From Piscinibacter aquaticus (lineage in GTDB: Bacteria; Pseudomonadota; Gammaproteobacteria; Burkholderiales; Burkholderiaceae_C), in NCBI GenBank assembly GCA_007994965.1, contig VOPW01000001.1, forward strand, positions 1 to 64,000: a stretch of DNA of 64,000 nt, in the 5' to 3' direction. The notes below the pieces were generated by a model, which searched no databases, was not told the DNA's origin, and worked only from the letters and a program-made list of their open reading frames with translations. How positions within the stretch are numbered: position 1 is the first letter of the stretch; each line of letters begins with the position of its first letter. The position numbers and the translations under genes are program-made. Shown here in pieces: positions 1-64,000 of the stretch.

Positions 1-1044
1 CATCTGGCCGTACTCGCTGCGGTTGCGGGTGATGTAGTGCTCGCCGGTGGCAGCGCTGCGCTCGGCCACCTTGCGCGCCAGCAGCGAGTAGTGGCGGGCG
101 AACAGGCTGCGGATGCCGCGCCGCGCCTGCGCCTGCTGGGCCAGCTCGGCGATCAGGCGCAGCAGCTCGCGGCCGGGCTGCGGCGCCAGCAACGTGTTGA
201 GCAGGGCCTCGATGCGGTCGCAGCGCGCGTGCAGCTGGTCGACCTCGAAGACGATGTCCACCGACACGCCGTATGCCTCGAGGTGCGTGCGCACGCTGGC
301 CGCGGCGCGCCGGCAGGCGTCGAGCAGCGCACGCAGGTACTGCGCCTCCTGCAGCAGCGCGGCGTTCTCGCCGGCGCGCGCGCGCTCGCCGAGGCGCTCG
401 GCCGCACTGGCGAGCTGGCGGAACGGATCGTCGGCGAGCAGCTCGGCGCTGATGCGCTGACGCAGCGCGGCGGAATGCCCCGAGGCGCGCACCGCGGCGG
501 CCGGGTAGGCAATGCCGTCGATCAGCGGCTCGCGCCATTCGCGGCCTTGCGCGAACACCGGGCCGAGCGCCTCGACGAGGCGCGCGAGCGTGTCGTCGTC
601 GATCGCCGCCAGCCACTGCGCGTCGCGTTCACTGGGGAAGAAGAGGGCGAACAGTTCGCCGAGGTCCTGCGTCTCCGGCGTGATCGGCAGCAGGCGCAGG
701 CGCAGCCGCTGGCCGAGCTCGCCGAAGAAGTTCATGCGCGGCGAGAAGCCGAAATCGGCGAACAGCGCCACGGTGTCGACCTCGCGCCAGAAGCGCGCGA
801 GCAGCGCGCCGACCGCGAGGCGGTGCGGCTCGTGGCGCTGCAGCACGTTGAGCAGGTGCTTCAGCCGCAGCACCGGCAGCGGCGTGCTGCGCTCGGCGGC
901 CTCGTCCAGTGGCGCGCGGCGCAGCCACTCCATCAGGCGCACCAGCCACAGCTGCCGCTCGGCCAGCGAGGCGCGCGGGTCGGCTGCGTTGAGCAGGGCG
1001 GTGAGGTCCCAGCCCGAGCCGGCGCGCGAGGGCGAGGCGCTCAA
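1..1044 (-). CDS. gcr: Site-specific recombinase, Gcr family (C-terminal part outside window)
   Basis: The minus strand reads without a stop from a TTG start at 1044 to the window edge, giving about 348 residues. The stretch GEHYITRNRSEYGQM near the end of the visible part matches the conserved GEHYI-(T/A)-R-(D/N)-R-x-EY motif of the Gcr-type recombinases (COG4389), large membrane-associated proteins of beta- and gammaproteobacteria whose function is poorly established. The TTG start overlaps the apaG stop (TTGA), so the two genes are translationally coupled. The protein begins with a helical, Arg/Leu-rich region. Only the N-terminal half is visible. A long open frame on the opposite strand is a G+C-driven shadow. 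Confidence 0.8.
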   Translation of the reverse strand, partial: MSASPSRAGSGWDLTALLNAADPRASLAERQLWLVRLMEWLRRAPLDEAAERSTPLPVLRLKHLLNVLQRHEPHRLAVGALLARFWREVDTVALFADFGFSPRMNFFGELGQRLRLRLLPITPETQDLGELFALFFPSERDAQWLAAIDDDTLARLVEALGPVFAQGREWREPLIDGIAYPAAAVRASGHSAALRQRISAELLADDPFRQLASAAERLGERARAGENAALLQEAQYLRALLDACRRAAASVRTHLEAYGVSVDIVFEVDQLHARCDRIEALLNTLLAPQPGRELLRLIAELAQQAQARRGIRSLFARHYSLLARKVAERSAATGEHYITRNRSEYGQM

Positions 1045-1424
1045 TGCAGCGACGAGGCGGTGGTCAGCCCGAACTCGGGCACCGGCGAATCGAAGGGATG
1101 CGCATCCTCCGTCATGCAGAAGAAGGTGCCGCGCATCGTGCCGTGCGGCGCGCGGATGCGCGTCCAGCTGGTGTACTCGAAGCTCTCGCCGGGCTTGAGC
1201 AGCGGCTGGTGGCCGACCACCGCGAGGCCGCGGACCTCCTCGGTGTGGCCCTCGGCATCGGTGATGACCCAGTGCCGCGCGATCAGCTGTGCGGTCACGT
1301 CGCCGGTGTTGCGGATGGTGATCGTGTAGGCGAAGGCATGCTCGCCGCTGGCCGGGTCGGACTGCTCGGGCAGCGGCCGCACCACGACGGTGTTGGTGAA
1401 CTCGGGTCGTGACATCAGGCGCAT
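1041..1424 (-). CDS. apaG: ApaG protein
   Basis: The product is 127 residues, close to the usual 124-127 for ApaG. It is a single ApaG/FxpA fibronectin-like beta-sandwich domain. The family signature is visible: FAYTITIRNTG near residue 30, then ARHWVITD, GEVRGLAVVGHQP-like and FEYTSW, and the run GTMRGTFFCMTEDA near residue 100. ApaG has been linked to cobalt/magnesium resistance and ApaH function in enterics, but its biochemical role is unclear. A second in-frame ATG at 1415 gives a start typical of the family (MSRPEF) and may be the true one. It is divergent from rpe and coupled to the downstream recombinase gene, an arrangement common in Burkholderiales. Confidence 0.93.
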   Translation of the reverse strand: MRLMSRPEFTNTVVVRPLPEQSDPASGEHAFAYTITIRNTGDVTAQLIARHWVITDAEGHTEEVRGLAVVGHQPLLKPGESFEYTSWTRIRAPHGTMRGTFFCMTEDAHPFDSPVPEFGLTTASSLH

Positions 1425-1471
1425 TCTAGGAGCGCACCTAGAATTCCCTCGATCCCCAGGGCCCTTCCGTC

Positions 1472-2151
1472 ATGACCACCTATCGCATCGCACCCAGCAT
1501 CCTTTCGGCGGACTTCGCACGCCTCGGCGAGGAGGTGCGCGACGTGCTCGCCGCCGGCGCCGACTGGATCCACTTCGACGTGATGGACAACCATTACGTG
1601 CCCAACCTGACCTTCGGCCCGATGGTCTGCGAGGCGCTGCGCAAGCACGCGGTGACGCCCGCGGGTCATCGCGCGCCGATTGACGTGCACCTGATGGTGC
1701 AGCCGGTCGATGCGCTGGCCACTGCCTTCGCCAAGGCCGGTGCCGACCTGGTCAGCTTCCATCCCGAAGCCAGCGCGCATGTCGACCGCACGCTGCAGCT
1801 CATCAAGGCCGAAGGCTGCCGGCCGGCCTGGTGTTCAACCCGGCCACGCCGCTCGATGTGCTCGAGTGGGTGATCGACAAGGTCGACCTGGTGCTGATCA
1901 TGAGCGTCAACCCCGGCTTCGGCGGCCAGAGCTTCATCCCGGCGGCGCTGAAGAAGGTCGAGCGGGCGCGCCAGCTCATCGATGCCAGCGGGCGCGACAT
2001 CCGCCTCGAGGTCGACGGCGGCATCAAGGTCGACAACATCCGCGCGGTGGCCGACGCCGGTGCGGACACCTTCGTGGCCGGCAGCGCGATCTTCGGCCAG
2101 CGCGACTACAAGGCGGTGATCGACGCGATGCGCGCGCGGCTGGCGCGCTGA
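1472..2151 (+). CDS. rpe: Ribulose-phosphate 3-epimerase (one frameshift)
   Basis: This enzyme interconverts D-ribulose 5-phosphate and D-xylulose 5-phosphate in the pentose phosphate pathway. The N-terminal part ([34 protein letters not shown]) and the C-terminal part ([36 protein letters not shown]) contain the catalytic Asp, His and metal ligands of the TIM barrel. They lie in two frames. The break is at 1819-1822, where one missing base (TGCCAGGCC read as TGCCGGCC) restores the family sequence [14 protein letters not shown]. Repaired length is about 226 residues, normal for Rpe. Start ATG 1472. No gph follows, unlike the usual rpe-gph-trpE order. Confidence 0.93.
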
Positions 2152-2153
2152 GC

Positions 2154-2178
2154 GCGCGCCGGCGCCGTCAGCGGCGCT
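2154..2178. terminator. Possible bidirectional hairpin between convergent rpe and chemoreceptor gene
   Basis: The 16 bases between the converging stops and the first codons of the minus-strand gene contain GCGCCG (2162-2167), a TCAG loop and CGGCGC (2172-2177). This is a perfect 6-bp G+C stem. There is no run of T on either side, so it is at best a weak or Rho-assisted terminator. Confidence 0.3.
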
Positions 2179-3690
2179 TGTAGACGCCGCAGCCGAGCAC
2201 CAGGCCGTCTTCCACGGGCTCGACGTACGAGGTCTTGGCAGCCACCTCGCCGGTGACCGGGTTGGCGAAGTCGTAGTCGACCCAGCCACCGCCGCGCGCC
2301 GCGCAGGCGAAGGCGTCGGCCACCAGCTTGTCGCCGTTGACGCCGCGCACCTCGCGCACCGAGGTGCCCACCTTGGCCGCGTTGCCGCCGAACGCGCGGT
2401 AGATGCCGTTGCGGTCGAAGGCGAAGACATACATGTCGCGGTCGGTCCAGGCCGCGGCATCGCCGGTGATCGCCTGCAGCGCCGCCGGCCCGCGCTCGCG
2501 GTACAGCGCCACGGCGCGGCGCACCAGCGCGCTGGCCTCGTCGGCGCTGCCCTGGCGCAGCCGGAAGGCCTGCACCGCGCGGGCGAGGCGATCGGCGCGC
2601 TCGCCCAGCTCGCTCGAGCCATGGCGAGCCTGCTCGACCATCTGCGCGTTGTGCTGCGTGATGCGGTCGAGCTCGAGCACGGCCTGCGAGATCTGCGCGA
2701 GGCCGCTGCTCTGCTGCGAGCTGCTCGCGGCGATGTCGCGCAGGCGGTCGGCCACCTCGCGGATGCCGCCGTGGATCTCGCCGAAGGTGCGGCTGGCGCG
2801 GTCGATCTGCGCCGCGCCCTCGGAGACCCCCGCACCGATTCGCCGATCAGGTTCTTGATCTCGCGCGCCGAGGCGGCGCTGCGCTGCGCCAGCGTGCGCA
2901 CCTCGGCGGCCACCACCGCGAAGCCGCGGCCCTGCTCGCCGGCGCGCGCGGCTTCCACCGCGGCATTGAGCGCCAGGATGTTGGTCTGGAAGGCGATGCC
3001 CTCGATCACGCCGACGATGTCGCTGACGCGGCGCGAGCCGGCCTGGATCTGCTCCATCGAGCGCACCGCATCCTGCACCGCGGCGCCACCGGCCTCGGCC
3101 ACGTCGCGCACGCGAACGGCCAGCGCATCGGCCTGCGCGGCACCCTGCGCGCTGCGCTCGACGGCAGCGGTGAGTTCCTGCACGCTGGCCGAGGTCTGCT
3201 CGAGGTTGGCCGCCTGCGTCTCGGTGCGCTCCGACAGCGCGCGGCTGTCGCTGGCGAGCTGCCCGCCGGCTTGCGCCACCACCGACGAGTTGCTGCGGAT
3301 GTCGGCCACCGTCTCCGACATGCGGCCGGCCAGCGCCTCCAGCGCCTGGCCGATCGCGGCGAGTTCGTCGCGGCCGTTCACGTCGACGCGCGCGGCGAAG
3401 TCGCCTTCGGCCATGCGCGTGACGGCCTGCTGGATCGCGCCGAGCGTGCCCGCCACGGCGTGGAAGAACGCCACGCCGAGCCAGGCCGTCAGCGCCATGG
3501 CCACCAACGCCACGGCCGTGACCACTTCCCGGGCAGCACCGAACTGCAGCGCGACGAGCAGCGCGGCCAGCGGCAGCAGGCTGCTCGCGCCAAGCATCGC
3601 CAGGCGCGAAGCCATGCTCATCGAGCGCATCAGCGAGACGGCGGGCCTCAGCGGCCAGGAACTGCGGTGATCGTTCGTCACTTCGGTCAT
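2168..3690 (-). CDS. Methyl-accepting chemotaxis protein with C-terminal Cache domain (one frameshift)
   Basis: The product is about 507 residues. Two hydrophobic segments near residues 25-65 are separated by only a few residues, so there is almost no periplasmic loop. A HAMP-like region ([19 protein letters not shown]) and a full MCP signalling domain follow, with the hairpin tip [33 protein letters not shown]. After it comes about 120 residues resembling a single Cache domain ([25 protein letters not shown], then [15 protein letters not shown] and GLVLGCGVY), which would lie in the cytoplasm. The frame breaks at 2827-2831 in a G run. ATG 3690 follows a GAGGAG stretch, but the spacing is short and later starts are possible. 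It lies 100 bp behind napF on the same strand, suggesting a role in nitrate or redox taxis (inference). Confidence 0.88.
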
Positions 3691-3793
3691 CTCCTCGAGG
3701 GTCAAATCGCACTTTGGAACTGTGCGGTCCACGCTTTTCGACCGAGGGCGCAGGAACTGTAGGGGGTATTCCCCGCGGCCAATCGGGACATGT

Positions 3794-4286
3794 TCAGCGC
3801 AGCGTGATGGCCGTGACCGGACACACGCTGACGCAGTCGCCGCAGCCGGTGCAGGCGGCGGCTTCGACGGCCAGCGAAGCGATGCCGCCGGGGGCGGGCC
3901 GGAAGCGCAGCGCGCGCGTCGCAGGCATCGCCGCAGACACGGCACTCGACGCCGCGGCGGTTCAGGCAGGTGTCCGAAACGACCACGCGCCAGAGGAAGG
4001 GCTGCGGTGAGGCCTTGCGATCGAGGGCCCCGGTCGGGCAGGCGGTCTCGCACGCGCCGCACAGGCTGCAGCCCGCCGCATCGAAGCGGATCTGCACGAA
4101 GCCGCCGTCGCCGGCGTGCAGCACGCCCGTCGGGCAGGCGCGCACGCAATCGCCGCAGCGTGTGCAGCGCGCGGTGAACTGCGCATCCGGCCGCAGGGAC
4201 CAAGGCGGCCGCGGCGCCGTCGTGACGTCCTGCGCACTCGCCTCGGCGAGCCTTCCTCGAAGAAATGACCTGCGACGCGGATCCAT
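3794..4286 (-). CDS. napF: NapF, 4Fe-4S ferredoxin-type protein of nitrate reductase assembly (one frameshift)
   Basis: NapF is a cytoplasmic iron-sulfur protein thought to help load the NapA cluster before Tat export. The protein begins [13 protein letters not shown], like other NapF proteins. It carries [24 protein letters not shown] and a third [12 protein letters not shown] cluster motif, plus the Cys-rich stretch [18 protein letters not shown]. The frame breaks at 3910-3918 in a GC dinucleotide run. Reading through restores [13 protein letters not shown] and a normal end at 3794, about 164 residues. Unlike the usual napFDAGHBC order, this gene is transcribed away from napD, so the 100-bp gap holds promoters for both directions. 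Confidence 0.88.
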
Positions 4287-4316
4287 CGGTGGCCTGAACG
4301 CTGGGGGGTATCCGGG

Positions 4317-4330
4317 TTGACGACCGTCAA
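4317..4330. promoter_or_regulatory. FNR/Anr/Dnr-type binding site between napF and napD
   Basis: TTGAC-GACC-GTCAA is a perfect inverted repeat of the form TTGAY-N4-RTCAA recognised by CRP/FNR-family regulators of anaerobic or nitric-oxide-responsive genes. It lies 57 bp before the napD start and 31 bp before the napF start on the other strand, where it could serve both promoters. The neighbouring GGGGGTAT (4304-4312) resembles a NarL/NarP heptamer, which is weaker evidence. Confidence 0.75.
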
Positions 4331-4386
4331 GCATGCACCGGTGTGGCGCCTGCACAGTGCGGCCTCGTCAAGAGCCGGAGTCGTTG

Positions 4387-4727
4387 GTGAGCATTCTCGG
4401 GGCAGTCGTGCGGGTCCGTCCGCAGCATCTGGAAGTCGTCGTGCCGCGCATGTCGGCCCTGCCGGGGCTCGACCTCGCACTCAACCCCGGCGATGGCCGG
4501 CTGGTGCTGGTGCTGGAAGACGCCGAGCGCGAGGGCCAGTGCACAGCGCCGCTGCCACGCTCGCGGCCATCGCGATGTGGCCCGAGGTGCTCGACACCTC
4601 GCTGGTCTACGAGTACTCGGGCCCCGATGCGCCGCCTGCTGGATCGGGCGCGGTCGAGGACTACCGCGCCTGGCGCGGCAGCCTGAAGGACTGGGCCGGC
4701 GAGGGCGCCCCGCCGGGGAAATCTTGA
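4387..4727 (+). CDS. napD: NapD, NapA signal-peptide chaperone (one frameshift)
   Basis: NapD binds the twin-arginine signal peptide of NapA and delays export until the cofactor is inserted. The recognisable core is [37 protein letters not shown] and, in the next frame, [24 protein letters not shown]. The frame breaks at 4537-4540. Adding one G (GGCCAGGTGC for GGCCAGTGC) joins them. The GTG start at 4387 is chosen because GGAG lies at 4377-4380 with proper spacing; TTG 4384 is an alternative. The repaired protein is about 113 residues, with a C-terminal tail of about 30 residues beyond the usual NapD fold. Confidence 0.85.
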
Positions 4728-4827
4728 ACTCCTTCAACGACAAGACCCTGCTGCTTCCGCAGGATTGAACCGAACACCACCGATCGATGTGAGCCCGGGC
4801 GCCTTCGCGCCGCATGGAGAACCGAAG

Positions 4828-7376
4828 ATGCAAGCCAACCGCCGTGACTTCCTCAAGACCCAGGCCCTGACGGCCAGTGCCGCTGCGGCCGGCATCCCGT
4901 TCACCGCGATCGCTGCGCCCGCGCCGGCGTCGGCGCCGAGCGATTCCGCCGTGCGCTGGGACAAGGCGCCGTGCCGCTTCTGCGGCACAGGCTGCGCGGT
5001 GATGGTCGGCGTGCAGGACGGCCGCGTGGTCGCCACGCAGGGCGATCCGGAAGCGCCGGTGAACCGCGGCCTGAACTGCATCAAGGGCTACTTCCTGTCC
5101 AAGATCATGTACGGCAAGGACCGCCTGACCACGCCGCTGATGCGCAAGAAGGACGGCAAGTACGACAAGAACGGCGAGTTCGTGCCGGTCAGCTGGGACG
5201 AGGCCTTCGACCTGATGGCCACGAAGTGGAAGGAGACGCTGAAGACCGATGGCCCGGCAGGCGTCGGCATGTTCGGCTCCGGCCAGTGGACCATCTACGA
5301 AGGCTACGCGGCCGCGAAGCTGTGGAAGGCGGGCTTCCGATCCAACAACATCGACCCGAATGCGCGGCATTGCATGGCCAGCGCGGTGACCGGCTTCATG
5401 CGCACCTTCGGCATCGACGAGCCGATGGGCTGCTACGACGACATCGAGCAGGCCGATGCCTTCGTGCTGTGGGGCTCCAACATGGCCGAGATGCACCCGG
5501 TGCTGTGGAGCCGCATCACCGACCGGCGCCTGTCCAACCCGAACACCAAGGTGGTGGTGCTCTCCACCTTCGAGCACCGCAGCTTCGACCTGGCCGACAT
5601 GGGGATGATCTTCACCCCGCAGACCGACCTCGCGATCCTCAACTACATCGCCAATTACCTGATCACCAACAAGAAGGTCGACATGGACTTCGTGAAGAAG
5701 CATGTCAACTTCAAGAAGGGTGCCGACGACATCGGCTACGGCCTGCGCCCGGCGCACGCGCTGGAGAAGGACGCCAAGAGCAACGGCTACCCCGGCGCCG
5801 ACGGCAAGCCCAAGGGCAACCCGAACGACTCGACGCCGAGCACGTTCGAGGAGTACGCGAAGTTCGTCTCGGAATACACCGCGGAGAAGGTCAGCAAGCT
5901 CTCCGGCGTGCCCGTCAAGCAGCTGGAAGACTGGCGAAGATCTACGCCGACCCGAAGGTCAAGGTGATGTCGCTGTGGACGATGGGCTTCAACCAGCACA
6001 CGCGCGGCACCTGGGCCAACAACATGGTCTACAACATCCACCTGCTGACCGGCAAGATCAGCCAGCCGGGCAACAGCCCGTTCTCGCTGACCGGCCAGCC
6101 CAGCGCCTGCGGCACCGCGCGCGAGGTGGGCACCTTCGCGCACCGGCTGCCGGCCGACATGGTGGTCACCAACCCCGAGCACCGCAAGCACACCGAGGAG
6201 ATCTGGGGCCTGCCCGAGGGCACCATCCCCGACAAGATCGGCCTGCACGCCGTGGCGCAGAGCCGCGCGCTGAAGGACGGCAAGCTCAAGTGCTACTGGA
6301 CCAGCACCACCAACAACATGCAGGCCGGGCCGAACATCAACGGCGAGATCCTGCCCGGCTGGCGCAACCCGGCCACCTTCGTGGTGGTGAGCGACGCCTA
6401 CCCGACGGTCAGTGCGATGGCCGCCGACCTGATCCTGCCCGCGGCGATGTGGGTCGAGAAGGAAGGCGCCTTCGGCAACGCCGAGCGCCGCACGCAGGTG
6501 TGGCGCCAGCAGGTCAATGCGCCGGGCCGTGCCAAGAGCGACCTGTGGCAGTACATCGAGTTCAGCAAGCGCTTCAAGGTCGAGGAAGTGTGGCCGGCCG
6601 AGCTGATCGCGAAGAAGCCCGAGCTCAAGGGCAAGACGCTGTTCGAGGTGCTCTACAGGAACGGCAAGGTCAACAAGTTCCCGCTGGCTGACCTCACCAA
6701 GGTCAACGGCAAGTACATCAAGGACTACAGCAACCCGGAGAGCAAGGAGCTCGGCTTCTACCTGCAGAAGGGCCTGTTCGAGGAGTACGCCGAATTCGGC
6801 CGCGGCCACGGCCATGATCTCGCGCCCTTCGACACCTACCAGGAGGTGCGCGGCCTGCGCTGGCCGGTGGTCGACGGCAAGGAGACGCTGTGGCGCTTCC
6901 GCGAGGGCTACGACCCGTACGTGAAGAAGGGCGAGGGCCTGCGCTTCTACGGCTTCAAGGACGGCAAGGCCAACATCTTCGCGCTGCCCTACCAGCCCGC
7001 GGCCGAGAGCCCGGACAAGGACTACGACCTGTGGCTGTGCACCGGCCGCGTGCTCGAGCACTGGCACACCGGCTCGATGACGCGCCGCGTCGGCGAGCTG
7101 CACCGCGCGGTGCCCGAGGCGGTGGTCTTCATGCACCCGGACGACGCGAAGGACCGCGGCATCCAGCGCGGCATGCAGGTCAAGCTGGCCTCGCGCCGCG
7201 GCGAGATCACCGCGCACGTCGAGACCAAGGGCCGCAACAAGGTGCCGCGCGGTCTCGTGTTCATCCCCTTCTTCGACGAAGGCCGGCTGGTCAACAAGCT
7301 CACGCTCGACGCCACCTGCCCGATCTCGAAGGAGACGGACTTCAAGAAGTGCGCCGTCAAGGTGGTTCGCGCCTGA
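4828..7376 (+). CDS. napA: Periplasmic nitrate reductase catalytic subunit (one frameshift)
   Basis: NapA reduces nitrate to nitrite in the periplasm using a bis-molybdopterin guanine dinucleotide cofactor and one 4Fe-4S cluster. The start at ATG 4828 gives a twin-arginine signal (NRRDFLK at residues 4-10) followed by an Ala-rich segment. Cluster cysteines are C49, C52, C56 and C84. The molybdenum-ligating cysteine lies in [10 protein letters not shown] at residue 182. The frame breaks at 5931: one missing C (GACCTGG read as GACTGG) restores QLEDLAKIYAD. Repaired length is about 850 residues, longer than the E. coli 828, partly owing to a Lys/Asp-rich insert near residues 320-345. It is followed within 22 bp by napG. 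Confidence 0.96.
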
Positions 7377-7398
7377 CCCTGCATCGATCGACCGGGCC

Positions 7399-8202
7399 AT
7401 GGACGTCTCCCGCCGCACGCTGCTGCAAGCCAGCGCCAGCGCCACCACCGCCGCGTTGATCGCCGGCGGTGCGGTGGTGCTCGGCCGCCCGGCGCAGGCG
7501 CGGCCGGCGCAGGCGCTGCGGCCGCCGGGGGCGATCGCGGAGGAGAAGTTTCTCGGCGCCTGCATCCGCTGCGGCCTGTGCGTGCGTGACTGCCCGCCCC
7601 AGAACCTGAAGCTCTCGAACTGGGGCGACGGCACGGCGCGCGACGTGGCGATCGGCACACCGTGGTTCGAGGCGCGCGAGATCCCCTGCGAGATGTGCGA
7701 GGACATCCCGTGCGTCAAGGCCTGCCCGACCGGCGCGCTCGACCCCGCGCTGACCGACATCACGAAGGCGAAGATGGGCGTGGCGGTGCTGATCGACGAG
7801 GAGAACTGCCTCAACTTCCTCGGCCTGCGCTGCGATGTCTGCTACCGCGTGTGCCCGGTGATCGACAAGGCGATCACGCTGGAGAAGTTCAGCAACCCGC
7901 GCAGCGACCGCCACGCGATGCTGCTGCCCACCGTGCATGCCGAGCATTGCACCGGCTGCGGCAAGTGCGAGAAGAGTTGCGTGCTGGAGCAGGCGGCCAT
8001 CAAGGTGCTGCCGCCTCGGATCGCGCGCGGCGAACTCGGACACCACTATCGCAAGGGCTGGGAGGCGGGCAACCGGGCCGGCCGGCCGCACTTCGAGCAG
8101 CCGGTGCAGAACCTGCCCGAGCAGCCGGTGCCGGGCGACCTCGCGCCGCTGCGTTCCGGCCGCGATCCCTACGCGGCGCCGGCCTCGGAGGCGTCGAAGT
8201 GA
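7399..8202 (+). CDS. napG: NapG, periplasmic ferredoxin-type electron-transfer protein
   Basis: NapG is a Tat-exported protein with four 4Fe-4S clusters that, with the membrane protein NapH, passes electrons from quinol towards NapC and NapB. The 267-residue product starts with a twin-arginine-like signal (DVSRRTLLQ) and a hydrophobic Ala-rich stretch. Cluster motifs follow in order: [35 protein letters not shown] and [12 protein letters not shown]. Start ATG 7399 lies 22 bp after napA. The stop overlaps the napH start (GTGA), so the two partners are coupled. Confidence 0.94.
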
Positions 8203-9104
8203 GCTCCTCCAACGTGACCAGCCGCAGCTTCGGCCTGCACCGCGCCAGCGCGGTGAAGACACCGGGCCGCGACGCGATCCGCACCAAGGGCTGGTGGCGG
8301 GCGCATCGCTTTCTCATCCTGCGCAGGCTCTCGCAGCTGGGCATCCTCGCGCTGTTCCTGCTCGGGCCGCTGGCGGCAGTGTGGATCGTCAAGGGCAACC
8401 TGTCGTCGAGCGTGACGCTCGGCGTGCTGCCGCTGACCGACCCCTTCGTTCTGGCCCAGACGCTCGCCGCGCGGCATGCGCCCGAGATGGCCGCTATCAC
8501 CGGCGTCGCGATCGTCATCGCCTTCTATGCGCTGGTCGGCGGGCGTGTGTTCTGCAGCTGGGTCTGCCCGGTCAACGTGGTCACCGATGCGGCCTCGTGG
8601 CTGCGCCGCCGCCTGCGCATCACCACCGGCCGCGCGCCGCGCGGCACGCTGCGCTACTGGCTGCTCGGCGCCGTGCTGGTGGCCAGCGCCATCGCCGGGC
8701 AGACGGTCTGGGAGAACGTCAACCCGGTGTCGATGACGCAGCGCGCGCTGATCTTCGGCGGCACCGTGGCCTGGGCCGCGACCGCCGCCGTGTTCCTCTT
8801 CGACCTGCTGGTCGCGCCGCGCGGCTGGTGCGGCCACCTCTGCCCGGTCGGCGCGGCCTACGCGCTGATCGGCAGCAAGAGCGCGTTGCGCGTAAGCGCG
8901 GCGCATTCCAGCCGCTGCAACGACTGCGCCGACTGTTATGCCGTCTGCCCCGAGCCGCAGGTCATCGTGATTCCGCTCAAGGGCAAGGACGGCGCCTCGC
9001 CGGTCATCACCGACCGCGAGTGCACCAACTGCGGCCGCTGCATCGATGTGTGCGGCCCAGACGTCTTCCGATTCACCCACCGACTCGATACCCGAAGGGA
9101 CTGA
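8199..9104 (+). CDS. napH: NapH, membrane quinol dehydrogenase subunit
   Basis: NapH is an integral membrane protein that oxidises ubiquinol together with NapG. The 301-residue product has four hydrophobic segments (near residues 40-60, 95-115, 150-170 and 190-205). It has the paired CSWVCPVN and CGHLCPVG motifs after transmembrane helices that typify this family, then two cytoplasmic 4Fe-4S motifs: [12 protein letters not shown] and [11 protein letters not shown]. The GTG start at 8199 is chosen because it overlaps the napG stop in frame. It ends 3 bp before napB. Confidence 0.93.
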
Positions 9105-9106
9105 CC

Positions 9107-9562
9107 ATGAGAGTCCGCGATTTCCTCAAGTACGCACTGGCCGCCGGCATCTTCGCGCTCGGCACCCAGCTCGCTCCCGCCGCCGACGAGACGGTGCAGC
9201 TCAAGGGCCTGCGCGGCGGCACGCCGGTGACGCAGGACAACGCGCCGGTGGCTTCGCACCAGGAACGTGACCACCCGGTGGCCGACCGCGACTTCGTGCA
9301 GCAACCGCCGCTGATCCCGCACAACACGGCCGGCTACCAGATCACCAAGAACTACAACAAGTGCATGGACTGCCACGCGTGGCAGAAGGCCAAGTACACC
9401 GGCGCGACCAAGGTCAGCGTCACGCACTTCCGCACCCGCGAGGGCCAGGAACTCGACAACATCAGCCCGCGACGCTACTTCTGCACGCAGTGCCACGTGC
9501 CGCAGACGGACGCCAAGCCGCTGGTGGAGAACAACTTCAAGCGCGCCCGCGGGCTGCAGTGA
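9107..9562 (+). CDS. napB: NapB, diheme cytochrome c subunit of periplasmic nitrate reductase
   Basis: NapB transfers electrons to NapA in the periplasm. The product is 151 residues with a Sec signal peptide (cleavage expected near APA-AD at about residue 26). It has two heme c motifs, CMDCH at 86-90 and CTQCH at 126-130. The sequence PPLIPHN before the first heme and the conserved His residues that serve as distal ligands are as expected. It is tightly spaced between napH (2 bp) and napC (11 bp). Confidence 0.96.
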
Positions 9563-9573
9563 GGAGCGGCGAC

Positions 9574-10230
9574 ATGGCCGACGTGAATGACAAGGGCAGC
9601 GCGCAAGGCGGTGGCATCCGCCGCCTCGGCGCCTGGGTGTGGGGCATCGCCACCGGCGCGGTGGGCATCGCCTTCGTGTTCGGCATCATCTTCTGGGGCG
9701 GCTTCAACACCGCGATGGAGTGGACCAACCGCGAGGCCTTCTGCATCGGCTGCCACGAGATGAAGGACAACGTGTATGCGGAGTACCGCAACACGATCCA
9801 CTACCAGAACCGCACCGGCGTGCGCGCCACCTGCCCCGATTGCCACGTGCCGAAGGAGTGGGGCCCGAAGATCGTGCGCAAGATCCAGGCGAGCAACGAG
9901 GTGCTGCACAAGGTGCTCGGCTCGATCGACACGCCGGAGAAGTTCAACGCCAAGCGCGCGGTGCTGGCCCAGCACGAGTGGGACCGCATGAAGAAGAACA
10001 ACAGCCAGGAATGCCGCAACTGCCACAACTTCAACTCGATGGACTACGCCGAGCAGAACCGTCGTGCGGCCAATACCCACCAGGAAGCGTTCAACGCGGG
10101 CCTGACCTGCATCGACTGCCACAAGGGCATCGCCCACACGCTGCCGCCGATCGAGCAGCACATCGGCGCCACCAAGGAAGGCGCGGCGCAGGTGCCGGCG
10201 CCGCAGGCTTCGGCGGCGGAAGCGCGCTGA
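9574..10230 (+). CDS. napC: NapC, tetraheme quinol dehydrogenase
   Basis: NapC is a NapC/NirT-family membrane-anchored tetraheme cytochrome that oxidises quinol and feeds NapB. The 218-residue protein has one N-terminal transmembrane helix (about residues 20-40). Its four heme motifs are CIGCH (57), CPDCH (87), CRNCH (147) and CIDCH (179). With NapGH also encoded here, the organism has two quinol-oxidising entry points to NapAB, as in E. coli. It is the last gene of the napDAGHBC operon and converges on mobB. Confidence 0.95.
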
Positions 10231-10248
10231 ACTGAACCCGCGCGCGGC

Positions 10249-10761
10249 TCAGGCCGCGTGCGGCTGGGCCCGCGCGAGCACGAAGTCGGCCAGCGCGGCC
10301 GCGTCGTGCAGATCGAGCCAGGGCAGTTCGGTCGCCACCTGCGCCGGCTTCGGCGCATCGCTGGCGATGCCGACGATGCCCGGCCAGTTCGGCCACAGCG
10401 TCTCGCGGCCCTCGGCGGGCCGCCACACTTCCAGCTTCGGGAAGTCGCCCTGCTTGAAACCCTCGACCAGCACCAGATCGCAGTGCTGCAGGCGCGACAG
10501 CAGGTAGGGCAGCGGCGGCTCGTCGGCGCCGCGCAGCTCGTGCATCAGCGCCCAGCGGCCGTCGCCGAGCAGCAGCACCTCCTGGCAGCCGGCCTCGCGC
10601 AGCCGGTACGAATCCTTGCCCGGACGATCGATCTCGATCGCCTTGTGGCTGTGCTTGACCAGCGAGACGCTGAGGCCGCGCTCGCGCAGCAGCGGAATCA
10701 GGCGCTCGAGCAGCGTCGTCTTGCCCATGCCGGAGTAGCCGGCGATGCCGAAGATCTTCAT
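10249..10761 (-). CDS. mobB: MobB, molybdopterin-guanine dinucleotide biosynthesis adaptor
   Basis: MobB is a P-loop GTP-binding protein that assists MobA in attaching GMP to molybdopterin. The 170-residue product begins MKIFGIAGYSGMGKTTLLERLIP, with the Walker A motif GYSGMGKTT at residues 8-16. VKHSHKAIEIDRPGKDSYR and DLVLVEGFKQGDFPKLEV are characteristic of MobB. Its position converging on napC fits a supply role for the bis-MGD cofactor of NapA. Confidence 0.94.
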   Translation of the reverse strand: MKIFGIAGYSGMGKTTLLERLIPLLRERGLSVSLVKHSHKAIEIDRPGKDSYRLREAGCQEVLLLGDGRWALMHELRGADEPPLPYLLSRLQHCDLVLVEGFKQGDFPKLEVWRPAEGRETLWPNWPGIVGIASDAPKPAQVATELPWLDLHDAAALADFVLARAQPHAA

Positions 10762-10846
10762 GCGCCGATTCTGGCGTGCGCACGAGCGAAAACGGCGGCC
10801 GGGTTGCCCTGGCCGCCGCTCGATGAAGCGAATCCGGTGACGCGGA

Positions 10847-11167
10847 TTACTTCTTCACCTTCTCCATCGCGTCGCTCTTGCTCATCTCGCCGGACTTGAC
10901 GGCTTCCTTGACTTCCTTCTTCACCTCGGCGCGGCTCTTCTCCGACTTGGCGGCCGGCGCGGGGCTGGCGTCGCACTCGCGGCTGGTGCCCTTGCCTTCG
11001 GCCTTCACATCGGCACGGCTCTTCTCGGAGCCGGCCTTGGGCATCTGCGCCTGCTCGGCGCACTCGCCGGCGGTGGCTTTCTTCTTCGGGGCATCTGCGG
11101 CGATCGCACCCTGGGCGACGAACGCGGCGACAACGGCGGCAACGAGGGCCTTGGTCTTGAGTTGCAT
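10847..11167 (-). CDS. Small secreted protein with duplicated SEKSRA(D/E)VK motif (DUF4148-like)
   Basis: The 106-residue product starts at ATG 11167 (AGGAGAG upstream) with a Sec signal peptide ending near AIA-AD at residue 22. The mature part is Lys/Glu/Ala-rich and repeats SEKSRADVKAE and SEKSRAEVKKE about 30 residues apart, with two cysteines between the signal and the second repeat. Short Arg-(A/D)-x-Val-Lys repeats of this kind occur in DUF4148-type periplasmic proteins of Burkholderiales, whose function is unknown. The gene is divergent from the LysE-type exporter. Confidence 0.65.
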   Translation of the reverse strand: MQLKTKALVAAVVAAFVAQGAIAADAPKKKATAGECAEQAQMPKAGSEKSRADVKAEGKGTSRECDASPAPAAKSEKSRAEVKKEVKEAVKSGEMSKSDAMEKVKK

Positions 11168-11304
11168 GGTGCTCTCTCCTGTTGTGTGTGATGTCGGCAC
11201 CGGCCACGCTCGCGACCGGCTGGCTCTTCAACTGAGCCTGAGCCCATTCTGTTGACACCGGGGACGGTATTCGTTGACGAAGCGCAATTGGCCGCGGGCG
11301 TCCC

Positions 11305-11318
11305 TTGACCCAGGCCAA
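11305..11318. promoter_or_regulatory. Imperfect FNR-like site upstream of the LysE-family gene
   Basis: TTGAC-CCAG-GCCAA matches the TTGAY-N4-RTCAA pattern with one mismatch in the right half. It is 32 bp before ATG 11350 and inside the divergent gap with the small secreted protein gene. Evidence is weak alone; it is listed because perfect sites occur at 4317 and 11973. Confidence 0.3.
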
Positions 11319-11349
11319 ACTCCGGCGCATGTCTGGTTAGAGTCGGCGC

Positions 11350-11965
11350 ATGGAAGACGCGGGACTGTTTCTCTCCTCGCTGCTGATCGGGCTGTCGATC
11401 GCCGCACCGGTCGGGCCGATCGGCCTGCTGACCATCCAGCGCAGCCTCGAACACGGGCCACGCGCCGGCACGGCCACCGGCCTGGGCGCCGCTTCGGCCG
11501 ATGCGGTGTACGGTGCGATCGGCGCCTACGGCGTGGCCTGGCTCGTCAACGCGCTGGTGGCCGCGCGCGCCCGCTGGCGCTGCTCGGTGGTGCGGTGCTG
11601 CTGTGGATGGCCGGCAACTGCTGCGTGCACCGGTGGCCGAGCGTGCAGCGAGCACCTCGCCGGCGCGAAACGGCTGGCAGTATTTCGCTGGCACCTTCGT
11701 GCTGACGCTGTCGAACCCCGCCACGATCGTCTCGTTCATCGCCATCTTCGGCGCCATGGCCGGCCGCGCCGCGAGCCCTTCGCCGGCGCTCATGGTGGCC
11801 GGGGTCTTTGCCGGCTCGGCCTTGTGGTGGCTGTTCCTCAGCGGCACGGTGGGCCGGCTGCGCGAGCGCTTCGACGCGCGCTGGCGACGTCGCATCAACC
11901 TCGTCAGCGCGGCCGTGCTCGCCGGCTTCGCGCTGTGGCAATGGATCCGGTTGTTCGCCGATTGA
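11350..11965 (+). CDS. LysE-family amino acid exporter (two frameshifts)
   Basis: LysE/RhtB-type transporters are small inner-membrane exporters of amino acids or related metabolites. The beginning (LFLSSLLIGLSIAAPVGPIGLLTIQRSLEHG) has the family signature APVGP-(I)-G. The end (GTFVLTLSNPATIVSFIAIFGA, ALWWLFLSGTVG, ALWQWIRLF) has the conserved TLSNP motif. Breaks at 11573 (one C missing in CGCCTGGCG) and 11618 (one C missing) put the middle in a third frame (LALLGGAVLLWMAGN). The repaired protein is about 206 residues with five to six hydrophobic segments. The substrate cannot be predicted. Confidence 0.85.
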
Positions 11966-11972
11966 CCAAGGC

Positions 11973-11986
11973 TTGACGGGGGTCAA
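11973..11986. promoter_or_regulatory. FNR/Anr/Dnr-type binding site upstream of nitronate monooxygenase gene
   Basis: TTGAC-GGGG-GTCAA is a perfect inverted repeat with the same half-sites as the palindrome between napF and napD. It is 52 bp before the ATG at 12039, in the short gap after the LysE-family gene. It suggests that the downstream oxidoreductase belongs to the same low-oxygen or nitrogen-oxide regulon (inference). Confidence 0.65.
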
Positions 11987-12038
11987 TGGCTGCTGGTGCA
12001 GCGGCGACCACAGTCGCACGCTGGAGGATTGACCGCCC

Positions 12039-13269
12039 ATGCTGCTGAAGACCGACACCGATGCCATCGACCCGCGCATGCGGCCGCTGTTCGAGCGCAG
12101 CGGGCTGTCGGCCCTGCGCCTGCGCGGGCGCGCGCTGCTGCCCATCGTGCAAGGCGGCATGGGCGTGGGCGTCTCGGCGCACAAGCTGGCCGGCAGCGTG
12201 GCCGCGCTCGGCGGCGTGGGCACGCTGTCGTCGGTCGACCTGCGCCGCCATCATCCCGACCTGATGGAGCGCACCCAGGGCTGGCCGCGCGGCAGGGCAT
12301 GGATGCCGACACCAAGGCGCAGATCGACGCCGCCAACCTCGAGGCGATCGAACGCGAGATCGTCGCCGCGCGTGCGATCGCCCAGGGCCGCGGGCTGCTC
12401 GCCATCAACGTGATGCGCGCGGTGGCCGAGTACGCCGCATCGGTCAAGCGCGCGCTGGAAGCGGGCATCGATGCCGTCGTCGTCGGTGCGGGCCTGCCGC
12501 TCGATCTGCCCGACCTCGCCGCCGATCATCCCGATGCGCTGCTCGTGCCCATCCTGTCGGACGCGCGGCGTGCAGCTGATCGTCAAGAAGTGGGAGCGCA
12601 AGAAGCGCCTGCCCGATGCAATCGTGATCGAGCATCCGCGGCTGGCCGGCGGCCACCTCGGTGCGGCGAAGATCGCCGACCTGAACGACCCGCGCTTCGA
12701 CTTCGAGAACGTGATCCCGGCCTCGCGCGAGTTCCTCAAGAGCGCCGGCATCGAGAAAGAGATTCCGCTGATCGCCGCTGGCGGCATCCGCACGTTCGAG
12801 GACATCGCCCGGCTGCAATCGCTCGGCGCTGCCGCGGTGCAGCTCGGCACGCCCTTCGCCGTCACGCAGGAAGGCGACGCCAGCGACGAATTCAAGCGCG
12901 TGCTGGCCGGCGCGAAGGACGAGGACATGGTCGAGTTCACCAGCGTGGCCGGCCTGCCGGCGCGCGCGGTGGCCACGCCCTGGCTGCGCGCCTACCTGAA
13001 GATCGAAGACAAGCTGCAGGCGGTGACGCATGCCAAGACGCGCTGCACCAAGGCCTTCGACTGCCCTGGCGCAATGCGGGCTGCGCGACGGCCTGAAGGG
13101 CTGGGGCCAGTTCTGCATCGACAACCAGCTGGCCGCCGCGCTGCGCGGTGACACGAAGAAGGGCCTGTTCTTCCGCGGCGCCGGTGCCTTGCCCTTCGGC
13201 GAGCAGATCCGCAGCGTGCGCGAATTGATGGAGCGCCTGCTCGCGCCGGTGCCGGTGGCCGCCGCCTGA
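12039..13269 (+). CDS. Nitronate monooxygenase / 2-nitropropane dioxygenase family flavoprotein (three frame breaks)
   Basis: This family oxidises alkyl nitronates with FMN and oxygen, removing toxic nitro compounds; some members have other roles. The start ATG 12039 follows GGAGG at 12023-12027. Core segments are LLPIVQGGMGVGVSAHKLAG, GVGTLSSVDLR, AGIDAVVVGAGLPLDLP, IPLIAAGGIRTFEDIA (FMN phosphate loop) and GAAAVQLGTPFAVTQE. A Cys-rich end follows (RCTKAFDCLAQCGLRDG). Breaks lie at 12281 (one C lost from GGCCTGG), 12566 (GC run) and 13065 (one C gained, CCCTGG for CCTGG). Repaired length is about 410 residues, longer than classical nitronate monooxygenases. The 13 residues LFFRGAGALPFGE near the end are typical of the long subfamily. 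Confidence 0.85.
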
Positions 13270-13288
13270 CGGCCCGACGGGCTGAAGC

Positions 13289-15228
13289 TCAGTCGGCCGC
13301 GGCCGGCAGCTGCAGCGGCAGGTGCTGGGCCGCCGCCAGCGGCAGCGGCGTGGCGAACAGGAAGCCCTGGCCCTCGGTGCAGCCGAGCTGCTGCAGGCGT
13401 CGCCACTGTCCCTCGTTCTCGATGCCGACCACGCCGACCGCCAGGCGCAGGTTGGCCGCCGTCTGCAGCATCGAGGCGAACAGAGCGTCGTGGCGCTCGT
13501 CCTGGCCGAGCGCGGCGACCAGGCTGCGGTCGATCTTCAGCTTCGACAGCGGCAGCTCGGCCAGCAGCGACAGCGGCAGCTGCGTGCTGCCGAAGTTATC
13601 GAGCGTGATGCCGACACCGGCACTGCGCAGGCGCTGCAGCGGGTGGCACAGCAGCTCGGCATGCTCGGCCTCGTGGAAGCCGTCGACGTCGAGCTCCAGC
13701 CGGCCCGGTGGCAGACCGGCGGCGGCAAGCACCTCCAGGACGTCGTCGGCGTACTCGGCGCGCCCGAGCTCGCGGCGCGAGACGTTGACCACCAGCCGCA
13801 GTGGCCGCGGTGCGGCACGCTGCAGCACGACCAGCTCCTGGCAGGCGCGGCGCATCACCCAGTGCCCGACGTTGCCGATCTCGCCGCTGGCCTCCAGCCG
13901 GCGCACGAACTCCAGCGGCGCCGAGCGGCCGCCCGGCCGCGCGGTCAGCCGCAGCAGCGCCTCGACGCCTAGGATGCGGCCATCGGCCAGATCGACCAGC
14001 GGCTGGTAGCGCAGCGTGTAGCCCGCCGCCTCGCCGTCGAAGCGCGGGTCGAAGGCCGGATGGGCGCTGCCGAAGGTATCGTCGAGCAGCTCCGGGCGCG
14101 GGCCGGCTTCGGCGGCGAGCAGCCGGCGGCTGTGTTCGAGCTGCGCGGACAGGCGCGCCCGCTCGGCGGCCATGCGGCCATAGCGCAGGCGCACCGCCTG
14201 CAGCCGCCAGCGCATCGTCTCGTCGCTGCCGTGGCCGGCGCCGGCGCTGGCGGGCGCGCCGCGGCCGCCTGCGCCGCCGCGCCATCGCCGAGGCGGCCGT
14301 GCAGCTGCGCCAGCGCCTCGAACAGCGCGGGATCGTCGGGCCGGCCGCCCGATTCGAGCAGCTGCAGCGCGCCGCTCAGCGCGTGCTGCGCGTCGTCGAG
14401 CCGGCCTGCGGCGAGCGCGGCGCGGCCGAGCGCGAGCTGCAGGTCGTAGCCGCCGCGCGCCGGGTCGGGCGTCTCGCGGATGGCCTTCGCCACCCGCTGC
14501 ACGGCGTCGCCCGCCCGGCCGAGGCCGACCAGTGCGTCGCAGGCGGTGGCCTCGATGTGCGCGTGCATCCAGTCGCGATCGCGCAGCGCCTCGGCGCAGG
14601 AGATGTCCGACATCGCCAGCGCGATGGCGTGCCGGCCCTGCAGGTTGGCCGGGCAGGCGAGGTTGTGGCGCGCCTCGCGCGCGCGGCCGGCCATGCCGAG
14701 CTGGGTGAAGCTGGCCAGCGCCTGCTCCAGCTGCTCGCGGCCGCGATCGGCCTGCCCGGTCTGCGCGAGCACGCCGCCGAGCAGGGACTGCACGAAGGCG
14801 ATGCCCGCGGCATCGGGCGAGCCGGCGAGCTGTTCGGCCGCGGCTTCCAGGTGCGGCAGCGCCTGCTCGCCGAGGCCGAGCGAGGCCCACATCGCGCACA
14901 GGCCGGTCAGGGTCTTGGTGCGGGCGGCCGGCTGGCCCTCGCTCTCCGCCAGCGCCGCAGCCCGTTGGGCCAGTTGCAGCGCCCGGTCGATGCGTTCCTC
15001 GAAGAACGCCACCTTGCCCTGCAACAGCAGAGCCACGGCGAGCTCGGCGTTGGCGCCAAGCTCGCCGGCTAGCGCTTCGGCGCGCGCCGCCAGCGCGCCG
15101 GCGGCTGCCAGGTCGTGGTCGATCGTCGCTTCGGCTTCGCTGATCAACCCGCGCAGCCCCCTGAGCCGATGCTGCATGGGGCCTGGGCCGGTGGCCTCGT
15201 CGGGGTCGGGCGGCAGGGCGGGTTGCAT
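13289..15228 (-). CDS. TPR protein with degenerate EAL domain (one frameshift)
   Basis: About 300 N-terminal residues are helical and Ala/Leu-rich with TPR-like periodicity (for example GEQALPHLEAAAEQLAG, REQLEQALASFTQLG). A C-terminal EAL fold follows: YQPLVDLADGRILGVEALLRL, LVVNVSRREL, LDNFGS, LSKLKIDRSLV, QGFLF. Several catalytic positions of active c-di-GMP phosphodiesterases are altered: the ELTE-type motif is ELDVDG, DDFG is DNFG, and the AEGVE-type glutamate is replaced (VGIEN). It is therefore probably a binding or scaffold protein and not an enzyme. The frame breaks at 14252-14254 in a C run. Start ATG 15228 is tentative. It is divergent from a chemoreceptor gene. Confidence 0.8.
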
Positions 15229-15340
15229 CGGCAGGGCGCGAAATGAGAGGGACGATTCTCGGGCCCCCAACCCCACTCGGCGCATGGGATCAACCACGAC
15301 GCTCACGCGCAGAAGTGACCGTTCGTGATCTTTCTGCACA

Positions 15341-15354
15341 TTGACCCTGATCAG
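15341..15354. promoter_or_regulatory. Imperfect FNR-like site between EAL-domain gene and chemoreceptor gene
   Basis: TTGAC-CCTG-ATCAG has a perfect left half and one mismatch in the right half. It lies 61 bp before the chemoreceptor ATG 15416 in a divergent gap of about 190 bp. Support is weak without experimental data. Confidence 0.3.
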
Positions 15355-15415
15355 ATATCAAGTTGGCCGCGGATGCACCGAAAAGGTGAGAGACACGCCC
15401 ATCAAGCATCACCCC

Positions 15416-17074
15416 ATGACCGCGATCCCCCTCGAAGGCGACACGACGCCCGCCCCCGTGCGCCCTGCTGCCGGACCCGATGCCGGCTTCTTCGCCCACC
15501 ATGGCCTGTGGGCCCCCGGCGTGCGGCTGTTTCGTCGGCTGCGCTTCAGTGCCAAGGCCGCGATCATCTCGCTGGCCTTCGTCGTGCCGCTGCTCGGCCT
15601 GATCGGCTGGCAGCTGATGCACCAGGCGGAGCTGTCGCTGCAGGCGCGGCAGGACTCGACCCGCCAGCACGTCGAGATCGCCCACGGCATCGTCGTCTGG
15701 GCCCATGCGCAGGAAACCAGCGGCAAGATGGACCGCGCCCAGGCGCAGCAGCTCGCCCGCAGCGCGATCGCCGCGCTGCGCTACGAGGGCAGCGAATATT
15801 TCTGGATCAACGACATGCAGCCGCGTGTCGTGATGCACCCGATCAAGCCGGAGCTCGACGGCAAGGACGTCGCCGACGTGAAGGATCCGAACGGCTTCCC
15901 GCTGTTCCAGGCCTTCGTCGCAAAGGTGCGCGAGAGCGGCAAGGGCTTCGTCGCCTACCAGTGGCCCAAGCCGGGCAGCAGCGCGCCGGTGGACAAGATC
16001 TCCTACGTGCAGGGCTTCGAGCCCTGGGGCTGGGTGATCGGCTCGGGCATCTACATCGGCGACCTGCGCGAAGCCACGATGCGCCAGCTGCTGATGGACA
16101 GCGGCATCGTCGCGGGCGCATTGCTGCTGGCCGGCTATCTCTTCCTGAGCTTCTACCGCGTGATGGATGGCGGCCTGAAGGAGACGCGCCGCCACTTGCG
16201 CGCGATGACCTCGGGCGACCTGACCACCTCGCCGTCGCCATGGGGCCATGACGAGGCGGCACAGCTGATGCTCGAGCTGCGCGCGATGCAGGATTCGCTG
16301 CGCCAGATGGTGCTGCGCGTGCGCCGCTCCAGCGACGAGATCGTGCACTCGAGCAGCGAGATCGCCAGCGGCGCGATGGATCTCTCCGCGCGCACCGAGC
16401 AGGCCGCTGCCAACCTGGAGGAATCGGCCGCGTCGATGGAGCAGATCGGCTCGACGGTGAAGAGCAGCTCCGACAACACCGCCGAGGCGGCGCGCGTGGC
16501 CGAGCACAATGCCGGGCTGGCTGGCGATGGCGGCCGGGTGATGCGCGACGTGGTGCAGACCATGGAGAGCATCCGCGAATCGTCGGCGCGCATCGCCGAC
16601 ATCATCGGCACGATCGACGGCATCGCCTTCCAGACCAACATCCTGGCGCTCAACGCCGCGGTCGAAGCCGCGCGCGCCGGCGAGCAGGGCCGCGGCTTCG
16701 CGGTGGTGGCCGGCGAGGTGCGCACGCTGGCGCAGCGCTCGGCCACCGCGGCGCGCGAGATCCGCGGCCTGATCGGCCGCAGCGTCGAGCAGGTGGAAGC
16801 CGGTACCGGCACCGTGCACCGCGCCGGCACGACGATGGAGGAGATCGTCGCCGCCTCGCAGCGCGTCAGCCAGCTGCTGGCCGAGGTGGCCAGCGGTGCG
16901 CGCGAGCAGAGCCTGGGCATCGCGCAGATCGGCGCGGCCGTGCAGGAGCTCGACCGCATGACACAGCAGAACGCCACGCTGGTGGAGCAGACCGCGGCCG
17001 CCTCCGGTGCGATGAAGCGCCAGGCCGAGGGCACGGCCGCCGAGGTGGCGCGCTTCCGGCTGCCCGGCACCTGA
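15416..17074 (+). CDS. Methyl-accepting chemotaxis protein with periplasmic Cache domain
   Basis: The 552-residue product is an intact receptor. A first transmembrane helix (about residues 45-65) is followed by a periplasmic single-Cache domain. It contains [36 protein letters not shown] and [10 protein letters not shown]. Then come a second helix (about residues 225-245), a HAMP region, and the MCP signalling domain with the tip [27 protein letters not shown]. Receptors with this Cache type often sense small organic acids, but the ligand cannot be read from sequence. ATG 15416 is preferred over an in-frame TTG at 15341. There is no C-terminal CheR-tethering pentapeptide. It is one of few longer genes here without a frame break. 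Confidence 0.93.
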
Positions 17075-17124
17075 AGGCCGGCGGGGTGTGGCCGGCGGCC
17101 TATCGGCCTGATGCCGGCATGGCT

Positions 17125-17138
17125 TTGCAGTGGGTCAA
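17125..17138. promoter_or_regulatory. Partial FNR-like site upstream of the B12-dependent ribonucleotide reductase gene
   Basis: TTGCA-GTGG-GTCAA has a perfect right half-site and two mismatches on the left. It is about 100 bp before ATG 17241. A low-oxygen site would make sense before an oxygen-independent reductase, but this match is weak. No B12-box of a cobalamin riboswitch is visible in 17075-17240. Confidence 0.25.
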
Positions 17139-17240
17139 GACGGGGCGCTTGAGGCACCATGCCCCCTGTCTTTTCATCCAGGTCAAAGGCGCTGCGGATC
17201 GTGCCCGCTACCGTGCGCCCTCGCACCGGAGACACCACCC

Positions 17241-20145
17241 ATGCAAGAGACCCGCCAGAGCGCCGACGCGCCGCACACCCAGCACAATCTGCCCGCCCAG
17301 CCGATCAGCGAAGAGGTGCTGATCGAGAAGTACGCCAAGGGCGACGAGCGCAGCATCGCCGCCGTGCACGCCCGCGTGGCGCGTGCGCTGGCACAGGCCG
17401 AGCCCGCCGAGCAGCGCAAGCAGTGGGAAGAACGTTTTGCCGCCGCGCTCGATGCCGGCTTCGTGCCGGCCGGGCGTATCCAGTCGGCCGCCGGCACCGA
17501 TCTGTCGGCCACACTGATCAACTGTTTCGTGCAGCCGGTGGGTGATTCCATCGCCCATGTCGACGACGGCCACCCCGGCATCTACACCGCACTCACCGAG
17601 GCCGCCGAGACCATGCGCCGCGGCGGCGGCGTGGGCTACGACTTCTCGCGCATCCGCCCGCGCGGTGCGTGGGTGGGCAGCACGCAGAGCTCGGCCTCCG
17701 GGCCGGTGAGCTACATGCGCGTGTTCGACCGCAGCTGCGAGACGGTGGAGAGCGCCGGCGCGCGCCGCGGCGCGCAGATGGGCGTGCTGCGCTGCGACCA
17801 CCCCGACGTGGAGGAGTTCATCCACGCCAAGGACGGCGGCGACCTGAAGAACTTCAACATCTCGGTCGGCGTGACCGACGCCTTCATGGAGGCGGTGCAG
17901 GCCGATGGCGAGTTCGAGCTGGTGCACCGCGCCGAGCCGGGCGCGGCGCAGAAGGCCGCCGGCGCCTACCAGAAGGCCGATCCATCGGGCCACGGCCTGT
18001 GGGTCTACCGCAAGGTGCGCGCCCGTGATCTGTGGGAGCAGATCATGCGCTCCACCTACGACCACGCCGAGCCCGGCGTGCTCTTCCTCGACCACATCAA
18101 CCGCGACAACAACCTCTCGTACTGCGAGACCATCGCCAGCACCAACCCCTGTGCCGAGCAGCCGCTGCCGCCCTATGGCTGCTGCTGCCTCGGCTCGATC
18201 GACCTGACGCGCTTCGTGCGCGATCCGTTCGAGGCGAAGGCCGCGTTCGACGAAGCCGCCTTCGCGAAGGTGGCGAAGGTGGCGGTGCGCATGCTCGACA
18301 ACGTGCTCGACGTGACCGTCTGGCCGCTGCCGCAGCAGCAGCAGGAAGCGCGCAACAAGCGCCGCGTCGGCCTGGGCTTCACCGGCCTCGGCGACGCGCT
18401 GGTGATGCTCGGCCTGCGCTACGACACGCCGGAAGCCCGCGCGATGGCACGCCGCATCAGCGAGGTGATGCGCGACGCGGCCTACGAGGCGTCGAGCGAG
18501 CTGGCGCGCGAGCGCGGTTCGTTCCCGCTGTTCAATGCCGACCTGTATCTGAGCGGCAGCACCTTCGCCTCGCGCCTGCCGCAGCCGCTGAAGGACCGCA
18601 TCCGCGCCAGCGGCCTGCGAAACTCGCACCTGCTGTCGATCGCGCCCACCGGCACGATCAGCACGGCCTTCGCCGACAACGCCAGCAACGGCATCGAACC
18701 CGCCTTCAGCTGGACCTACAACCGCAAGAAGCGCATGCCCGACGGCGGCTTCAAGGAATATGCCGTCGAAGACCATGCGTGGCGCCTGTACCGCCACCTG
18801 AAGGGCGAGAAGGCGCCGCTGACGCATGCCTTCGTCACCGCGCTGGAGATGAGCGCGAAGGCGCACGAGGCGATGGTGGCCGCGGTGGCACCGTTCATCG
18901 ACACCGCGATCAGCAAGACCGTCAACGTGCCGGCCGACTATCCGTACGAGGACTTCCAGCACCTCTACCTGGAGGCGGCAGTCGGGCCTGAAGGGCGGCC
19001 ACCTACCGGCCGAACTCGGTGCTCGGCTCGGTGCTCAGCGTGGCGCCCACCGCCGCGGCGCCGCTGCAGATCGAGGACAAGAACCGCCGCCTCGCGCTCG
19101 ACCGCCTGCCCGCGCCGGTGCTGTCGTCGCTGCGCTGGCCGGGCCGTCCCGAGCTGCCCGGCGGCAACCCGGCGTGGACCTACATGATCAACCACCCGTT
19201 CGGCAGCTTCGCCCTGTTCGTCGGCGAACTGGCGCCGGAAGGCGGCGGCTCACCGCAGCCCTTCGAGGTCTGGGTGAATGGTGCCGAGCAGCCGCGCGGC
19301 CTCGGCGCGATGGCCAAGACGCTGTCGATGGACCTGCGCGCCAACGACCCGGGCGGCTGCAGCTCAAGCTCGATGCGCTGGCCACGGTGGCCGAGGAGCG
19401 CGCCTTCGAGATGGCCTTTCCGCCGCACGGCGAGAAGCGCCTTTTCCCCGGCGTGGTGGCGGCCACCGCGGCGGTGGTGCGCTGGCGCTGCGAGCAGCTG
19501 AAGGCGCTGCCGCGCCTGGGCCAGAAGGTGGCCACGCCGGTGATCGACGCGATGTTCAGCCGCGACGAGCCGCGCACCGGCCCCTCGGGCACGCTGGCCT
19601 GGTCGGTGGACATCGACAACCCGGCCACCGGCGAGAACTTCACGCTGACGCTGAAGGAAGTGACGCTGCCCAGTCCCGAAGGCGGCACCGTGACGCGGCC
19701 CTGCGCGGTGGGCTTCTCGGGCAACTATCCGCGGGCGATGGATGGCCTGGCGCGCATCCTCTCGCTGGACATGCGCGTCGTCGACCCGGCCTGGATCGGC
19801 ATGAAGCTGCGCAAGCTGCTGAACTACGCCGAGCCGTTGGGCCACTTCATGGCCTTCGTGCCCGGCCTGCCGCACGGCGAGCGGCGCCAGCAGGTGTGGC
19901 CGTCGACGGTGGCCTATCTGGCGCGGCTGATCATCCACCGCTATGCGATGCTCGGCGTGCTCGACGAGCAGGGTTTTCCGCTGCGCGACATGGGCGTGCT
20001 CGAATCGCCCAAGGCCGGGGGCTCGGCCATCACGCCGGCGCTGCAGGCCGGCTCGGTGTGCCCGGAGTGCGGCAACCCGACCGTGATTCACAAGGATGGG
20101 TGCGATTTCTGCACCGCCTGCGGCTACGTGGGGCAGTGCGGTTGA
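17241..20145 (+). CDS. nrdJ: Adenosylcobalamin-dependent ribonucleoside-diphosphate reductase, class II (three frame breaks)
   Basis: Class II reductase makes deoxyribonucleotides with or without oxygen. Visible signatures are the radical-domain cysteines in TLINCFVQP and [21 protein letters not shown], the finger loop [17 protein letters not shown], and [26 protein letters not shown]. The end is Cys-rich ([28 protein letters not shown]), typical of the long single-chain NrdJ form. Breaks at 18974-18976, 18995-18997 and 19354 interrupt [20 protein letters not shown] and [12 protein letters not shown]. Repaired length is about 970 residues. ATG 17241 has a GGAGA at 17228-17232. The enzyme complements a life with and without oxygen, consistent with nap. 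Confidence 0.92.
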
Positions 20146-20277
20146 TGCTTCGACTGGGCATGTTGCCCAGTTGAGCATGGCCTTGCCGGCGATCCCCGCA
20201 CTGCCGGGGTGCCGCGCAGCACGGCCGCAGGAGACGCGTGCTAACTTCAACCGCGTACTGCCAAACCTGCGAGCTCG

Positions 20278-21507
20278 ATGCACCGCCCCACGACCGGCGC
20301 CGGTCGCGCCCATCCCTATCACCGCGTACGCGCGCTCGATCCCCTGGATCTCTCCGCGCGTGACGTGCAGGCCTGGGTGGCGCTGGAGGCCCGTGCGGCC
20401 GAGCCGAATGCCTTTCTCTCGCCACACTTCATCCTGCCGGCGCTGCGGCACCTCGATCCGCAGATCAAGCCGATGGCGCTGTTCGTCGAGCGTGTCTTTG
20501 CGGGGCAGCGCGAACTGCTGGGCGTGGCGGTGCTTCGGCGCACTGCCGGCACCCGCAGCTTTCCGCTCTCCCACTGGATCGCGTACGCGTCGCGCCACTC
20601 CTACCTGTCGGGCCTGCTGGTGGACCAGGAGCGCCCGGACGAAGTGATCGAGACCGTGCTGCATCACCTCGATCGCAAGGGAGGTCACAACGGCCTCGAA
20701 CTCCCTCGCGTCGAGCTCGACGGCCGCGTGGGCCGGGCCCTGGCGGAGTCGGTGCTGGTCGGACATGGGGTCGATGCCGGCATCGGCGAACGGCGGGCGG
20801 TGCTGCATCCGGCGTCCGCGGGGCCCGCGCTGGTGAAGCAGGTCTTCGGGAAGCGTGCCAAGGACCTCGAACGCCGGATGCGCCGGCTGCGCGAGCAAGG
20901 CGAGGTGAACTGGCGCTGTCACCGCGGCGCTGGCATGCCCGCAGCGGTCGTCGAGGATTTTCTGGCGCTGGAGCATGCGGGCTGGAAGGGCAGCGAGGGC
21001 ACGTCGCTACGCGCGAACGCGCCCGACGAACGTTTCTTTCGCGAGATGGTGGCTGGCTTTGCCGAAGAGCAGCGGGCGGTCTTCACGGAAGTCGTGCTCG
21101 ACGGACGGGCCATCGCATCGGCCTGCCACTTCCTGTCAGGCGGGGCGGGCTTCTGTTTCAAGATCGGCTGGGACCCGCAGTACCGGGCGTTCTCTCCCGG
21201 CATCCTCAACGAGGTGGAGTTCATCCGCCATGCGCCGGAGGTGTTCGCGGATGTCGGCTTCTTCGACAGCGGCGCGAGCGAGGATTCGTTCATCAACGAA
21301 CTGTGGCCGGAGCGCCGGACGCTCGGGACGATCACGCTGACCACGGCGCCCCTGGCCCGCTGGGTCGCGCAGACTGCGTCCTCCGCCCACCGGCTGCGCC
21401 GCCAGTGGCAGACCTCACCGCTGCATCCGCTCAGCTGGCATGCGTCCAAGCCGGAGTGGATCACCGTGGCCAGCGAGAGCCTGTCCACCTTCCCGATCGT
21501 CCTGTAG
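20278..21507 (+). CDS. GNAT-fold acyltransferase, BioF2/CelD-like
   Basis: The 409-residue product shows a duplicated GNAT fold like the BioF2-like acetyltransferase domain (Pfam PF13480). It is seen in proteins linked to polysaccharide or lipid modification (CelD/BcsL). Supporting segments are PNAFLSPHFILPALRHLDP near residue 50, VEDFLALEHAGWKGSEGTSLRANAPDERFFREM, RAIASACHFLSGGAGFCFKIGWDPQYRAFSPGILNEVEFI and the C-terminal FDSGASEDSFINELWPERR. No signal peptide or membrane segment is visible. It stands alone, 132 bp after nrdJ. The substrate is unknown. Confidence 0.75.
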   Translation: MHRPTTGAGRAHPYHRVRALDPLDLSARDVQAWVALEARAAEPNAFLSPHFILPALRHLDPQIKPMALFVERVFAGQRELLGVAVLRRTAGTRSFPLSHWIAYASRHSYLSGLLVDQERPDEVIETVLHHLDRKGGHNGLELPRVELDGRVGRALAESVLVGHGVDAGIGERRAVLHPASAGPALVKQVFGKRAKDLERRMRRLREQGEVNWRCHRGAGMPAAVVEDFLALEHAGWKGSEGTSLRANAPDERFFREMVAGFAEEQRAVFTEVVLDGRAIASACHFLSGGAGFCFKIGWDPQYRAFSPGILNEVEFIRHAPEVFADVGFFDSGASEDSFINELWPERRTLGTITLTTAPLARWVAQTASSAHRLRRQWQTSPLHPLSWHASKPEWITVASESLSTFPIVL

Positions 21508-21625
21508 GCGCGGCAGCGTCGCGATGGCCTTCAAAGAAGGCGGAGCGTCGCTCCCGGAAATCCGACCCTCTGGCGGGAGTCAACAACCTCCACATCGGCA
21601 CGCCCTTGATGCACAGTGGGCACCG

Positions 21626-22158
21626 ATGACGATCTCGTTGAAGCTCCTGCGCCTGCCGGCCCTGGCGCTGCTGGCCTTGCCGGCGCACGCCTTCGATCAC
21701 CGCGGCGCCGGCGACGTGCTCGAGAACGCCTTGCCGGCGAGCATCGCCGCGATCGAGTTGTGGCGCGGCGATCGCGAAGGTCTCTGGCAGTTCGGCGCTT
21801 CGTACGCCGTCACGCTGCTCGGCACGCAGGCGCTGAAGAAGGGCTGGACGTGCGCCGGCCCGATGGCGGTGTCGAATCCTTCCCCTCCGGCCACGCGGCC
21901 AAGGCCTTTGCGGCAGCCACCTACGTGCATCGCCGCCACGGATGGGACAGCGCCCGGCCCTGGTATGCCGCGGGCGCCTATGTCGGCTGGACGCGCGTGA
22001 ATGCCAACCGCCACCGCTGGGGCGACATCGCCGGCAGCCTGGCGCTGGCCGGTGCCTCGAGCTGGTGGCTGGTGGAGCCGCTGGCCGACAAGGGCATCAG
22101 CGTGCTGCCGGTGATCGCCCCGGGCCACGCCAGCCTGACGATCCAGGCGCGCTGGTGA
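21626..22158 (+). CDS. PAP2-superfamily phosphatase (one frameshift)
   Basis: The protein has an N-terminal signal sequence (LKLLRLPALALLALPAHAF) and the three phosphatase motifs of the PAP2/acid phosphatase superfamily. The first, K-x6-RP (KKGLDVRRP), appears once a missing C at 21843 (GGGCCTGGAC read as GGGCTGGAC) is restored. The second is ESFPSGHAAKAFAAA. The third is R-x5-H-x3-D (RVNANRHRWGD). Members dephosphorylate lipid phosphates or undecaprenyl pyrophosphate, or act as periplasmic acid phosphatases. The small size (about 178 residues) and few hydrophobic segments suggest a periplasmic or weakly membrane-bound enzyme. Confidence 0.83.
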
Positions 22159-22177
22159 GCCGGCGCGCTCAGCGTGC

Positions 22178-23218
22178 TCAGCGCCAACCGGCGATGGTCA
22201 CGCCCAGCCCCGCCTTGGTCTGGCGCAGGTTGTAGTCGATCAGGCTCTCGCCGTAGCCGCTGAACAGCTGCAGCTGCCCGTGCAGCGCGCCGGCCAGCGG
22301 GAAGACGTAGTCCACCTGCACCGAGCCACGCGAGCGCACTCCGCTGCGCAGCGAATGGCGCAGCTGCACCGCCAGCGCATGTTCGCCCCAGTAGCGCGCC
22401 GGGCGCAGTTCGCTGCGGCCGACGTGGTCGGAGATGTCGGGGTTGTCGTCGTCCTCGCGGTCTTCGGTGATGCGCTTCCACACGCGCCACTCGGCCGTCC
22501 AGTCGTCGCGCTCCCAGGCCAGGCCGCCGATCACGCGGTTCCAGCTGCGCGACAGCGGCAGCGCGCGTCCGTTCGACTGGTGGTTCAGCGACAAGGTCGC
22601 CATGCGCAGTTCGCCGCCGAACAGGCCGAAGCGCAGCGGCGCGACCAGCATCACCTCGGGTTCGTAGTTCGTCTCGCGGAAGGGCCGGGAATCGGTACCG
22701 TTGTAGACCTGCCAGCGCGACGACTGCGTGTAGCCGCCCCACAGGCTCAGCGGCGTGCCGAAGACCTCGTGCGCAAACTTGGTCTTCAGGCTGATCTGGT
22801 ACTTGGCCTCGATGGACTTCAGCACCAGCGGCGAGCCGACGCTGTGCTGCGGCGAGGGCGAACCCGGCTCGCGGTTGACCTGGTCGGTCCAGGTGGCGGG
22901 CAGCAGGTAGACCGGCTTGTAGGCGCGCGGCGCGAACAGCGCGCCGCGCTGGCCGTCCAGATCCCAGCGCGTGCCCAGGCGCGAATCGTCGTCGGCCGCC
23001 GTCACGGCGGGCATGGTGGTGGGCGCCGGCGCCGCGGCGCTGGCGGCGGGCGAGGAGGCGAGCGGCGCGTCCGTGCGCCCATGCAGCCGGTCATAACACG
23101 CCAGGCGAGCGGCCGGATCGGCCATTGCCACGCAATCGGCGGCGCCCTGCGCGAGCGCCATCGTCGGCAGCAGGCACGACACCACGAATGCCGCGATGCG
23201 GCGAGGCGATGAGGACAT
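22178..23218 (-). CDS. pldA: Outer membrane phospholipase A
   Basis: OMPLA is a calcium-dependent outer-membrane barrel that hydrolyses phospholipids misplaced in the outer leaflet. The 346-residue product has a signal peptide (start ATG 23218, GGAG upstream), a short Cys-containing linker, and a C-terminal barrel. The active site His-Ser pair is visible in LSLNHQSNGR. KTKFAHEVFGTPLSLWGGYTQSSRWQVYN and SFPLAGALHGQLQLFSGYGESLIDYN-like strands match the family. The ADCVAMADPAARLACYDRLHGR segment after the signal is the domain often seen before OMPLA in Burkholderiales. Confidence 0.9.
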   Translation of the reverse strand: MSSSPRRIAAFVVSCLLPTMALAQGAADCVAMADPAARLACYDRLHGRTDAPLASSPAASAAAPAPTTMPAVTAADDDSRLGTRWDLDGQRGALFAPRAYKPVYLLPATWTDQVNREPGSPSPQHSVGSPLVLKSIEAKYQISLKTKFAHEVFGTPLSLWGGYTQSSRWQVYNGTDSRPFRETNYEPEVMLVAPLRFGLFGGELRMATLSLNHQSNGRALPLSRSWNRVIGGLAWERDDWTAEWRVWKRITEDREDDDNPDISDHVGRSELRPARYWGEHALAVQLRHSLRSGVRSRGSVQVDYVFPLAGALHGQLQLFSGYGESLIDYNLRQTKAGLGVTIAGWR

Positions 23219-23302
23219 CGAGAAGGGCTCCTGCGCTTCGTTCGAAGCTGGGAGTATCCGGCAGCCAGCGCGGGCCATGCCCCGCCGCGCAGAATCACCC
23301 GA

Positions 23303-24311
23303 TGGATTCGCTCTCCCAGATCGCACTCGGGGCCGCCGTCGGCGTGGCGGTGATGGGCCGGCGCACGGCGGTGTGGAAGGCCGCGGCGTGGGGCGCCGTG
23401 GCCGGCACGCTGCCCGACCTGGACGTGCTCGTCGACCACGGCGACGCGATCCTGAACATGGTGCTGCACCGCGCCGAGACGCATGCGCCGCTGTGGCTCA
23501 CGCTGTTCTCGCTGCCCTTCGCGCTGGCAGTGGCGCGCCTGTCCGGCGAGTGTGCGCAATGGAAGCGCTGGTGGCTGGCGATGTGGCTGGCACTGGTGAC
23601 GCACCCGCTGCTCGACGCGATGACGGTCTACGGCACGCAGCTCGCGCTGCCGTTCAGCAACCACCCGTTCGGCGTGGGCAGCGTCTTCATCATCGATCCG
23701 CTGTACACGCTGCCGCTGCTGGCCGGCACCGGCTGGGCACTGGCCGCGAAGGGCCGCGGCCGCGCCTTCGCCGCGAATGCGGCGGGGCTGGTGCTTTCCA
23801 CCGCCTACCTCGGCTGGGGCGTGGCGGCGCAGGCGCAGGTGGAGCGTGTGGCGCGCGAGTCGCTGGCAGCGCAGGGCATCGCCGCCGAGCGCGTGCTGGT
23901 CACGCCCACGGCCTTCAACTCGCTGCTGTGGCGCGTGGTGGCAGTGCAGGGCGATGCGTACTTCGAGGGCTTCCGCTCGCTGCTCGACGAGGGGTCGCAG
24001 ATGAGCTTCGACCGCTTCCCGCGCGGCGAGGCACTCGCCGCCGAACTGCCGGGGCATGACGGCTGGCGCGCATCGCGGACTTCAGCAAGGGCTTCTTCAA
24101 GCTCCAGGAACAGGACGGCCGTGTGCTGCTGTCCGACCTGCGCATGGGCCAGGAGCCGGCCTATATCTTCACCTTCGTGATCGCGCGTCGCGCCAGCGCA
24201 CCGGTGCCGCTGGAAGTGGCCGAGCAGATCGGCGCGCGGCCCGACATCCAGCGCGGCCTGCCCTGGCTGTGGCGGCGCGCGCTGGGCGAGCCCCTGCCGC
24301 CGCCGCGCTGA
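23303..24311 (+). CDS. YdjM/DUF457-family membrane-bound metal-dependent hydrolase (one frameshift)
   Basis: The first 180 residues contain the family hallmark: four to five hydrophobic helices with conserved metal-ligand-like residues (MDSLSQIALGAAVG, GTLPDLDVLVDHGD, HRAETHAPLW, THPLLDAMTVYGTQLALPFSNHPF). A soluble C-terminal half of about 150 residues follows. The break at 24062 (one C missing from GGCCTGGCG) joins ELPGHDGL to ARIADFSKGFFKLQEQDGRVLLSDLRMG. This family is annotated as a putative metal-dependent hydrolase, and its true activity is not established. It is divergent from pldA. Confidence 0.82.
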
Positions 24312-24335
24312 GGGCGCGGGGTCTATGCTTGACGG

Positions 24336-24997
24336 ATGGATGAACGAGGCGATGCGCTGCGCGAGCGGCTGCAGCAGCGTCTGACAGGCATCGCGGTGCA
24401 GACGCTGCCGCACGCGGGCCAGCGCCGCGCCGCGGTGGCCGTGGCGGTGACCGAAGCCGGCTTCGGCGCCGATCTGGCCGGCCTGCCGGCGCATGCGACG
24501 TGGAGCAACGCCCCCGCGCTGCTGCTCACCCGCCGCGCCGAGAGCCTGCGCAGCCACGCCGGCCAGTGGGCACTGGCCGGCGGCCGCATCGACGAGGGCG
24601 AGACGCCCGAGCAGGCGCGCTGCGCGAACTGCAGGAGGAGGTCGGCCTCGTGCTCGGCGACGATGCGGTGCTCGGCCGCCTCGATGACTACGCCACGCGC
24701 TCCGGCTACCTGATCACGCCGGTGGTGGTGTGGGCCGGCGCGGCGCGCGAGCTCGTGCTCAATCAGACCGAGGTGGCCGCCGTGCACCGCATCCCGTTCA
24801 CCGAACTGCGGCGCGCCGATGCGCCGATGCTCGACCAAGAGCACGCGGCCGACCACCCGGTGCTGCGCATGCCGGTGGCACGCACCTGGATCGCCGCGCC
24901 GACGGCAGCCTTCCTCTACCAGTTCCGCGAGTGGCTGCTGCTCGGCCGCGAGACGCGTGTCGCGCACTTCGAGCAACCGGCCTTCGCCTGGCGCTGA
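24336..24997 (+). CDS. Nudix hydrolase, CoA pyrophosphatase-like (one frameshift)
   Basis: The Nudix box GGRIDEGETPEQAALRELQEEVGL (split here by the break) fits the pattern G-x5-E-x7-RE-U-x-EE-x-GU. It coordinates Mg2+ for cleavage of nucleoside diphosphate derivatives. The break is at 24616, in GCGGCGCTG read as GCGCGCTG. The upstream SHAGQWALAGG and downstream SGYLITPVVVWAG resemble CoA diphosphatases of the NUDT7/NUDT8 and YeaB type. Repaired length is about 220 residues. It ends 8 bp before the hemerythrin gene. Confidence 0.82.
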
Positions 24998-25005
24998 CCG
25001 AGACC

Positions 25006-25555
25006 ATGGATCTCTTCAACCGCAGCCCGGCCGTCGGCTTCGAGCAGCCCTTCGAGATGCTCGAGGCCTGCCACGAGCGCGTGCAGCGCAGCCTCGATCT
25101 GCTGATGCGCCTGATCGATCACGTGCAGCGCAACGGTCACGACGCGCAGAGCCGCTCGGCCGCGCACGACGTGCTGCGCTACTTCGACCTCGCCGCGCCG
25201 CACCACCACGACGACGAGGAGCGCCACGTCTTCCCCGCGCGTGCTCGCCGCCGGCGATGCCGCGCAGACTGCCGCCGTGCAGCGACTGCGCGACGACCAC
25301 CGGCGCATGGGCGAGCTCTGGTCGAGCCTGCGGCCGGTGCTGCAGGGCTGGACGAGCGAAACGGCCTCCGGCCCGGTGCAGGACACATTCCGCGCCGATG
25401 CGGTGGCTTTTGCGTCGCTGTATGCGGCGCACATTCCGGTCGAGGAGGGGCCGGTGTTTCCGGCGGCCCGCGCCCGATGCGCGGCGGAAGATCTGCAGGC
25501 GATGGGCGACGAGATGCGGGCACGCCGCGGTGCCACGGCGACAATGCCGCGATGA
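25006..25555 (+). CDS. Hemerythrin HHE-domain protein (one frameshift)
   Basis: The protein, about 182 residues, is a four-helix HHE cation-binding domain. Iron-ligand candidates appear as H-x3 to 4-E/D patterns: EACHERVQRSL, FDLAAPHHHDDEERHVFP, RLRDDHRRMGELW and YAAHIPVEEGPVFP. Such proteins bind oxygen or nitric oxide, or protect or repair iron-sulfur clusters, for which nap and the FNR sites give a plausible context. The break is at 25234, where an extra C (CCCC for CCC) shifts HVFPRVLAAGDAAQ. The stop overlaps the next start (ATGA). Confidence 0.85.
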
Positions 25556-25946
25556 CGCTGCCGCCGCCTCCGCATCGCCCGCTGTGGCAGCGCGCCGGCT
25601 GGACGGCGGCCGGCGCGCTCAGCCCGGCGCTGGGCATCGTGGGCATCTTCCTGCCGCTGCTGCCGACCACGCCCTTCGTGCTGCTGGCGGCCTTCTGCTT
25701 CTCGCGCGGCAGCGAGCGTGTCGAGACATGGCTGCTCACCCACCCGCGATTCGGCCCGATGGTGGCGGACTGGCGCGAGCGCCGTGCCATTCCACGGCGC
25801 GCCAAACAACTGGCGTGGACGATGATGGCCGCGGGCAGTGCCTGGGCCGGCTGGGTACTGCCCTCGCCGTGGCGCTGGCTGCCGGCACTGGTGTGCTGGC
25901 CGTGGCGGCCTGGATGTGGCAACTGCCGGATGGCGACCCCCGATGA
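25552..25946 (+). CDS. DUF454 (YbaN-type) inner membrane protein (one frameshift)
   Basis: The product of about 131 residues has the family core GWTAAGALSPALGIVGIFLPLLPTTPFVLLAAFCFSRGSERVETWLLTHPRFG. It is followed by two short hydrophobic segments and a soluble end (WQLPDGDPR). The break at 25896 is one missing C (TGCCTGGCC read as TGCTGGCC). The function of YbaN-type proteins is unknown. Start ATG 25552 overlaps the hemerythrin stop, and the stop overlaps the CDF start (ATGA), so the three genes are coupled. Confidence 0.85.
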
Positions 25947-26923
25947 GTTCGACGCACACCCATCACGAACACGACCATGATCACGGCCACGGTCATGGCG
26001 ATCACGCGGGTCATGATCACCACGGCCATGGCCACGCTCACGGGCCTGCGCATGGTCACTCACACGCACCGGCCAGCTTCGACCGCGCCTTCGCGATCGG
26101 CATCGCGCTGAATGCCGGCTTCGTCGCCGTCGAGGCTTTCTACGGCTGGAAGGCCGGTTCGCTGGCCCTGCTGGCCGATGCCGGCCACAACCTCGGCGAC
26201 GTGGTCGGCCTGGTGCTCGCGTGGGCCGGCGCGGCCGCGGGGCGGCTGCGCGCGAACGATCGCCACACCTACGGCTTCAAGCGCGCCAGCATCCTCGCCG
26301 CCTTCGCCAACGCGCTGCTGCTGCTGGTGGCGATGGGCTCGCTGGCCTGGGAGGCCGTCGATCGGCTGCAGTCACCGCAACCGGCGCAGGGCTGGACCAT
26401 CGTCGTCGTCGCGGCCATCGGCATCGTCATCAACACCGCCACGGCGCTGCTGTTCATGCGCGGCAGCCACGATCTCAATCTGCGCGGCGCCTTCCTGCAC
26501 ATGCTGGCCGATGCCCTCGTCTCGGCCGGCGTGGTGGTGGCCGGCGTGCTGACCCTCGCCTTCGGCTGGACCTGGATCGATCCGGTCGCGAGCACGGTGA
26601 TCGCCGTGGTCATCGTCGTCGGCACCTGGAACCTGTTCCGGCAGTCGCTGCATCTGATGATCGACGGCGTACCGTCACACCTGAGCCTCGTCGAAGTGCG
26701 CGAGTGCCTGCTCTCGCTGCCGGGCGTGTCGGCGGTGCACGATCTGCACGTCTGGGCGATGGGCACCTCCGACGTGGCGCTGACCGCGCACCTGACGATG
26801 CCCGAGGCCCCTGCGGACGACGCCTTTCTCGCGTCGGCCACGCAATGCCTGCAGGAGCGCTTCGGCATCGCGCACGTCACCTTGCAGGCCTCGCGTCATC
26901 CACTGATGCGCGGATGCCACTGA
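25943..26923 (+). CDS. Cation diffusion facilitator metal exporter, ZitB/CzcD type
   Basis: The 326-residue protein exports zinc or a similar divalent metal from the cytoplasm in exchange for protons. The first 50 residues are an extreme His/Asp/Gly-rich metal-binding tail, with more than 20 histidines. Six transmembrane segments follow. The paired HxxxD metal sites are LADAGHNLGD in helix 2 and LHMLADALVS in helix 5. A C-terminal cytoplasmic ferredoxin-like domain is present (VRECLLSLPGVSAVHDLHVWAM). Its start overlaps the DUF454 stop. Confidence 0.94.
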   Translation: MSSTHTHHEHDHDHGHGHGDHAGHDHHGHGHAHGPAHGHSHAPASFDRAFAIGIALNAGFVAVEAFYGWKAGSLALLADAGHNLGDVVGLVLAWAGAAAGRLRANDRHTYGFKRASILAAFANALLLLVAMGSLAWEAVDRLQSPQPAQGWTIVVVAAIGIVINTATALLFMRGSHDLNLRGAFLHMLADALVSAGVVVAGVLTLAFGWTWIDPVASTVIAVVIVVGTWNLFRQSLHLMIDGVPSHLSLVEVRECLLSLPGVSAVHDLHVWAMGTSDVALTAHLTMPEAPADDAFLASATQCLQERFGIAHVTLQASRHPLMRGCH

Positions 26924-27015
26924 GCGGGCGCGCCGATTGCCCTTTCCCTGCTTCGGGGATGGGAGTCCGCGTAACCTGCGGTTACCTTCCCATCACTGCT
27001 CCAGAGGGAACCGCC

Positions 27016-27219
27016 ATGCTGCCTCGCTCGAACGACCTGCTGCACGCCTCCGTGGTGATCTCGGAGCTGCCCGCGCGCCGCACGATGCCGGCACCGACGC
27101 CGCTGCCGACGCTGCAGCAGCCGGGCGTCTTCACACGCTGGATGCGTGCCTGGCTGCAGCCGCAAGAGGCCACGCCGGCGGTGCGGCGCAGCGCTCAGGT
27201 GCTGGTGTTGCGCGCCTGA
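27016..27219 (+). CDS. Hypothetical small protein, 67 residues
   Basis: ATG 27016 is preceded by AGAGGGA at good spacing, which supports translation. The product has no signal peptide or membrane segment. It is rich in Pro, Leu, Arg and Ala, with a short Trp-containing helix (FTRWMRAWLQPQ). No family is recognised. It is convergent with the last gene of the large minus-strand cluster and 24 bp from its stop. It could be a real short gene or a fortuitous frame. Confidence 0.45.
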   Translation: MLPRSNDLLHASVVISELPARRTMPAPTPLPTLQQPGVFTRWMRAWLQPQEATPAVRRSAQVLVLRA

Positions 27220-27243
27220 TCGCGACGATGCGGTGTGCTCCGT

Positions 27244-28336
27244 CTACGACGGCAGGAAGTCCAGCGGGTAGGTCACCGTCATCGGGTTGACGTCCTTCGC
27301 GCCGAAGTCGAAGGCGCGGATGCGCGCCAGCAGCTTCGATTCGAGGTCGGCCGCCTTCAGCTCGCTCGATTCGACGCGAATGTCGGTCACCGCCCGTGGG
27401 CGCGATCGTCAGCTTGAGCACCACCTTGCCCTGCAGCGACGGATCGTCGCGCAGCGCGCGGTTGTAGATCGCGTAGATCGCGCCCTTGTTGCGGTCGAAC
27501 ACGAGGCGGATCTCCTCCAGCGAGCGCGAGGCCTTGCCGCCGCCGCCCTTGGCCAGCGAGCCGCCGGCGCCGCCGCCACCACCCACGCCGGTGCCGTTGC
27601 CGCCCTTGCCGGAACTGCCGCCACCGCCCGGGCCGCCACCGCCGCCACCGCCGGCCACGCCTTCGACCAGCGTGGTCGCACGGCCTGCCGTGCCGCCACC
27701 GCCGGTGTCGCGGCTGTAGGCTGCGGTATTGATGCCGCCCGAGCCGCCGGTCGCATTCGAGGTGATCAGGTTCCGGTCGGGCAGGCCCGGGTCCTTGCCT
27801 GCGCCGACGCCCACGCCCACGCCGGCACCCACGCCGGGCCCGGCCTTGATGTTCTGGTTGAGCTGCACCGCCACCGGCGCGCCACGCAACTCAGCCAGCT
27901 GGTCCTTCATCGCCAGCAGGCCCACGCCGGCGGCCTTGCGGCGCGCACCTTCGATCTCACCCGGCGGCTTGCCGGGAATCGGCTGGCGGGCTTCGGGTGC
28001 GATGGCCTTGGGCAGCGGCTTGGCATCGGGCAGCGGCTTGGCCACTTCGGCCGGCGTGTCCTTCTTCGCCGCGTCGGCCGCAGCCTGCGGCGTCGGTGGG
28101 GCCTTCACCACCGGCGGCGGCTCGCGCTGCTCCAGCACCAGCTTGGCCAGCCGCTGTGGCACCTCGGGCGGCGCCGCACGGTCGACCTGCGGCTTGGGCC
28201 ACAGCAGCAACAGCAGGCAGATCAGTGCGGTGATCGCCAGCACGATGTTCAGGATGCGCTTGAAGCGCGCTTCGTCCTCGGGCGAGACCGCCCAGGGCAG
28301 CACACGGGCGCGGAAGGAGATCGCGGCGGCGCTCAT
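27244..28336 (-). CDS. AgmX/TonB-like energy transducer with Gly-rich linker (one frameshift)
   Basis: This resembles TonB-type proteins and the myxobacterial AgmX/PglI group. It has one N-terminal transmembrane helix (ILNIVLAITALICLLLLLW, about residues 28-46), a Pro/Lys-rich periplasmic spacer and a long Gly-rich segment (about residues 170-265). The C-terminal domain is SRSLEEIRLVFDRNKGAIYAIYNRAL, LQGKVVLKLTIAPTG. The break at 27391-27393 (CCAGG read as CGG) restores GQVTDIRVESSELKAADLE and the end PLDFLPS. Start ATG 28336 overlaps the preceding ExbD-like gene stop. It would transmit force or energy from the TolQ/TolR-like motor to the outer membrane (inference). Confidence 0.78.
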
Positions 28337-28826
28337 GCTTTTCCAGCCTTCTGCGTCACCGCGAACGAGACGTCGCTGTAGTTGGCGCGCGCCGCGGTGT
28401 ACATCACCTTGCGCAGCAGGCTGTACGGGATCGCCTTGTCACCCATGATCGTCACCGACTTGTTCTGCGACTCGCCGGGCTTGGCCAGCACGCTGCGGCC
28501 GGCCTGCAGTTCGAGCTCGGCCTTCAGCGGCGCGATCAGGTCACCCTGGGTGTCCATCGCCTCGGCCACCGTGGCCACCTTGCGTCCATCGACGAGGATG
28601 TCGGTCGCGCTGACGGTCACCACCAGCATCTCGCGCGGCATCTTCTCGGCGGTCGACTGGGGCAGCTTGATCGCCTGCGCGGTCGAGAGGATCTCGACGC
28701 CGGTGCTGGACATCAGGAAGAAGATCAGGATCGTGAAGATGTCGATCAGCGCCACCAGGTTCATGTCGAGCCGGACTGGTTGCGCGCCTTGCGGGCCGCG
28801 CGCTTCTCGATCGGCGTCAGTTTCAT
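28333..28826 (-). CDS. ExbD/TolR-like protein (second copy; one frameshift)
   Basis: The protein of about 164 residues has a basic N-terminus (MKLTPIEKRAARKARNQ). A single transmembrane helix MNLVALIDIFTILIFFLMSST keeps the Asp of ExbD/TolR that carries protons. The periplasmic domain contains VVTVSATDILVDGRKV and SVTIMGDKAIPYSLLRKVMYTAARANYSDVSFAV. The break at 28766-28770 (GGCCTCGAC read as GGCTCGAC) lies just before the helix. It follows a first ExbD-like gene whose equivalent Asp is changed. Together with the TolQ-like gene they form a motor complex like ExbBD, TolQR or AglQRS. Confidence 0.85.
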
Positions 28827-28835
28827 GACGGGCCT

Positions 28836-29369
28836 CTATTTCTTGGCGACGCTGATCGGCGCATCGCCGATCGAGATGTCGGGGAACAGCTCGACGCGCG
28901 CCAGCTGACCGGGCTTGGCCGGCGCCGAAGCGGGCGCCACCGCGGCGCCGGCCGCCACGTTGGCTTCGCGCACGGTGTCCATCACCTGCACCAGCACTTC
29001 GTACGAGGTGGTCGGCTGCGCCAGCACGGTGGCCGTCTTCGTGTCCGGGAACTTCGCCTTGACCTGCTGCATGAGCGTGGACAGCGAGGTCAGATCGTAG
29101 CCCTGGGCGTTGTTCGGAATGTGCTGGATCAGGCCGCCGATGCGGTCGCCGACGTCGAGGGCGTCGGGGCGGATCACGACCTCGAGCTTCAGGTCGTTCA
29201 CCTTCAGCTGCTCGACGCCCGAGTTCTGCGCCGGCAGCGAGAGCTCGATCACCGCCGGGCGCGAGAACACCGCCGTCGACAGCAGGAACGGCACCAGCAC
29301 CACGATCACGTTGATGAACGCGGTGACCTCGAGATGCGCAACCGGCTTGCGCACGCGACGAACGCGCAT
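28836..29369 (-). CDS. ExbD/TolR-like protein (first copy; Asn in place of the motor Asp)
   Basis: The 177-residue product has the ExbD plan: short basic N-terminus, one transmembrane helix (VTAFINVIVVLVPFLLSTAVF, about residues 14-34) and a periplasmic domain ending VARVELFPDISIGDAPISV. In canonical members the helix begins with a D-x-x-x-x-L motif whose Asp is essential; here that position reads FINV. This suggests division of labour with the second copy, which has the Asp. It sits directly between the TolQ-like gene (1-bp gap) and the second ExbD-like gene. Confidence 0.83.
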   Translation of the reverse strand: MRVRRVRKPVAHLEVTAFINVIVVLVPFLLSTAVFSRPAVIELSLPAQNSGVEQLKVNDLKLEVVIRPDALDVGDRIGGLIQHIPNNAQGYDLTSLSTLMQQVKAKFPDTKTATVLAQPTTSYEVLVQVMDTVREANVAAGAAVAPASAPAKPGQLARVELFPDISIGDAPISVAKK

Positions 29370-29370
29370 G

Positions 29371-30030
29371 TCAGCGGGTCCCGGTCGGCGCCGCGTCGGC
29401 GCGCACGCGCTGCACCACGTTCAGAAAGCTGATCTTGGCGGCTTCGAGGCCGTCGACGATCTCGCTGGTGCGCGCCTGCAGGAAGGCGTGAATCAGCAGG
29501 AACGGGATCGCCACCGACAGCGCGAACGCGGTGTTGTTCATCGCGATCGAGATCGACGCCGACAGCAGCTCGGCCTTCTCCGCCGGGTTCACGGCCGCCA
29601 CCGCGGTGAAGCCCTTGATCAGGCCGATGATGGTGCCCAGCAGGCCGACCAGCGTGATCACGTTGGCCAGCGTGGCGATGTAGTGGGTGCGCTTTTCCAG
29701 GCGCGGCACGATCTCCATCATGCCTTCCTCCATCGCGTTGTCGATGTCCTCGCGGCGCGCCGGGCTCTGCATGCGCTCCAGGCCGTTGGCGACGATCTTG
29801 CCGATCGCGGCATCGGAGCTGGAGGTGACGTTCAGCACGTCCTTGAACTTGCCGTTCTGCAGCATCGGCAGCACCTTGGCCCACAGCTTGCGGTTCTCCG
29901 AGCGCGCACGGCTGAGGAAGATGAATCGCTCGATCGCGATGGCCAGGCCGATGGCCATGATCGCGATGCTGAAGTAGATGGCGACGCCGCTGTCCTGGAA
30001 GAACTTGACGGCAAACTCGAACACGCTCAT
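29371..30030 (-). CDS. MotA/TolQ/ExbB proton channel family protein
   Basis: The 219-residue inner membrane protein has three transmembrane helices. The first is near residues 15-33 (VAIYFSIAIMAIGLAIAIE). The second and third belong to the conserved MotA/TolQ/ExbB core: RTHYIATLANVITLVGLLGTIIGLIKGF, and AISIAMNNTAFALSVAIPFLLIHAF-like. With TolR-type partners it forms a proton-driven motor stator. It starts at ATG 30030, 41 bp after a small periplasmic protein gene, and is followed by two ExbD-like genes. Confidence 0.9.
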   Translation of the reverse strand: MSVFEFAVKFFQDSGVAIYFSIAIMAIGLAIAIERFIFLSRARSENRKLWAKVLPMLQNGKFKDVLNVTSSSDAAIGKIVANGLERMQSPARREDIDNAMEEGMMEIVPRLEKRTHYIATLANVITLVGLLGTIIGLIKGFTAVAAVNPAEKAELLSASISIAMNNTAFALSVAIPFLLIHAFLQARTSEIVDGLEAAKISFLNVVQRVRADAAPTGTR

Positions 30031-30070
30031 GGGGCTTCTCCTGTGACGACGGTGTGTGTTGTGTAGGGGT

Positions 30071-30397
30071 TCAGGGCTTGGGCTGCGCAGTGGCCTGCGC
30101 GCCGTACTGGATCTGGCGGCGGAAGACGTCGCGATCGATCGGCGCGAGCGCCTCGTCGAGCAGGCTGCCGCTGGGCCGGCCGGCGAGGTCGCCGGGCAGC
30201 GGCTTCTTCCAGGGCACGATGTAGAGCACCTTGGGCAGCTCGCGGTTGCCGATGATCTGCTGGCGGTCGATGTCGGCGCGGTCCTGCGCGGTGGCGGGCG
30301 CCGGCGCGGGCGTGGCCGGTGCCGCCGGTGTGCGTGTCTGCGCGAAGGCGCTGGCCGCGCCCACCGCGAGCAGGGCGGAAGCGATGACAGGCTTCAT
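30071..30397 (-). CDS. Small periplasmic protein of the motor-cytochrome cluster
   Basis: The 108-residue protein has a clear signal peptide (MKPVIASALLAVGAASAFA). A short Pro/Ala linker follows, then a charged domain with IGNRELPKVLYIVPWKKPLPGDL and DEALAPIDRDVFRRQIQYG. No family is assigned with confidence; sequences with KVLYIVPWK occur beside ExbB/ExbD-type genes in related clusters as far as I recall. The ATG overlaps the stop of the TPR lipoprotein gene before it, implying coupled expression. Confidence 0.6.
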   Translation of the reverse strand: MKPVIASALLAVGAASAFAQTRTPAAPATPAPAPATAQDRADIDRQQIIGNRELPKVLYIVPWKKPLPGDLAGRPSGSLLDEALAPIDRDVFRRQIQYGAQATAQPKP

Positions 30398-31104
30398 GAC
30401 TGCTCCTTTTTCGCCGCGGCATTGCCGCCGGGCTTGCGGTTCTTCAGGTCGGTGACCCACTTGGCCACCGCTGCGTCCTTGCCGCCGCTGAGCTGCGCAT
30501 AACGCTCGTACGCCTCCAGCGCCCGCGCGTTGTCGCGCAGGTAGAGGTCGAACAGGATGCCGAGGTTGAGCTGCGCCGCGGCGTAGTTCGCATCGAGTTC
30601 GAGTGCTCGCTCGTAGGCCGCGCGTGCCTTCTCGAAGCGGCCCGCATGGCGGTAGCTGATGCCCAGCTGGTTGAAGAACACCGGCTGGTCGGGGCTCGCC
30701 TTGGTCGCGCGTTCGAGCGACGCGATCGATTCGTCGAACTTGCCGGCCTGGCGATAGAGGATCCCGAGGTTCGCATGCGGCCCGCCGAGATCGGGATGCG
30801 ATTGCGTCAGTGCCTTGAAGCCGCGCTCGGCGTCTTCGCTGCGGCCGGCGCGCATCGCACGCAGCGCATCGTCGAAGGCGCGCTGCGCGGCTGCCGGCAC
30901 CGGGGCCTTGGGTGCAGGGGCGGGCGCTGCGCTGGCGCCGGCGGCAGGCGCGGAAGCCGAGGCGGCCGGCGCAATCGCCTTGGCCACCGGCGTCACGACG
31001 GCGTCCTGCACGGCCTTGACGCCATCGGACAGCGTCGAACAGCCGCTCAGCGCCAGCAGCGCGAGCGACGCCACGGCGGCGCGGGAGAGGTCAACGAATC
31101 TCAT
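30394..31104 (-). CDS. TPR lipoprotein
   Basis: The 236-residue product has a lipoprotein signal (lipobox LALSGC near residue 22). An Ala/Pro-rich spacer and four tetratricopeptide repeats follow, for example AERGFKALTQSHPDLGGPHANLGILYRQAGKFDESIASLERATKASPD. It is expected to be periplasmic and anchored to the outer or inner membrane as a scaffold. Its start overlaps the end of the large TPR gene by 14 bp and its stop overlaps the next gene. GltE-like TPR lipoproteins play such a role in the Myxococcus Glt apparatus; equivalence is inference. Confidence 0.8.
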   Translation of the reverse strand: MRFVDLSRAAVASLALLALSGCSTLSDGVKAVQDAVVTPVAKAIAPAASASAPAAGASAAPAPAPKAPVPAAAQRAFDDALRAMRAGRSEDAERGFKALTQSHPDLGGPHANLGILYRQAGKFDESIASLERATKASPDQPVFFNQLGISYRHAGRFEKARAAYERALELDANYAAAQLNLGILFDLYLRDNARALEAYERYAQLSGGKDAAVAKWVTDLKNRKPGGNAAAKKEQS

Positions 31105-33935
31105 TGACCACTCCTTCCGCGCGCTCGGCCTTGCCGTAGCGCACCGGGCGCAGCTTGGCCAGCGCCTCGAAGCTCTGCTTGACCCACTTGTCGTAGATGC
31201 CCTGCGAGGCGCGCGCGGCGTTGGTCTCGTGCAGCTCGATCGCCTTCTCCTCGAAGGGGAAGGCCTGCTCCTCGAGCAGCACGTCGTACTGCTCGCGCTC
31301 GAGCTTGAGAGCTTCTTCGGCCGCTCCGACTTGATCATCGACTGGCCGAAGTCCTCGTACAGCGCGGCGATCTGGAAGGTCGAGGCGGTGGTCACGTCGG
31401 CCACGCCGTAGTCGGCGGCCACCGCATAGGCCTTCAGCGCATCTTCCATCTTGGCCTTCTTCAGCTTCAGGTTGCGCGCCAGCGGTTCGACCAGCCGCAC
31501 CTTGCGGTACTCCGCCACCACCGGCTCGGCCATCACCAGCGCGGCGCTCGCGCCGAGGTAGCGGGTGCGGTCGGTGCGCGCACCACCGCCGGCGCGGTCG
31601 GCATCGAAGATCTCCTTCATCAGCGCGGCCTCGCGCTTCACGTCGCCGTCGGCCTTGGCGAACTTCGCGATGCGCCAGCGCGCCTCGAGGTTGCGCTCCA
31701 GCGGTTGCGGGTATTGCTTCAGGTAGCGTTCGTAGGCCTTGGCGGCGGTGGTGCGCGAGCCGCTCTTCGCATCGGCCGCCTTCTCATGCAGCTCGGCCGA
31801 TTGCCACAGCGCCTCGCGGGCCACGGCGGCGTCCTTCGACGTTGCCGCCACGCGCTCGAACTCGCCGGCCGCCGGCCCCATTGCTGGCGCTCCAGGTAGG
31901 CCAATGCCAGCTTGCTGCCCACTTCCGCCTGCAGCGGATGATTCGGGTAGCGCTGGCGGAAGTCTTCCAGCGTGCGCGAGGCGCCGTCCCAGTCCTTCAT
32001 TGCGATCATCGCGGCCGCGGCGTCGTACTGCGCGGTGGCGCGCACCGTCGAGGTCGGCGCCACGGCGGCGATGCGGTTGAAGTGGCCGATGGCGGCGGCG
32101 TTGTCGCCGGCCGCGCGGGCCTTCTCCCCCTGCTTGTAGACCGAGGCGGCCGGGCGCTCGACGAGGTCGTTGCGCGCCGGGTCCTTCTCGGGCACCAGCG
32201 CCAGCACCTCGCGGTAGCCCTTCTCCGATTCTTCGTAGCGGCCCTTCTCGAAGGCGCTGTGCGAGACCACCGTCCAGGCCACTCGGCGCTGCGCCGGCGC
32301 GGCCGGCGGGTCGAGCTTGAGCACCTGTTGGGCCACGGCCTCGGCGCGCTCCGGGTCACGCAGTGCGAACAGCTTCTCCGAGGCGTTGGTCAGCACGCTG
32401 CCGTTGCGAGCATCCTTCGGGAAGGCCTTGGCAAAGCGCAGCGCACTGTCGACGCTGGTGCGCTGCAGCGCGGCCAGCGCCTCGCCCTGCGCGGCCTTCT
32501 CCTGGCCGGCATAGCTCAGCAGCGCGGAGTAGCCGGCGTCGGCCGCCTTGGCATGGTTCGGGTACTGGTAGGCGACCTTCTCGTACTCCACCGCCGCTTC
32601 GGCGAGGCGTTTGTCTTCGTAGAGCAGCTCGGCGAGCAGGAAGTTGTTCTGCGCCGTCTCGGGGTCGTTCGGGTAGGCGGCGATGTAGGCGCGGTACCAC
32701 TTCACCGCTTCCTGGTAGTCGGCGCTCGCCTTGCTCTTCTGCGCGCTGGCGTGATAGTGGCGCGCCAGCTCGGTGAGGTGCGTCTTGACCAGCGGCTGCG
32801 CCTTCTCCCAGCCGGCCGGGTTGGCGCGGCGGAACTCGCTGCCCACGCCGTAGCGCGACACGTAGTCCTTCTTCGCGTCGAGCGCGAGTGCCGGGAAGCC
32901 GTTGCCCTGGTAGATCTCGATCACGCGCGCCTGCAGCTGCGGGGCCTGCGCATCGAGCGGGTTGCGCCGCGCGAAGGCGCCGAAGGTGTCGGCGGCATCC
33001 TTCACGCGCTCCTGCTTCAGGTACAGCTCGCCCAGCTGCTCGTAGACGCGGTATTCGTAACTGCGCCGGCCCGTGTCGTTGATGTAGCCCGGGATGCTCT
33101 CGGCACCCTGCAGGTTGGCCAGGCTGATGCTGGTGACGCGGAAGGTGTCTTCGAGCAGCTCGCGGTCGGCGCGGGTCAGACCGGGCAGCGACTCCAGGCT
33201 GCCTTCGTTGCCGAGCCCGGTGGCGCGCGCATCGAGCACGCCGAAGAAGGACTGCAGGCCGTCTTCCAGCTTGCCTTGCTTGAAGCGCGACCAGCCCTGC
33301 ATGTACAGCGCCCGCTCGTGGAACTGCGAGCGCGAGCCGGCGCCGAGCACGGTGGCGTAGGCACGTTCGGCGCGCGGGTAGTCGCGAAGCGAGAACAGCA
33401 TCTCGCCGCGGCGGAAGTGGGCTTCGTCGCGGTACAGCGTGTTCGGGTAGGTGGCGACGAGCCGGTCGAGCGTCTTCAGCGAGGTCTCGAGCTCGCCGGC
33501 CTGCTCCTGGGCGCGGGCCAGCTGGTAGAGCACGCGGTCGTTGCCCTTGTCGTCGGGGTAGGCCTTGAGGAAGTCCTCGTAGCGCTTCACCGCAGCGCGG
33601 TAGTCCGGCCCGGTGGCCGGGCCCTGGCCTGCGGCCGAGCGCTGGTCGGCGAGATCCATCTCCAGGTCGCCCAGGCGGCGCATCGCCTCCGAGCGCTGCG
33701 GCGCCTTCGGCGCCACCTCGAGAAACTTGCGGTAGGCCGCGATCGTCTGCTCTTCGTTGGCGGCGACCTTCTTGTCCTTGGGCACCTCGACCGTGCGCTG
33801 GCCCAGCGTGGCCAGCGTCGGCTGGTCGTCGCCCGGCAGCTTCTTGCCCGTGCTGGCGCAGCCGGCCGTGCCGGCGACCATCAGCGCCACCAGCGGCCGC
33901 AGCGCGATGTCGTGGAGATCACTTCGCCGGCGCAT
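31091..33935 (-). CDS. Large TPR lipoprotein (two frameshifts)
   Basis: The repaired protein is about 948 residues. The signal region ends in a lipobox (MVAGTAGCAST). The rest is made of many helical TPR and Sel1-like repeats (YRKFLEVAPKAPQRSEAMRRLGDLEMDLAD, FLKAYPDDKGNDRVLYQLARAQEQAG, YPNTLYRDEAHFRRGEMLF). Breaks lie at 31876-31879 (G run) and 31310-31312 (one G missing), splitting the frame near residues 685 and 875. It ends with RYGKAERAEGVVNEIR. Start ATG 33935 overlaps the previous TPR gene. It is probably a periplasmic scaffold of the same machine. Confidence 0.78.
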
Positions 33936-35838
33936 CGCTGTCCTTCTTCGTCGGCGTTTCGGAGGTCGCGCGGTCGTACATCTGCGCAACCGAGAAGCGG
34001 GCCTGCTGCGAGTAGGCCGCCAGGCGATCCTTCTGGCGCGCGAGTTCGGCCACCGCCAGTTCCTGCACTTGCTGGCCCTGTTCGTTCGACAGCGCGGCCA
34101 CGCGCGGGATCAGGCCCTTGATGCGTGCCGTGAGCTCGGCGATGCGCTTGGCGAAGGCCTCGTGGCGCGCCGGCTCTTCCACCTGTGCGCGCGCCACCGC
34201 GGCCACACGCTGCTGCGCCAGCGCCAGTTCGGCATCGATGGTCTTCACGTCCTTCTGCGCATCCCACGAGCGGGCGGCGTACTCCTGCGTCAGGCGCCAC
34301 TCCAGCGCGCCGGCCACCAGCCGCGTGCGCTCGCGCAGGCGCTGGGCTTCGGCCGCATCGCTCACGTCCTTCAGGCCCTGCTTCACGCCGTCGATCAGGT
34401 CGAGCAGCTCGCGGTCGCGCACGTTGGCGAAAGCCTGCGGATCCTGCTCGCGCACGGCGCGTTCGACATCGGCGGCCACCGCATCGCGGCGCTGCTGCAG
34501 CGCCTGCAGGTTGACCGCGCGGGCCTGCGCCTGCACGGCGGGCAGCCGCTCGGCATAGGCGCGGCGGCGGTTGTCGAGCATGTCGCCGAAGATGCCGAGC
34601 TTGTCTTCCCAGTCCTTCAGGTTGGTGGAGAGGAAGCGCAGGTCGCGCCAGTTCTTGAACGCTTCCTGGAATTCGTGGCCGGCCATCACCTGCGTCAGGT
34701 GGCTGGCGTAGGGCATCTGCGGCAGCTCGCGGATGTTCCAGAACCAGCCCATCTCCTCGCCGGGATTGCGCTCGATCAGGCCGTCGAGCAGCTTGCCGGC
34801 GCGGATGGCGACTATCGATTCGTCGAGCCGGCCAGCTTCGCTGTCGTAGGCGGCGATCGCGGCGTTGTACTGCTCGGTGGCTTCGCCATAGGCGCCGAGT
34901 TCGGCGTAGGCGTAGGGGATGGCGATGCGCGCTTCCAGCACCGCCGCGTCGCTGGCGTCGCGGTTGGCCAGCTCCAGCCAGGGCACCAGCGCGAGCTTCG
35001 GTTCCTTCAATTCGGCCGCGGCCCAGCCGAAGCCGAGCAGCGCCTTGTTGGCCTGCAGGCCTTCGAGCCGCACACGCTGCAGCGAGCGGCGCGCCTCGTC
35101 GGCGCGGCCGGCCTGCAGCGCCGAGAAACCCAGCGCCACGTTGGCCTTGTCGCGCAGCGAACGCATCTCCTCGTCGGCCGCGGGCGCCATGCCGATCTCG
35201 TCGAGCAGCTTGCCACCGGCCTCGTCCTGGCCGCTCTTCACCAGCGCCACGCCGAGGTTGTAGCGGGCGTACTGGCCGATCGGGCTTTCCTTGGCCACGC
35301 CCTGCAGCAGCTCGGCGGCACCGGCATAGTCGCCGCGCGCCATCATCAGGTTGGACTGGAGCAGCAGCTTGTCTTCGGCCAGCGCGCGCGGCAGGTTCTT
35401 CTCGATGCGCGCCATCGCATCCTCGGCCTCGGCGAGGAAGCCGCGCTGGTAGCGGATCTTGGCGAGGTAGAACCGGGCGCGGTCGCGCACCGCGGGCGAG
35501 GCGCCCTGCTCGATCAGCTTTGCGAAGATCTCGCCGGCTTCCTTGTGCAGCCCGTACGACAGCAGCATGCCGCCGCGCAGGATCTCGGCCTCGTCGCGGT
35601 GCGCGGCGACGCGGTCGAAGTGCTGCGAGGCCATCAGCGTCGTGATCGACGTGAAGTAGCGGTCCTGGAAGAAGTGGAACAGCGCGTCGCCGTAGTAGGG
35701 CGCCTCGACCGGGCGGGCCTTCTCGTTGGCGGGCACCGGCCACGGCTTGGGCGGCGCGGCCGATGCGGCGCTGCAGGCGAGCAGCGCCGCGGCGGCCAGC
35801 GCGGCCCCGAGCGGGCGCAGCGAGAGCTTCACGGACAT
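33919..35838 (-). CDS. Periplasmic TPR-repeat protein
   Basis: The 639-residue product (ATG 35838; an in-frame GTG lies 6 bp upstream) has a signal peptide ending near ASA-AP. Its N-terminal half consists of TPR-like helical hairpins (YYGDALFHFFQDRYFTSITTLMASQ, LQGVAKESPIGQYARYNLGVALVKSGQDEAGGKLL). Its C-terminal half is Ala/Arg/Gln-rich and coiled-coil-like. No stop or break interrupts it. It overlaps the next TPR gene by 17 bp, indicating tight co-expression. Proteins of this plan occur next to outer membrane barrel and ExbB/ExbD genes; the exact role is unknown. Confidence 0.78.
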   Translation of the reverse strand: MSVKLSLRPLGAALAAAALLACSAASAAPPKPWPVPANEKARPVEAPYYGDALFHFFQDRYFTSITTLMASQHFDRVAAHRDEAEILRGGMLLSYGLHKEAGEIFAKLIEQGASPAVRDRARFYLAKIRYQRGFLAEAEDAMARIEKNLPRALAEDKLLLQSNLMMARGDYAGAAELLQGVAKESPIGQYARYNLGVALVKSGQDEAGGKLLDEIGMAPAADEEMRSLRDKANVALGFSALQAGRADEARRSLQRVRLEGLQANKALLGFGWAAAELKEPKLALVPWLELANRDASDAAVLEARIAIPYAYAELGAYGEATEQYNAAIAAYDSEAGRLDESIVAIRAGKLLDGLIERNPGEEMGWFWNIRELPQMPYASHLTQVMAGHEFQEAFKNWRDLRFLSTNLKDWEDKLGIFGDMLDNRRRAYAERLPAVQAQARAVNLQALQQRRDAVAADVERAVREQDPQAFANVRDRELLDLIDGVKQGLKDVSDAAEAQRLRERTRLVAGALEWRLTQEYAARSWDAQKDVKTIDAELALAQQRVAAVARAQVEEPARHEAFAKRIAELTARIKGLIPRVAALSNEQGQQVQELAVAELARQKDRLAAYSQQARFSVAQMYDRATSETPTKKDSDAPAK

Positions 35839-35846
35839 GCGCACGC

Positions 35847-36443
35847 CTACTGCCAGACCTTGACGTCGAACTCCGGCTGCAGCTTGCCGGCGGAATCCTT
35901 GATGCGCAGCTCGATGTACTTGGGCTCGGTGCCCTTGTCGAACTTCACCGTCGCACCGCGCTTGTAGTCGCGCTCGTGCGGGCCCTGACCGGTGAAGAAG
36001 GCCACCAGCTCGTGCGTGCCGGCGCGCAGGTTGCCGAGGTAGACGCGCTGCACGCCACCGCGGTGCAGTGCCTGCACCTCCAGCGGCGTGTAGAGGTAGT
36101 TGGCGACGAGCTTGTCGTCGAGCTTGATCTGCACCGATTCCAGCTGGAACAGCTTGCCGACGTCCATCGAGACGAACAGCGCCACCTGCGTGTTGGCGGG
36201 GAAGAGCAGCTCCTCCTCCAGCACCAGCAGGTCGCGGTTGAGGCGGATCACGTCGCCCTTGACCTCCTGGATGCGGCCGTCGAGCGTGCTCGGCGCCGGG
36301 GCGCTGGCGGGCGCGGCGGCCGGCGCAGCGGCCGAGGCCGGCGCCGCAGCCGGCGCGGCAGCGGTCTGGGCGAACGAGGGCAGGGCGGCGAAGGCGAGCA
36401 ACAGGCCCGCGAACGCGCGTGGAAGACGGTGGAAGAACGACAT
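35847..36443 (-). CDS. Conserved periplasmic protein, unknown function
   Basis: The 198-residue product has a signal peptide (AGLLLAFAALPSFAQ), an Ala/Pro-rich linker (residues 27-52) and a single beta-rich domain. The domain contains LDGRIQEVKGDVIRLNRDLLVLEEELLFPANTQVALFVS and LGNLRAGTHELVAFFTGQGPHERDYKRGATV. The pattern resembles PEGA/AraC-binding-like beta sandwiches, but I cannot name a family. It lies 2 bp before the TPR gene stop-start junction and 20 bp after DUF3570. Confidence 0.6.
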   Translation of the reverse strand: MSFFHRLPRAFAGLLLAFAALPSFAQTAAAPAAAPASAAAPAAAPASAPAPSTLDGRIQEVKGDVIRLNRDLLVLEEELLFPANTQVALFVSMDVGKLFQLESVQIKLDDKLVANYLYTPLEVQALHRGGVQRVYLGNLRAGTHELVAFFTGQGPHERDYKRGATVKFDKGTEPKYIELRIKDSAGKLQPEFDVKVWQ

Positions 36444-36463
36444 GGCGTCGGTGCTTTCGGGAA

Positions 36464-37585
36464 TCAGAAGGTGGCCGTCACGTACAGCTGCAGCAGGTTG
36501 GCGTCGAAGTCGTACGCCCGGCCGTTGCGGACGTCGGTGAAGTTGCCGTAGTTGAAGCGGATGCGCTCGACCGAGCCGACGATCTTCAGCTCGTACTGTC
36601 CGGGCACGCGTCGGGCCGTGTAGCTGAGCTTGCCGCCCAGGCCGAAACTGCGGAAGGCGCTGAGCTGGCGGTTGCGCGACACGTACAGCGTTTCGCTGGT
36701 GGCGTTGTCGGCGTAGAACAGCGCGGCGCTCTGCTTGTAGAAGCGCACGAAGCCGTCGGCCAGCCAGTCGGTGCCCACGTAGCGGCTGTAGCCCGCTTCC
36801 AGCGTATGGGCCTTGATGTCCCAGGTGTCCCAGAAGTAGCGGTATTCGGCGCGTGCCGCATTGCGGTCGCCGAGGTCGCCGGTGACCTTGAACTTCATCG
36901 CCCGGCTGGTGCGCGTGCGCGGATGGCGCTCGGGCACGGTGGCGCCGAACACGCGCGCCACGCGGTACGGGTTGCCGAGGTAGCCGTCGTCGCTGACGAC
37001 CTCGAGGTTGGCGCTGGCCAGCAGGCGCGGCGTCAGCACCTGCGTGACACCGAGGCGGTACTGCCAGTGCTTGGCGCCGTCGGCGAAGCTCGGCTCGTTG
37101 GACTTGTAGACCTTGTCGACGCCGCGCGTGAAGCCCAGCGCGATCGTCGTCATGTTGCCGTAGACCTCCTGGGCGACATCGATGCTGAAGCTGTCGGCAC
37201 GGTAGTCGGGTTCCTTGCTGCGGTAGACGCCCAGCGACATCATCGAATCGCGGTAGGCATAGTCGACGCCGAAGTCGTAGGACTTGCGCGTCTCCTTGAA
37301 CGGGCTGGCGGTGGTAACGACGTCGATCGAGGCGTTGCTCACCGCATCGACGTAGTACGAGCCGTACAGCGACACCTTGTCGGCCGGGCTCTTGCGCACC
37401 AGCAGCGCCGGGCCGTCGGCTGTGACGCCGCCGCCCTTGTAGAGGTGGTACAGGCCCTCGGCGCGGTTTTCCGGCAGCTCGATGGCCTTGGCGCCGCCCA
37501 TGGCGAGCAGGCTGCCGAACAGGCCGGCGATGCGCTGCCAGAGGCCGGAGGCGCCGGCGAACAGGCGCAGCTCAGTTGCAGCCAC
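36464..37585 (-). CDS. DUF3570 outer-membrane-type protein
   Basis: The 373-residue product matches the DUF3570 family: alternating beta strands throughout, a start rich in short hydrophobics, and a terminal aromatic residue (LYVTATF) typical of outer membrane barrels. Family-like segments are SLYGSYYVDAVSNASIDVVTTASPFKETR, YDFGVDYAYRDSMMSLGVYRS and WDIKAHTLEAGYSRYVGTDW. The GTG start at 37585 overlaps the DUF4266 stop. No export signal is obvious at this start. The segment D-A-V-S-N-A-S (residues 80-86) resembles the flavinylation motif of ApbE substrates (see findings). Confidence 0.8.
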   Translation of the reverse strand: MAATELRLFAGASGLWQRIAGLFGSLLAMGGAKAIELPENRAEGLYHLYKGGGVTADGPALLVRKSPADKVSLYGSYYVDAVSNASIDVVTTASPFKETRKSYDFGVDYAYRDSMMSLGVYRSKEPDYRADSFSIDVAQEVYGNMTTIALGFTRGVDKVYKSNEPSFADGAKHWQYRLGVTQVLTPRLLASANLEVVSDDGYLGNPYRVARVFGATVPERHPRTRTSRAMKFKVTGDLGDRNAARAEYRYFWDTWDIKAHTLEAGYSRYVGTDWLADGFVRFYKQSAALFYADNATSETLYVSRNRQLSAFRSFGLGGKLSYTARRVPGQYELKIVGSVERIRFNYGNFTDVRNGRAYDFDANLLQLYVTATF

Positions 37586-37826
37586 AGCCGCCTCCTTGTG
37601 CCGCGTTGGCGCCCCGTGCGCCTTCGCGCACCACGAGCACGTGCTCGCGGTGGCGCGCCGCGAGCGGATCGCCGCCCTGGCGCATGATCGGATCGGCCAG
37701 GCGCTCGCGCTCGTAGGGCTTGACCCAGGGTTCGGGCAGCGAGGGCAGCCTGAACGACGAGCAGCCGGCCAGCAGCGCCACGCCGGCCAGCGCGGGAATC
37801 AGAAGGAGGCGTCGCATCGGGGTCAT
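37572..37826 (-). CDS. DUF4266 small lipoprotein
   Basis: The 84-residue product carries a lipobox (GVALLAGCSS) and the DUF4266 signature PWVKPYERERLADPIM near residue 35. It ends with a Gly/Cys-rich tail (GGGCGCN). DUF4266 genes typically sit between a thioredoxin-like gene and a DUF3570 gene, as here; the biochemical role is unknown. The terminal cysteines could bind a metal or take part in redox chemistry (inference). It overlaps the DUF3570 start by 14 bp. Confidence 0.85.
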   Translation of the reverse strand: MTPMRRLLLIPALAGVALLAGCSSFRLPSLPEPWVKPYERERLADPIMRQGGDPLAARHREHVLVVREGARGANAAQGGGCGCN

Positions 37827-37832
37827 GCTTGT

Positions 37833-38365
37833 TCAGGCCTTCAGCAGCTCGCGCACCTGCTGGTCGTAGGTGAGCTCGTAGCCCTCGCGGTAGCCCTTGT
37901 GCACGTGGCGCAGCGTGCCGTCGCGGTCGATCAGCAGCGTGGTCGGCATCGTGCTCAGGTCGTACAGCTTGGCCACGCGCTTGTCGCCGTCCAGCAGCAC
38001 CGGGAAGGTGATGCCGAGCTTGGTGGCGCTGGCCACCGCATTGCGCGGGTCATCGTCGATGTTCACGCCGAGCAGCTGGAAGCCCGAGGCGCGGTACTTC
38101 TCGTACAGGCGCACGAGGTGCGGCATCTCGATCTTGCACGGGCCGCACGGGTGGCCCAGAAATTGACCATCACCACGCGGCCGCGCTGCTCCTGCAGGCG
38201 CAGGTTGCCGCCGGCGGTGGTGCGCAGCGTGAAGTCGGGCGCCGCGCCGGCGCTGATGGCCGCGCGGCTGGTGCTGCACACCGTGGCGCCGGCCGACAGC
38301 GCGAGCGCGCTGCCGATCAGGCGGCGGCGCGAGGGCGAACGAAGGAGCGTCGATCCGTGGTCCAT
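37833..38365 (-). CDS. TlpA/ResA-like thioredoxin (one frame break)
   Basis: The product is a periplasmic thiol-disulfide oxidoreductase. The signal region has RRRLIGSALALSAGATV. The AhpC/TSA-like fold follows: [70 protein letters not shown]. The active-site WCGPC is split by an error at 38148-38151, where CCTGG reads CCCG. Reading through gives about 178 residues. Such proteins keep heme-binding cysteines reduced for cytochrome c maturation, which suits the multi-heme protein encoded upstream in the same cluster. It is 6 bp before DUF4266. Confidence 0.87.
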
Positions 38366-38373
38366 GGATGGGC

Positions 38374-39018
38374 TCAGAAGTAGTAGGCGAAGCCGGTGGT
38401 GAGCTCGAGGTTCTGCGTGTTCTGGCGGACGCCGAGCAGGTCGTAGCTGAAGATGTGGTCGCGCACGTCCACGCGCACCGCCCAGCGGTCGCTGAACAGC
38501 ACGCGGAAGCCGAAGCCGACGTTGAAGGTCTGCTTGCGCTGGTTGGCGAACTTGGTGCTGCCGACGCCGCCGATCAGGTAGATCGACGAGGCCTTGGCGT
38601 ACTTGCTGCCGAGGAAGATCTCGCCCGGGAAGAGGTTGTAGCCGGCCGAGACGTTGTAGTAGCTCAGCTTCTTGTCGGTGTCGGCCAGCGGGCCGGCGCC
38701 GGGGAAGATCTCGGTGAAGGTCTTGTCGCTGACCTTGGTCTGCGCATAGACGCCTTCGACGAAGAAGTCCTCGCTGAGGTGGTAGCCCAGGCGCAGCCCG
38801 GCCACGCCGCTGGCGCCGAAGCTCTGCGTGGCGTAGGTGCCGGCCAGCAGGCCGACCTCGAAGTCCTTGGACGGGAACTTCGGCAGCCGCACGTCGCGCC
38901 GCTGCACCTCGGGCACGATCACCTGCTCGTTGGCGGGCTGCTGCGGCGCGGCGGTCTGGGCGAGCGTCGGGGCCGCCAGCATCGCGGTGATCAGGAGCAG
39001 GGTCGGTCGCATGAGCAT
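38374..39018 (-). CDS. Outer membrane beta-barrel protein
   Basis: The 214-residue product has a signal peptide (LLLITAMLAAPTLAQ). After a Gln/Pro-rich linker it forms an eight-strand-like barrel, with strands such as FEVGLLAGTYATQSFG, GLRLGYHLSEDFFVEGVYAQT and LSYYNVSAGYNLF. It ends in a C-terminal aromatic residue (ELTTGFAYYF) required for Bam recognition. It resembles the outer membrane barrel domain that is frequent in myxobacteria and in ExbB/AgmX-linked clusters. A second barrel gene lies immediately upstream. Confidence 0.82.
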   Translation of the reverse strand: MLMRPTLLLITAMLAAPTLAQTAAPQQPANEQVIVPEVQRRDVRLPKFPSKDFEVGLLAGTYATQSFGASGVAGLRLGYHLSEDFFVEGVYAQTKVSDKTFTEIFPGAGPLADTDKKLSYYNVSAGYNLFPGEIFLGSKYAKASSIYLIGGVGSTKFANQRKQTFNVGFGFRVLFSDRWAVRVDVRDHIFSYDLLGVRQNTQNLELTTGFAYYF

Positions 39019-39041
39019 GGGCAGGGTTCTCGTCGCGGGTC

Positions 39042-39818
39042 TCAGAAGAAGAACGACAGGCCGCCGGTCAGCGCGCGGTACTCGCCCGAGCGGGTGTCGT
39101 TGAGGAAGGCGGTGTAGATCGAGTAGTCGGCGCGCAGCACGAAGCGCTCGGTCAGGTAGTAGCGAACGCCCACCGAGGCGTTGGCGAGCTTGGCGTCGGT
39201 CGGGATCGCCGCCACCAGGCTGGTGTTCGGGATGTTGCGGAAGCTGCCGACGCCCGCCGCGAAGAACGGCGAGATGCGCTGGTCGGAGAAGGGCTCGAGC
39301 TGCAGGTTGACGTGCCAGAAGCTGGTGCCGGAGAACACGCCCTGCACCTGGCCGACGGTGCCCTCGATGCCGATCGATTCCGAAAGCTTGTAGCCGACCC
39401 AGAACTTGAGCATCGGCTCCTTCTTGAAGTGGCCCCAGCCGGCGCCGAACTCGGCGCGGCGCTGCAGGTAGTCGTCGAAGGCGATGTCGCGGAAGGAGCG
39501 CGCCACGCCCGCTTCGGTCAGCGTGGTGACCAGCTGACGGCGGTGCACCCAGCCTTCCTTGCCGTTCTCGGTGCGCACCTTGTACCAGTCGGTGTAGCGC
39601 AGCGAGATCTCCACCCACTCCTCGCGTGCCGCCACGTGGTGGATCGGGTAGCCGCGGCCGGGGCCGGTGCGCATCTCGAGGTAGGGGTCGGTCACCTGCA
39701 GACGCTCGCTGCGCGGCGCCTCGTCGGCGGCACGCGCGAGAGGCGAACACAGCGTGGCAGTCAGTGCGAGCGTGATCGCGGCCAGCGATCGGGCGGCCCG
39801 GGGCATCGGCACGGTCAT
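39042..39818 (-). CDS. SH3-domain outer membrane beta-barrel protein
   Basis: After a signal peptide (LAAITLALTATLCSPLARA) there is a bacterial SH3 domain (YLEMRTGPGRGYPIHHVAAREEWVEI, YTDWYKVRTENGKEGWVHRRQL, residues about 40-105). It is likely to contact peptidoglycan. A barrel of about 140 residues follows, ending YRALTGGLSFFF. The barrel resembles that of the next gene, suggesting duplication. ATG 39818 overlaps the stop of the lipoprotein gene before it. Confidence 0.82.
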   Translation of the reverse strand: MTVPMPRAARSLAAITLALTATLCSPLARAADEAPRSERLQVTDPYLEMRTGPGRGYPIHHVAAREEWVEISLRYTDWYKVRTENGKEGWVHRRQLVTTLTEAGVARSFRDIAFDDYLQRRAEFGAGWGHFKKEPMLKFWVGYKLSESIGIEGTVGQVQGVFSGTSFWHVNLQLEPFSDQRISPFFAAGVGSFRNIPNTSLVAAIPTDAKLANASVGVRYYLTERFVLRADYSIYTAFLNDTRSGEYRALTGGLSFFF

Positions 39819-40396
39819 TGGTCGAGGCACGCGCCGGTCGCCGGGTCGAGCATGCTGTTGCCGGCGATGCTGAACTCGTCCTGGCCCTGCGGCATCGGCC
39901 GGCTGATCCAGTAGGCGATGCGCTTGGCGTTCACGTCATTCAGATTGAAGAAGATCTGCCCGCCGCCGTGCAGCACGGTCAGCAGCGGCTTGGCCAGCAG
40001 CCGGCTCTCGGACGGCGCGCCGATCACCGTGGCGCCCTGCGACGAGTAGAAGTTCTTGTACATGTCGGTGGCGCGCACCACCTCCGGCGTGTTGGCCGGG
40101 TTGGCGGGTCCACCGCGGTGGCGGTCTGCACCAGGGCGCAGCGCGCCGCCGGTGCCGGTGTTGGTGTCGTGGCAGCCGCCGCTGGCGCAGGTGTTGGTGG
40201 TCACCACGCCGTTCTGGTTCACCTGCAGCTGCAGCAGGTAGATCGGGTTGATGCAGCGCTGGAAGTAGATGAACGACAGCTTCTGGCCGCTGGTCTGGCC
40301 CGGATTCGAGATCGAATCCGGGTTCGACAGCGGGTTGCCGCCGCCGCAACTGGCCAGCAGCGCGGCGGCAGTGATCGCGGCGAGGCGCTTTCTCAT
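39815..40396 (-). CDS. Small lipoprotein with a CX4CH heme-like motif
   Basis: The product of about 193 residues has a lipobox (ALLASCGGG). Its one heme-binding-like motif is CASGGCH near residue 70, with four residues between the cysteines, an uncommon but known spacing for c-type heme. Two compensating indels at 40133-40136 (extra C at CCTGG) and 40105-40108 (CCTGG read as CCCG) garble about ten residues, which should read close to LRLVQTATAVDLANP. It overlaps the large cytochrome gene upstream (ATGA) and the SH3 barrel gene downstream. It is probably an electron-transfer partner (inference). Confidence 0.65.
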   Translation of the reverse strand: MRKRLAAITAAALLASCGGGNPLSNPDSISNPGQTSGQKLSFIYFQRCINPIYLLQLQVNQNGVVTTNTCASGGCHDTNTGTGGALRPGADRHRGGPANPANTPEVVRATDMYKNFYSSQGATVIGAPSESRLLAKPLLTVLHGGGQIFFNLNDVNAKRIAYWISRPMPQGQDEFSIAGNSMLDPATGACLDQ

Positions 40397-43391
40397 TGGG
40401 TCGTGCAGCCGCTGGCGATCCAGCTGGCGATGGTGTTGTACTTCGCGCTGCCCGCCGGCAGCACGGCCGCCGTGGCGCCCGACGGGTGCGGCGAGGTCGA
40501 CGGACGACGCAACAGCGCGTTCGACGGCCCGCTGCAGACGTTGGAGATCATCGTCAGCGTCACGTTGTAGTCGCCTTCGACGCTGCCGGCCAGCACGAAG
40601 CGGTTGTTGGCGAAGCTCTGCGTCGTCTGCGCCGCGCCGGAACTGCCCACCGGCTGGTGGCAGCTGGCGCAGTCGCTCTGCAGGATCGGGTAGACGTCGC
40701 GCTCGAACGTGGCTTCGCTGAGCGTGGTCAGGCGCACCGGGCTGCCGTTGGCGACGAGGTTGTTGTAGTACAGGCCACCGAGGTCCATCCACTCGGCGAT
40801 CAGGCGCTTCTCCGCCTTGTTGAGCATCGTCGCGTGGTTCGGCGCGGTGCCGGTCGGGCCAGGGAAGGTGGTGCGCGCGGCGGCCGCCACCTTCAGCGTG
40901 TCGCCGGACATGATCTCGGTCAGGCGGCTCGAGCGCGCCATGCCGACGGCGCCGCCGGCCATCGTCTCGACCAGGGCCGGGCCGCGCACGATCTCGGGCT
41001 CGCCGTCGCGCAGGCGGGTCTGCGGCAGGCCGGTGACCGGATCGATCACCGGATCGCCGACGACCAGTTCCTCGTACGAGACCATGCGGCCGGTGCCGGC
41101 GATCGAGGCGCGCAGGTCCAGCTTGGCGGTGTCGGCGTGGCAGCTGGTGCAGGTGTTGGCGCCGCGGTCACGCGTCCATAGCGGCTGGATGTGGTCGGGG
41201 TAGTTGATGAAGCCATTGGTCGGCACCGGCGTGGCGAGGTCGTCCGCCGAATTGGCATTGCCGGTGTAGCGGATCGTGATCGGCGCACGCGCGGTCACGC
41301 CGGTGCGGCTGGTGTCGGCCCAGTCGTCCTGGAACTCCAGGTCGGCCTTCAGCGCGAAGCGGGTGTTGTCCAGCCGCGTGCGCAGCGAGGCCATGGTCTC
41401 GCCCGACTGGTGCTGGCTCGCGATGGTCGGGTTCAGCGCGGCGGGCAGCGTGTCGACCACCGTGCCCGAGTTGATCGACGCGCCGCGGCGCGGGCTGTGG
41501 CAGCCCAGGCAGGTGCGGCGCTCGCCGGGGCGGACCTGGATCCAGTTCAGGTGCGTCTGGATGCCGCGGCCTTCCTTGTCGAGCACGGTCAGCGCGATCG
41601 GCGTGTCGGCCGGCACGCGCAGCTTGAAGGAACCGTCCGGCTCGATCGGCGCATAGCCGAGGATCTGCTGCGGCTCGAAGTCCGTCTCGCCGATCGCCTC
41701 GCGCATGCCGGTGCTGCCGGCCTGCGGCGGCACGACGCGGGTGGCGCGCACGAAGCGCATCGGCGAGCAGTGGTAGGCGGCGTCGGCCGGATCCTTGATG
41801 CGGCGCAGGTCAGCCACCATCGAGCGCGTGTCGCTGGCATTCAGCGGCGCGGCCTTGGCGATGCCGGCGCTGCAGCCGTTGGCGGCGGGTCGGCCGGCGC
41901 GATCATCGACTCGCCGTTGCGGTCCAGCCCGTCGGTGTCGTACACCGAGCGCACCTCGATCTCGCCCAGGCCCTGCGCCCGCAGGGCTTCGTCGACGCTG
42001 GTCGGGTCGGTGGCGTTCGGTTCGTCGCGCTTCTCGATGGCCACCGGGTCGACATACATGAAGCCGGCCGGCGGCGTGGCGATCGCCAGGAAGGTCTGCT
42101 TGGCCGGATCGAACATGTAGATGCCGTAGGCGGCCGGGGCGTTGTCCTGCACCGGCGCGGCGGCGCGCTCGGCGCGCGACATCGTCTCGTCTTCCAGGCT
42201 GGCGCGCTCTTCGGCGGTCAGGTTGGCGCAGGGGATCACCGTGCCGTTGCGCGTGACCTCGCAGGGGCGGTAGGCCAGCAGCACGCGGTCGGTGCCGTCC
42301 CACAGCGGGAAGGGCGTGGAGATGCGGCCGTAGGGCGACAGGCCACGGTTCTGGTTGAGCGCCTTGTCGGTGACCTCGGCACGGCCGCCGACGGCGGCCA
42401 CCGTCTTGTTGGCCGGCGTGTTGTATTCGGAGTAGTTCTTCGCGTCGATGAACATCAGCGAGCCGCCCTCCTGCGTGCGCGACAGCGCCATCAGGTCGGA
42501 CGACACGAAGCCGGCGTACTTGCCCTTCGGATCCATCTCGCGCGGGTGCAGGAAGCTGTTGCCCGGGCTCTGCGCGCCGTAGAGCACGAACATGTCGGTG
42601 CCGTCGGGCTTGACGCGGAAGATCGCGAAGCGGTTGCGCGGGCCCACGTGCTCCCAGCGCGAGAACATGATCTCGCCGTTGCTGCGCACCGTCGGGTTGC
42701 GGTCGTGGCTGGCGTTGACGGAGATCTGCGTGATCGCGCCGCCGTCCTTGTCCATCGTGTGCAGCTGCAGCACCCGCTCGCGCTCGTACTCGTCGAGCGC
42801 GTAGAAGGTCTGGTTGCCCTGCACCGTCCTGGTCTTGCCCTGGCGGTTGGAGCTGAACACGAAGCCGCGGCCACCCGGCAGGTAGGCCGGGTCCACGTCG
42901 TCTTCGGTGGTCGAGGCGGTGATGCGGCGGAAGGTGCCGCCGGTCAGACCGCCGGTGGTCATGTCGTATTCCCAGATGTTCCAGCGGCCCGTGCACGCGG
43001 CAACGCCGTCGACGGTGGCCGGGTTGCTCGCCGGGCAGCGCATCGAGAAGACGATCTTCTTGCCGTCGTACGACACCTCGGGGTCGGAGGCGTCGCCGTT
43101 GGGCACGCCCTGCGCATCGCGGGTGAAGCGCGAGGTCAGGTTGTGCTCCGGCGCGCTGGGGCTGGCCTTCTCGCGCAGCATCAGGTCGCCGCCCGGCGCG
43201 AACGGCGAGCCGTTGGTCGGGTTGATCGTCAGCGTGGTCGAGCGCTTGGCGTACACGATGGGCACGTTGCCCTCGACCGTGACGCTGCCCTCGCTGGTGC
43301 TGCCGCCGGAACAGCCGGCCAGCACGGCCGCAGCGATGGCTGCGAGGCCGATGGCCGCCCGGCGGCCCTGGTGGTGCGTGAGTATTCTCAT
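40393..43391 (-). CDS. Large c-type cytochrome lipoprotein with beta-propeller region, HzsA-like (one frameshift)
   Basis: The repaired protein is about 999 residues. A lipobox (IAAAVLAGCSGG) is followed by a PD40/TolB-like propeller (DPEVSYDGKKIVFSMRCP, DDVDPAYLPGGRGFVFSSNRQG, DRNPTVRSNGEIMFSRWEH). A C-terminal part carries three heme motifs: CLGCH (in GERRTCLGCHSP), CTSCH and CASCH. The layout recalls hydrazine synthase alpha-subunit-like proteins found in many non-anammox bacteria, whose function is unknown. The break at 41886-41889 (CCTGG read as CCCG) precedes AANGCSAGIAK. GGAGG lies just upstream of ATG 43391. It is exported and probably faces the periplasm or cell surface. Confidence 0.75.
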
Positions 43392-43413
43392 CTTCGCCTC
43401 CTCTGAATGCCCG

Positions 43414-44433
43414 TCACTGACGGGCGACGTCGACCGCATGCGGGCTGCCCGAGAGCAGTCCGGACGAGTAATGCAATGCGCCCCGGGCGTCGACCACGAC
43501 GGCATCCACGCCGTCGAGCGTCTCCAGCAGGGCCAGCCCGCGCTCGACACCGAGCACGAACACGGTCTTGGACAGCGCCTCGGCAGTCAGCCCGTCGGCG
43601 GCCAGGATGGTCACGCTGCGTACGCCGTCGGGCGAGCGCCCGGTGCGCGGATCGATCAGGTGATGGCAGCGCACGCCATCGCGCTCGAAATAGCGCTCGT
43701 AGTCGCCCGAGGTCGAGATCGCGGTGTCTTCCAGCGGGAGCAGCGCGACCACGCCATCCTCGCGGCGCGGGTCGCGGATGGCGATGCTCCACGGCCGGCC
43801 GCGGCGGTCGCCGATCACGCGGCTGTCGCCGCCGGCGGTGACGATGGCGTGCCGCACGCCCAGCGCGGAAAGGATGGCGGCGCCGTTGTCGACCGCATGG
43901 CCCTTGGCGAAGCCGCCGAGGTCGATGCGCATGCCTTCGCGGCCGAAGCGCACGCTGCGCGTGGCGCGGTCCAGCAGCAACTGCTGCCAGCCGATGGCGG
44001 CGCGGCCGCGATCGAGCTCGGACGCACTCGGTGCGGTGCCGGCGCGGTAGTCGTAGAGGCTGCCGACGCTGGCAAAGGTGATGTCGAAGGCGCCGGCGGA
44101 GAAGCGCGAGAAGCTCTGCGCGCGCTCCAGCAGGCCGTACATCTCGGTGGAGAGCTCCACCGCCCCGCGGCCGGCATCACGGTTGATGCGCGAGAGCTCG
44201 GAGTCCGGCTTGTGCGGGCTCATCGCGTGGTCGATGCGGTGCATCTCGTCCATCACCGCGGTGATGGCGGACTGCGCCTCGCGCTCGTCATCGGCCCACA
44301 GCTCGACGCGGATGGCCGTGCCCATGATGGCTTCGCTGCGCTCGAACCAGCGCCCCGCTGGCGGCGCCACGGCCACCGGCGGTGCATGTCGCACCGCGGC
44401 ACGTCTGCCGAACGTCAAGCCAAACAATGACAA
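43414..44433 (-). CDS. apbE: FAD:protein FMN transferase, ApbE family
   Basis: ApbE enzymes attach FMN covalently to Ser or Thr of exported flavoproteins using FAD and Mg2+. The 339-residue product shows the family features: MGTAIRVELWAD near residue 37, MSPHKPDSELSRIN, FDITFASVGSLYDY, IDLGGFAKGHAVD, VTAGGDSRVIG and HHLIDPRTGRSP. TTG 44433 is the likely start because AGGGAG lies 6 nt upstream. No signal peptide is apparent. It is the first gene of the 17-gene cluster. No canonical D-x-x-(S/T)-G-A-(S/T)-T target is encoded within the window. Confidence 0.9.
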   Translation of the reverse strand: MSLFGLTFGRRAAVRHAPPVAVAPPAGRWFERSEAIMGTAIRVELWADDEREAQSAITAVMDEMHRIDHAMSPHKPDSELSRINRDAGRGAVELSTEMYGLLERAQSFSRFSAGAFDITFASVGSLYDYRAGTAPSASELDRGRAAIGWQQLLLDRATRSVRFGREGMRIDLGGFAKGHAVDNGAAILSALGVRHAIVTAGGDSRVIGDRRGRPWSIAIRDPRREDGVVALLPLEDTAISTSGDYERYFERDGVRCHHLIDPRTGRSPDGVRSVTILAADGLTAEALSKTVFVLGVERGLALLETLDGVDAVVVDARGALHYSSGLLSGSPHAVDVARQ

Positions 44434-44518
44434 GACCCACTCCCTGTTGTGATGGGAGCGGATGGTGGGCCCTAGTTACGGCCGAATTGCGTCAAAACTT
44501 GGCAAACCGCAAACACAT

Positions 44519-44575
44519 TACATCCCGACGCACAAGAAACCTGTTAGGCGCCAGGGATGCATGCATCGGGATGTA
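44519..44575. promoter_or_regulatory. 10-bp inverted repeat upstream of the apbE-cytochrome cluster
   Basis: TACATCCCGA (44519-44528) and TCGGGATGTA (44566-44575) are perfect inverted copies separated by 37 bases. They lie in the 196-bp gene-free gap between apbE and the amidohydrolase stop, about 85-140 bp upstream of the apbE start. There is no T run, so it is more likely an operator or looped regulator site than a terminator. The gap is less G+C-rich than its surroundings, as expected of a promoter region. Confidence 0.5.
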
Positions 44576-44629
44576 TCAGGTGCGTGCAGACGCTGCGGCC
44601 TCTTGACGGGGCGCAGCGTTCGGGTGTTG

Positions 44630-46314
44630 TCAGTGCGTGAATCGCGTCAGCAGTTCGCCGGCCAGCGGCGCCCGTTCGAACACGCCGTGAACGCCGGCCA
44701 CCTTGGTGCCGTTGACCCACACGCCATGCACGCCGAGCGCATCGGTGTGCAGCCGTGCGGCGCCACCGGGCAGGTCGTGCACGCGGCGCGCCTTGGCACG
44801 GCCCACCGTGGCCGGGTCGAACAGCAGCAGGTCGGCCGCAAAGCCCTCGCGCAGCAGGCCGCGGTCGGCGATGCCGAAGATGCCGGCGCTCTGCGAGGTC
44901 AGCCGGCGCACCGCCTCCGGCAGGCTCATCACGCCGCGGTCGCGCGCCCAGTGGCCCATCAGGTGCAGACCGAAGCCTGCATCGTTGAAGAAGGTCAGGT
45001 GCGCGCCGGCGTCACTCAGCGATACCGGGCTGTGCGGATGGGTCAGCAGCCGGCCCACCGCCTCCTCGTCGCTGTTGAGCAGCTGCGCGGTGAAGATGGT
45101 GGTCAGGTCCTCGTCGAGCGCGAGATCGAGCATCACGTCCAGCGGATCCTTGGCCGAGCGCCGCGCCAGCTCGGCGATGCTCTTCTGCTCCAGTTCGCGG
45201 TGGCGCTCCTGCGACACCTGCACCACGTGCACCTTCTCCCATTCGCCGTTGAAGAGGCGGAAGGTCGCCGGCGCGGCCAGCTCGGCGCGCACGCGCTCGC
45301 GGAACTGCGGATTGGCCAGCAGCGCCTCCAGCGCCGCGCCCTTCAGCGACAGCGCCGGCTGCCAGCTCGCCGGGCCTTCCACCGGGTAAGGCGAGGCGAG
45401 CGTGAACTCCATCGTCAGCGGGCAGCACGACACCGGCCGATGAGCTTTCGGCCGCGCGCATTGGCGGCGCTGATCGCATCGAGGTCGGCGAACACCGCGC
45501 CGGGGTTGGTGCCGTTGTGCAGCAGCGCGGCGATCATCACCGGCCGGCCGGCGCGTGCGGCCATCTCCTCGAGCAGCGCCACCGGCATCTGCCCGCCCTT
45601 GGTGACCATGTAGACGCCGCTGCCGCGGTGCGCCATCGCCTGGATCAGCGCAAGGTGCTCCTCGTCGCTGGCCAGCCGCGAGGGCATCGGGATGCCGCCC
45701 TCGCCGTTGTGTGCCGGGCTGGTGGAACTGGCGAAGCCCACTGCGCCGGCGTCCATTGCCTCGCGGATCACCGCGGCCATGCGCTCGATCTCGTCGGGCG
45801 TGGCCTCGCGCTGCACCGCCGCGTCGCCCATCACCCAGGTGCGCACCGAGGAGTGGCCGACGTAGCACGCGAGGTTCACCGCGCTGCGGCTGCGGCGCAA
45901 TTGCGCGAGGTATTCGGCGAAGGTCTCGAACTCCCAGCGGATGCCCTGGCGCAGCACGTCCAGCGACATGCCCTCGACCTGCGTCAGGTTGCGCATCGTG
46001 CGCTCGCGGTCGGCGGGGCGGCAGGGCGCGATCGTGAAGCCGCAGTTGCCGATCGCGGCGGTGGTCACCCCCAGCGCCGGCGACGGCCGCACGTACGGAT
46101 CCCAGGTGACCTGCGCGTCGAAGTGGGTGTGGCTGTCGATGATGCCGGGCATCAGCGCCAGGCCGCCGGCATCGACGACTTCGGCGGCATCGACCGGCAG
46201 CGAGGCGCCGATGGCGCGGATGCGGCCGCCCTTCACGGCCACGTCGGCCACGAACGGATCGCTGCCGCTGCCGTCGTACAGCGCCGCGCCGCGGATCAGC
46301 AGATCGTCTGTCAT
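44630..46314 (-). CDS. D-aminoacylase / N-acyl-D-amino-acid deacylase family amidohydrolase (one frameshift)
   Basis: The repaired protein is about 561 residues. The metal-dependent amidohydrolase fold is seen in DLLIRGAALYDGSGSDPFVADVAVKGGRI, LMPGIIDSHTHFDAQVTWDP (HxH metal site), GNCGFTIAPCRP, GHSSVRTWVMGDAA and SDAGAHLTFFNDAG. The last is the conserved Asp region. The break at 45433-45436 (CCAGG read as CCGG) joins LIGQ to VSCCPLTMEFTLASPYPVEG. This subfamily removes acyl groups from D-amino acids or acts on related amides. It is the last gene of a GntR-led operon; its ATG is 2 bp from the oxidoreductase stop. Confidence 0.87.
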
Positions 46315-46315
46315 C

Positions 46316-47672
46316 TCAGGCCGCCTTGCGTGCTGCCGGGGCGAACATCTCTTCCATCGCGCGGCGCGTGCGGTAGGCGTGGGTGCTGGTGTCCATCGCC
46401 ACGTCGTCCCAGGTCAGGCTCTGGCCGCGCTTGACCGGTCGCACCACGCGCACGTTGTGCGCCGGGCCCAGCGGCAGCCCGCCCATTGCGGCCGACTTGC
46501 TGGCCGGCAGCAGCTTGCCCCACACGGTGTAGCCGCCTTCGCCGTCGAGCATCTCGCCGGCGGCGGTCGCGCTTGGCGGTCGCCACCACGTCGGCATTCC
46601 AGCCCTGCGCCACGCCGGTGGGTTCGCCGCGCAGCGCCACGGCGGCGACCGAGACGCCGACTTCCAGCCCGATCAGGTGCCAGCGCTTGTACAGCGTGAA
46701 GTAGCGGCCGCTCGGGTCGGTATGGGCGTTGTATTCCTCGAAGCAGTTCTTGATGTAGTCGGTCTCCGCCTCGACCGTGACCCACACGCCCATGCGGATG
46801 TCGTAGGGGATCTTGCGGCCGTCGGCCTCGAGCGACGAGATCACCTCGACCATGCCCTTCTTCTCGAGCACGCCGCCTTCGCTCTTCGGCCGCGTCACGT
46901 AGGGGAATGTCTTCCACGCTGGCCGGCGGGTAGAGCAGGCCGTTGCTCGGCACCGCCAGCCCGGTGGCGTTGGACACCGCGGTCGACTCGATCGAGGGCT
47001 TGGAGCCGTCGAGGAAGCTGTTGAACATCTTCGGGTTGAGGCCGCCGCGCTGCGCCTGCTCGGGCGTCAGGCCGTAGTAGCCCCAGACCGTGTCGGGCGT
47101 CGATTCGCTGAAGTGCGGCAGCCACTTGTGGCCGCGGCCGGCCGCCACCACCGGGAAGCCGCAGGTGCGCGCCCAGTCGACGAGGTCGCAGATCAGCGCC
47201 GGCTGGTCGCCGAAGGCCATCGAATAGACGACGCCGGCATCGGCGGCCTTCTTCGCCAGCAGCGCGCCGCAGAAGGCATCGGCCTCGACCGTCACGTTGA
47301 CCACGTGCTTGCCGTTGTCGAAGGCGGCCAGGCAGTGGTCGACCGCCGCGATGGGGTTGCCGGTGCATTCGACGATCACGTCGATCGCCGGGTGGCGCAC
47401 CAGCGCCTGCCAGTCCTCGCCGACGTGCGTGGCGCCGGTCTTCACCGCCTCGTCGAGCGAGCCGGCCTGGGTGCGCGCGCGCTCCCAGCCGACGCGGGCG
47501 AGGTTGGTCTGCGCCGCCGCGGGCGACAGGTCGGCAATGCCGACCAGTTGCACGCCGGGTGTGCGCGGGATCTGCGCCGGTACATCGAGCCGAACTTGCC
47601 GGCGCCGATCAGGCCGACGCGCACCGGCCGGCCTTCGGCCTGGCGCTGCAGGAGCTTCGCGTGGAGATTCAT
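46316..47672 (-). CDS. NAD(P)-dependent oxidoreductase with SAF domain (three frame breaks)
   Basis: A Rossmann domain at the start (VRVGLIGAGKFGSMYLAQIPRTPGVQLVGIADLS) is followed by a homoserine-dehydrogenase-like middle (IDVIVECTGNPIAAVDHCLAAFDNGKHVVNVTVEAD). A C-terminal SAF domain follows (LDGEGGYTVWGKLLPASKSAAMGGLPLGPAHNV, VKRGQSLTWDDVAMD). Breaks lie at 47578-47580 (CCTGG read as CCGG), 46902-46905 (an extra C) and 46565-46567 (CCTGG losing two bases). Repaired length is about 452 residues. The family is found in catabolic operons and acts on an unknown polyol or amino-acid-like substrate. It sits 1 bp after the dioxygenase gene stop. Confidence 0.83.
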
Positions 47673-47673
47673 C

Positions 47674-48584
47674 TCAGGCGGCCTTCCTGGTGGCGTCGAT
47701 CGGCTCCGGCGAGGTCACCAGCGCGCTGCCGGGCATGCCGTTTTTCCACGGCAGGTCGACCGGGTAGTCCTTCAGCAGGCAGTCGTCGGGCAGGCACTCG
47801 ATCGGCGTGAAGTCGCGGTGCGCGATGTATTCCGGCCGCTTGAAGCGGCGGATGTGGTTGCTGACCGCGCACAGGCTCAGATAAACGCTGACCCGGTTCC
47901 ACGGGCTCAGGTTGCTCGCCGAGGCATGCACCAGGCAGGAGTGGAAGAGGATCATCGAACCGGCCGGCCCGGTGGGCGAGACGATGCCGCCGGGGACATA
48001 ACGACCGGCGGCGTCAAAGCCGCCGGGGCCGCCGGCGCGCTCCACGAGCTGGCGGATCAGGTCGTTGTCGACCGTCCACAACGGGTAGCTGGTGGTGGTG
48101 AGGTCGTGCTTCGCATCGACCACGCCCTTCTTGTGGCTGCCCGGGATGAACATCAGCGGGCCGTTGAAGGCGTTGACGTCGTCCAGGAAGATGGCCACGT
48201 TCATCGCCCGCTCGGTGGGCATCATGTCGTCGTTCAGCCGGTGCCGTAGTCCTGGTGCCACTGCCAGACGTCGCCCTCGAAGGCCATCTTGCCGTTGATC
48301 TTGAACTGGTGCATGTAGAGCTTTTCGCCGAACAGGTCTTCCACCGGCTCGACCATGCGCGGATGACGGGCCAGCTTCGCGAACGGTTCGCTGTACAGGT
48401 GTGCGGCAAAGTTCGTGCGCACGGCATCCGAGCCCTTCTCGCGCACGTTGTAGGCCTCGCGGCGGGCGTAGAGCTCGGGCACGGCGCCGGTCAGCGTCTT
48501 CGTCTCCTCCGGGCTGAACAGGCCAGGGAAGAACAGGTAGCCCTCGCGGTCGAACTGGGCGATCTGCTCGGGGGTGAGTCTCAT
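47674..48584 (-). CDS. Phytanoyl-CoA dioxygenase (PhyH) family protein (one frameshift)
   Basis: This is an Fe(II)/2-oxoglutarate-dependent oxygenase of about 303 residues. Its features are LTPEQIAQFDREGYLFFPGLFS at the start, the metal-binding HxD in WQWHQDYGTWLNDDMMP, LDDVNAFNGPLMFIPGSHKKG, and a second metal His in GSMILFHSCLVHASASN. The last is followed by the 2-oxoglutarate-binding Arg region NRVSVYLSLCAV. The break at 48239-48241 is a lost T (ACCTGGCTG read as ACCGGCTG) and restores YGTWLNDD. ATG 48584 overlaps the GntR stop. It probably hydroxylates the substrate of the same pathway. Confidence 0.88.
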
Positions 48585-49276
48585 CGGGTGTCTCCTGTGG
48601 CGTGAGGGGCCCCGCCGCCGTGCATCGCGGCATCGAGGTGTCGGGTCATGTGGAGGCTGGCGCGCTCGTCGTGCTCGCGCATCAGCCGCTCGGCGAGGTC
48701 GGCGTGGCCGGCGGCGATGGCCGCGGCGATCGCCTCGTGCTCGTCCCACACCGATTCGCGCAGGCTGGAGGCCTGAAGCACCGCGCCCATCGCGCGGCGG
48801 ATGTGGGCCCAGTGCAGGTGCGCGCTGCGCGGGATCAGCGGGTTGCCGGCGGCGGCATAGACGGCGTTGTGGAAGGCGGCGTCGGCCTCGATCATGGCCT
48901 GCACGTTGCGCCCGCGCGCCGCCTTGCGGCCACGCTCGATCAGCTTCGCATCGAGCGGCCGGCCCTGCTGCGCCGCCAGCCGGGCCGCCAGCGCATCGAG
49001 CGCGCCGCGCACCGGTAGACGGCGGCGATGCCCGGCGCATCCAGCGGCGCCACCTGCACGCCGCGGCCCGGGGCGTCGAGCACCGAGCCGTCCTGCTTGA
49101 GCAGGCGCAGCGCCTGCAGCACGGGTTGCCGGGACACATCGAGCTGCTGGGCGATCTCCTCCTGCGTCAGCCGCGCGCCGGGCGCCAGCGAGCCGTCGGC
49201 AATGGCGCCGAGCAGCGCACGGTAGACTGGTCGACCGGGTCGGGCGCCACGTGCAGCTTGAGCAGGGGGTGTTCAT
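48581..49276 (-). CDS. GntR-family transcriptional regulator, FCD type (three probable frame breaks)
   Basis: A winged helix N-terminus (VYRALLGAIADGSLAPGARLTQEEIAQQLDVSRQPVLQALRLL) is followed by an FCD ligand domain (ARGRNVQAMIEADAAFHNAVYAAAGNPLI, VWDEHEAIAAAIAAGHADLAERLMREHDE). The latter has the Asp and His metal ligands of this class. Apparent breaks lie at about 49265 (C run), 49227-49229 (CCAGG read as CCAG) and 49012-49014 (CCAGG read as CCGG). Repaired length is about 233 residues. It is the first gene of the catabolic operon and probably represses it until the substrate or an intermediate binds. Confidence 0.83.
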   Translation of the reverse strand: MNTPCSSCTWRPTRSTSLPCAARRHCRRLAGARRAADAGGDRPAARCVPATRAAGAAPAQAGRLGARRPGPRRAGGAAGCAGHRRRLPVRGALDALAARLAAQQGRPLDAKLIERGRKAARGRNVQAMIEADAAFHNAVYAAAGNPLIPRSAHLHWAHIRRAMGAVLQASSLRESVWDEHEAIAAAIAAGHADLAERLMREHDERASLHMTRHLDAAMHGGGAPHATGDTR

Positions 49277-49286
49277 GTCGGCGTAC

Positions 49287-49298
49287 TCTGTATACAGA
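49287..49298. promoter_or_regulatory. Palindromic operator candidate for the GntR regulator
   Basis: TCTGTATACAGA is a perfect 12-bp palindrome with the TGTATACA core typical of FadR/FCD-type GntR operators. It lies 11 bp upstream of the GntR start. A further ATACA (49298-49303) follows directly. The position suggests autoregulation of the minus-strand operon. Confidence 0.65.
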
Positions 49299-49362
49299 AT
49301 ACACCTCCACCGGGCGAGGTCAAGCCGGGGTTGCGAGCGCGTATGCTCTGGCCCCGGCTCCC

Positions 49363-49386
49363 GTTCCAGTTCCAGTTCCCGTCCGC
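49363..49386. repeat. Short GTTCC-type tandem repeat before the diguanylate cyclase gene
   Basis: GTTCCA, GTTCCA, GTTCCC and GTCCGC run in tandem, followed by GTTCGTTCC, ending 15 bases before ATG 49402. Six-base units of this kind are prone to slippage. No ribosome binding site is visible between the repeat and the start, so the start itself is somewhat uncertain. Confidence 0.5.
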
Positions 49387-49401
49387 GTTCGTTCCGGCCG
49401 C

Positions 49402-51201
49402 ATGCCCGCCTCTCTCGCCGCCCATCGTCCGCCGCTGCCCGTGAGGCTCTGGCATACCCTGCGCCGCTGGCTCGGCGGCGGCGCCCAGCCGCCCTACATC
49501 GAGGCGATGGACGCGATGGACGCCGGCATCGTGCTCTACGACGCACAGGACCGCCTGGTGCTGTGCAACCGCAACTTCCGCGCGCTGTATCCGGGGCTGA
49601 CGCACATGCTGGTGCCCGGCCGGACCTTCGAGGAGATGCTGCGCGAGGCGGCGTCGCTCGGCATGATTCCCGAGGCGCAGGGCGATCTGGAAGCCTTCAT
49701 CGCCGAGCGCGTGCGCCAGCACCGCAACCCCGGCATCCCGCTGTTGCGCCAGATGGCCGACGGCCGCTGGCGCCGCATCACCGAGCAGCGCCTGCCCGAC
49801 GGCTCGCTGCTGGCCTTCAGCATCGACGTCAGCGAACTGGTGGCCAAGGAGAAGGCGCTGGACGAAGCGCGCACCCAGGCCCAGCAGGCGCACGAGCGGC
49901 TGGAGGATGCGATCGAGGCGCTGTCCGACGGCTTCGTGCTCTACGACGCCGACGACCGCCTGGTGGTGTGCAATCAGCGCTACCGCGAGACCTACCAGCT
50001 CAGTGCGCCGGCCATCCGCCCGGGCACGCGCTTCGAGGACATCCTGCGCTACGGTCTGGCGCGCGGCCAGTACCCGGCCGCCGAGGGCCGCGAGATGGAG
50101 TGGCTGGAGGAGCGGCTGTACCGCCACCGCCACGCCGACCAGCCGATCCTGCAGGAGCTGCCCGGCAACCGCTGGCTGCGCATCGAGGAGCGCATCACGC
50201 GGCTGGGCGGCGTGGCCGGCGTGCGCGTTGACGTGACCGAGCTGGTGCATCGCGAGCAGCAGCTCAAGCAGATCAATGCAAGGCTGGCCGAGAGCCGGGC
50301 CCAGCTGCATGCGGTGATCGGCACGGCGATGTCGGCGATCGTCACGCTCGACGAGAACGGGCAGGTGCTCTCCGCCAACCCGGCCGCGACGACGATCTTC
50401 GGCTGGCCCGAGGACGAACTGGTCGGGCAGCCGCTGCGCACGCTCGTGCCGGCCGATGCCGGGCCCGACCCGCTGGCCTTGCTGACCGCGCGAGGCCCGG
50501 AAGCGCGTGCGGGCCGCGCGCCGCCGCAGGACATCCGCGCGCGCCATCGCGATGGCCGCAGTGTCACGGTGCAGCTGGCGCTGTCGCGGCTCGACACCGG
50601 CGGGCAGGCGCGCTTCGTCGCGTTGTTCACCGATCTTTCGGAGCGTGAGGCCTATGCGCAGGCGCTGCGCGACGCCAATGCGCAGCTGGCGCACCTGTCG
50701 GAGACCGATGCGCTGACCGGCATCGCCAACCGCCGCCGCTTCGACCGTGCGCTGCACGAGGAGTGGCAGCGCTGCGGCCGCCACGGGCTGCCGCTGGCGC
50801 TGCTGCTGATCGATGTCGACCACTTCAAGCGCTACAACGACAGCCGCGGCCACCCCATGGGCGACGAGTGCCTGCGCGCCATCGCGCAGATCCTGCGCAA
50901 CTGCGTGCACCGCGCCGGCGATCTGGTGGCGCGCTACGGCGGCGAGGAGTTCGCGCTGCTGCTGCCGCACACCGGCGAAGCCGAGGCGATGGCGATCGCG
51001 CTGGCCTGCATCGAGGCTGTCGAGCAGGCCGAGCTGCCGCACCCCGATTCGCCGCTGGCGCCGCACGTCACGCTGAGCATCGGCGTGGCCAGCGCCGTGC
51101 ACGTGGGCGACACGCGCGCCGCGGCGCTGCTCGATGCGGCCGACTCGGCGGTGTACGCCGCCAAGCGGGCCGGCCGGCGCCGCGCAGTGATGGCCGAATA
51201 G
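49402..51201 (+). CDS. PAS-domain diguanylate cyclase
   Basis: The 599-residue protein has three sensor regions: two PAS-7-like repeats (AMDAGIVLYDAQDRLVLCNRNFRALYP near 35 and ALSDGFVLYDADDRLVVCNQRYRETYQ near 175) and a PAS domain (IVTLDENGQVLSANPAATTIFGWPEDELVG near 313). A GGDEF domain follows. The active site is RYGGEEFALLLP, with the inhibitory I-site RxxD (RAGD) just upstream, so it should make c-di-GMP with product feedback. No transmembrane segment is visible, so the signal is cytoplasmic. It is divergent from the GntR gene; whether the palindrome at 49287 affects it is unknown. Confidence 0.92.
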   Translation: MPASLAAHRPPLPVRLWHTLRRWLGGGAQPPYIEAMDAMDAGIVLYDAQDRLVLCNRNFRALYPGLTHMLVPGRTFEEMLREAASLGMIPEAQGDLEAFIAERVRQHRNPGIPLLRQMADGRWRRITEQRLPDGSLLAFSIDVSELVAKEKALDEARTQAQQAHERLEDAIEALSDGFVLYDADDRLVVCNQRYRETYQLSAPAIRPGTRFEDILRYGLARGQYPAAEGREMEWLEERLYRHRHADQPILQELPGNRWLRIEERITRLGGVAGVRVDVTELVHREQQLKQINARLAESRAQLHAVIGTAMSAIVTLDENGQVLSANPAATTIFGWPEDELVGQPLRTLVPADAGPDPLALLTARGPEARAGRAPPQDIRARHRDGRSVTVQLALSRLDTGGQARFVALFTDLSEREAYAQALRDANAQLAHLSETDALTGIANRRRFDRALHEEWQRCGRHGLPLALLLIDVDHFKRYNDSRGHPMGDECLRAIAQILRNCVHRAGDLVARYGGEEFALLLPHTGEAEAMAIALACIEAVEQAELPHPDSPLAPHVTLSIGVASAVHVGDTRAAALLDAADSAVYAAKRAGRRRAVMAE

Positions 51202-52629
<1,428 letters not shown>

Positions 52630-52706
52630 TCCAGCCCCCAGTCGCTGCGCTCCTGCCCCCGAGGGGCGCCGTCCGGCTTGGGGCGGCCCGGCGCCGGACC
52701 CTGCGA
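52630..52706. repeat. REP-like palindromic intergenic element between argG and cheB
   Basis: The 77-bp gap between convergent argG and cheB is filled by CCCCCAGTCGCTGCGCTCC, then CCCCCGAGGGG (hairpin), and GGCTTGGGGCGGCCC, with nested GTCCGGC/GCCGGAC inverted repeats. From memory this combination recurs many times in intergenic spaces of Burkholderiales genomes. Only one copy is present in this window. It could act as a transcription barrier or an RNA-stabilising structure. Confidence 0.6.
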
Positions 52707-53759
52707 TCAGCCGCGCGCGTCGAAGGCGCTGATCGCGCCGGCCACGCGCGCCAGCGGCATCACCTCGTCGACGCCGCCCATCGCGATCGCTTCCTTCGGC
52801 ATGCCGAAGACGACGCAGCTCTGCTCGTCCTGCGCGATGGTGCGTGCGCCGCGATCGTGCAGCGCCTTCATGCCGCGCGCGCCGTCGTCGCCCATGCCGG
52901 TGAGGATGATGGCCAGCGCATCGCGACCGGCGCATTCGGCCGCCGAGCGGAACAGCACGTCGACCGAGGGCTTGTGGCGGTTCACCGGCGGACCGTCGGC
53001 CACCGCCACGTAGTACTGGCCGGCATTCTTCTTCAGCTGCATGTGCCGCCCGCCCGGGGCGATCAGGACCACGCCGCGCTCGAGCCGGTCGCCGTCCTTC
53101 GCTTCGCGCACGTTCATCGCGCACAGGCTGTCCAGGCGCTGTGCATACATCGCGGTGAACTTCTCCGGCATGTGCTGCACGATGGCGATGCCCGGCGAGT
53201 CGCCGGGCAATTGCAGCAGCACGTTCTCGATCGCCTGCGTGCCACCGGTGGAACTGCCCAGCACCACCGGCTTGTTCACCGCCAGCGCGTGCAGGCCGGC
53301 CACCGGCGGGCGCGGCGCGGTGCGCGCCACGGCAGGCGCCGCGGCGCCGCCGGCGCGGGGCCGCGCGCGGGCGGCGGTCTTCAGCGCCTGTACCAGCTCG
53401 CGCCGGGAGTCTTCCAGAAACTGCTTCAGCCCGAGGCGCGGCTTGGCCACCACCGCCACCGCGCCGGCGGCGAGCGCCTCGAGCGCGGCCTTGCTGCCAT
53501 CGGTGGTCAGCGTCGAGCAGATCACCGTCGGGATGGGGTCGGTCTCCATCACCTGGCGCAGGAAGGTCAGGCCGTCCATGCCGGGCATCTCGATGTCCAG
53601 CAGCAGCACGTCGGGGCGGTTCTTGCGGATCGCCGGCCCCGCCAGCAGCGGGTTGGGGGCCGAGCCGATCAGCTCGATCTCGGCCCGGCCCTGCAGCAGG
53701 TGCTGCAGGGTCTGACGCACCACCGCCGAATCGTCGACCACGTAGGCCTTGATCGTCAT
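52707..53759 (-). CDS. cheB: CheB, protein-glutamate methylesterase/deamidase
   Basis: CheB removes methyl groups from chemoreceptors when phosphorylated by CheA. The 350-residue product has an N-terminal receiver domain (phosphoacceptor D55 in LLLDIEMPGMDG; acidic pair VVDDS). A linker and the esterase domain follow, with the Ser in LGSSTGGTQAI, the His in IVQHMPEKFT and the Asp in LTGMGDDGARGM. No break occurs. It is the last gene of the chemotaxis operon, 11 bp after cheD. Confidence 0.96.
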   Translation of the reverse strand: MTIKAYVVDDSAVVRQTLQHLLQGRAEIELIGSAPNPLLAGPAIRKNRPDVLLLDIEMPGMDGLTFLRQVMETDPIPTVICSTLTTDGSKAALEALAAGAVAVVAKPRLGLKQFLEDSRRELVQALKTAARARPRAGGAAAPAVARTAPRPPVAGLHALAVNKPVVLGSSTGGTQAIENVLLQLPGDSPGIAIVQHMPEKFTAMYAQRLDSLCAMNVREAKDGDRLERGVVLIAPGGRHMQLKKNAGQYYVAVADGPPVNRHKPSVDVLFRSAAECAGRDALAIILTGMGDDGARGMKALHDRGARTIAQDEQSCVVFGMPKEAIAMGGVDEVMPLARVAGAISAFDARG

Positions 53760-53770
53760 CGTCGTGTCCT

Positions 53771-54262
53771 TCAGATTCCGATGGCCGTGACGCTGGGCGC
53801 ATCCGGGCCCACCGTCCAGGCGAGCCGGCGGTAGGCGGCGCCGCCCACGTCGTGATGCAACAGGCGCACGCCGTTGTGCGTCAGCGCGTCCAGCACCTGC
53901 TGCACGCTGCGTTCGCCGATCGGGCGATGCGGGTAGATGCCGGGGAACATGTTGCCGCCGCCGTAGACGTAGGCCTCGCACAGCTGCGGCTGCAGTCCGC
54001 GCTCGCGCAGGCGCAACCACATGGCCATCAGCGCGGCATCGGCGTAGGCGGTGTCATGTGCGCGCCCGGCCGGGGCCGGCGCCGGATGCACGATGTGGCA
54101 CATCGCGCCGGCGGTGCGGCGCGGGTCCGTCATCACCACGGCCACGCACGAGCCGAGCAGCGTTTCGAGGCGTTCGCCGCGTCCGCCGCAGGCCACGTCG
54201 CCGGGATAGAGGATCTGCGGCGCGTGGGTGCCGGACGGGGCATGCTCCATGGTCGCTGTCAT
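53771..54262 (-). CDS. cheD: CheD, chemoreceptor glutamine deamidase
   Basis: CheD deamidates receptor glutamines and in some species modulates adaptation. The product has about 163 residues. The catalytic Cys and His are seen in LETLLGSCVAVVMTDP and AMCHIVHP. AYVYGGGNMFP and IGERSVQQVLDAL complete the family pattern. ATG 54262 lies 4 bp after the cheW stop; ATG 54250 is an alternative. Confidence 0.93.
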   Translation of the reverse strand: MTATMEHAPSGTHAPQILYPGDVACGGRGERLETLLGSCVAVVMTDPRRTAGAMCHIVHPAPAPAGRAHDTAYADAALMAMWLRLRERGLQPQLCEAYVYGGGNMFPGIYPHRPIGERSVQQVLDALTHNGVRLLHHDVGGAAYRRLAWTVGPDAPSVTAIGI

Positions 54263-54266
54263 GGTC

Positions 54267-54740
54267 TCAGGCGGGCAAGGCGTCTTGCGAAAGCCGGCAG
54301 AGTTGGGCCATTTCGTCGATGTCGAAGGCGCGGTCGGGGTCCAGCAGGATGAGGAAGCGGCCGTCAAGCTTGCCGATGCCGCGGATGAACTCGCGGCCCA
54401 CCGCGGTGCCGAAGCTCGGCGCGGGTTCGATGGCGTCGGCGGGCAGGTCGACGACCTCGCTGACCGCGTCGACCATCAGTCCGAGCTCGGTGCGCTCGCC
54501 ATCGCGCTCGGCGTCGAAGATCACCACGCAGGTCTTCTTGCCCACCTGTGCCGGCGTGCGTCCGAAGCGGGCGTTGAGGTCGATCACCGGCACGACGGCG
54601 CCGCGCAGGTTGATCACGCCGCGCACGAAGGCTGGCATCAGCGGCACGCCGGTCATCGATCCGTGCTGGATGATCTCGCGCACGCTGCGGATATCCAGCG
54701 CGAACACCTCCTCGCCGAGCTGGAAGGTCAGGGCTTGCAT
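54267..54740 (-). CDS. cheW: CheW, chemotaxis coupling protein
   Basis: CheW links receptors to CheA. The 157-residue protein is one CheW domain (TFQLGEEVFALDIRSVREIIQHGSMTGVPLMPAFVRGVINLRGAVVPVIDLNARFG). It has the conserved NLRG motif. It also has a C-terminal tail of about 20 residues (FDIDEMAQLCRLSQDALPA) typical of betaproteobacterial CheW. It lies between the PAS receptor gene and cheD. Confidence 0.95.
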   Translation of the reverse strand: MQALTFQLGEEVFALDIRSVREIIQHGSMTGVPLMPAFVRGVINLRGAVVPVIDLNARFGRTPAQVGKKTCVVIFDAERDGERTELGLMVDAVSEVVDLPADAIEPAPSFGTAVGREFIRGIGKLDGRFLILLDPDRAFDIDEMAQLCRLSQDALPA

Positions 54741-54751
54741 CGCGCGGCTCC

Positions 54752-56983
54752 TCAGTAGGGGCGGAAGTTGGCCGTGCCGGTGGCCAGCCGGGTGGGCGTG
54801 CCGGGCACCGGCTGCGGGCGGGTGCTGCGCATCGGGGTGTTCGGCGCACGGCGCTCGATGAAGGCCTCGGAGCGCGCGCCGCCGGCGGCGAAGAAGGCCA
54901 CCGACTGCTGCAGCTGCTCGGCGGCCGGAGAGCTCCTCCGATGTGGCGGCGAGCTCCTCGGAGGCCGAGGCGTTCTGCTGCGTGGCCTTGCTCAGCTGGC
55001 CCATCGCGCCGCCGATCTGCGTGACCGACTGGCTCTGCTCGGTGCTCGCCGCGGCGATCTCCTGCACCAGCTCGCTGGTCTTCTGGATCGACGGCACGAT
55101 CTCGTCGAGCAGCCGGCCGGCGCGCTCGGCGGTGGAGACGCTGGAGGCGGCCGGTCGCCGATCTCCTTGGCCGCTTCCTGGCTGCGCTCGGCGAGCTTGC
55201 GCACTTCGGCCGCCACCACCGCGAAGCCCTTGCCGTGCTCGCCGGCGCGGGCGGCCTCGATGGCCGCGTTCAACGCCAGCAGGTTGGTCTGGTAGGCGAT
55301 GTCGTCGACGATGGAGATCTTGGCGGCGATCTGCTTCATCGCGGTGACGGTCTGGGTGACGGCGGTGCCGCCCTCGGCGGCCTCCTTGCTGGCCTTGGTG
55401 GCCATGCCGTCGGTGACCTTGGCGTTGTCGCTGTTCTGCGAGATCGAGGCCGACATCATGTCGATCTGCGAGGTGGTCTCCTCCACCGACGAGGCCTGCT
55501 CGCTGGCCGCCTGCGACAGTGACTGCGCGGTGGCGCTGACCTGCGTGGCCGCGCCGGTCAGCGCGTCAGCGGCGCTGCGAACCTCGGTGATGATGGTCGA
55601 CAGCTTGTCCAGGCTGCCGTTGGCGTCCTGCTTGACCTGCTCGAACACCCCCTGCATCTGCCGCGTGATGCGCTGCGTCAGGTCGCCCGCGGCCATGCCG
55701 GAGAACACGCGTCCGACGTCCTCGATGATGGCCGACAGCGACTCGCTGGTGGCGTTGGCGTCGTCCTTCACGCGGCCGAACACGCCGGCGAAGTCGCGCG
55801 TCACGCGCTGCGAGAGATCGCCCGCCGCCAGGGCGCCGAACACGCGCCCGAAGTCGCCGAAGATCACCGAGGTGGTCTCCATCAGCGTGTTCACACCGCC
55901 GCACAGCTCGGCGATCGGCCCGCTCTTGCCCTCCAGCGGAATGCGCTGCTCGAGATCGCCGGCACGCGCCGCCTCGGTCACCCGCTGCGCACGGCCGACG
56001 GCCTCGTCCAGCATGCGGCTGGTCTGCACTTGCGCGGTGATGTCGGTGGCGAACTTGACGACCTTGAACGGGCGGCCGGCGCGGTCGAAGATCGGGTTGT
56101 AGGTGGCCTGGATCCAGATCTCGCGGCCGCCCTTGGCGATGCGGCGGTACTGGCCGGTGTCGAACTCGCCGCGAGCGAGCTTCTCCCAGAAGAGCCGGTA
56201 CTCCACGCTGTTGCGGAACTCCGGGTCGACGAACAGGCTGTGGTGCTGGCCCTTGATCTCGGCCAGCGAGTAGCCGAGCGCCGCCAGGAAATTGTCGTTC
56301 GCGTTCAGGATCTTGCCGTCGAGCGTGAATTCGATGACCGCCTGCGCCTTGTGCACCGCCTGGATCTGGCCCTCGTGGTCGGCCGCCTGAAGCTGCGCGC
56401 GCGTCACGTCGGTGGCGATCTTGACGATCTTGCACACGGCACCGCCTTCGTCCCTCACCGGAGCGTAGACCGCCTGGATCCACACCTCCTGGCCGGACTT
56501 GGTGAGGCGCTTGAACACGCGGCTGTTCGACTGGCCGGCGTTCAGCTCGGCCCAGAAGCGCACGTAGTCGGGCGAGGCTGCGTCGGCCGGATCGACGAAC
56601 ATGCGGTGGTGGCGGCCGACCACTTCCTCGCGGGCGTAGCCCATCAGGCCGAGGAAGTTCGCGTTCGCGGCCAGCACGTGGCCGGTGGTGTCGAACTCGA
56701 TGCTGGCGTAGGCCTCGTCGACGGCGCCCAGCAGGCCGCGCGAATTCACCTGCTCGGCGGTCAGCGCGTCGATGCGTCGGCGCGCTTCGCCCCGTTCTGC
56801 CTCGGCGGCGGCTTCCAGCGCGGTGTGGCGCGCGCGTGCGTCGGCCAGGGCAGCGGCCAGCGCGCCGCGCTCGCCCTCGAGGCGGGCGCGCTCGCGCTCC
56901 AGCTCGGCCAGCTGTTTCGCCGCATGTTCCAGTTCGCTGCCGGCGAACATCAGGGCCATCAGGGAAGGACGGGGTGCATTCAT
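54752..56983 (-). CDS. Soluble methyl-accepting chemotaxis protein with two PAS domains (two frame breaks)
   Basis: The protein of about 744 residues starts with a coiled coil (residues 15-80). Two tandem PAS/PAC domains of the Aer-like type follow ([22 protein letters not shown] near 108; [22 protein letters not shown] near 230), both lacking a membrane anchor. Two HAMP-like repeats come next. The signalling domain has the tip [32 protein letters not shown]. Breaks are at 55152-55154 (CCTGG read as CCGG) and 54924-54926 (CCAGG losing two bases). It ends GTANFRPY. It probably senses cytoplasmic redox or energy state, but heme or FAD binding cannot be read from sequence. Confidence 0.9.
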
Positions 56984-57045
56984 GGGCTGCCTCTCTCTAT
57001 GGGGGTGAAGGGCGCGATGGCCGCAGGGTGGTTCGGGGGTGAGGA

Positions 57046-57857
57046 TCAGGCGCAGACCTTGCGGAACGCGCCGGGCGCCAGCGTGGCCAGCGGCGTGCGG
57101 CAGGGCACGCGGCCCTCGGCCGTGCCGATGAACAGCAGGCCGCCCTCGCGCAGCTGCGAGAGCACGCGGTCCACCACCTCGACCTTGGTCGGCGGGTCGA
57201 AGTAGATCAGCACGTTGCGCAGGAAGACGATGTCGAAGGGGCCGAGGTCGGCGACCGGCAGGCACAGGTTGAGCTGGCCGAAGCGCACGCGTTCGCTGAT
57301 GCGCGGCTGCACCGGCTCAGGCCCTCGGCCTCGCCCTCGCCACGCCAGAAGTAGCGCTTCAGCCGTTCCGCCGAGACCTCGCGCAGCCGCTCGTTGGGAA
57401 AGATCGCCTGCTGGGCGCTGCGCAGCACGCGATCGCTGATGTCGGTGCCCAGCACCGACCAGTCCTCGCCGATGCGGCCCTGCTGCTGCAGGTCGGCCAG
57501 CACCATCGCGGCGCTGTAAGCCTCGTCGCCGAACGAGCTGGCCGCGCTCCACACGCGCACCGTGCGCGGGCGCTCGCGCGAGAGCTCCTGTTCCATCAGC
57601 GCGTAGTGCGAGGACTCGCGGAAGAAGTAGGTCTCGTTGGTGGTCAGCAGGTCGACCGCGACCTGGAACTCGCCCTGGTCGTCCTGGCCGCTGATCAGCG
57701 AGAGGTAGTCGCGGTAGTCGTCGAGGCCGAGCCGGGCCAGCCGCGGCGCGAGCCGCGACGCGACCAGCGGCTTCTTGTGCTCGCCGAAGGACAGGCCGAC
57801 CGATCGGTGCATCAGGTCTGCGATGGCGCGGAAGGTGTCGTCTCTGAGGGTGGGCAT
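57046..57857 (-). CDS. cheR: CheR, chemoreceptor methyltransferase (one frameshift)
   Basis: CheR methylates receptor glutamates with S-adenosylmethionine. The product has about 270 residues: a helical N-terminal domain, then [42 protein letters not shown], and [14 protein letters not shown]. In most CheR proteins the first of these cofactor-site motifs reads SAGCSTGEEPYS; here [12 protein letters not shown] is a variant. The break at 57317-57320 is a lost G (GGCCTGGAG read as GGCCTGAG). The gene is 13 bp after cheA. Confidence 0.93.
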
Positions 57858-57870
57858 GGCGGTGTCGGGT

Positions 57871-60108
57871 TCAGGCGTGCCAGTCGTCCGGCGTGCGCTG
57901 GCCGCGCGGGGCGATCTCATCGGGGGCGCGGGCGGCGCGTGGCGTCGCGCGCGACGCGGGCGTTGCCGCCTCGGCGGCCAGCTGGCCCAGCGATGCGGCG
58001 TCGAAGATCAGCGCGACCTCGCCGTTGCCGAGGATGGTCGAGCCGGAGATGCCGCGCAGGCTGCGGAACATGCTGCCGAGCGGCTTGATGACGGTCTGGT
58101 GCTGGCCGAGCAGGTTGTCGACGATCACGCCGCAGCGCTGCGCGCCGGACTGGATCACGACCACGCTGCAGCGCGGCGGCACCTCGCCGTCCAGGGCGTA
58201 CAGCTCGCGCAGCCCGACCACCGGCAGGGCGCGGCCGCGCAGTTCGACCACGCCGCGACCGCGGCTGTCGAGCGTGGCGGTCACGGCGCGGTTCTCGATC
58301 ACCTCGACGACGGTCTCCAGCGGGAAGATGAACTTGCTCGCGCCGACGCCGACGAGGAAGCCGTCGATGATGGCCAGGGTCAGCGGCAGGCGGATCTCGA
58401 TGGTGCTGCCGGCGCCCTCGGTGCTGTCGATCGTGACCGAGCCGCGCAGCGCCTCGATGTTGCTGCGCACCACGTCCATGCCGACGCCGCGGCCGCTGAG
58501 GTTGGTGACCTTCTCGGCGGTGGAGAAGCCGGCGGCGAAGATCAGCTGCAGGATCTGCTCGTCGGGCGGCACCACGCCGCGCTCGACGAGCCGCGCTCCC
58601 AGGCGCGCTCGAGCACGCGCTGGCGCTGGATGCCGCGGCCGTCGTCGACGATGCGGATGACGATGCTGCCGGACTCGTGGAAGGCCGACAGCGTCAGCCT
58701 GCCCTGGCCGGGCTTGCCAGCGGCCTGGCGCTGCTCGGGGGTCTCCAGGCCGTGGTCAGGGCGTTGCGCACCGGTGCATCAGCGGGTCGGCGATGCGCTC
58801 GACCACCGACTTGTCCAGCTCGGTGTCGCCGCCGACGATCTCCAGCGCGACGTCCTTGCCCAGCTCGGCCGCGGTGTCGCGCACGACGCGGCGAAAGCGC
58901 GAGAAGGTCTCGCCGATGGGCACCATGCGCAGCTGCAGCGTGCCGTTGCGGATGTCCTCGACGAGGCGGCCGATCTGCTCGTTGGCCTCGACCAGCGCGC
59001 CCTGGCGGGTCTGGCGGGCCATCAGCGTGGCGCCGGCGCTGGCGATCACCAACTCGCCCAGCAGGTTGATCACCGCGTCCAGCCGGTCGGCCTGCACGCG
59101 GATGTAGCGCGTGCCGTCGGACGCAGCAGCGCCCTCGCGAGTCTTCTGCTGCCTGCTCAGCGCCGCCTCGACGATCTTCGGGTGTACGCCGGCCTCGGCC
59201 TGCAGGATCTCGCCGATGCGCGGCGCCGGCCCGACGGCGCCGGCCTCGCTCTGCCGGCGCAGTGCCTGGTCGATCTGCGCGAAGTTCACCACGCCGATCG
59301 ACATCAGGATCTCGCCCAGGCGCGGGCTCTCGGGCAGGCTCTCGACCATCTCCGCGAGCTGCTCGGGCGACACGTCCGGCCCCAGGATGTGCAGCTGCGC
59401 GTCCTCGCGCACGAAGCTGAACGCGTTCTCGATCGCCTCGCGGCCCTGCCCGGTCTCGAGTACGAACACGAAGCCGAGGTGGCAGCGCTCCGGATCCAGC
59501 GATTCGAGGTCGGGGACGGCCGCGACGTCGCAGCCGATGGCGGTGACCGCGCCGAGCTTCTCGACGTAGTGCAGGATGGCCAGCGGGTCCATGCCGTTGC
59601 GCAGGGTCTCGGCGCCGAACGTCACCGAGACGTGCCAGCGCGCACGCGCATCGGCCGCCGGCGCGGCAGTGGCCGGTGACGTCGTGGCCGCCGGCGCCGG
59701 CGCGGCGAGGGCATGCAGCCGGCCGATCAGGCCGGCGCGCAGGTCGCGGCCCGTCGGGTCGTCGTTGCCGTGTCCGGCGGCATCCACCAGGCGGCGGATC
59801 TGGTCGTTGCACTGCAGGAGCAGCGTGGAGATCTCTTCCGTCAGCGCGATCTCGCCCTCGCGCAGTCGATCGAGCAGCGTCTCGACGTGGTGCGTGAAGC
59901 CGACCACCGCGTCGAGGCCGAAGATGCCGGCCGATCCCTTCACGGTGTGGGCGCAGCGGAACAGGGCGTCGAGCAGCGCGCGGTCGCCGGGGGCGTCCTC
60001 CAGCTGCAGCAGCAGCAGCTCGATGGTGGCGATCTGTTCCTGGGCTTCGCCGATGAAGGCCGGCAGCGCCTCGGCGATGTAGGCGGTGTCGTGGTCGTGC
60101 GGGGTCAT
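57871..60108 (-). CDS. cheA: CheA, chemotaxis histidine kinase (three frame breaks)
   Basis: CheA autophosphorylates and passes phosphate to CheY and CheB. P1 has the phosphorylated His at residue 54 (CAHTVKGSAG). A regulatory domain covers residues about 155-245 (WHVSVTFGAETLRNGMDP). Then come two short repeats (RLGEILMSIGVV and RIGEILQAEAGV), P3, and P4 with H, N and G boxes (LMHLVRNALDHGLETP, VDDGRGI, GRGVGMDVV). A P5 CheW-like end closes the protein. Breaks lie at 58771-58773 and 58756-58759 (both CCTGG) and at 58589-58592 (one C lost). Repaired length is about 747 residues. ATG 60108 overlaps the STAS stop. Confidence 0.94.
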
Positions 60109-60392
60109 GCTGGGTCTCCGGCGTCGATCAGATCGGCGAGGCCGAGCCGGCGGCAAGCGCTGTCAAGCGCGCCGCTCGGCCCGACGAGCTGCAGCGCGCG
60201 TTCGCGCGCAGCGAGGCTGCGGCGCAGGGCGAGCAGCAGTTGCACGCCGGCGCCGTCCACCTCGGTCACGCCGGCAGCGTCGACACGCAGCGGGCCCTCG
60301 GCGGGGGCGGACAGTGCGGCCAGCCGGGCGGCGCGTGTCTCGGCGGCGGTGTAGATGGTCAGTTCGGTGGGCAGGGCGAAGGTGCAGGTCAT
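60105..60392 (-). CDS. STAS-domain protein
   Basis: The 95-residue protein is a single STAS domain (ELTIYTAAETRAARLAALS, LRVDAAGVTEVDGAGVQLLLALRRSLAARERALQLVGPS). VDGAG is the phosphorylation-site-like region of anti-sigma antagonists, but Ser is replaced by Gly/Ala here (EVDGAG). Small STAS proteins occur between cheY and cheA in several betaproteobacterial chemotaxis operons; their role is not settled. It is coupled to cheA by an ATGA overlap. Confidence 0.85.
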   Translation of the reverse strand: MTCTFALPTELTIYTAAETRAARLAALSAPAEGPLRVDAAGVTEVDGAGVQLLLALRRSLAARERALQLVGPSGALDSACRRLGLADLIDAGDPA

Positions 60393-60401
60393 GTCGGCTC
60401 C

Positions 60402-60773
60402 TCAGGGCAGGACGAGCTTGGAGACCGCGTCCAGCAGCTGCGGCGGATTGAAGGGCTTGACGATCCAGGCCTTGGCGCCGGCGGCGCGGCCCTGCTCCTT
60501 CTTCGCGTCCTGGCCCTCGGTGGTGAGCATCACCACCGGGGCGAACTTGTGGCGCGGGTGCTGCTTGAGCTGCTTGACGAAGGTGATGCCGTCCATGTTG
60601 GGCATGTTCACGTCGCTGACGATCAGGTGAACCTTGGCGAGCTGCTCGAGGCGCGACAGCGCCTCCTGCCCGTCGCCGGCTTCCTGCACCTCGTAGCCGG
60701 CGCGCTGCAGGGCGAGCTTGACGACCGTGCGCAGCGAGCTCGAGTCGTCGACGATCAGGATGGTCTTGGCCAT
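60402..60773 (-). CDS. cheY: CheY-type response regulator
   Basis: The 123-residue protein is a single receiver domain. It has the acidic pair D9-D10 (ILIVDDSSS), phosphoacceptor D54 (LIVSDVNMPNMDG), the Thr of MLTTEG and the Lys of WIVKPFNPPQL. Phosphorylated by CheA, it would bind the flagellar switch. It is 9 bp before the STAS gene and 18 bp after the receptor-like gene. Confidence 0.95.
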   Translation of the reverse strand: MAKTILIVDDSSSLRTVVKLALQRAGYEVQEAGDGQEALSRLEQLAKVHLIVSDVNMPNMDGITFVKQLKQHPRHKFAPVVMLTTEGQDAKKEQGRAAGAKAWIVKPFNPPQLLDAVSKLVLP

Positions 60774-60791
60774 GTCGTGGGATCCCCGGGG

Positions 60792-61830
60792 TCAGAAGAA
60801 CGTGGTATCGCCGGCGGTGACGCTGGCCGCTGCCGCGGAGGGGCTGGAGGCGGCGTGCTGCTCGGCGGTGGTGTAGCCGGCGCACAGCAGGGCGCGCCAC
60901 TCGTCGGCATCGGGAGGCGAACCGCCCTCGAGTGCGGCGCGCTGGCGCGCCGAGGCGGCGCGCATCGAGTCGCACACCGGTCGAGGATCTGGTTGACGCG
61001 GTCCTGGAACTGGAAGGCGATCATCAGCTGCTCGACCTGCCCGCGCACCGTCTCGCCGCGGGCGCGCAGCTGTGCGGCGCGCTGATTGAGCTGCTCCACG
61101 GCGCCGTCGACGTCGCTGATGACTTCGTGGATGGTCGTGCGCGAGCGCTCGATGCTTGCGGCGTCGCGCACGCCGTGGCCGTCGGCACGGGCCAGCACGC
61201 CCGTCATGTGCTCGCCGAACTGATGGACTGGTCGGCGATGCGTCGTCCGGTCTGGCCCGATTCACCGGAGAGGCGGCGCACCTCGGCCGCCACGACCGCG
61301 AAGCCGCGGCCGCTCTCGCCGGCGCGGGCAGCCTCGATCGCCGCGTTGATGGACAGCAGGTTGGTCTGGCGCGCGAGCTTGCCCACGTCCTCTGCCATGT
61401 CGACGAGGACGCGCGAGCTCCCGGCGAGTTCTCGCACCGAGCCGAGCATCTCCTCGCGGGCGTGCACCGAATCGTGCAGGCCACTCAGCAACTCCTGAAG
61501 CCGCTGCTCGCAGCGGGCCAGCACGGCAGCGCGCGCATCGAGGGTGGGCGGGGTCACGACGCTCTCGACGCTCGGGGCGATGATCTGGTCCAGCTCGGCG
61601 AGGATGGCGGTGAAGCCGTCCAACAGGCTGGCCGTGGCCTCGCGCATCTGCGACTGTGCCGTGCCGATGTGGGTGGTCCACAGCGCGGTCGCCTCGTCGA
61701 AGCGTTCAGCGTGGGCGTGCGCGGCCGGCGTGGCGACCGACTTCGATGACTGCCCGCGGCGGAGCAGGCGCTCGAGCCACTGCGGCCAGCGGCCGCGGGG
61801 CGCCGAATGGGAGGCGAGGGCGGAGCTCAT
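60792..61830 (-). CDS. Receptor-like chemotaxis protein with CheZ-like C-terminal motif (two frameshifts)
   Basis: The protein of about 347 residues has no membrane segment. The first half includes a compact MCP-like signalling helix pair ([60 protein letters not shown]). The second half is a long helix ([45 protein letters not shown]). [10 protein letters not shown] resembles the D-x-x-x-Q active-site motif of CheZ. It ends in AGDTTFF. Breaks are at 61227-61229 (CCAGG read as CCAG) and 60977-60979 (CCAGG read as CCGG). It is the first gene of the operon and directly upstream of cheY; the cluster has no separate cheZ. Confidence 0.8.
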
Positions 61831-62169
61831 GTGCAGCCTGTTGATCGATTTGTCGTTTGTTGTGTTTCATTATGATTATTTTTGGAAGGCGTAGATATCA
61901 GTTAGAACCTGCTGCATCACACAAAGCGGCAAAAATGCGCGAAAGCTCACCGTGCCGGCGCATCGTTCCGACAACATGGCTGAAGGGGGCGAAGCAATGG
62001 GGCCGCCGAGCCGCGCGGCAAGGCCGGGGCTTCAAGCGAGTTCGGCTCTCCCGCGACGGGGGCGTGCCAGCCGCATGGGCTGCGGCGCGGGGGCCGGGCC
62101 GCGGCGCCGCCGGCGGCGCGGCCAGTGCGGGACGCCGGTGGCGGCGTCGGCCCGCTGGGCGAGACCGGG
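61831..62169. other. Gene-free stretch upstream of the chemotaxis operon
   Basis: These 339 bases hold no convincing gene. Positions about 61838-61935 are strikingly A+T-rich for this genome and include TTGATCGATTTGTCG and TCATTATGATTATTTTTGG, consistent with the promoter region of the minus-strand chemotaxis operon. I could not fix a sigma-28 or sigma-70 promoter with confidence. The rest (61940-62169) is G+C-rich and appears non-coding beyond the end of the chalcone isomerase-like gene. Confidence 0.5.
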
Positions 62170-62786
62170 TTACTGGTTGAAGGGTCGCGCGGCGCTGGTG
62201 CCTTGCCCAGCAGCGCTTCCTTCAGCTGCGAGTCGGCCGGGTTGTTGCCCAGCCAGATCTTCATCATGGCGGAGAAGAACTCCGGCTCCTTGATCGGCTC
62301 GCCGGCCGCCTTGCCGTTGATCAGCACCGTGGTGCCGACGCCCGGTACCCAGTCGACCGAGAAGTTCTCGCCGGCCGTGAGCTTCTTGCGCAGCGAGAAG
62401 ATCTCGCTCATGCGGATGGTGCCGGCGATCGACTTGGAGAACTCCTCGCGCGGCGCGTTGTCCTGCATGCCGCGGGTGAAGAGCTTGCCGAGTTCGTTGC
62501 CGTCGATGTCGCGCAGCATCACGATGTGCATGCGTTTGGCGCCGGGCGCGGCCAGCACCGCTTCGGTGGTGGCGGCCTTGGTGCCGAGATAGAACCCTGC
62601 GGTATAGACCTTGAACACCGCCTTGTAGCGGATGCCTGCGCCATTGAGCTGCAGTCGGCTGTTGGCCACCTGCACGCTGGGTTCGTACTTGACGCCGCCA
62701 ACTTCGGTGGCCGATTGCGCCAGCGCGAGCGGGCTGCTGCACAAGGCCGCCAGCGCGGCCGAGACGATGAGGGTGCGACGGATCAC
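62170..62786 (-). CDS. Chalcone isomerase-like periplasmic protein (one frameshift near the end)
   Basis: The 205-residue product has a signal peptide (LIVSAALAALCSSPLALAQ) and the bacterial chalcone isomerase-like domain. The domain is seen in LNGAGIRYKAVFKVYTAGFYLG, RMHIVMLRDIDGNELGKLFTRGM, GVGTTVLINGKAAGEPIKEPEFFSAMMKIWLG and ADSQLKEALLG. These bacterial proteins lack known flavonoid activity. At 62195-62197 one G is missing (CCAGG read as CCAG). With it the protein ends KAPGAARPFNQ at 62170; without it a spurious tail of about 75 residues follows. Confidence 0.85.
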
Positions 62787-63169
62787 GGCGCTCTCCTGTG
62801 AAGTTTGCCGGCCGGGTAGGCCGCGAAGCCGCCGAGTGTGTCAAAGGCCCACGCGCGCTGTCCATGGCGAAATCCACGACTCGGGAGGCCTCCCCAGGTG
62901 CTTCGTGCCCACTGCTACACTCGGCGCCCATGTTTTCGACGCGCAAGCAAACCAAGGGGTCGCACGACCGGGGAGCGGCCCTGGCGCCGCTCCTTCCGCC
63001 TCGCCGGGCGCTGACCCGGCGCGTTTGCCTGCCGCGGGGCGCCGCGACCGACCATGAAGCGTTGCGCCCATCGGCTCCACCGGCCGCCTCCATCGGCGTG
63101 CCGCCATTCCGGATCGAATCGTCATGCAGGCGCGCCCAGCGCCTGCCGGGCCGTGGAGGGCCCTGACCC
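62787..63169. other. Gene-free stretch upstream of trpE
   Basis: The 383-bp gap between the chalcone isomerase-like gene and trpE holds no supported gene; a possible 78-residue frame from 62931 has atypical composition. It includes a perfect hairpin (GGAGCGGC at 62972-62979, 6-nt loop, GCCGCTCC at 62986-62993) about 180 bp before trpE, and a possible -10-like TACACT near 62917. I see no leader peptide with tandem Trp codons, so classical trp attenuation is not supported. Confidence 0.45.
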
Positions 63170-64000
63170 GTGATCACCGAACTCGAATTCAAGAGCCTCG
63201 CCTCGCAGGGCTACAACCGCATCCCGCTGCTCACCGAGGCCTTCGCCGATCTCGAGACGCCGCTGTCGCTGTACCTCAAGCTCGCCTACGGCAACGGCGG
63301 CGGCAAGCACAGCTTCCTGCTCGAGTCCGTCGTCGGTGGCGAGCGCTTCGGCCGCTATTCCTTCATCGGCCTGCCGGCGCGCACGCTGCTGCGCGCCACC
63401 GGCTTCAAGACCGAAGTGGTCACGGACGGCGTGGTGGTCGAGACGCACGACGGCAATCCGCTGGATTTCGTCGCCGAGTACCAGAAGCGCTTCAAGGTGG
63501 CGCTGCGCCCGGGGCTGCCGCGCTTCTGCGGCGGCCTGGCCGGCTACTTCGGTTACGACGCAGTGCGCTACATCGAGCCCAAGCTGGCGAAGACGTGGAA
63601 GGACGGCGGCATCGACACGCCCGACATCCTGCTGCTGCAGTGCGAGGAGCTGGCGGTCATCGACAACCTCTCCGGGCGCCTGTACCTGATCGTCTATGCC
63701 AACCCGGCCGAGCCGGAGGCCTACTTCAAGGCCAAGCGACGCCTGGCCGAACTGGGTGACAAGCTGCGCTACAGCGTCACCGCGCCGCAGGTCAAGCGCG
63801 TGGCGGCGCACGGCGTGGAACGTGAGTTCGCCAAGGCCGATTACCTCGCCGCGGTGGAGAAGGGCAAGGAGTACATCGCCGCCGGCGACATGATGCAGGT
63901 GCAGATCGGCCAGCGGCTGCGCAAGCGCTACACCGAGAGCCCGCTGTCGCTGTACCGGGCGCTGCGCTCGCTGAACCCGTCGCCCTACATGTTCTTCTAC
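63170..64000 (+). CDS. trpE: Anthranilate synthase component I (N-terminal part; continues outside window)
   Basis: TrpE with TrpG converts chorismate to anthranilate, the first step of tryptophan synthesis. About 277 residues are visible. ITELEFKSLASQGYNRIPL, ETPLSLYLKL and SFLLESVVGGERFGRYSFIGLP form the N-terminal domain with the tryptophan-feedback site (LLES). DYLAAVEKGKEYIAAGDMMQVQIGQRLRKRY and LNPSPYMFFY begin the chorismate-binding domain. GTG 63170 is preceded by GGAGGG at 63155-63160. The usual neighbour gph is absent upstream. Confidence 0.96.
   Translation, partial: MITELEFKSLASQGYNRIPLLTEAFADLETPLSLYLKLAYGNGGGKHSFLLESVVGGERFGRYSFIGLPARTLLRATGFKTEVVTDGVVVETHDGNPLDFVAEYQKRFKVALRPGLPRFCGGLAGYFGYDAVRYIEPKLAKTWKDGGIDTPDILLLQCEELAVIDNLSGRLYLIVYANPAEPEAYFKAKRRLAELGDKLRYSVTAPQVKRVAAHGVEREFAKADYLAAVEKGKEYIAAGDMMQVQIGQRLRKRYTESPLSLYRALRSLNPSPYMFFY

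Follow-up and report, generated by a model that had tools for sequence, protein, structure and literature searches.

Chemoreceptors (MCPs) in which a Cache domain sits at the C-terminus, i.e., after the signaling domain, are a conserved family. Here, we describe a member encoded by Piscinibacter aquaticus within the first 64,000 nt of contig VOPW01000001.1, the whole stretch of DNA analyzed, which we refer to as “the window”. The protein consists of a membrane hairpin, a HAMP domain, an MCP signaling domain, and an sCache_2 domain, in that order and with a fixed spacing between signaling domain and Cache across most of the family. Its closest relatives carry an additional, NIT-type domain, and in its own clade the gene is linked to genes for nitrate respiration. 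We see an even chance that it is a membrane-anchored receptor that senses a small acid in the cytoplasm and directs metabolic taxis, tied in this species to nitrate respiration. Sensing of a cytoplasmic acid is the best reading of the data, and we favor it over a Cache domain that binds nitrate.

The receptor gene and its reading frame

The gene runs on the reverse strand from an ATG at position 3690 to a stop codon at 2170–2168, the extent given by the sequence-only reading from which this analysis started (Table 1). In this assembly, the gene lacks an intact frame and is split into two. The first piece (283 residues) contains the membrane hairpin, HAMP, and the first part of the MCP signaling domain; the second (224 residues) contains the remainder of the signaling domain, followed by sCache_2. 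The genes of relatives are intact, and the broken frame is probably a property of the assembly rather than of the family. Three other genes in the first 6 kb of the window, rpe, napF, and napA, likewise change frame, and the genome, assembled in three contigs, is rated 77% complete. Given the breaks in neighboring genes and this level of completeness, a sequencing indel is the likely cause of the break near 2840. The receptor aligns with 31 relatives through to a shared C-terminal end, and the repaired frame therefore has no earlier stop. Taken as a whole, positions 1–6000 of the window, with breaks in rpe, the receptor, napF, and napA, show the pattern that uncorrected indels leave in an assembly.

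Table 1. Features of the receptor gene and its neighbors (window positions)
Feature	Position	Strand	Basis
rpe-like gene, frame-broken, convergent with receptor	1472..2151	+	Frames
Chemoreceptor gene with C-terminal sCache_2, one frameshift	2168..3690	-	Frames, Pfam, alignment
C-terminal sCache_2 domain	2171..2554	-	PF17200 41.3 bits, cut-off 25; Cache fold
Conserved linker LRQGSADEA, signaling helix to Cache	2534..2560	-	Alignment; inter-helix break in model at residues 96–99 of C-terminal piece
MCP signaling domain, in two frames	2657..3120	-	PF00015 in both pieces
Frame break, approximate place (near 2840)	2830..2842	-	Frames; relatives unbroken across same region
HAMP domain, matched part	3319..3444	-	PF00672, 38.7 bits, cut-off 25
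Second membrane helix of hairpin, residues about 59–81	3448..3516	-	Hydropathy, split by eye
First membrane helix of hairpin, residues about 27–53	3532..3612	-	Hydropathy, split by eye
napF, frame-broken	3795..4289	-	TIGR00402 103.2 bits, cut-off 102.2, on 3930–4289; low end by eye
napA, frame-broken, divergent from napF and receptor	4828..7376	+	First 379 aa against NapA models; end from second frame

Membrane anchor, signaling domain, and position of the Cache

Overlapping hydrophobic windows cover residues 27–81; by eye, we divide this region into two helices separated by about five residues. The hairpin with almost no periplasmic loop that had been proposed from the sequence is thus borne out by hydropathy, with the split between helices placed by eye. 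The Pfam HAMP match covers residues 83–124, from which the end of HAMP is extrapolated to about residue 126. Both pieces match the signaling domain above the cut-off of 34.6 bits (126.7 bits for the first, 35.1 bits for the second), and the conserved tip is present, placing the protein among the MCPs. The canonical layout of a Cache chemoreceptor, with the Cache between the transmembrane helices and before the signaling domain, is not the one found here: the Cache is C-terminal and the hairpin loop is minimal.

The tip glutamate, residue 252, follows the end of HAMP by about 126 residues and, counting the missing base, precedes the linker by about 128. Because these two distances are nearly equal, the Cache should lie close to the cytoplasmic face of the membrane, at roughly the height where HAMP ends, a position that reflects geometry rather than a measured contact. 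The frame with the C-terminal piece (row L015) has no predicted transmembrane stretch, and topology indicates that the Cache should be cytoplasmic. Domain search, structure model, topology, and conservation together back the original proposal of a cytoplasmic Cache that follows the signaling helix.

The Cache domain, its linker, and its pocket

The C-terminal region scores above the cut-off for PF17200 and adopts a PAS-like Cache fold in the model, settling the question of whether it is Cache-like. An artefact or chance pairing of domains is ruled out by these above-cut-off Pfam matches and by 46 other rows that have an MCP plus Cache. We used 31 relatives to model the C-terminal piece (mean pLDDT 85.9; mostly >90 in the Cache part). 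The model has a helix at residues 2–95, a break at 96–99, and the Cache from 100 onward. At the junction (residues 81–100) pLDDT is only 67–73, which leaves it uncertain how the Cache is oriented relative to the coiled coil. The nearest folds (Foldseek E 5e-7 to 2e-5) are the sCache receptor domains 4exo/2qhk, TlpB (3ub6), PscD (5g4y), and Adeh_3718 (4k08), the last matching with Z 12.9 and 3.1 A over 120 residues.

The linker, of the QG[ST]ADEA type, has some substitutions and a constant length in 32 aligned rows. Located by motif, ALNAA and the linker have a spacing of 140 in 39 of 47 rows; the spacing is also 140 in L074, with a variant motif, and reads 141 in the window, with a placeholder residue X. 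Two rows, L072 and L097, have a spacing of 152 and are taken to be a longer receptor class, and the four rows without the spacing motif (L101, L103, L104, L125) have other linkers.

In PscD, propionate is contacted by Tyr90, His103, Tyr143, and Lys156, between two tryptophans, according to the part of the report that deals with the site (PMC5062169); the like residues hold acetate in Adeh_3718 (PMC3831638, likewise in part). In our alignment of 47 C-terminal Caches, the equivalents of Tyr90, Tyr143, and Lys156 are found in 44, 43, and 47 rows, respectively, and a late cysteine is kept in 43. The window Cache keeps these three of the four carboxylate contacts. The pocket positions are among the best-kept of the domain. 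The His103 position is Phe in 36 of the 47 rows and His in six; it is Phe in the window and in 10 of 10 rows of the window clade. The first PscD tryptophan is replaced by Phe in 41 of the 47 rows and the second mostly by Ile or Phe, such that both sandwiching tryptophans are gone, except in one row at one position. The conserved Tyr/Tyr/Lys set suggests that the ligand is a small acid or anion held in an altered pocket; with His103 changed to Phe and the tryptophan pair replaced, the pocket may be occupied by a different ligand, or by no ligand at all.

The last possibility would make the Cache a structural or docking module, e.g., one that clamps the dimer next to HAMP or one on which another protein docks. 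The lost histidine and tryptophans would fit such a role, as would the location of the domain about level with HAMP. There is also a parallel in Helicobacter pylori TlpD, whose extra PAS domain lacks an evident pocket and may have a mechanical role, as described in part of PMC12871147. We nevertheless consider a Cache without ligand unlikely, given how well the tyrosines, the lysine, and the late cysteine are kept.

Distribution of the family

Using the Cache part as the query, we searched 60 genomes, comprising the window's own and 59 relatives, and found matches in 28. Reading the frames of these matches, an MCP followed by a C-terminal Cache is present in 22 of the 60 genomes (the window's own included), with 21 among the 36 genomes within the family and one among the 24 elsewhere in the order. 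In the remaining matches, the Cache either stands alone or precedes other domains. A profile of the whole junction matches in at least 15 of 300 genomes of the order (E 1e-15) and at least 10 of 398 genomes of the phylum (E 1e-20), in draws that share genomes; these counts are lower bounds because 9–12 candidates were scored per genome. Among the at least 10 phylum matches, one, in G470, lies outside the order, and it starts at profile position 5. A plasmid collection gave five matches at 30–40% identity; for two, the gene carries the name “cache domain-containing protein”. All receptors were gathered with the Cache as bait, meaning that loss of the Cache in place would be missed.

Neighboring genes and nitrate respiration

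In the window, napF lies about 100 bases upstream of the receptor in the same direction. Over its first 379 aa, the divergent napA matches NapA models with E-values of at most 7e-187; being partial, these matches fall below the curated cut-offs. On the other side is an rpe-like gene, which we take to be rpe from our own reading, and a like neighbor is present in G001 and G003. In these two genomes, as in the window, the receptor adjoins nap. In G002, G004, and G005, two NarK-family transporters (TIGR00886 matches with E 2e-61 to 1e-81, which stay below the curated cut-off) are encoded divergently from the receptor and followed by nar genes, with NarG above cut-off in L209 and L210 and NarH in L208; no napA match was found in these three genomes at E 1e-60. 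Hence, all six same-genus members of the clade have nitrate genes beside the receptor, in two placements (nap or narK-narG). In the ~4 kb flanks of the clade's other rows (L045–L048), nothing matches nap, NarK, NarG, or NarH. A search of 48 receptor loci, together with the entire window, for NarK, NarG, and NarH gave matches in L051, L052, and L053 only. The window's genome has no match to the clade NarK at E 1e-60, and none to NarG at E 1e-20, the latter in a search without a positive control.

Two further observations concern loci of this clade. At positions 249–1912 of L045, next to the receptor, are a gene for an MNIO-family bufferin maturase and a DUF2063 gene. Next to L051, a receiver-domain gene was confirmed, and a LuxR-type regulator proposed by eye matched 0 families in the chosen frame.

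Outside the window clade, the picture is different. The receptors of two genomes of the same genus, G006 and G007, belong to another clade and have napA or narK on other contigs; napA is on a contig other than that of the receptor in G006, G023, and G034. Across the 60 genomes, the receptor is present in 22 and napA in 15, with both in six, against 5.5 expected. Linkage to napF as a general rule is therefore ruled out: nap is adjacent only in the window, G001, and G003, and only six of the 22 receptor genomes have napA. The linkage in these three genomes is one inherited place, not three events. It is the nar linkage in G002, G004, and G005 that restores the nitrate idea for the window clade. 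The linkage to nitrate respiration is real but confined to that clade.

The sister clade (16 rows) has other neighbors. A convergent phaZ is present in 14 of the 16 rows (one copy run: TIGR01849, 573.5 bits, cut-off 300.75), and in seven of the 16 the receptor is preceded, on the same strand, by a biotin carboxylase with a propionyl-CoA carboxylase BT domain and by a VOC protein. The one VOC copy run scored 44.5 bits against methylmalonyl-CoA epimerase, below the cut-off of 114.95. Among 30 VOC loci (of 36 matches), an MCP occurs within 1.5 kb in G021, G009, and G019 only, in each case with a Cache. In this phaZ/pccA clade, nap and nar queries found nothing in about 6 kb on each side, and the Cache has the same pocket residues. 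Shared neighbors may reflect plain inheritance of place.

Two forms of the receptor

The family has a long form, with ~270–290 residues between the membrane helices, and a short form, with a bare hairpin. The nine closest relatives of the window protein are long and have a NIT-type domain in this position. The window protein has none, with hydropathy indicating a hairpin that leaves no room for one, and its genome has no match to NIT (PF08376) at E 0.01. Scanned singly, the long insert matches PF08376 in two of 18 rows (best E 1.8e-5). In L053, the insert covers the whole domain at 29.5 bits against a cut-off of 24.9; the NIT kinship of the other rows rests on a profile–profile comparison with 17 NIT sequences (99.4% probability, E 5.5e-22, 228 columns). 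With the sequence profile of the NIT-type domain, no solved NIT structure was found. Of two arginines that align with arginines invariant among the NIT sequences, one is found in 17 of the 18 rows and the other in 16, and all nine long rows of the window clade have both. Nitrate binding by such arginines would be by analogy with NasR (PMC8199190, seen in part). In PA4520, however, the NIT domain did not bind nitrate or nitrite, as stated in a part of PMC6381276, so the presence of a NIT domain is no proof of nitrate binding.

In a first tree (47 rows), the short protein of the window groups with the nine long ones (97/99). In a second tree (44 rows; 23 long and 21 short, with L090 and L103 classed as short by hydropathy and L095, L096, L099, L100, and L120 as long by open-frame length), the long/short label changes seven times (6–8 in bootstraps), and the starred branches force at least two changes. 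No starred set held the window protein, and the drawn root passes next to its group. The second tree omits L083, which is cut, and the long-branched L125 and L101; L049, from the same contig as L054, is in neither tree. Two of the nine long relatives, L054 and L055, occupy the same place between rpe and napF, and long and short forms alternate at the pccA-VOC place too. Since both forms are found at the same places, the outside domain has been lost or gained in place; the trees are silent on direction.

An alternative reading is that the Cache itself binds nitrate or nitrite inside the cell, replacing the missing NIT domain. Members of the clade beside nap or narK-narG genes, nearest relatives with a NIT-type domain, and a conserved lysine and two tyrosines that could hold an anion would all agree with such a role. 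However, the same residues are kept in the phaZ/pccA clade, with no nap or nar match in about 6 kb on each side, the receptor and napA are not associated at the genome level among the 60 genomes, and the linkage to napF amounts to a single inherited place. Moreover, we know of no Cache shown to bind nitrate. We judge a nitrate-binding Cache decidedly unlikely. The earlier suggestion that linkage to napF points to sensing of nitrate, nitrite, or a respiratory intermediate therefore stands in part. It is backed by the clade's linkage to nap (three genomes) and narK-narG (three genomes) and by the NIT-type domain of nine relatives; where nitrate is taken as what the Cache binds, it is not backed by the window protein, which lacks NIT, the domain of nitrate type, and has carboxylate-type residues in its Cache pocket, by the same Cache beside phaZ and propionyl-CoA-type genes, or by the co-occurrence with napA, which is at chance. 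In short, gene context gives the nitrate interpretation partial support, and for nitrate as the Cache ligand the case is weak.

It is very improbable that the gene is a decayed NIT-type receptor, i.e., a pseudogene with its outside sensor lost and a real frame break: the window protein lacks the long insert of the nine other clade rows and its frame is indeed broken, but so are the frames of rpe, napF, and napA, the short hairpin form has an intact frame in other genera, and the Cache, linker, and signaling tip are well kept.

Origin of the C-terminal Cache

In a tree of 88 Cache domains (129 columns; L083 left out), in which deep forks are weak, C-terminal Caches form a main group of 40 rows (100/99) and two smaller ones, with at least two label changes needed to account for the starred branches. 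The C-terminal Caches have stand-alone ones as neighbors, with one fork uniting 45 C-terminal and 21 stand-alone rows (91/83). The five N-terminal receptor Caches in the tree form their own group together with L012 (100/98), whose “solo” label comes from frame length alone and which may be a receptor. The nearest kin of the C-terminal Cache thus appear to be stand-alone Cache proteins, with modest deep support.

Several other Cache and MCP genes were seen along the way. The window also encodes an ordinary chemoreceptor (15641–16963, + strand), with an N-terminal sCache_2 (152.2 bits) followed by an MCP signaling domain, which lends itself to comparison with the C-terminal form. Further signaling-domain matches lie at 54987–55405 and 61231–61455 (both − strand), the first in two pieces in different open frames, as in the receptor described here. 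Five frames of 295–390 aa (L111, L112, L127, L131, L134) have a tandem sCache_2 pair, the second at the end, and four of these frames have a predicted hydrophobic stretch close to their start. Small frames of 153–180 aa contain one sCache_2 and little else (L078, L082, L102, L105–L108, L121–L123, L126, L128–L130), even though Cache is said, in part of PMC4822843, to occur exclusively with output domains.

A possible mechanism

We propose that the receptor would be anchored by its hairpin, with no sizeable domain outside. The signaling domain would run to the tip and back, and the returning helix would enter the sCache_2 domain near the end of HAMP via a short linker of fixed length. There, a small acid from the cytoplasm would bind to the Cache, and a short carboxylate or similar anion that serves as a readout of metabolic state is the most likely candidate. 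The ligand-bound Cache could shift the region of HAMP and the methylation helices, which would change CheA output and give rise to metabolic (energy-type) taxis. Relatives in the clade with a NIT domain would be two-input receptors, with the window species having the inner input only.

More tentatively, this may extend to the family as a whole. Its members would have two inputs, a NIT-type domain outside and a Cache inside by HAMP, of which the outer is shed or gained in place and the inner stays. The gene would sit beside the species' nap or nar genes in the window clade, taxis would be coupled to acid metabolism, and the Cache would have been recruited more than once from stand-alone Caches. 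We hold this wider picture to be possible, and well short of probable.

If cytoplasmic sensing is correct, the conserved, inner C-terminal Cache implies that the domain works inside the cell too, and warns that a Cache domain match alone does not mean an extracellular sensor. Nitrate-respiring Burkholderiales would gain a receptor with an internal signal, and intact proteins would be available for separating inside from outside inputs.

Comparison with known systems

Cache domains are described as principally extracellular, with two small intracellular families, in the portion of PMC4822843 that treats their location. At least 17 types of ligand-binding domain (LBD) are fused C-terminally to chemoreceptors, according to the main account in PMC7390727. 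The window receptor resembles that subfamily in that a sensor-type domain sits after the signaling domain, as a C-terminal extension, a comparison made with the article apart from its supplementary list of types. No paper came up in phrase searches that qualified Cache as C-terminal, cytoplasmic, cytosolic, or intracellular; a search for “C-terminal LBD” with sCache found PMC7390727 only, and wider searches gave no title on a C-terminal Cache receptor. Thus, C-terminal LBDs on chemoreceptors are already known as a class, and we found no description of the C-terminal Cache type.

Among individual systems, NIT-domain receptors (PF08376) are similar to the nine nearest relatives, and differ from the window protein in having a NIT domain. 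PscD of Pseudomonas syringae and other sCache_2 receptors share with the window protein the domain family, the fold, and the equivalents of Tyr90, Tyr143, and Lys156. However, the Cache of PscD (a protein absent from our Cache tree) is periplasmic and precedes the signaling domain, and its His103 and tryptophan pair differ. H. pylori TlpD and other receptors with a C-terminal CZB domain, as presented in part of PMC12871147, also have a cytoplasmic sensor after the signaling domain, away from the kinase-binding tip. By contrast, the window sensor is a Cache rather than a zinc-binding, helical CZB, a domain absent from its Pfam matches up to E 1, and the window receptor has a membrane hairpin and HAMP. 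Escherichia coli Aer has a membrane hairpin without a sizeable periplasmic domain, and its FAD-PAS domain is N-terminal. The window receptor is like Aer, which uses a cytosolic, PAS-type sensor for energy taxis (PMC6381276, in the part on Aer), and unlike Aer in that its sensor is C-terminal and belongs to the Cache family.
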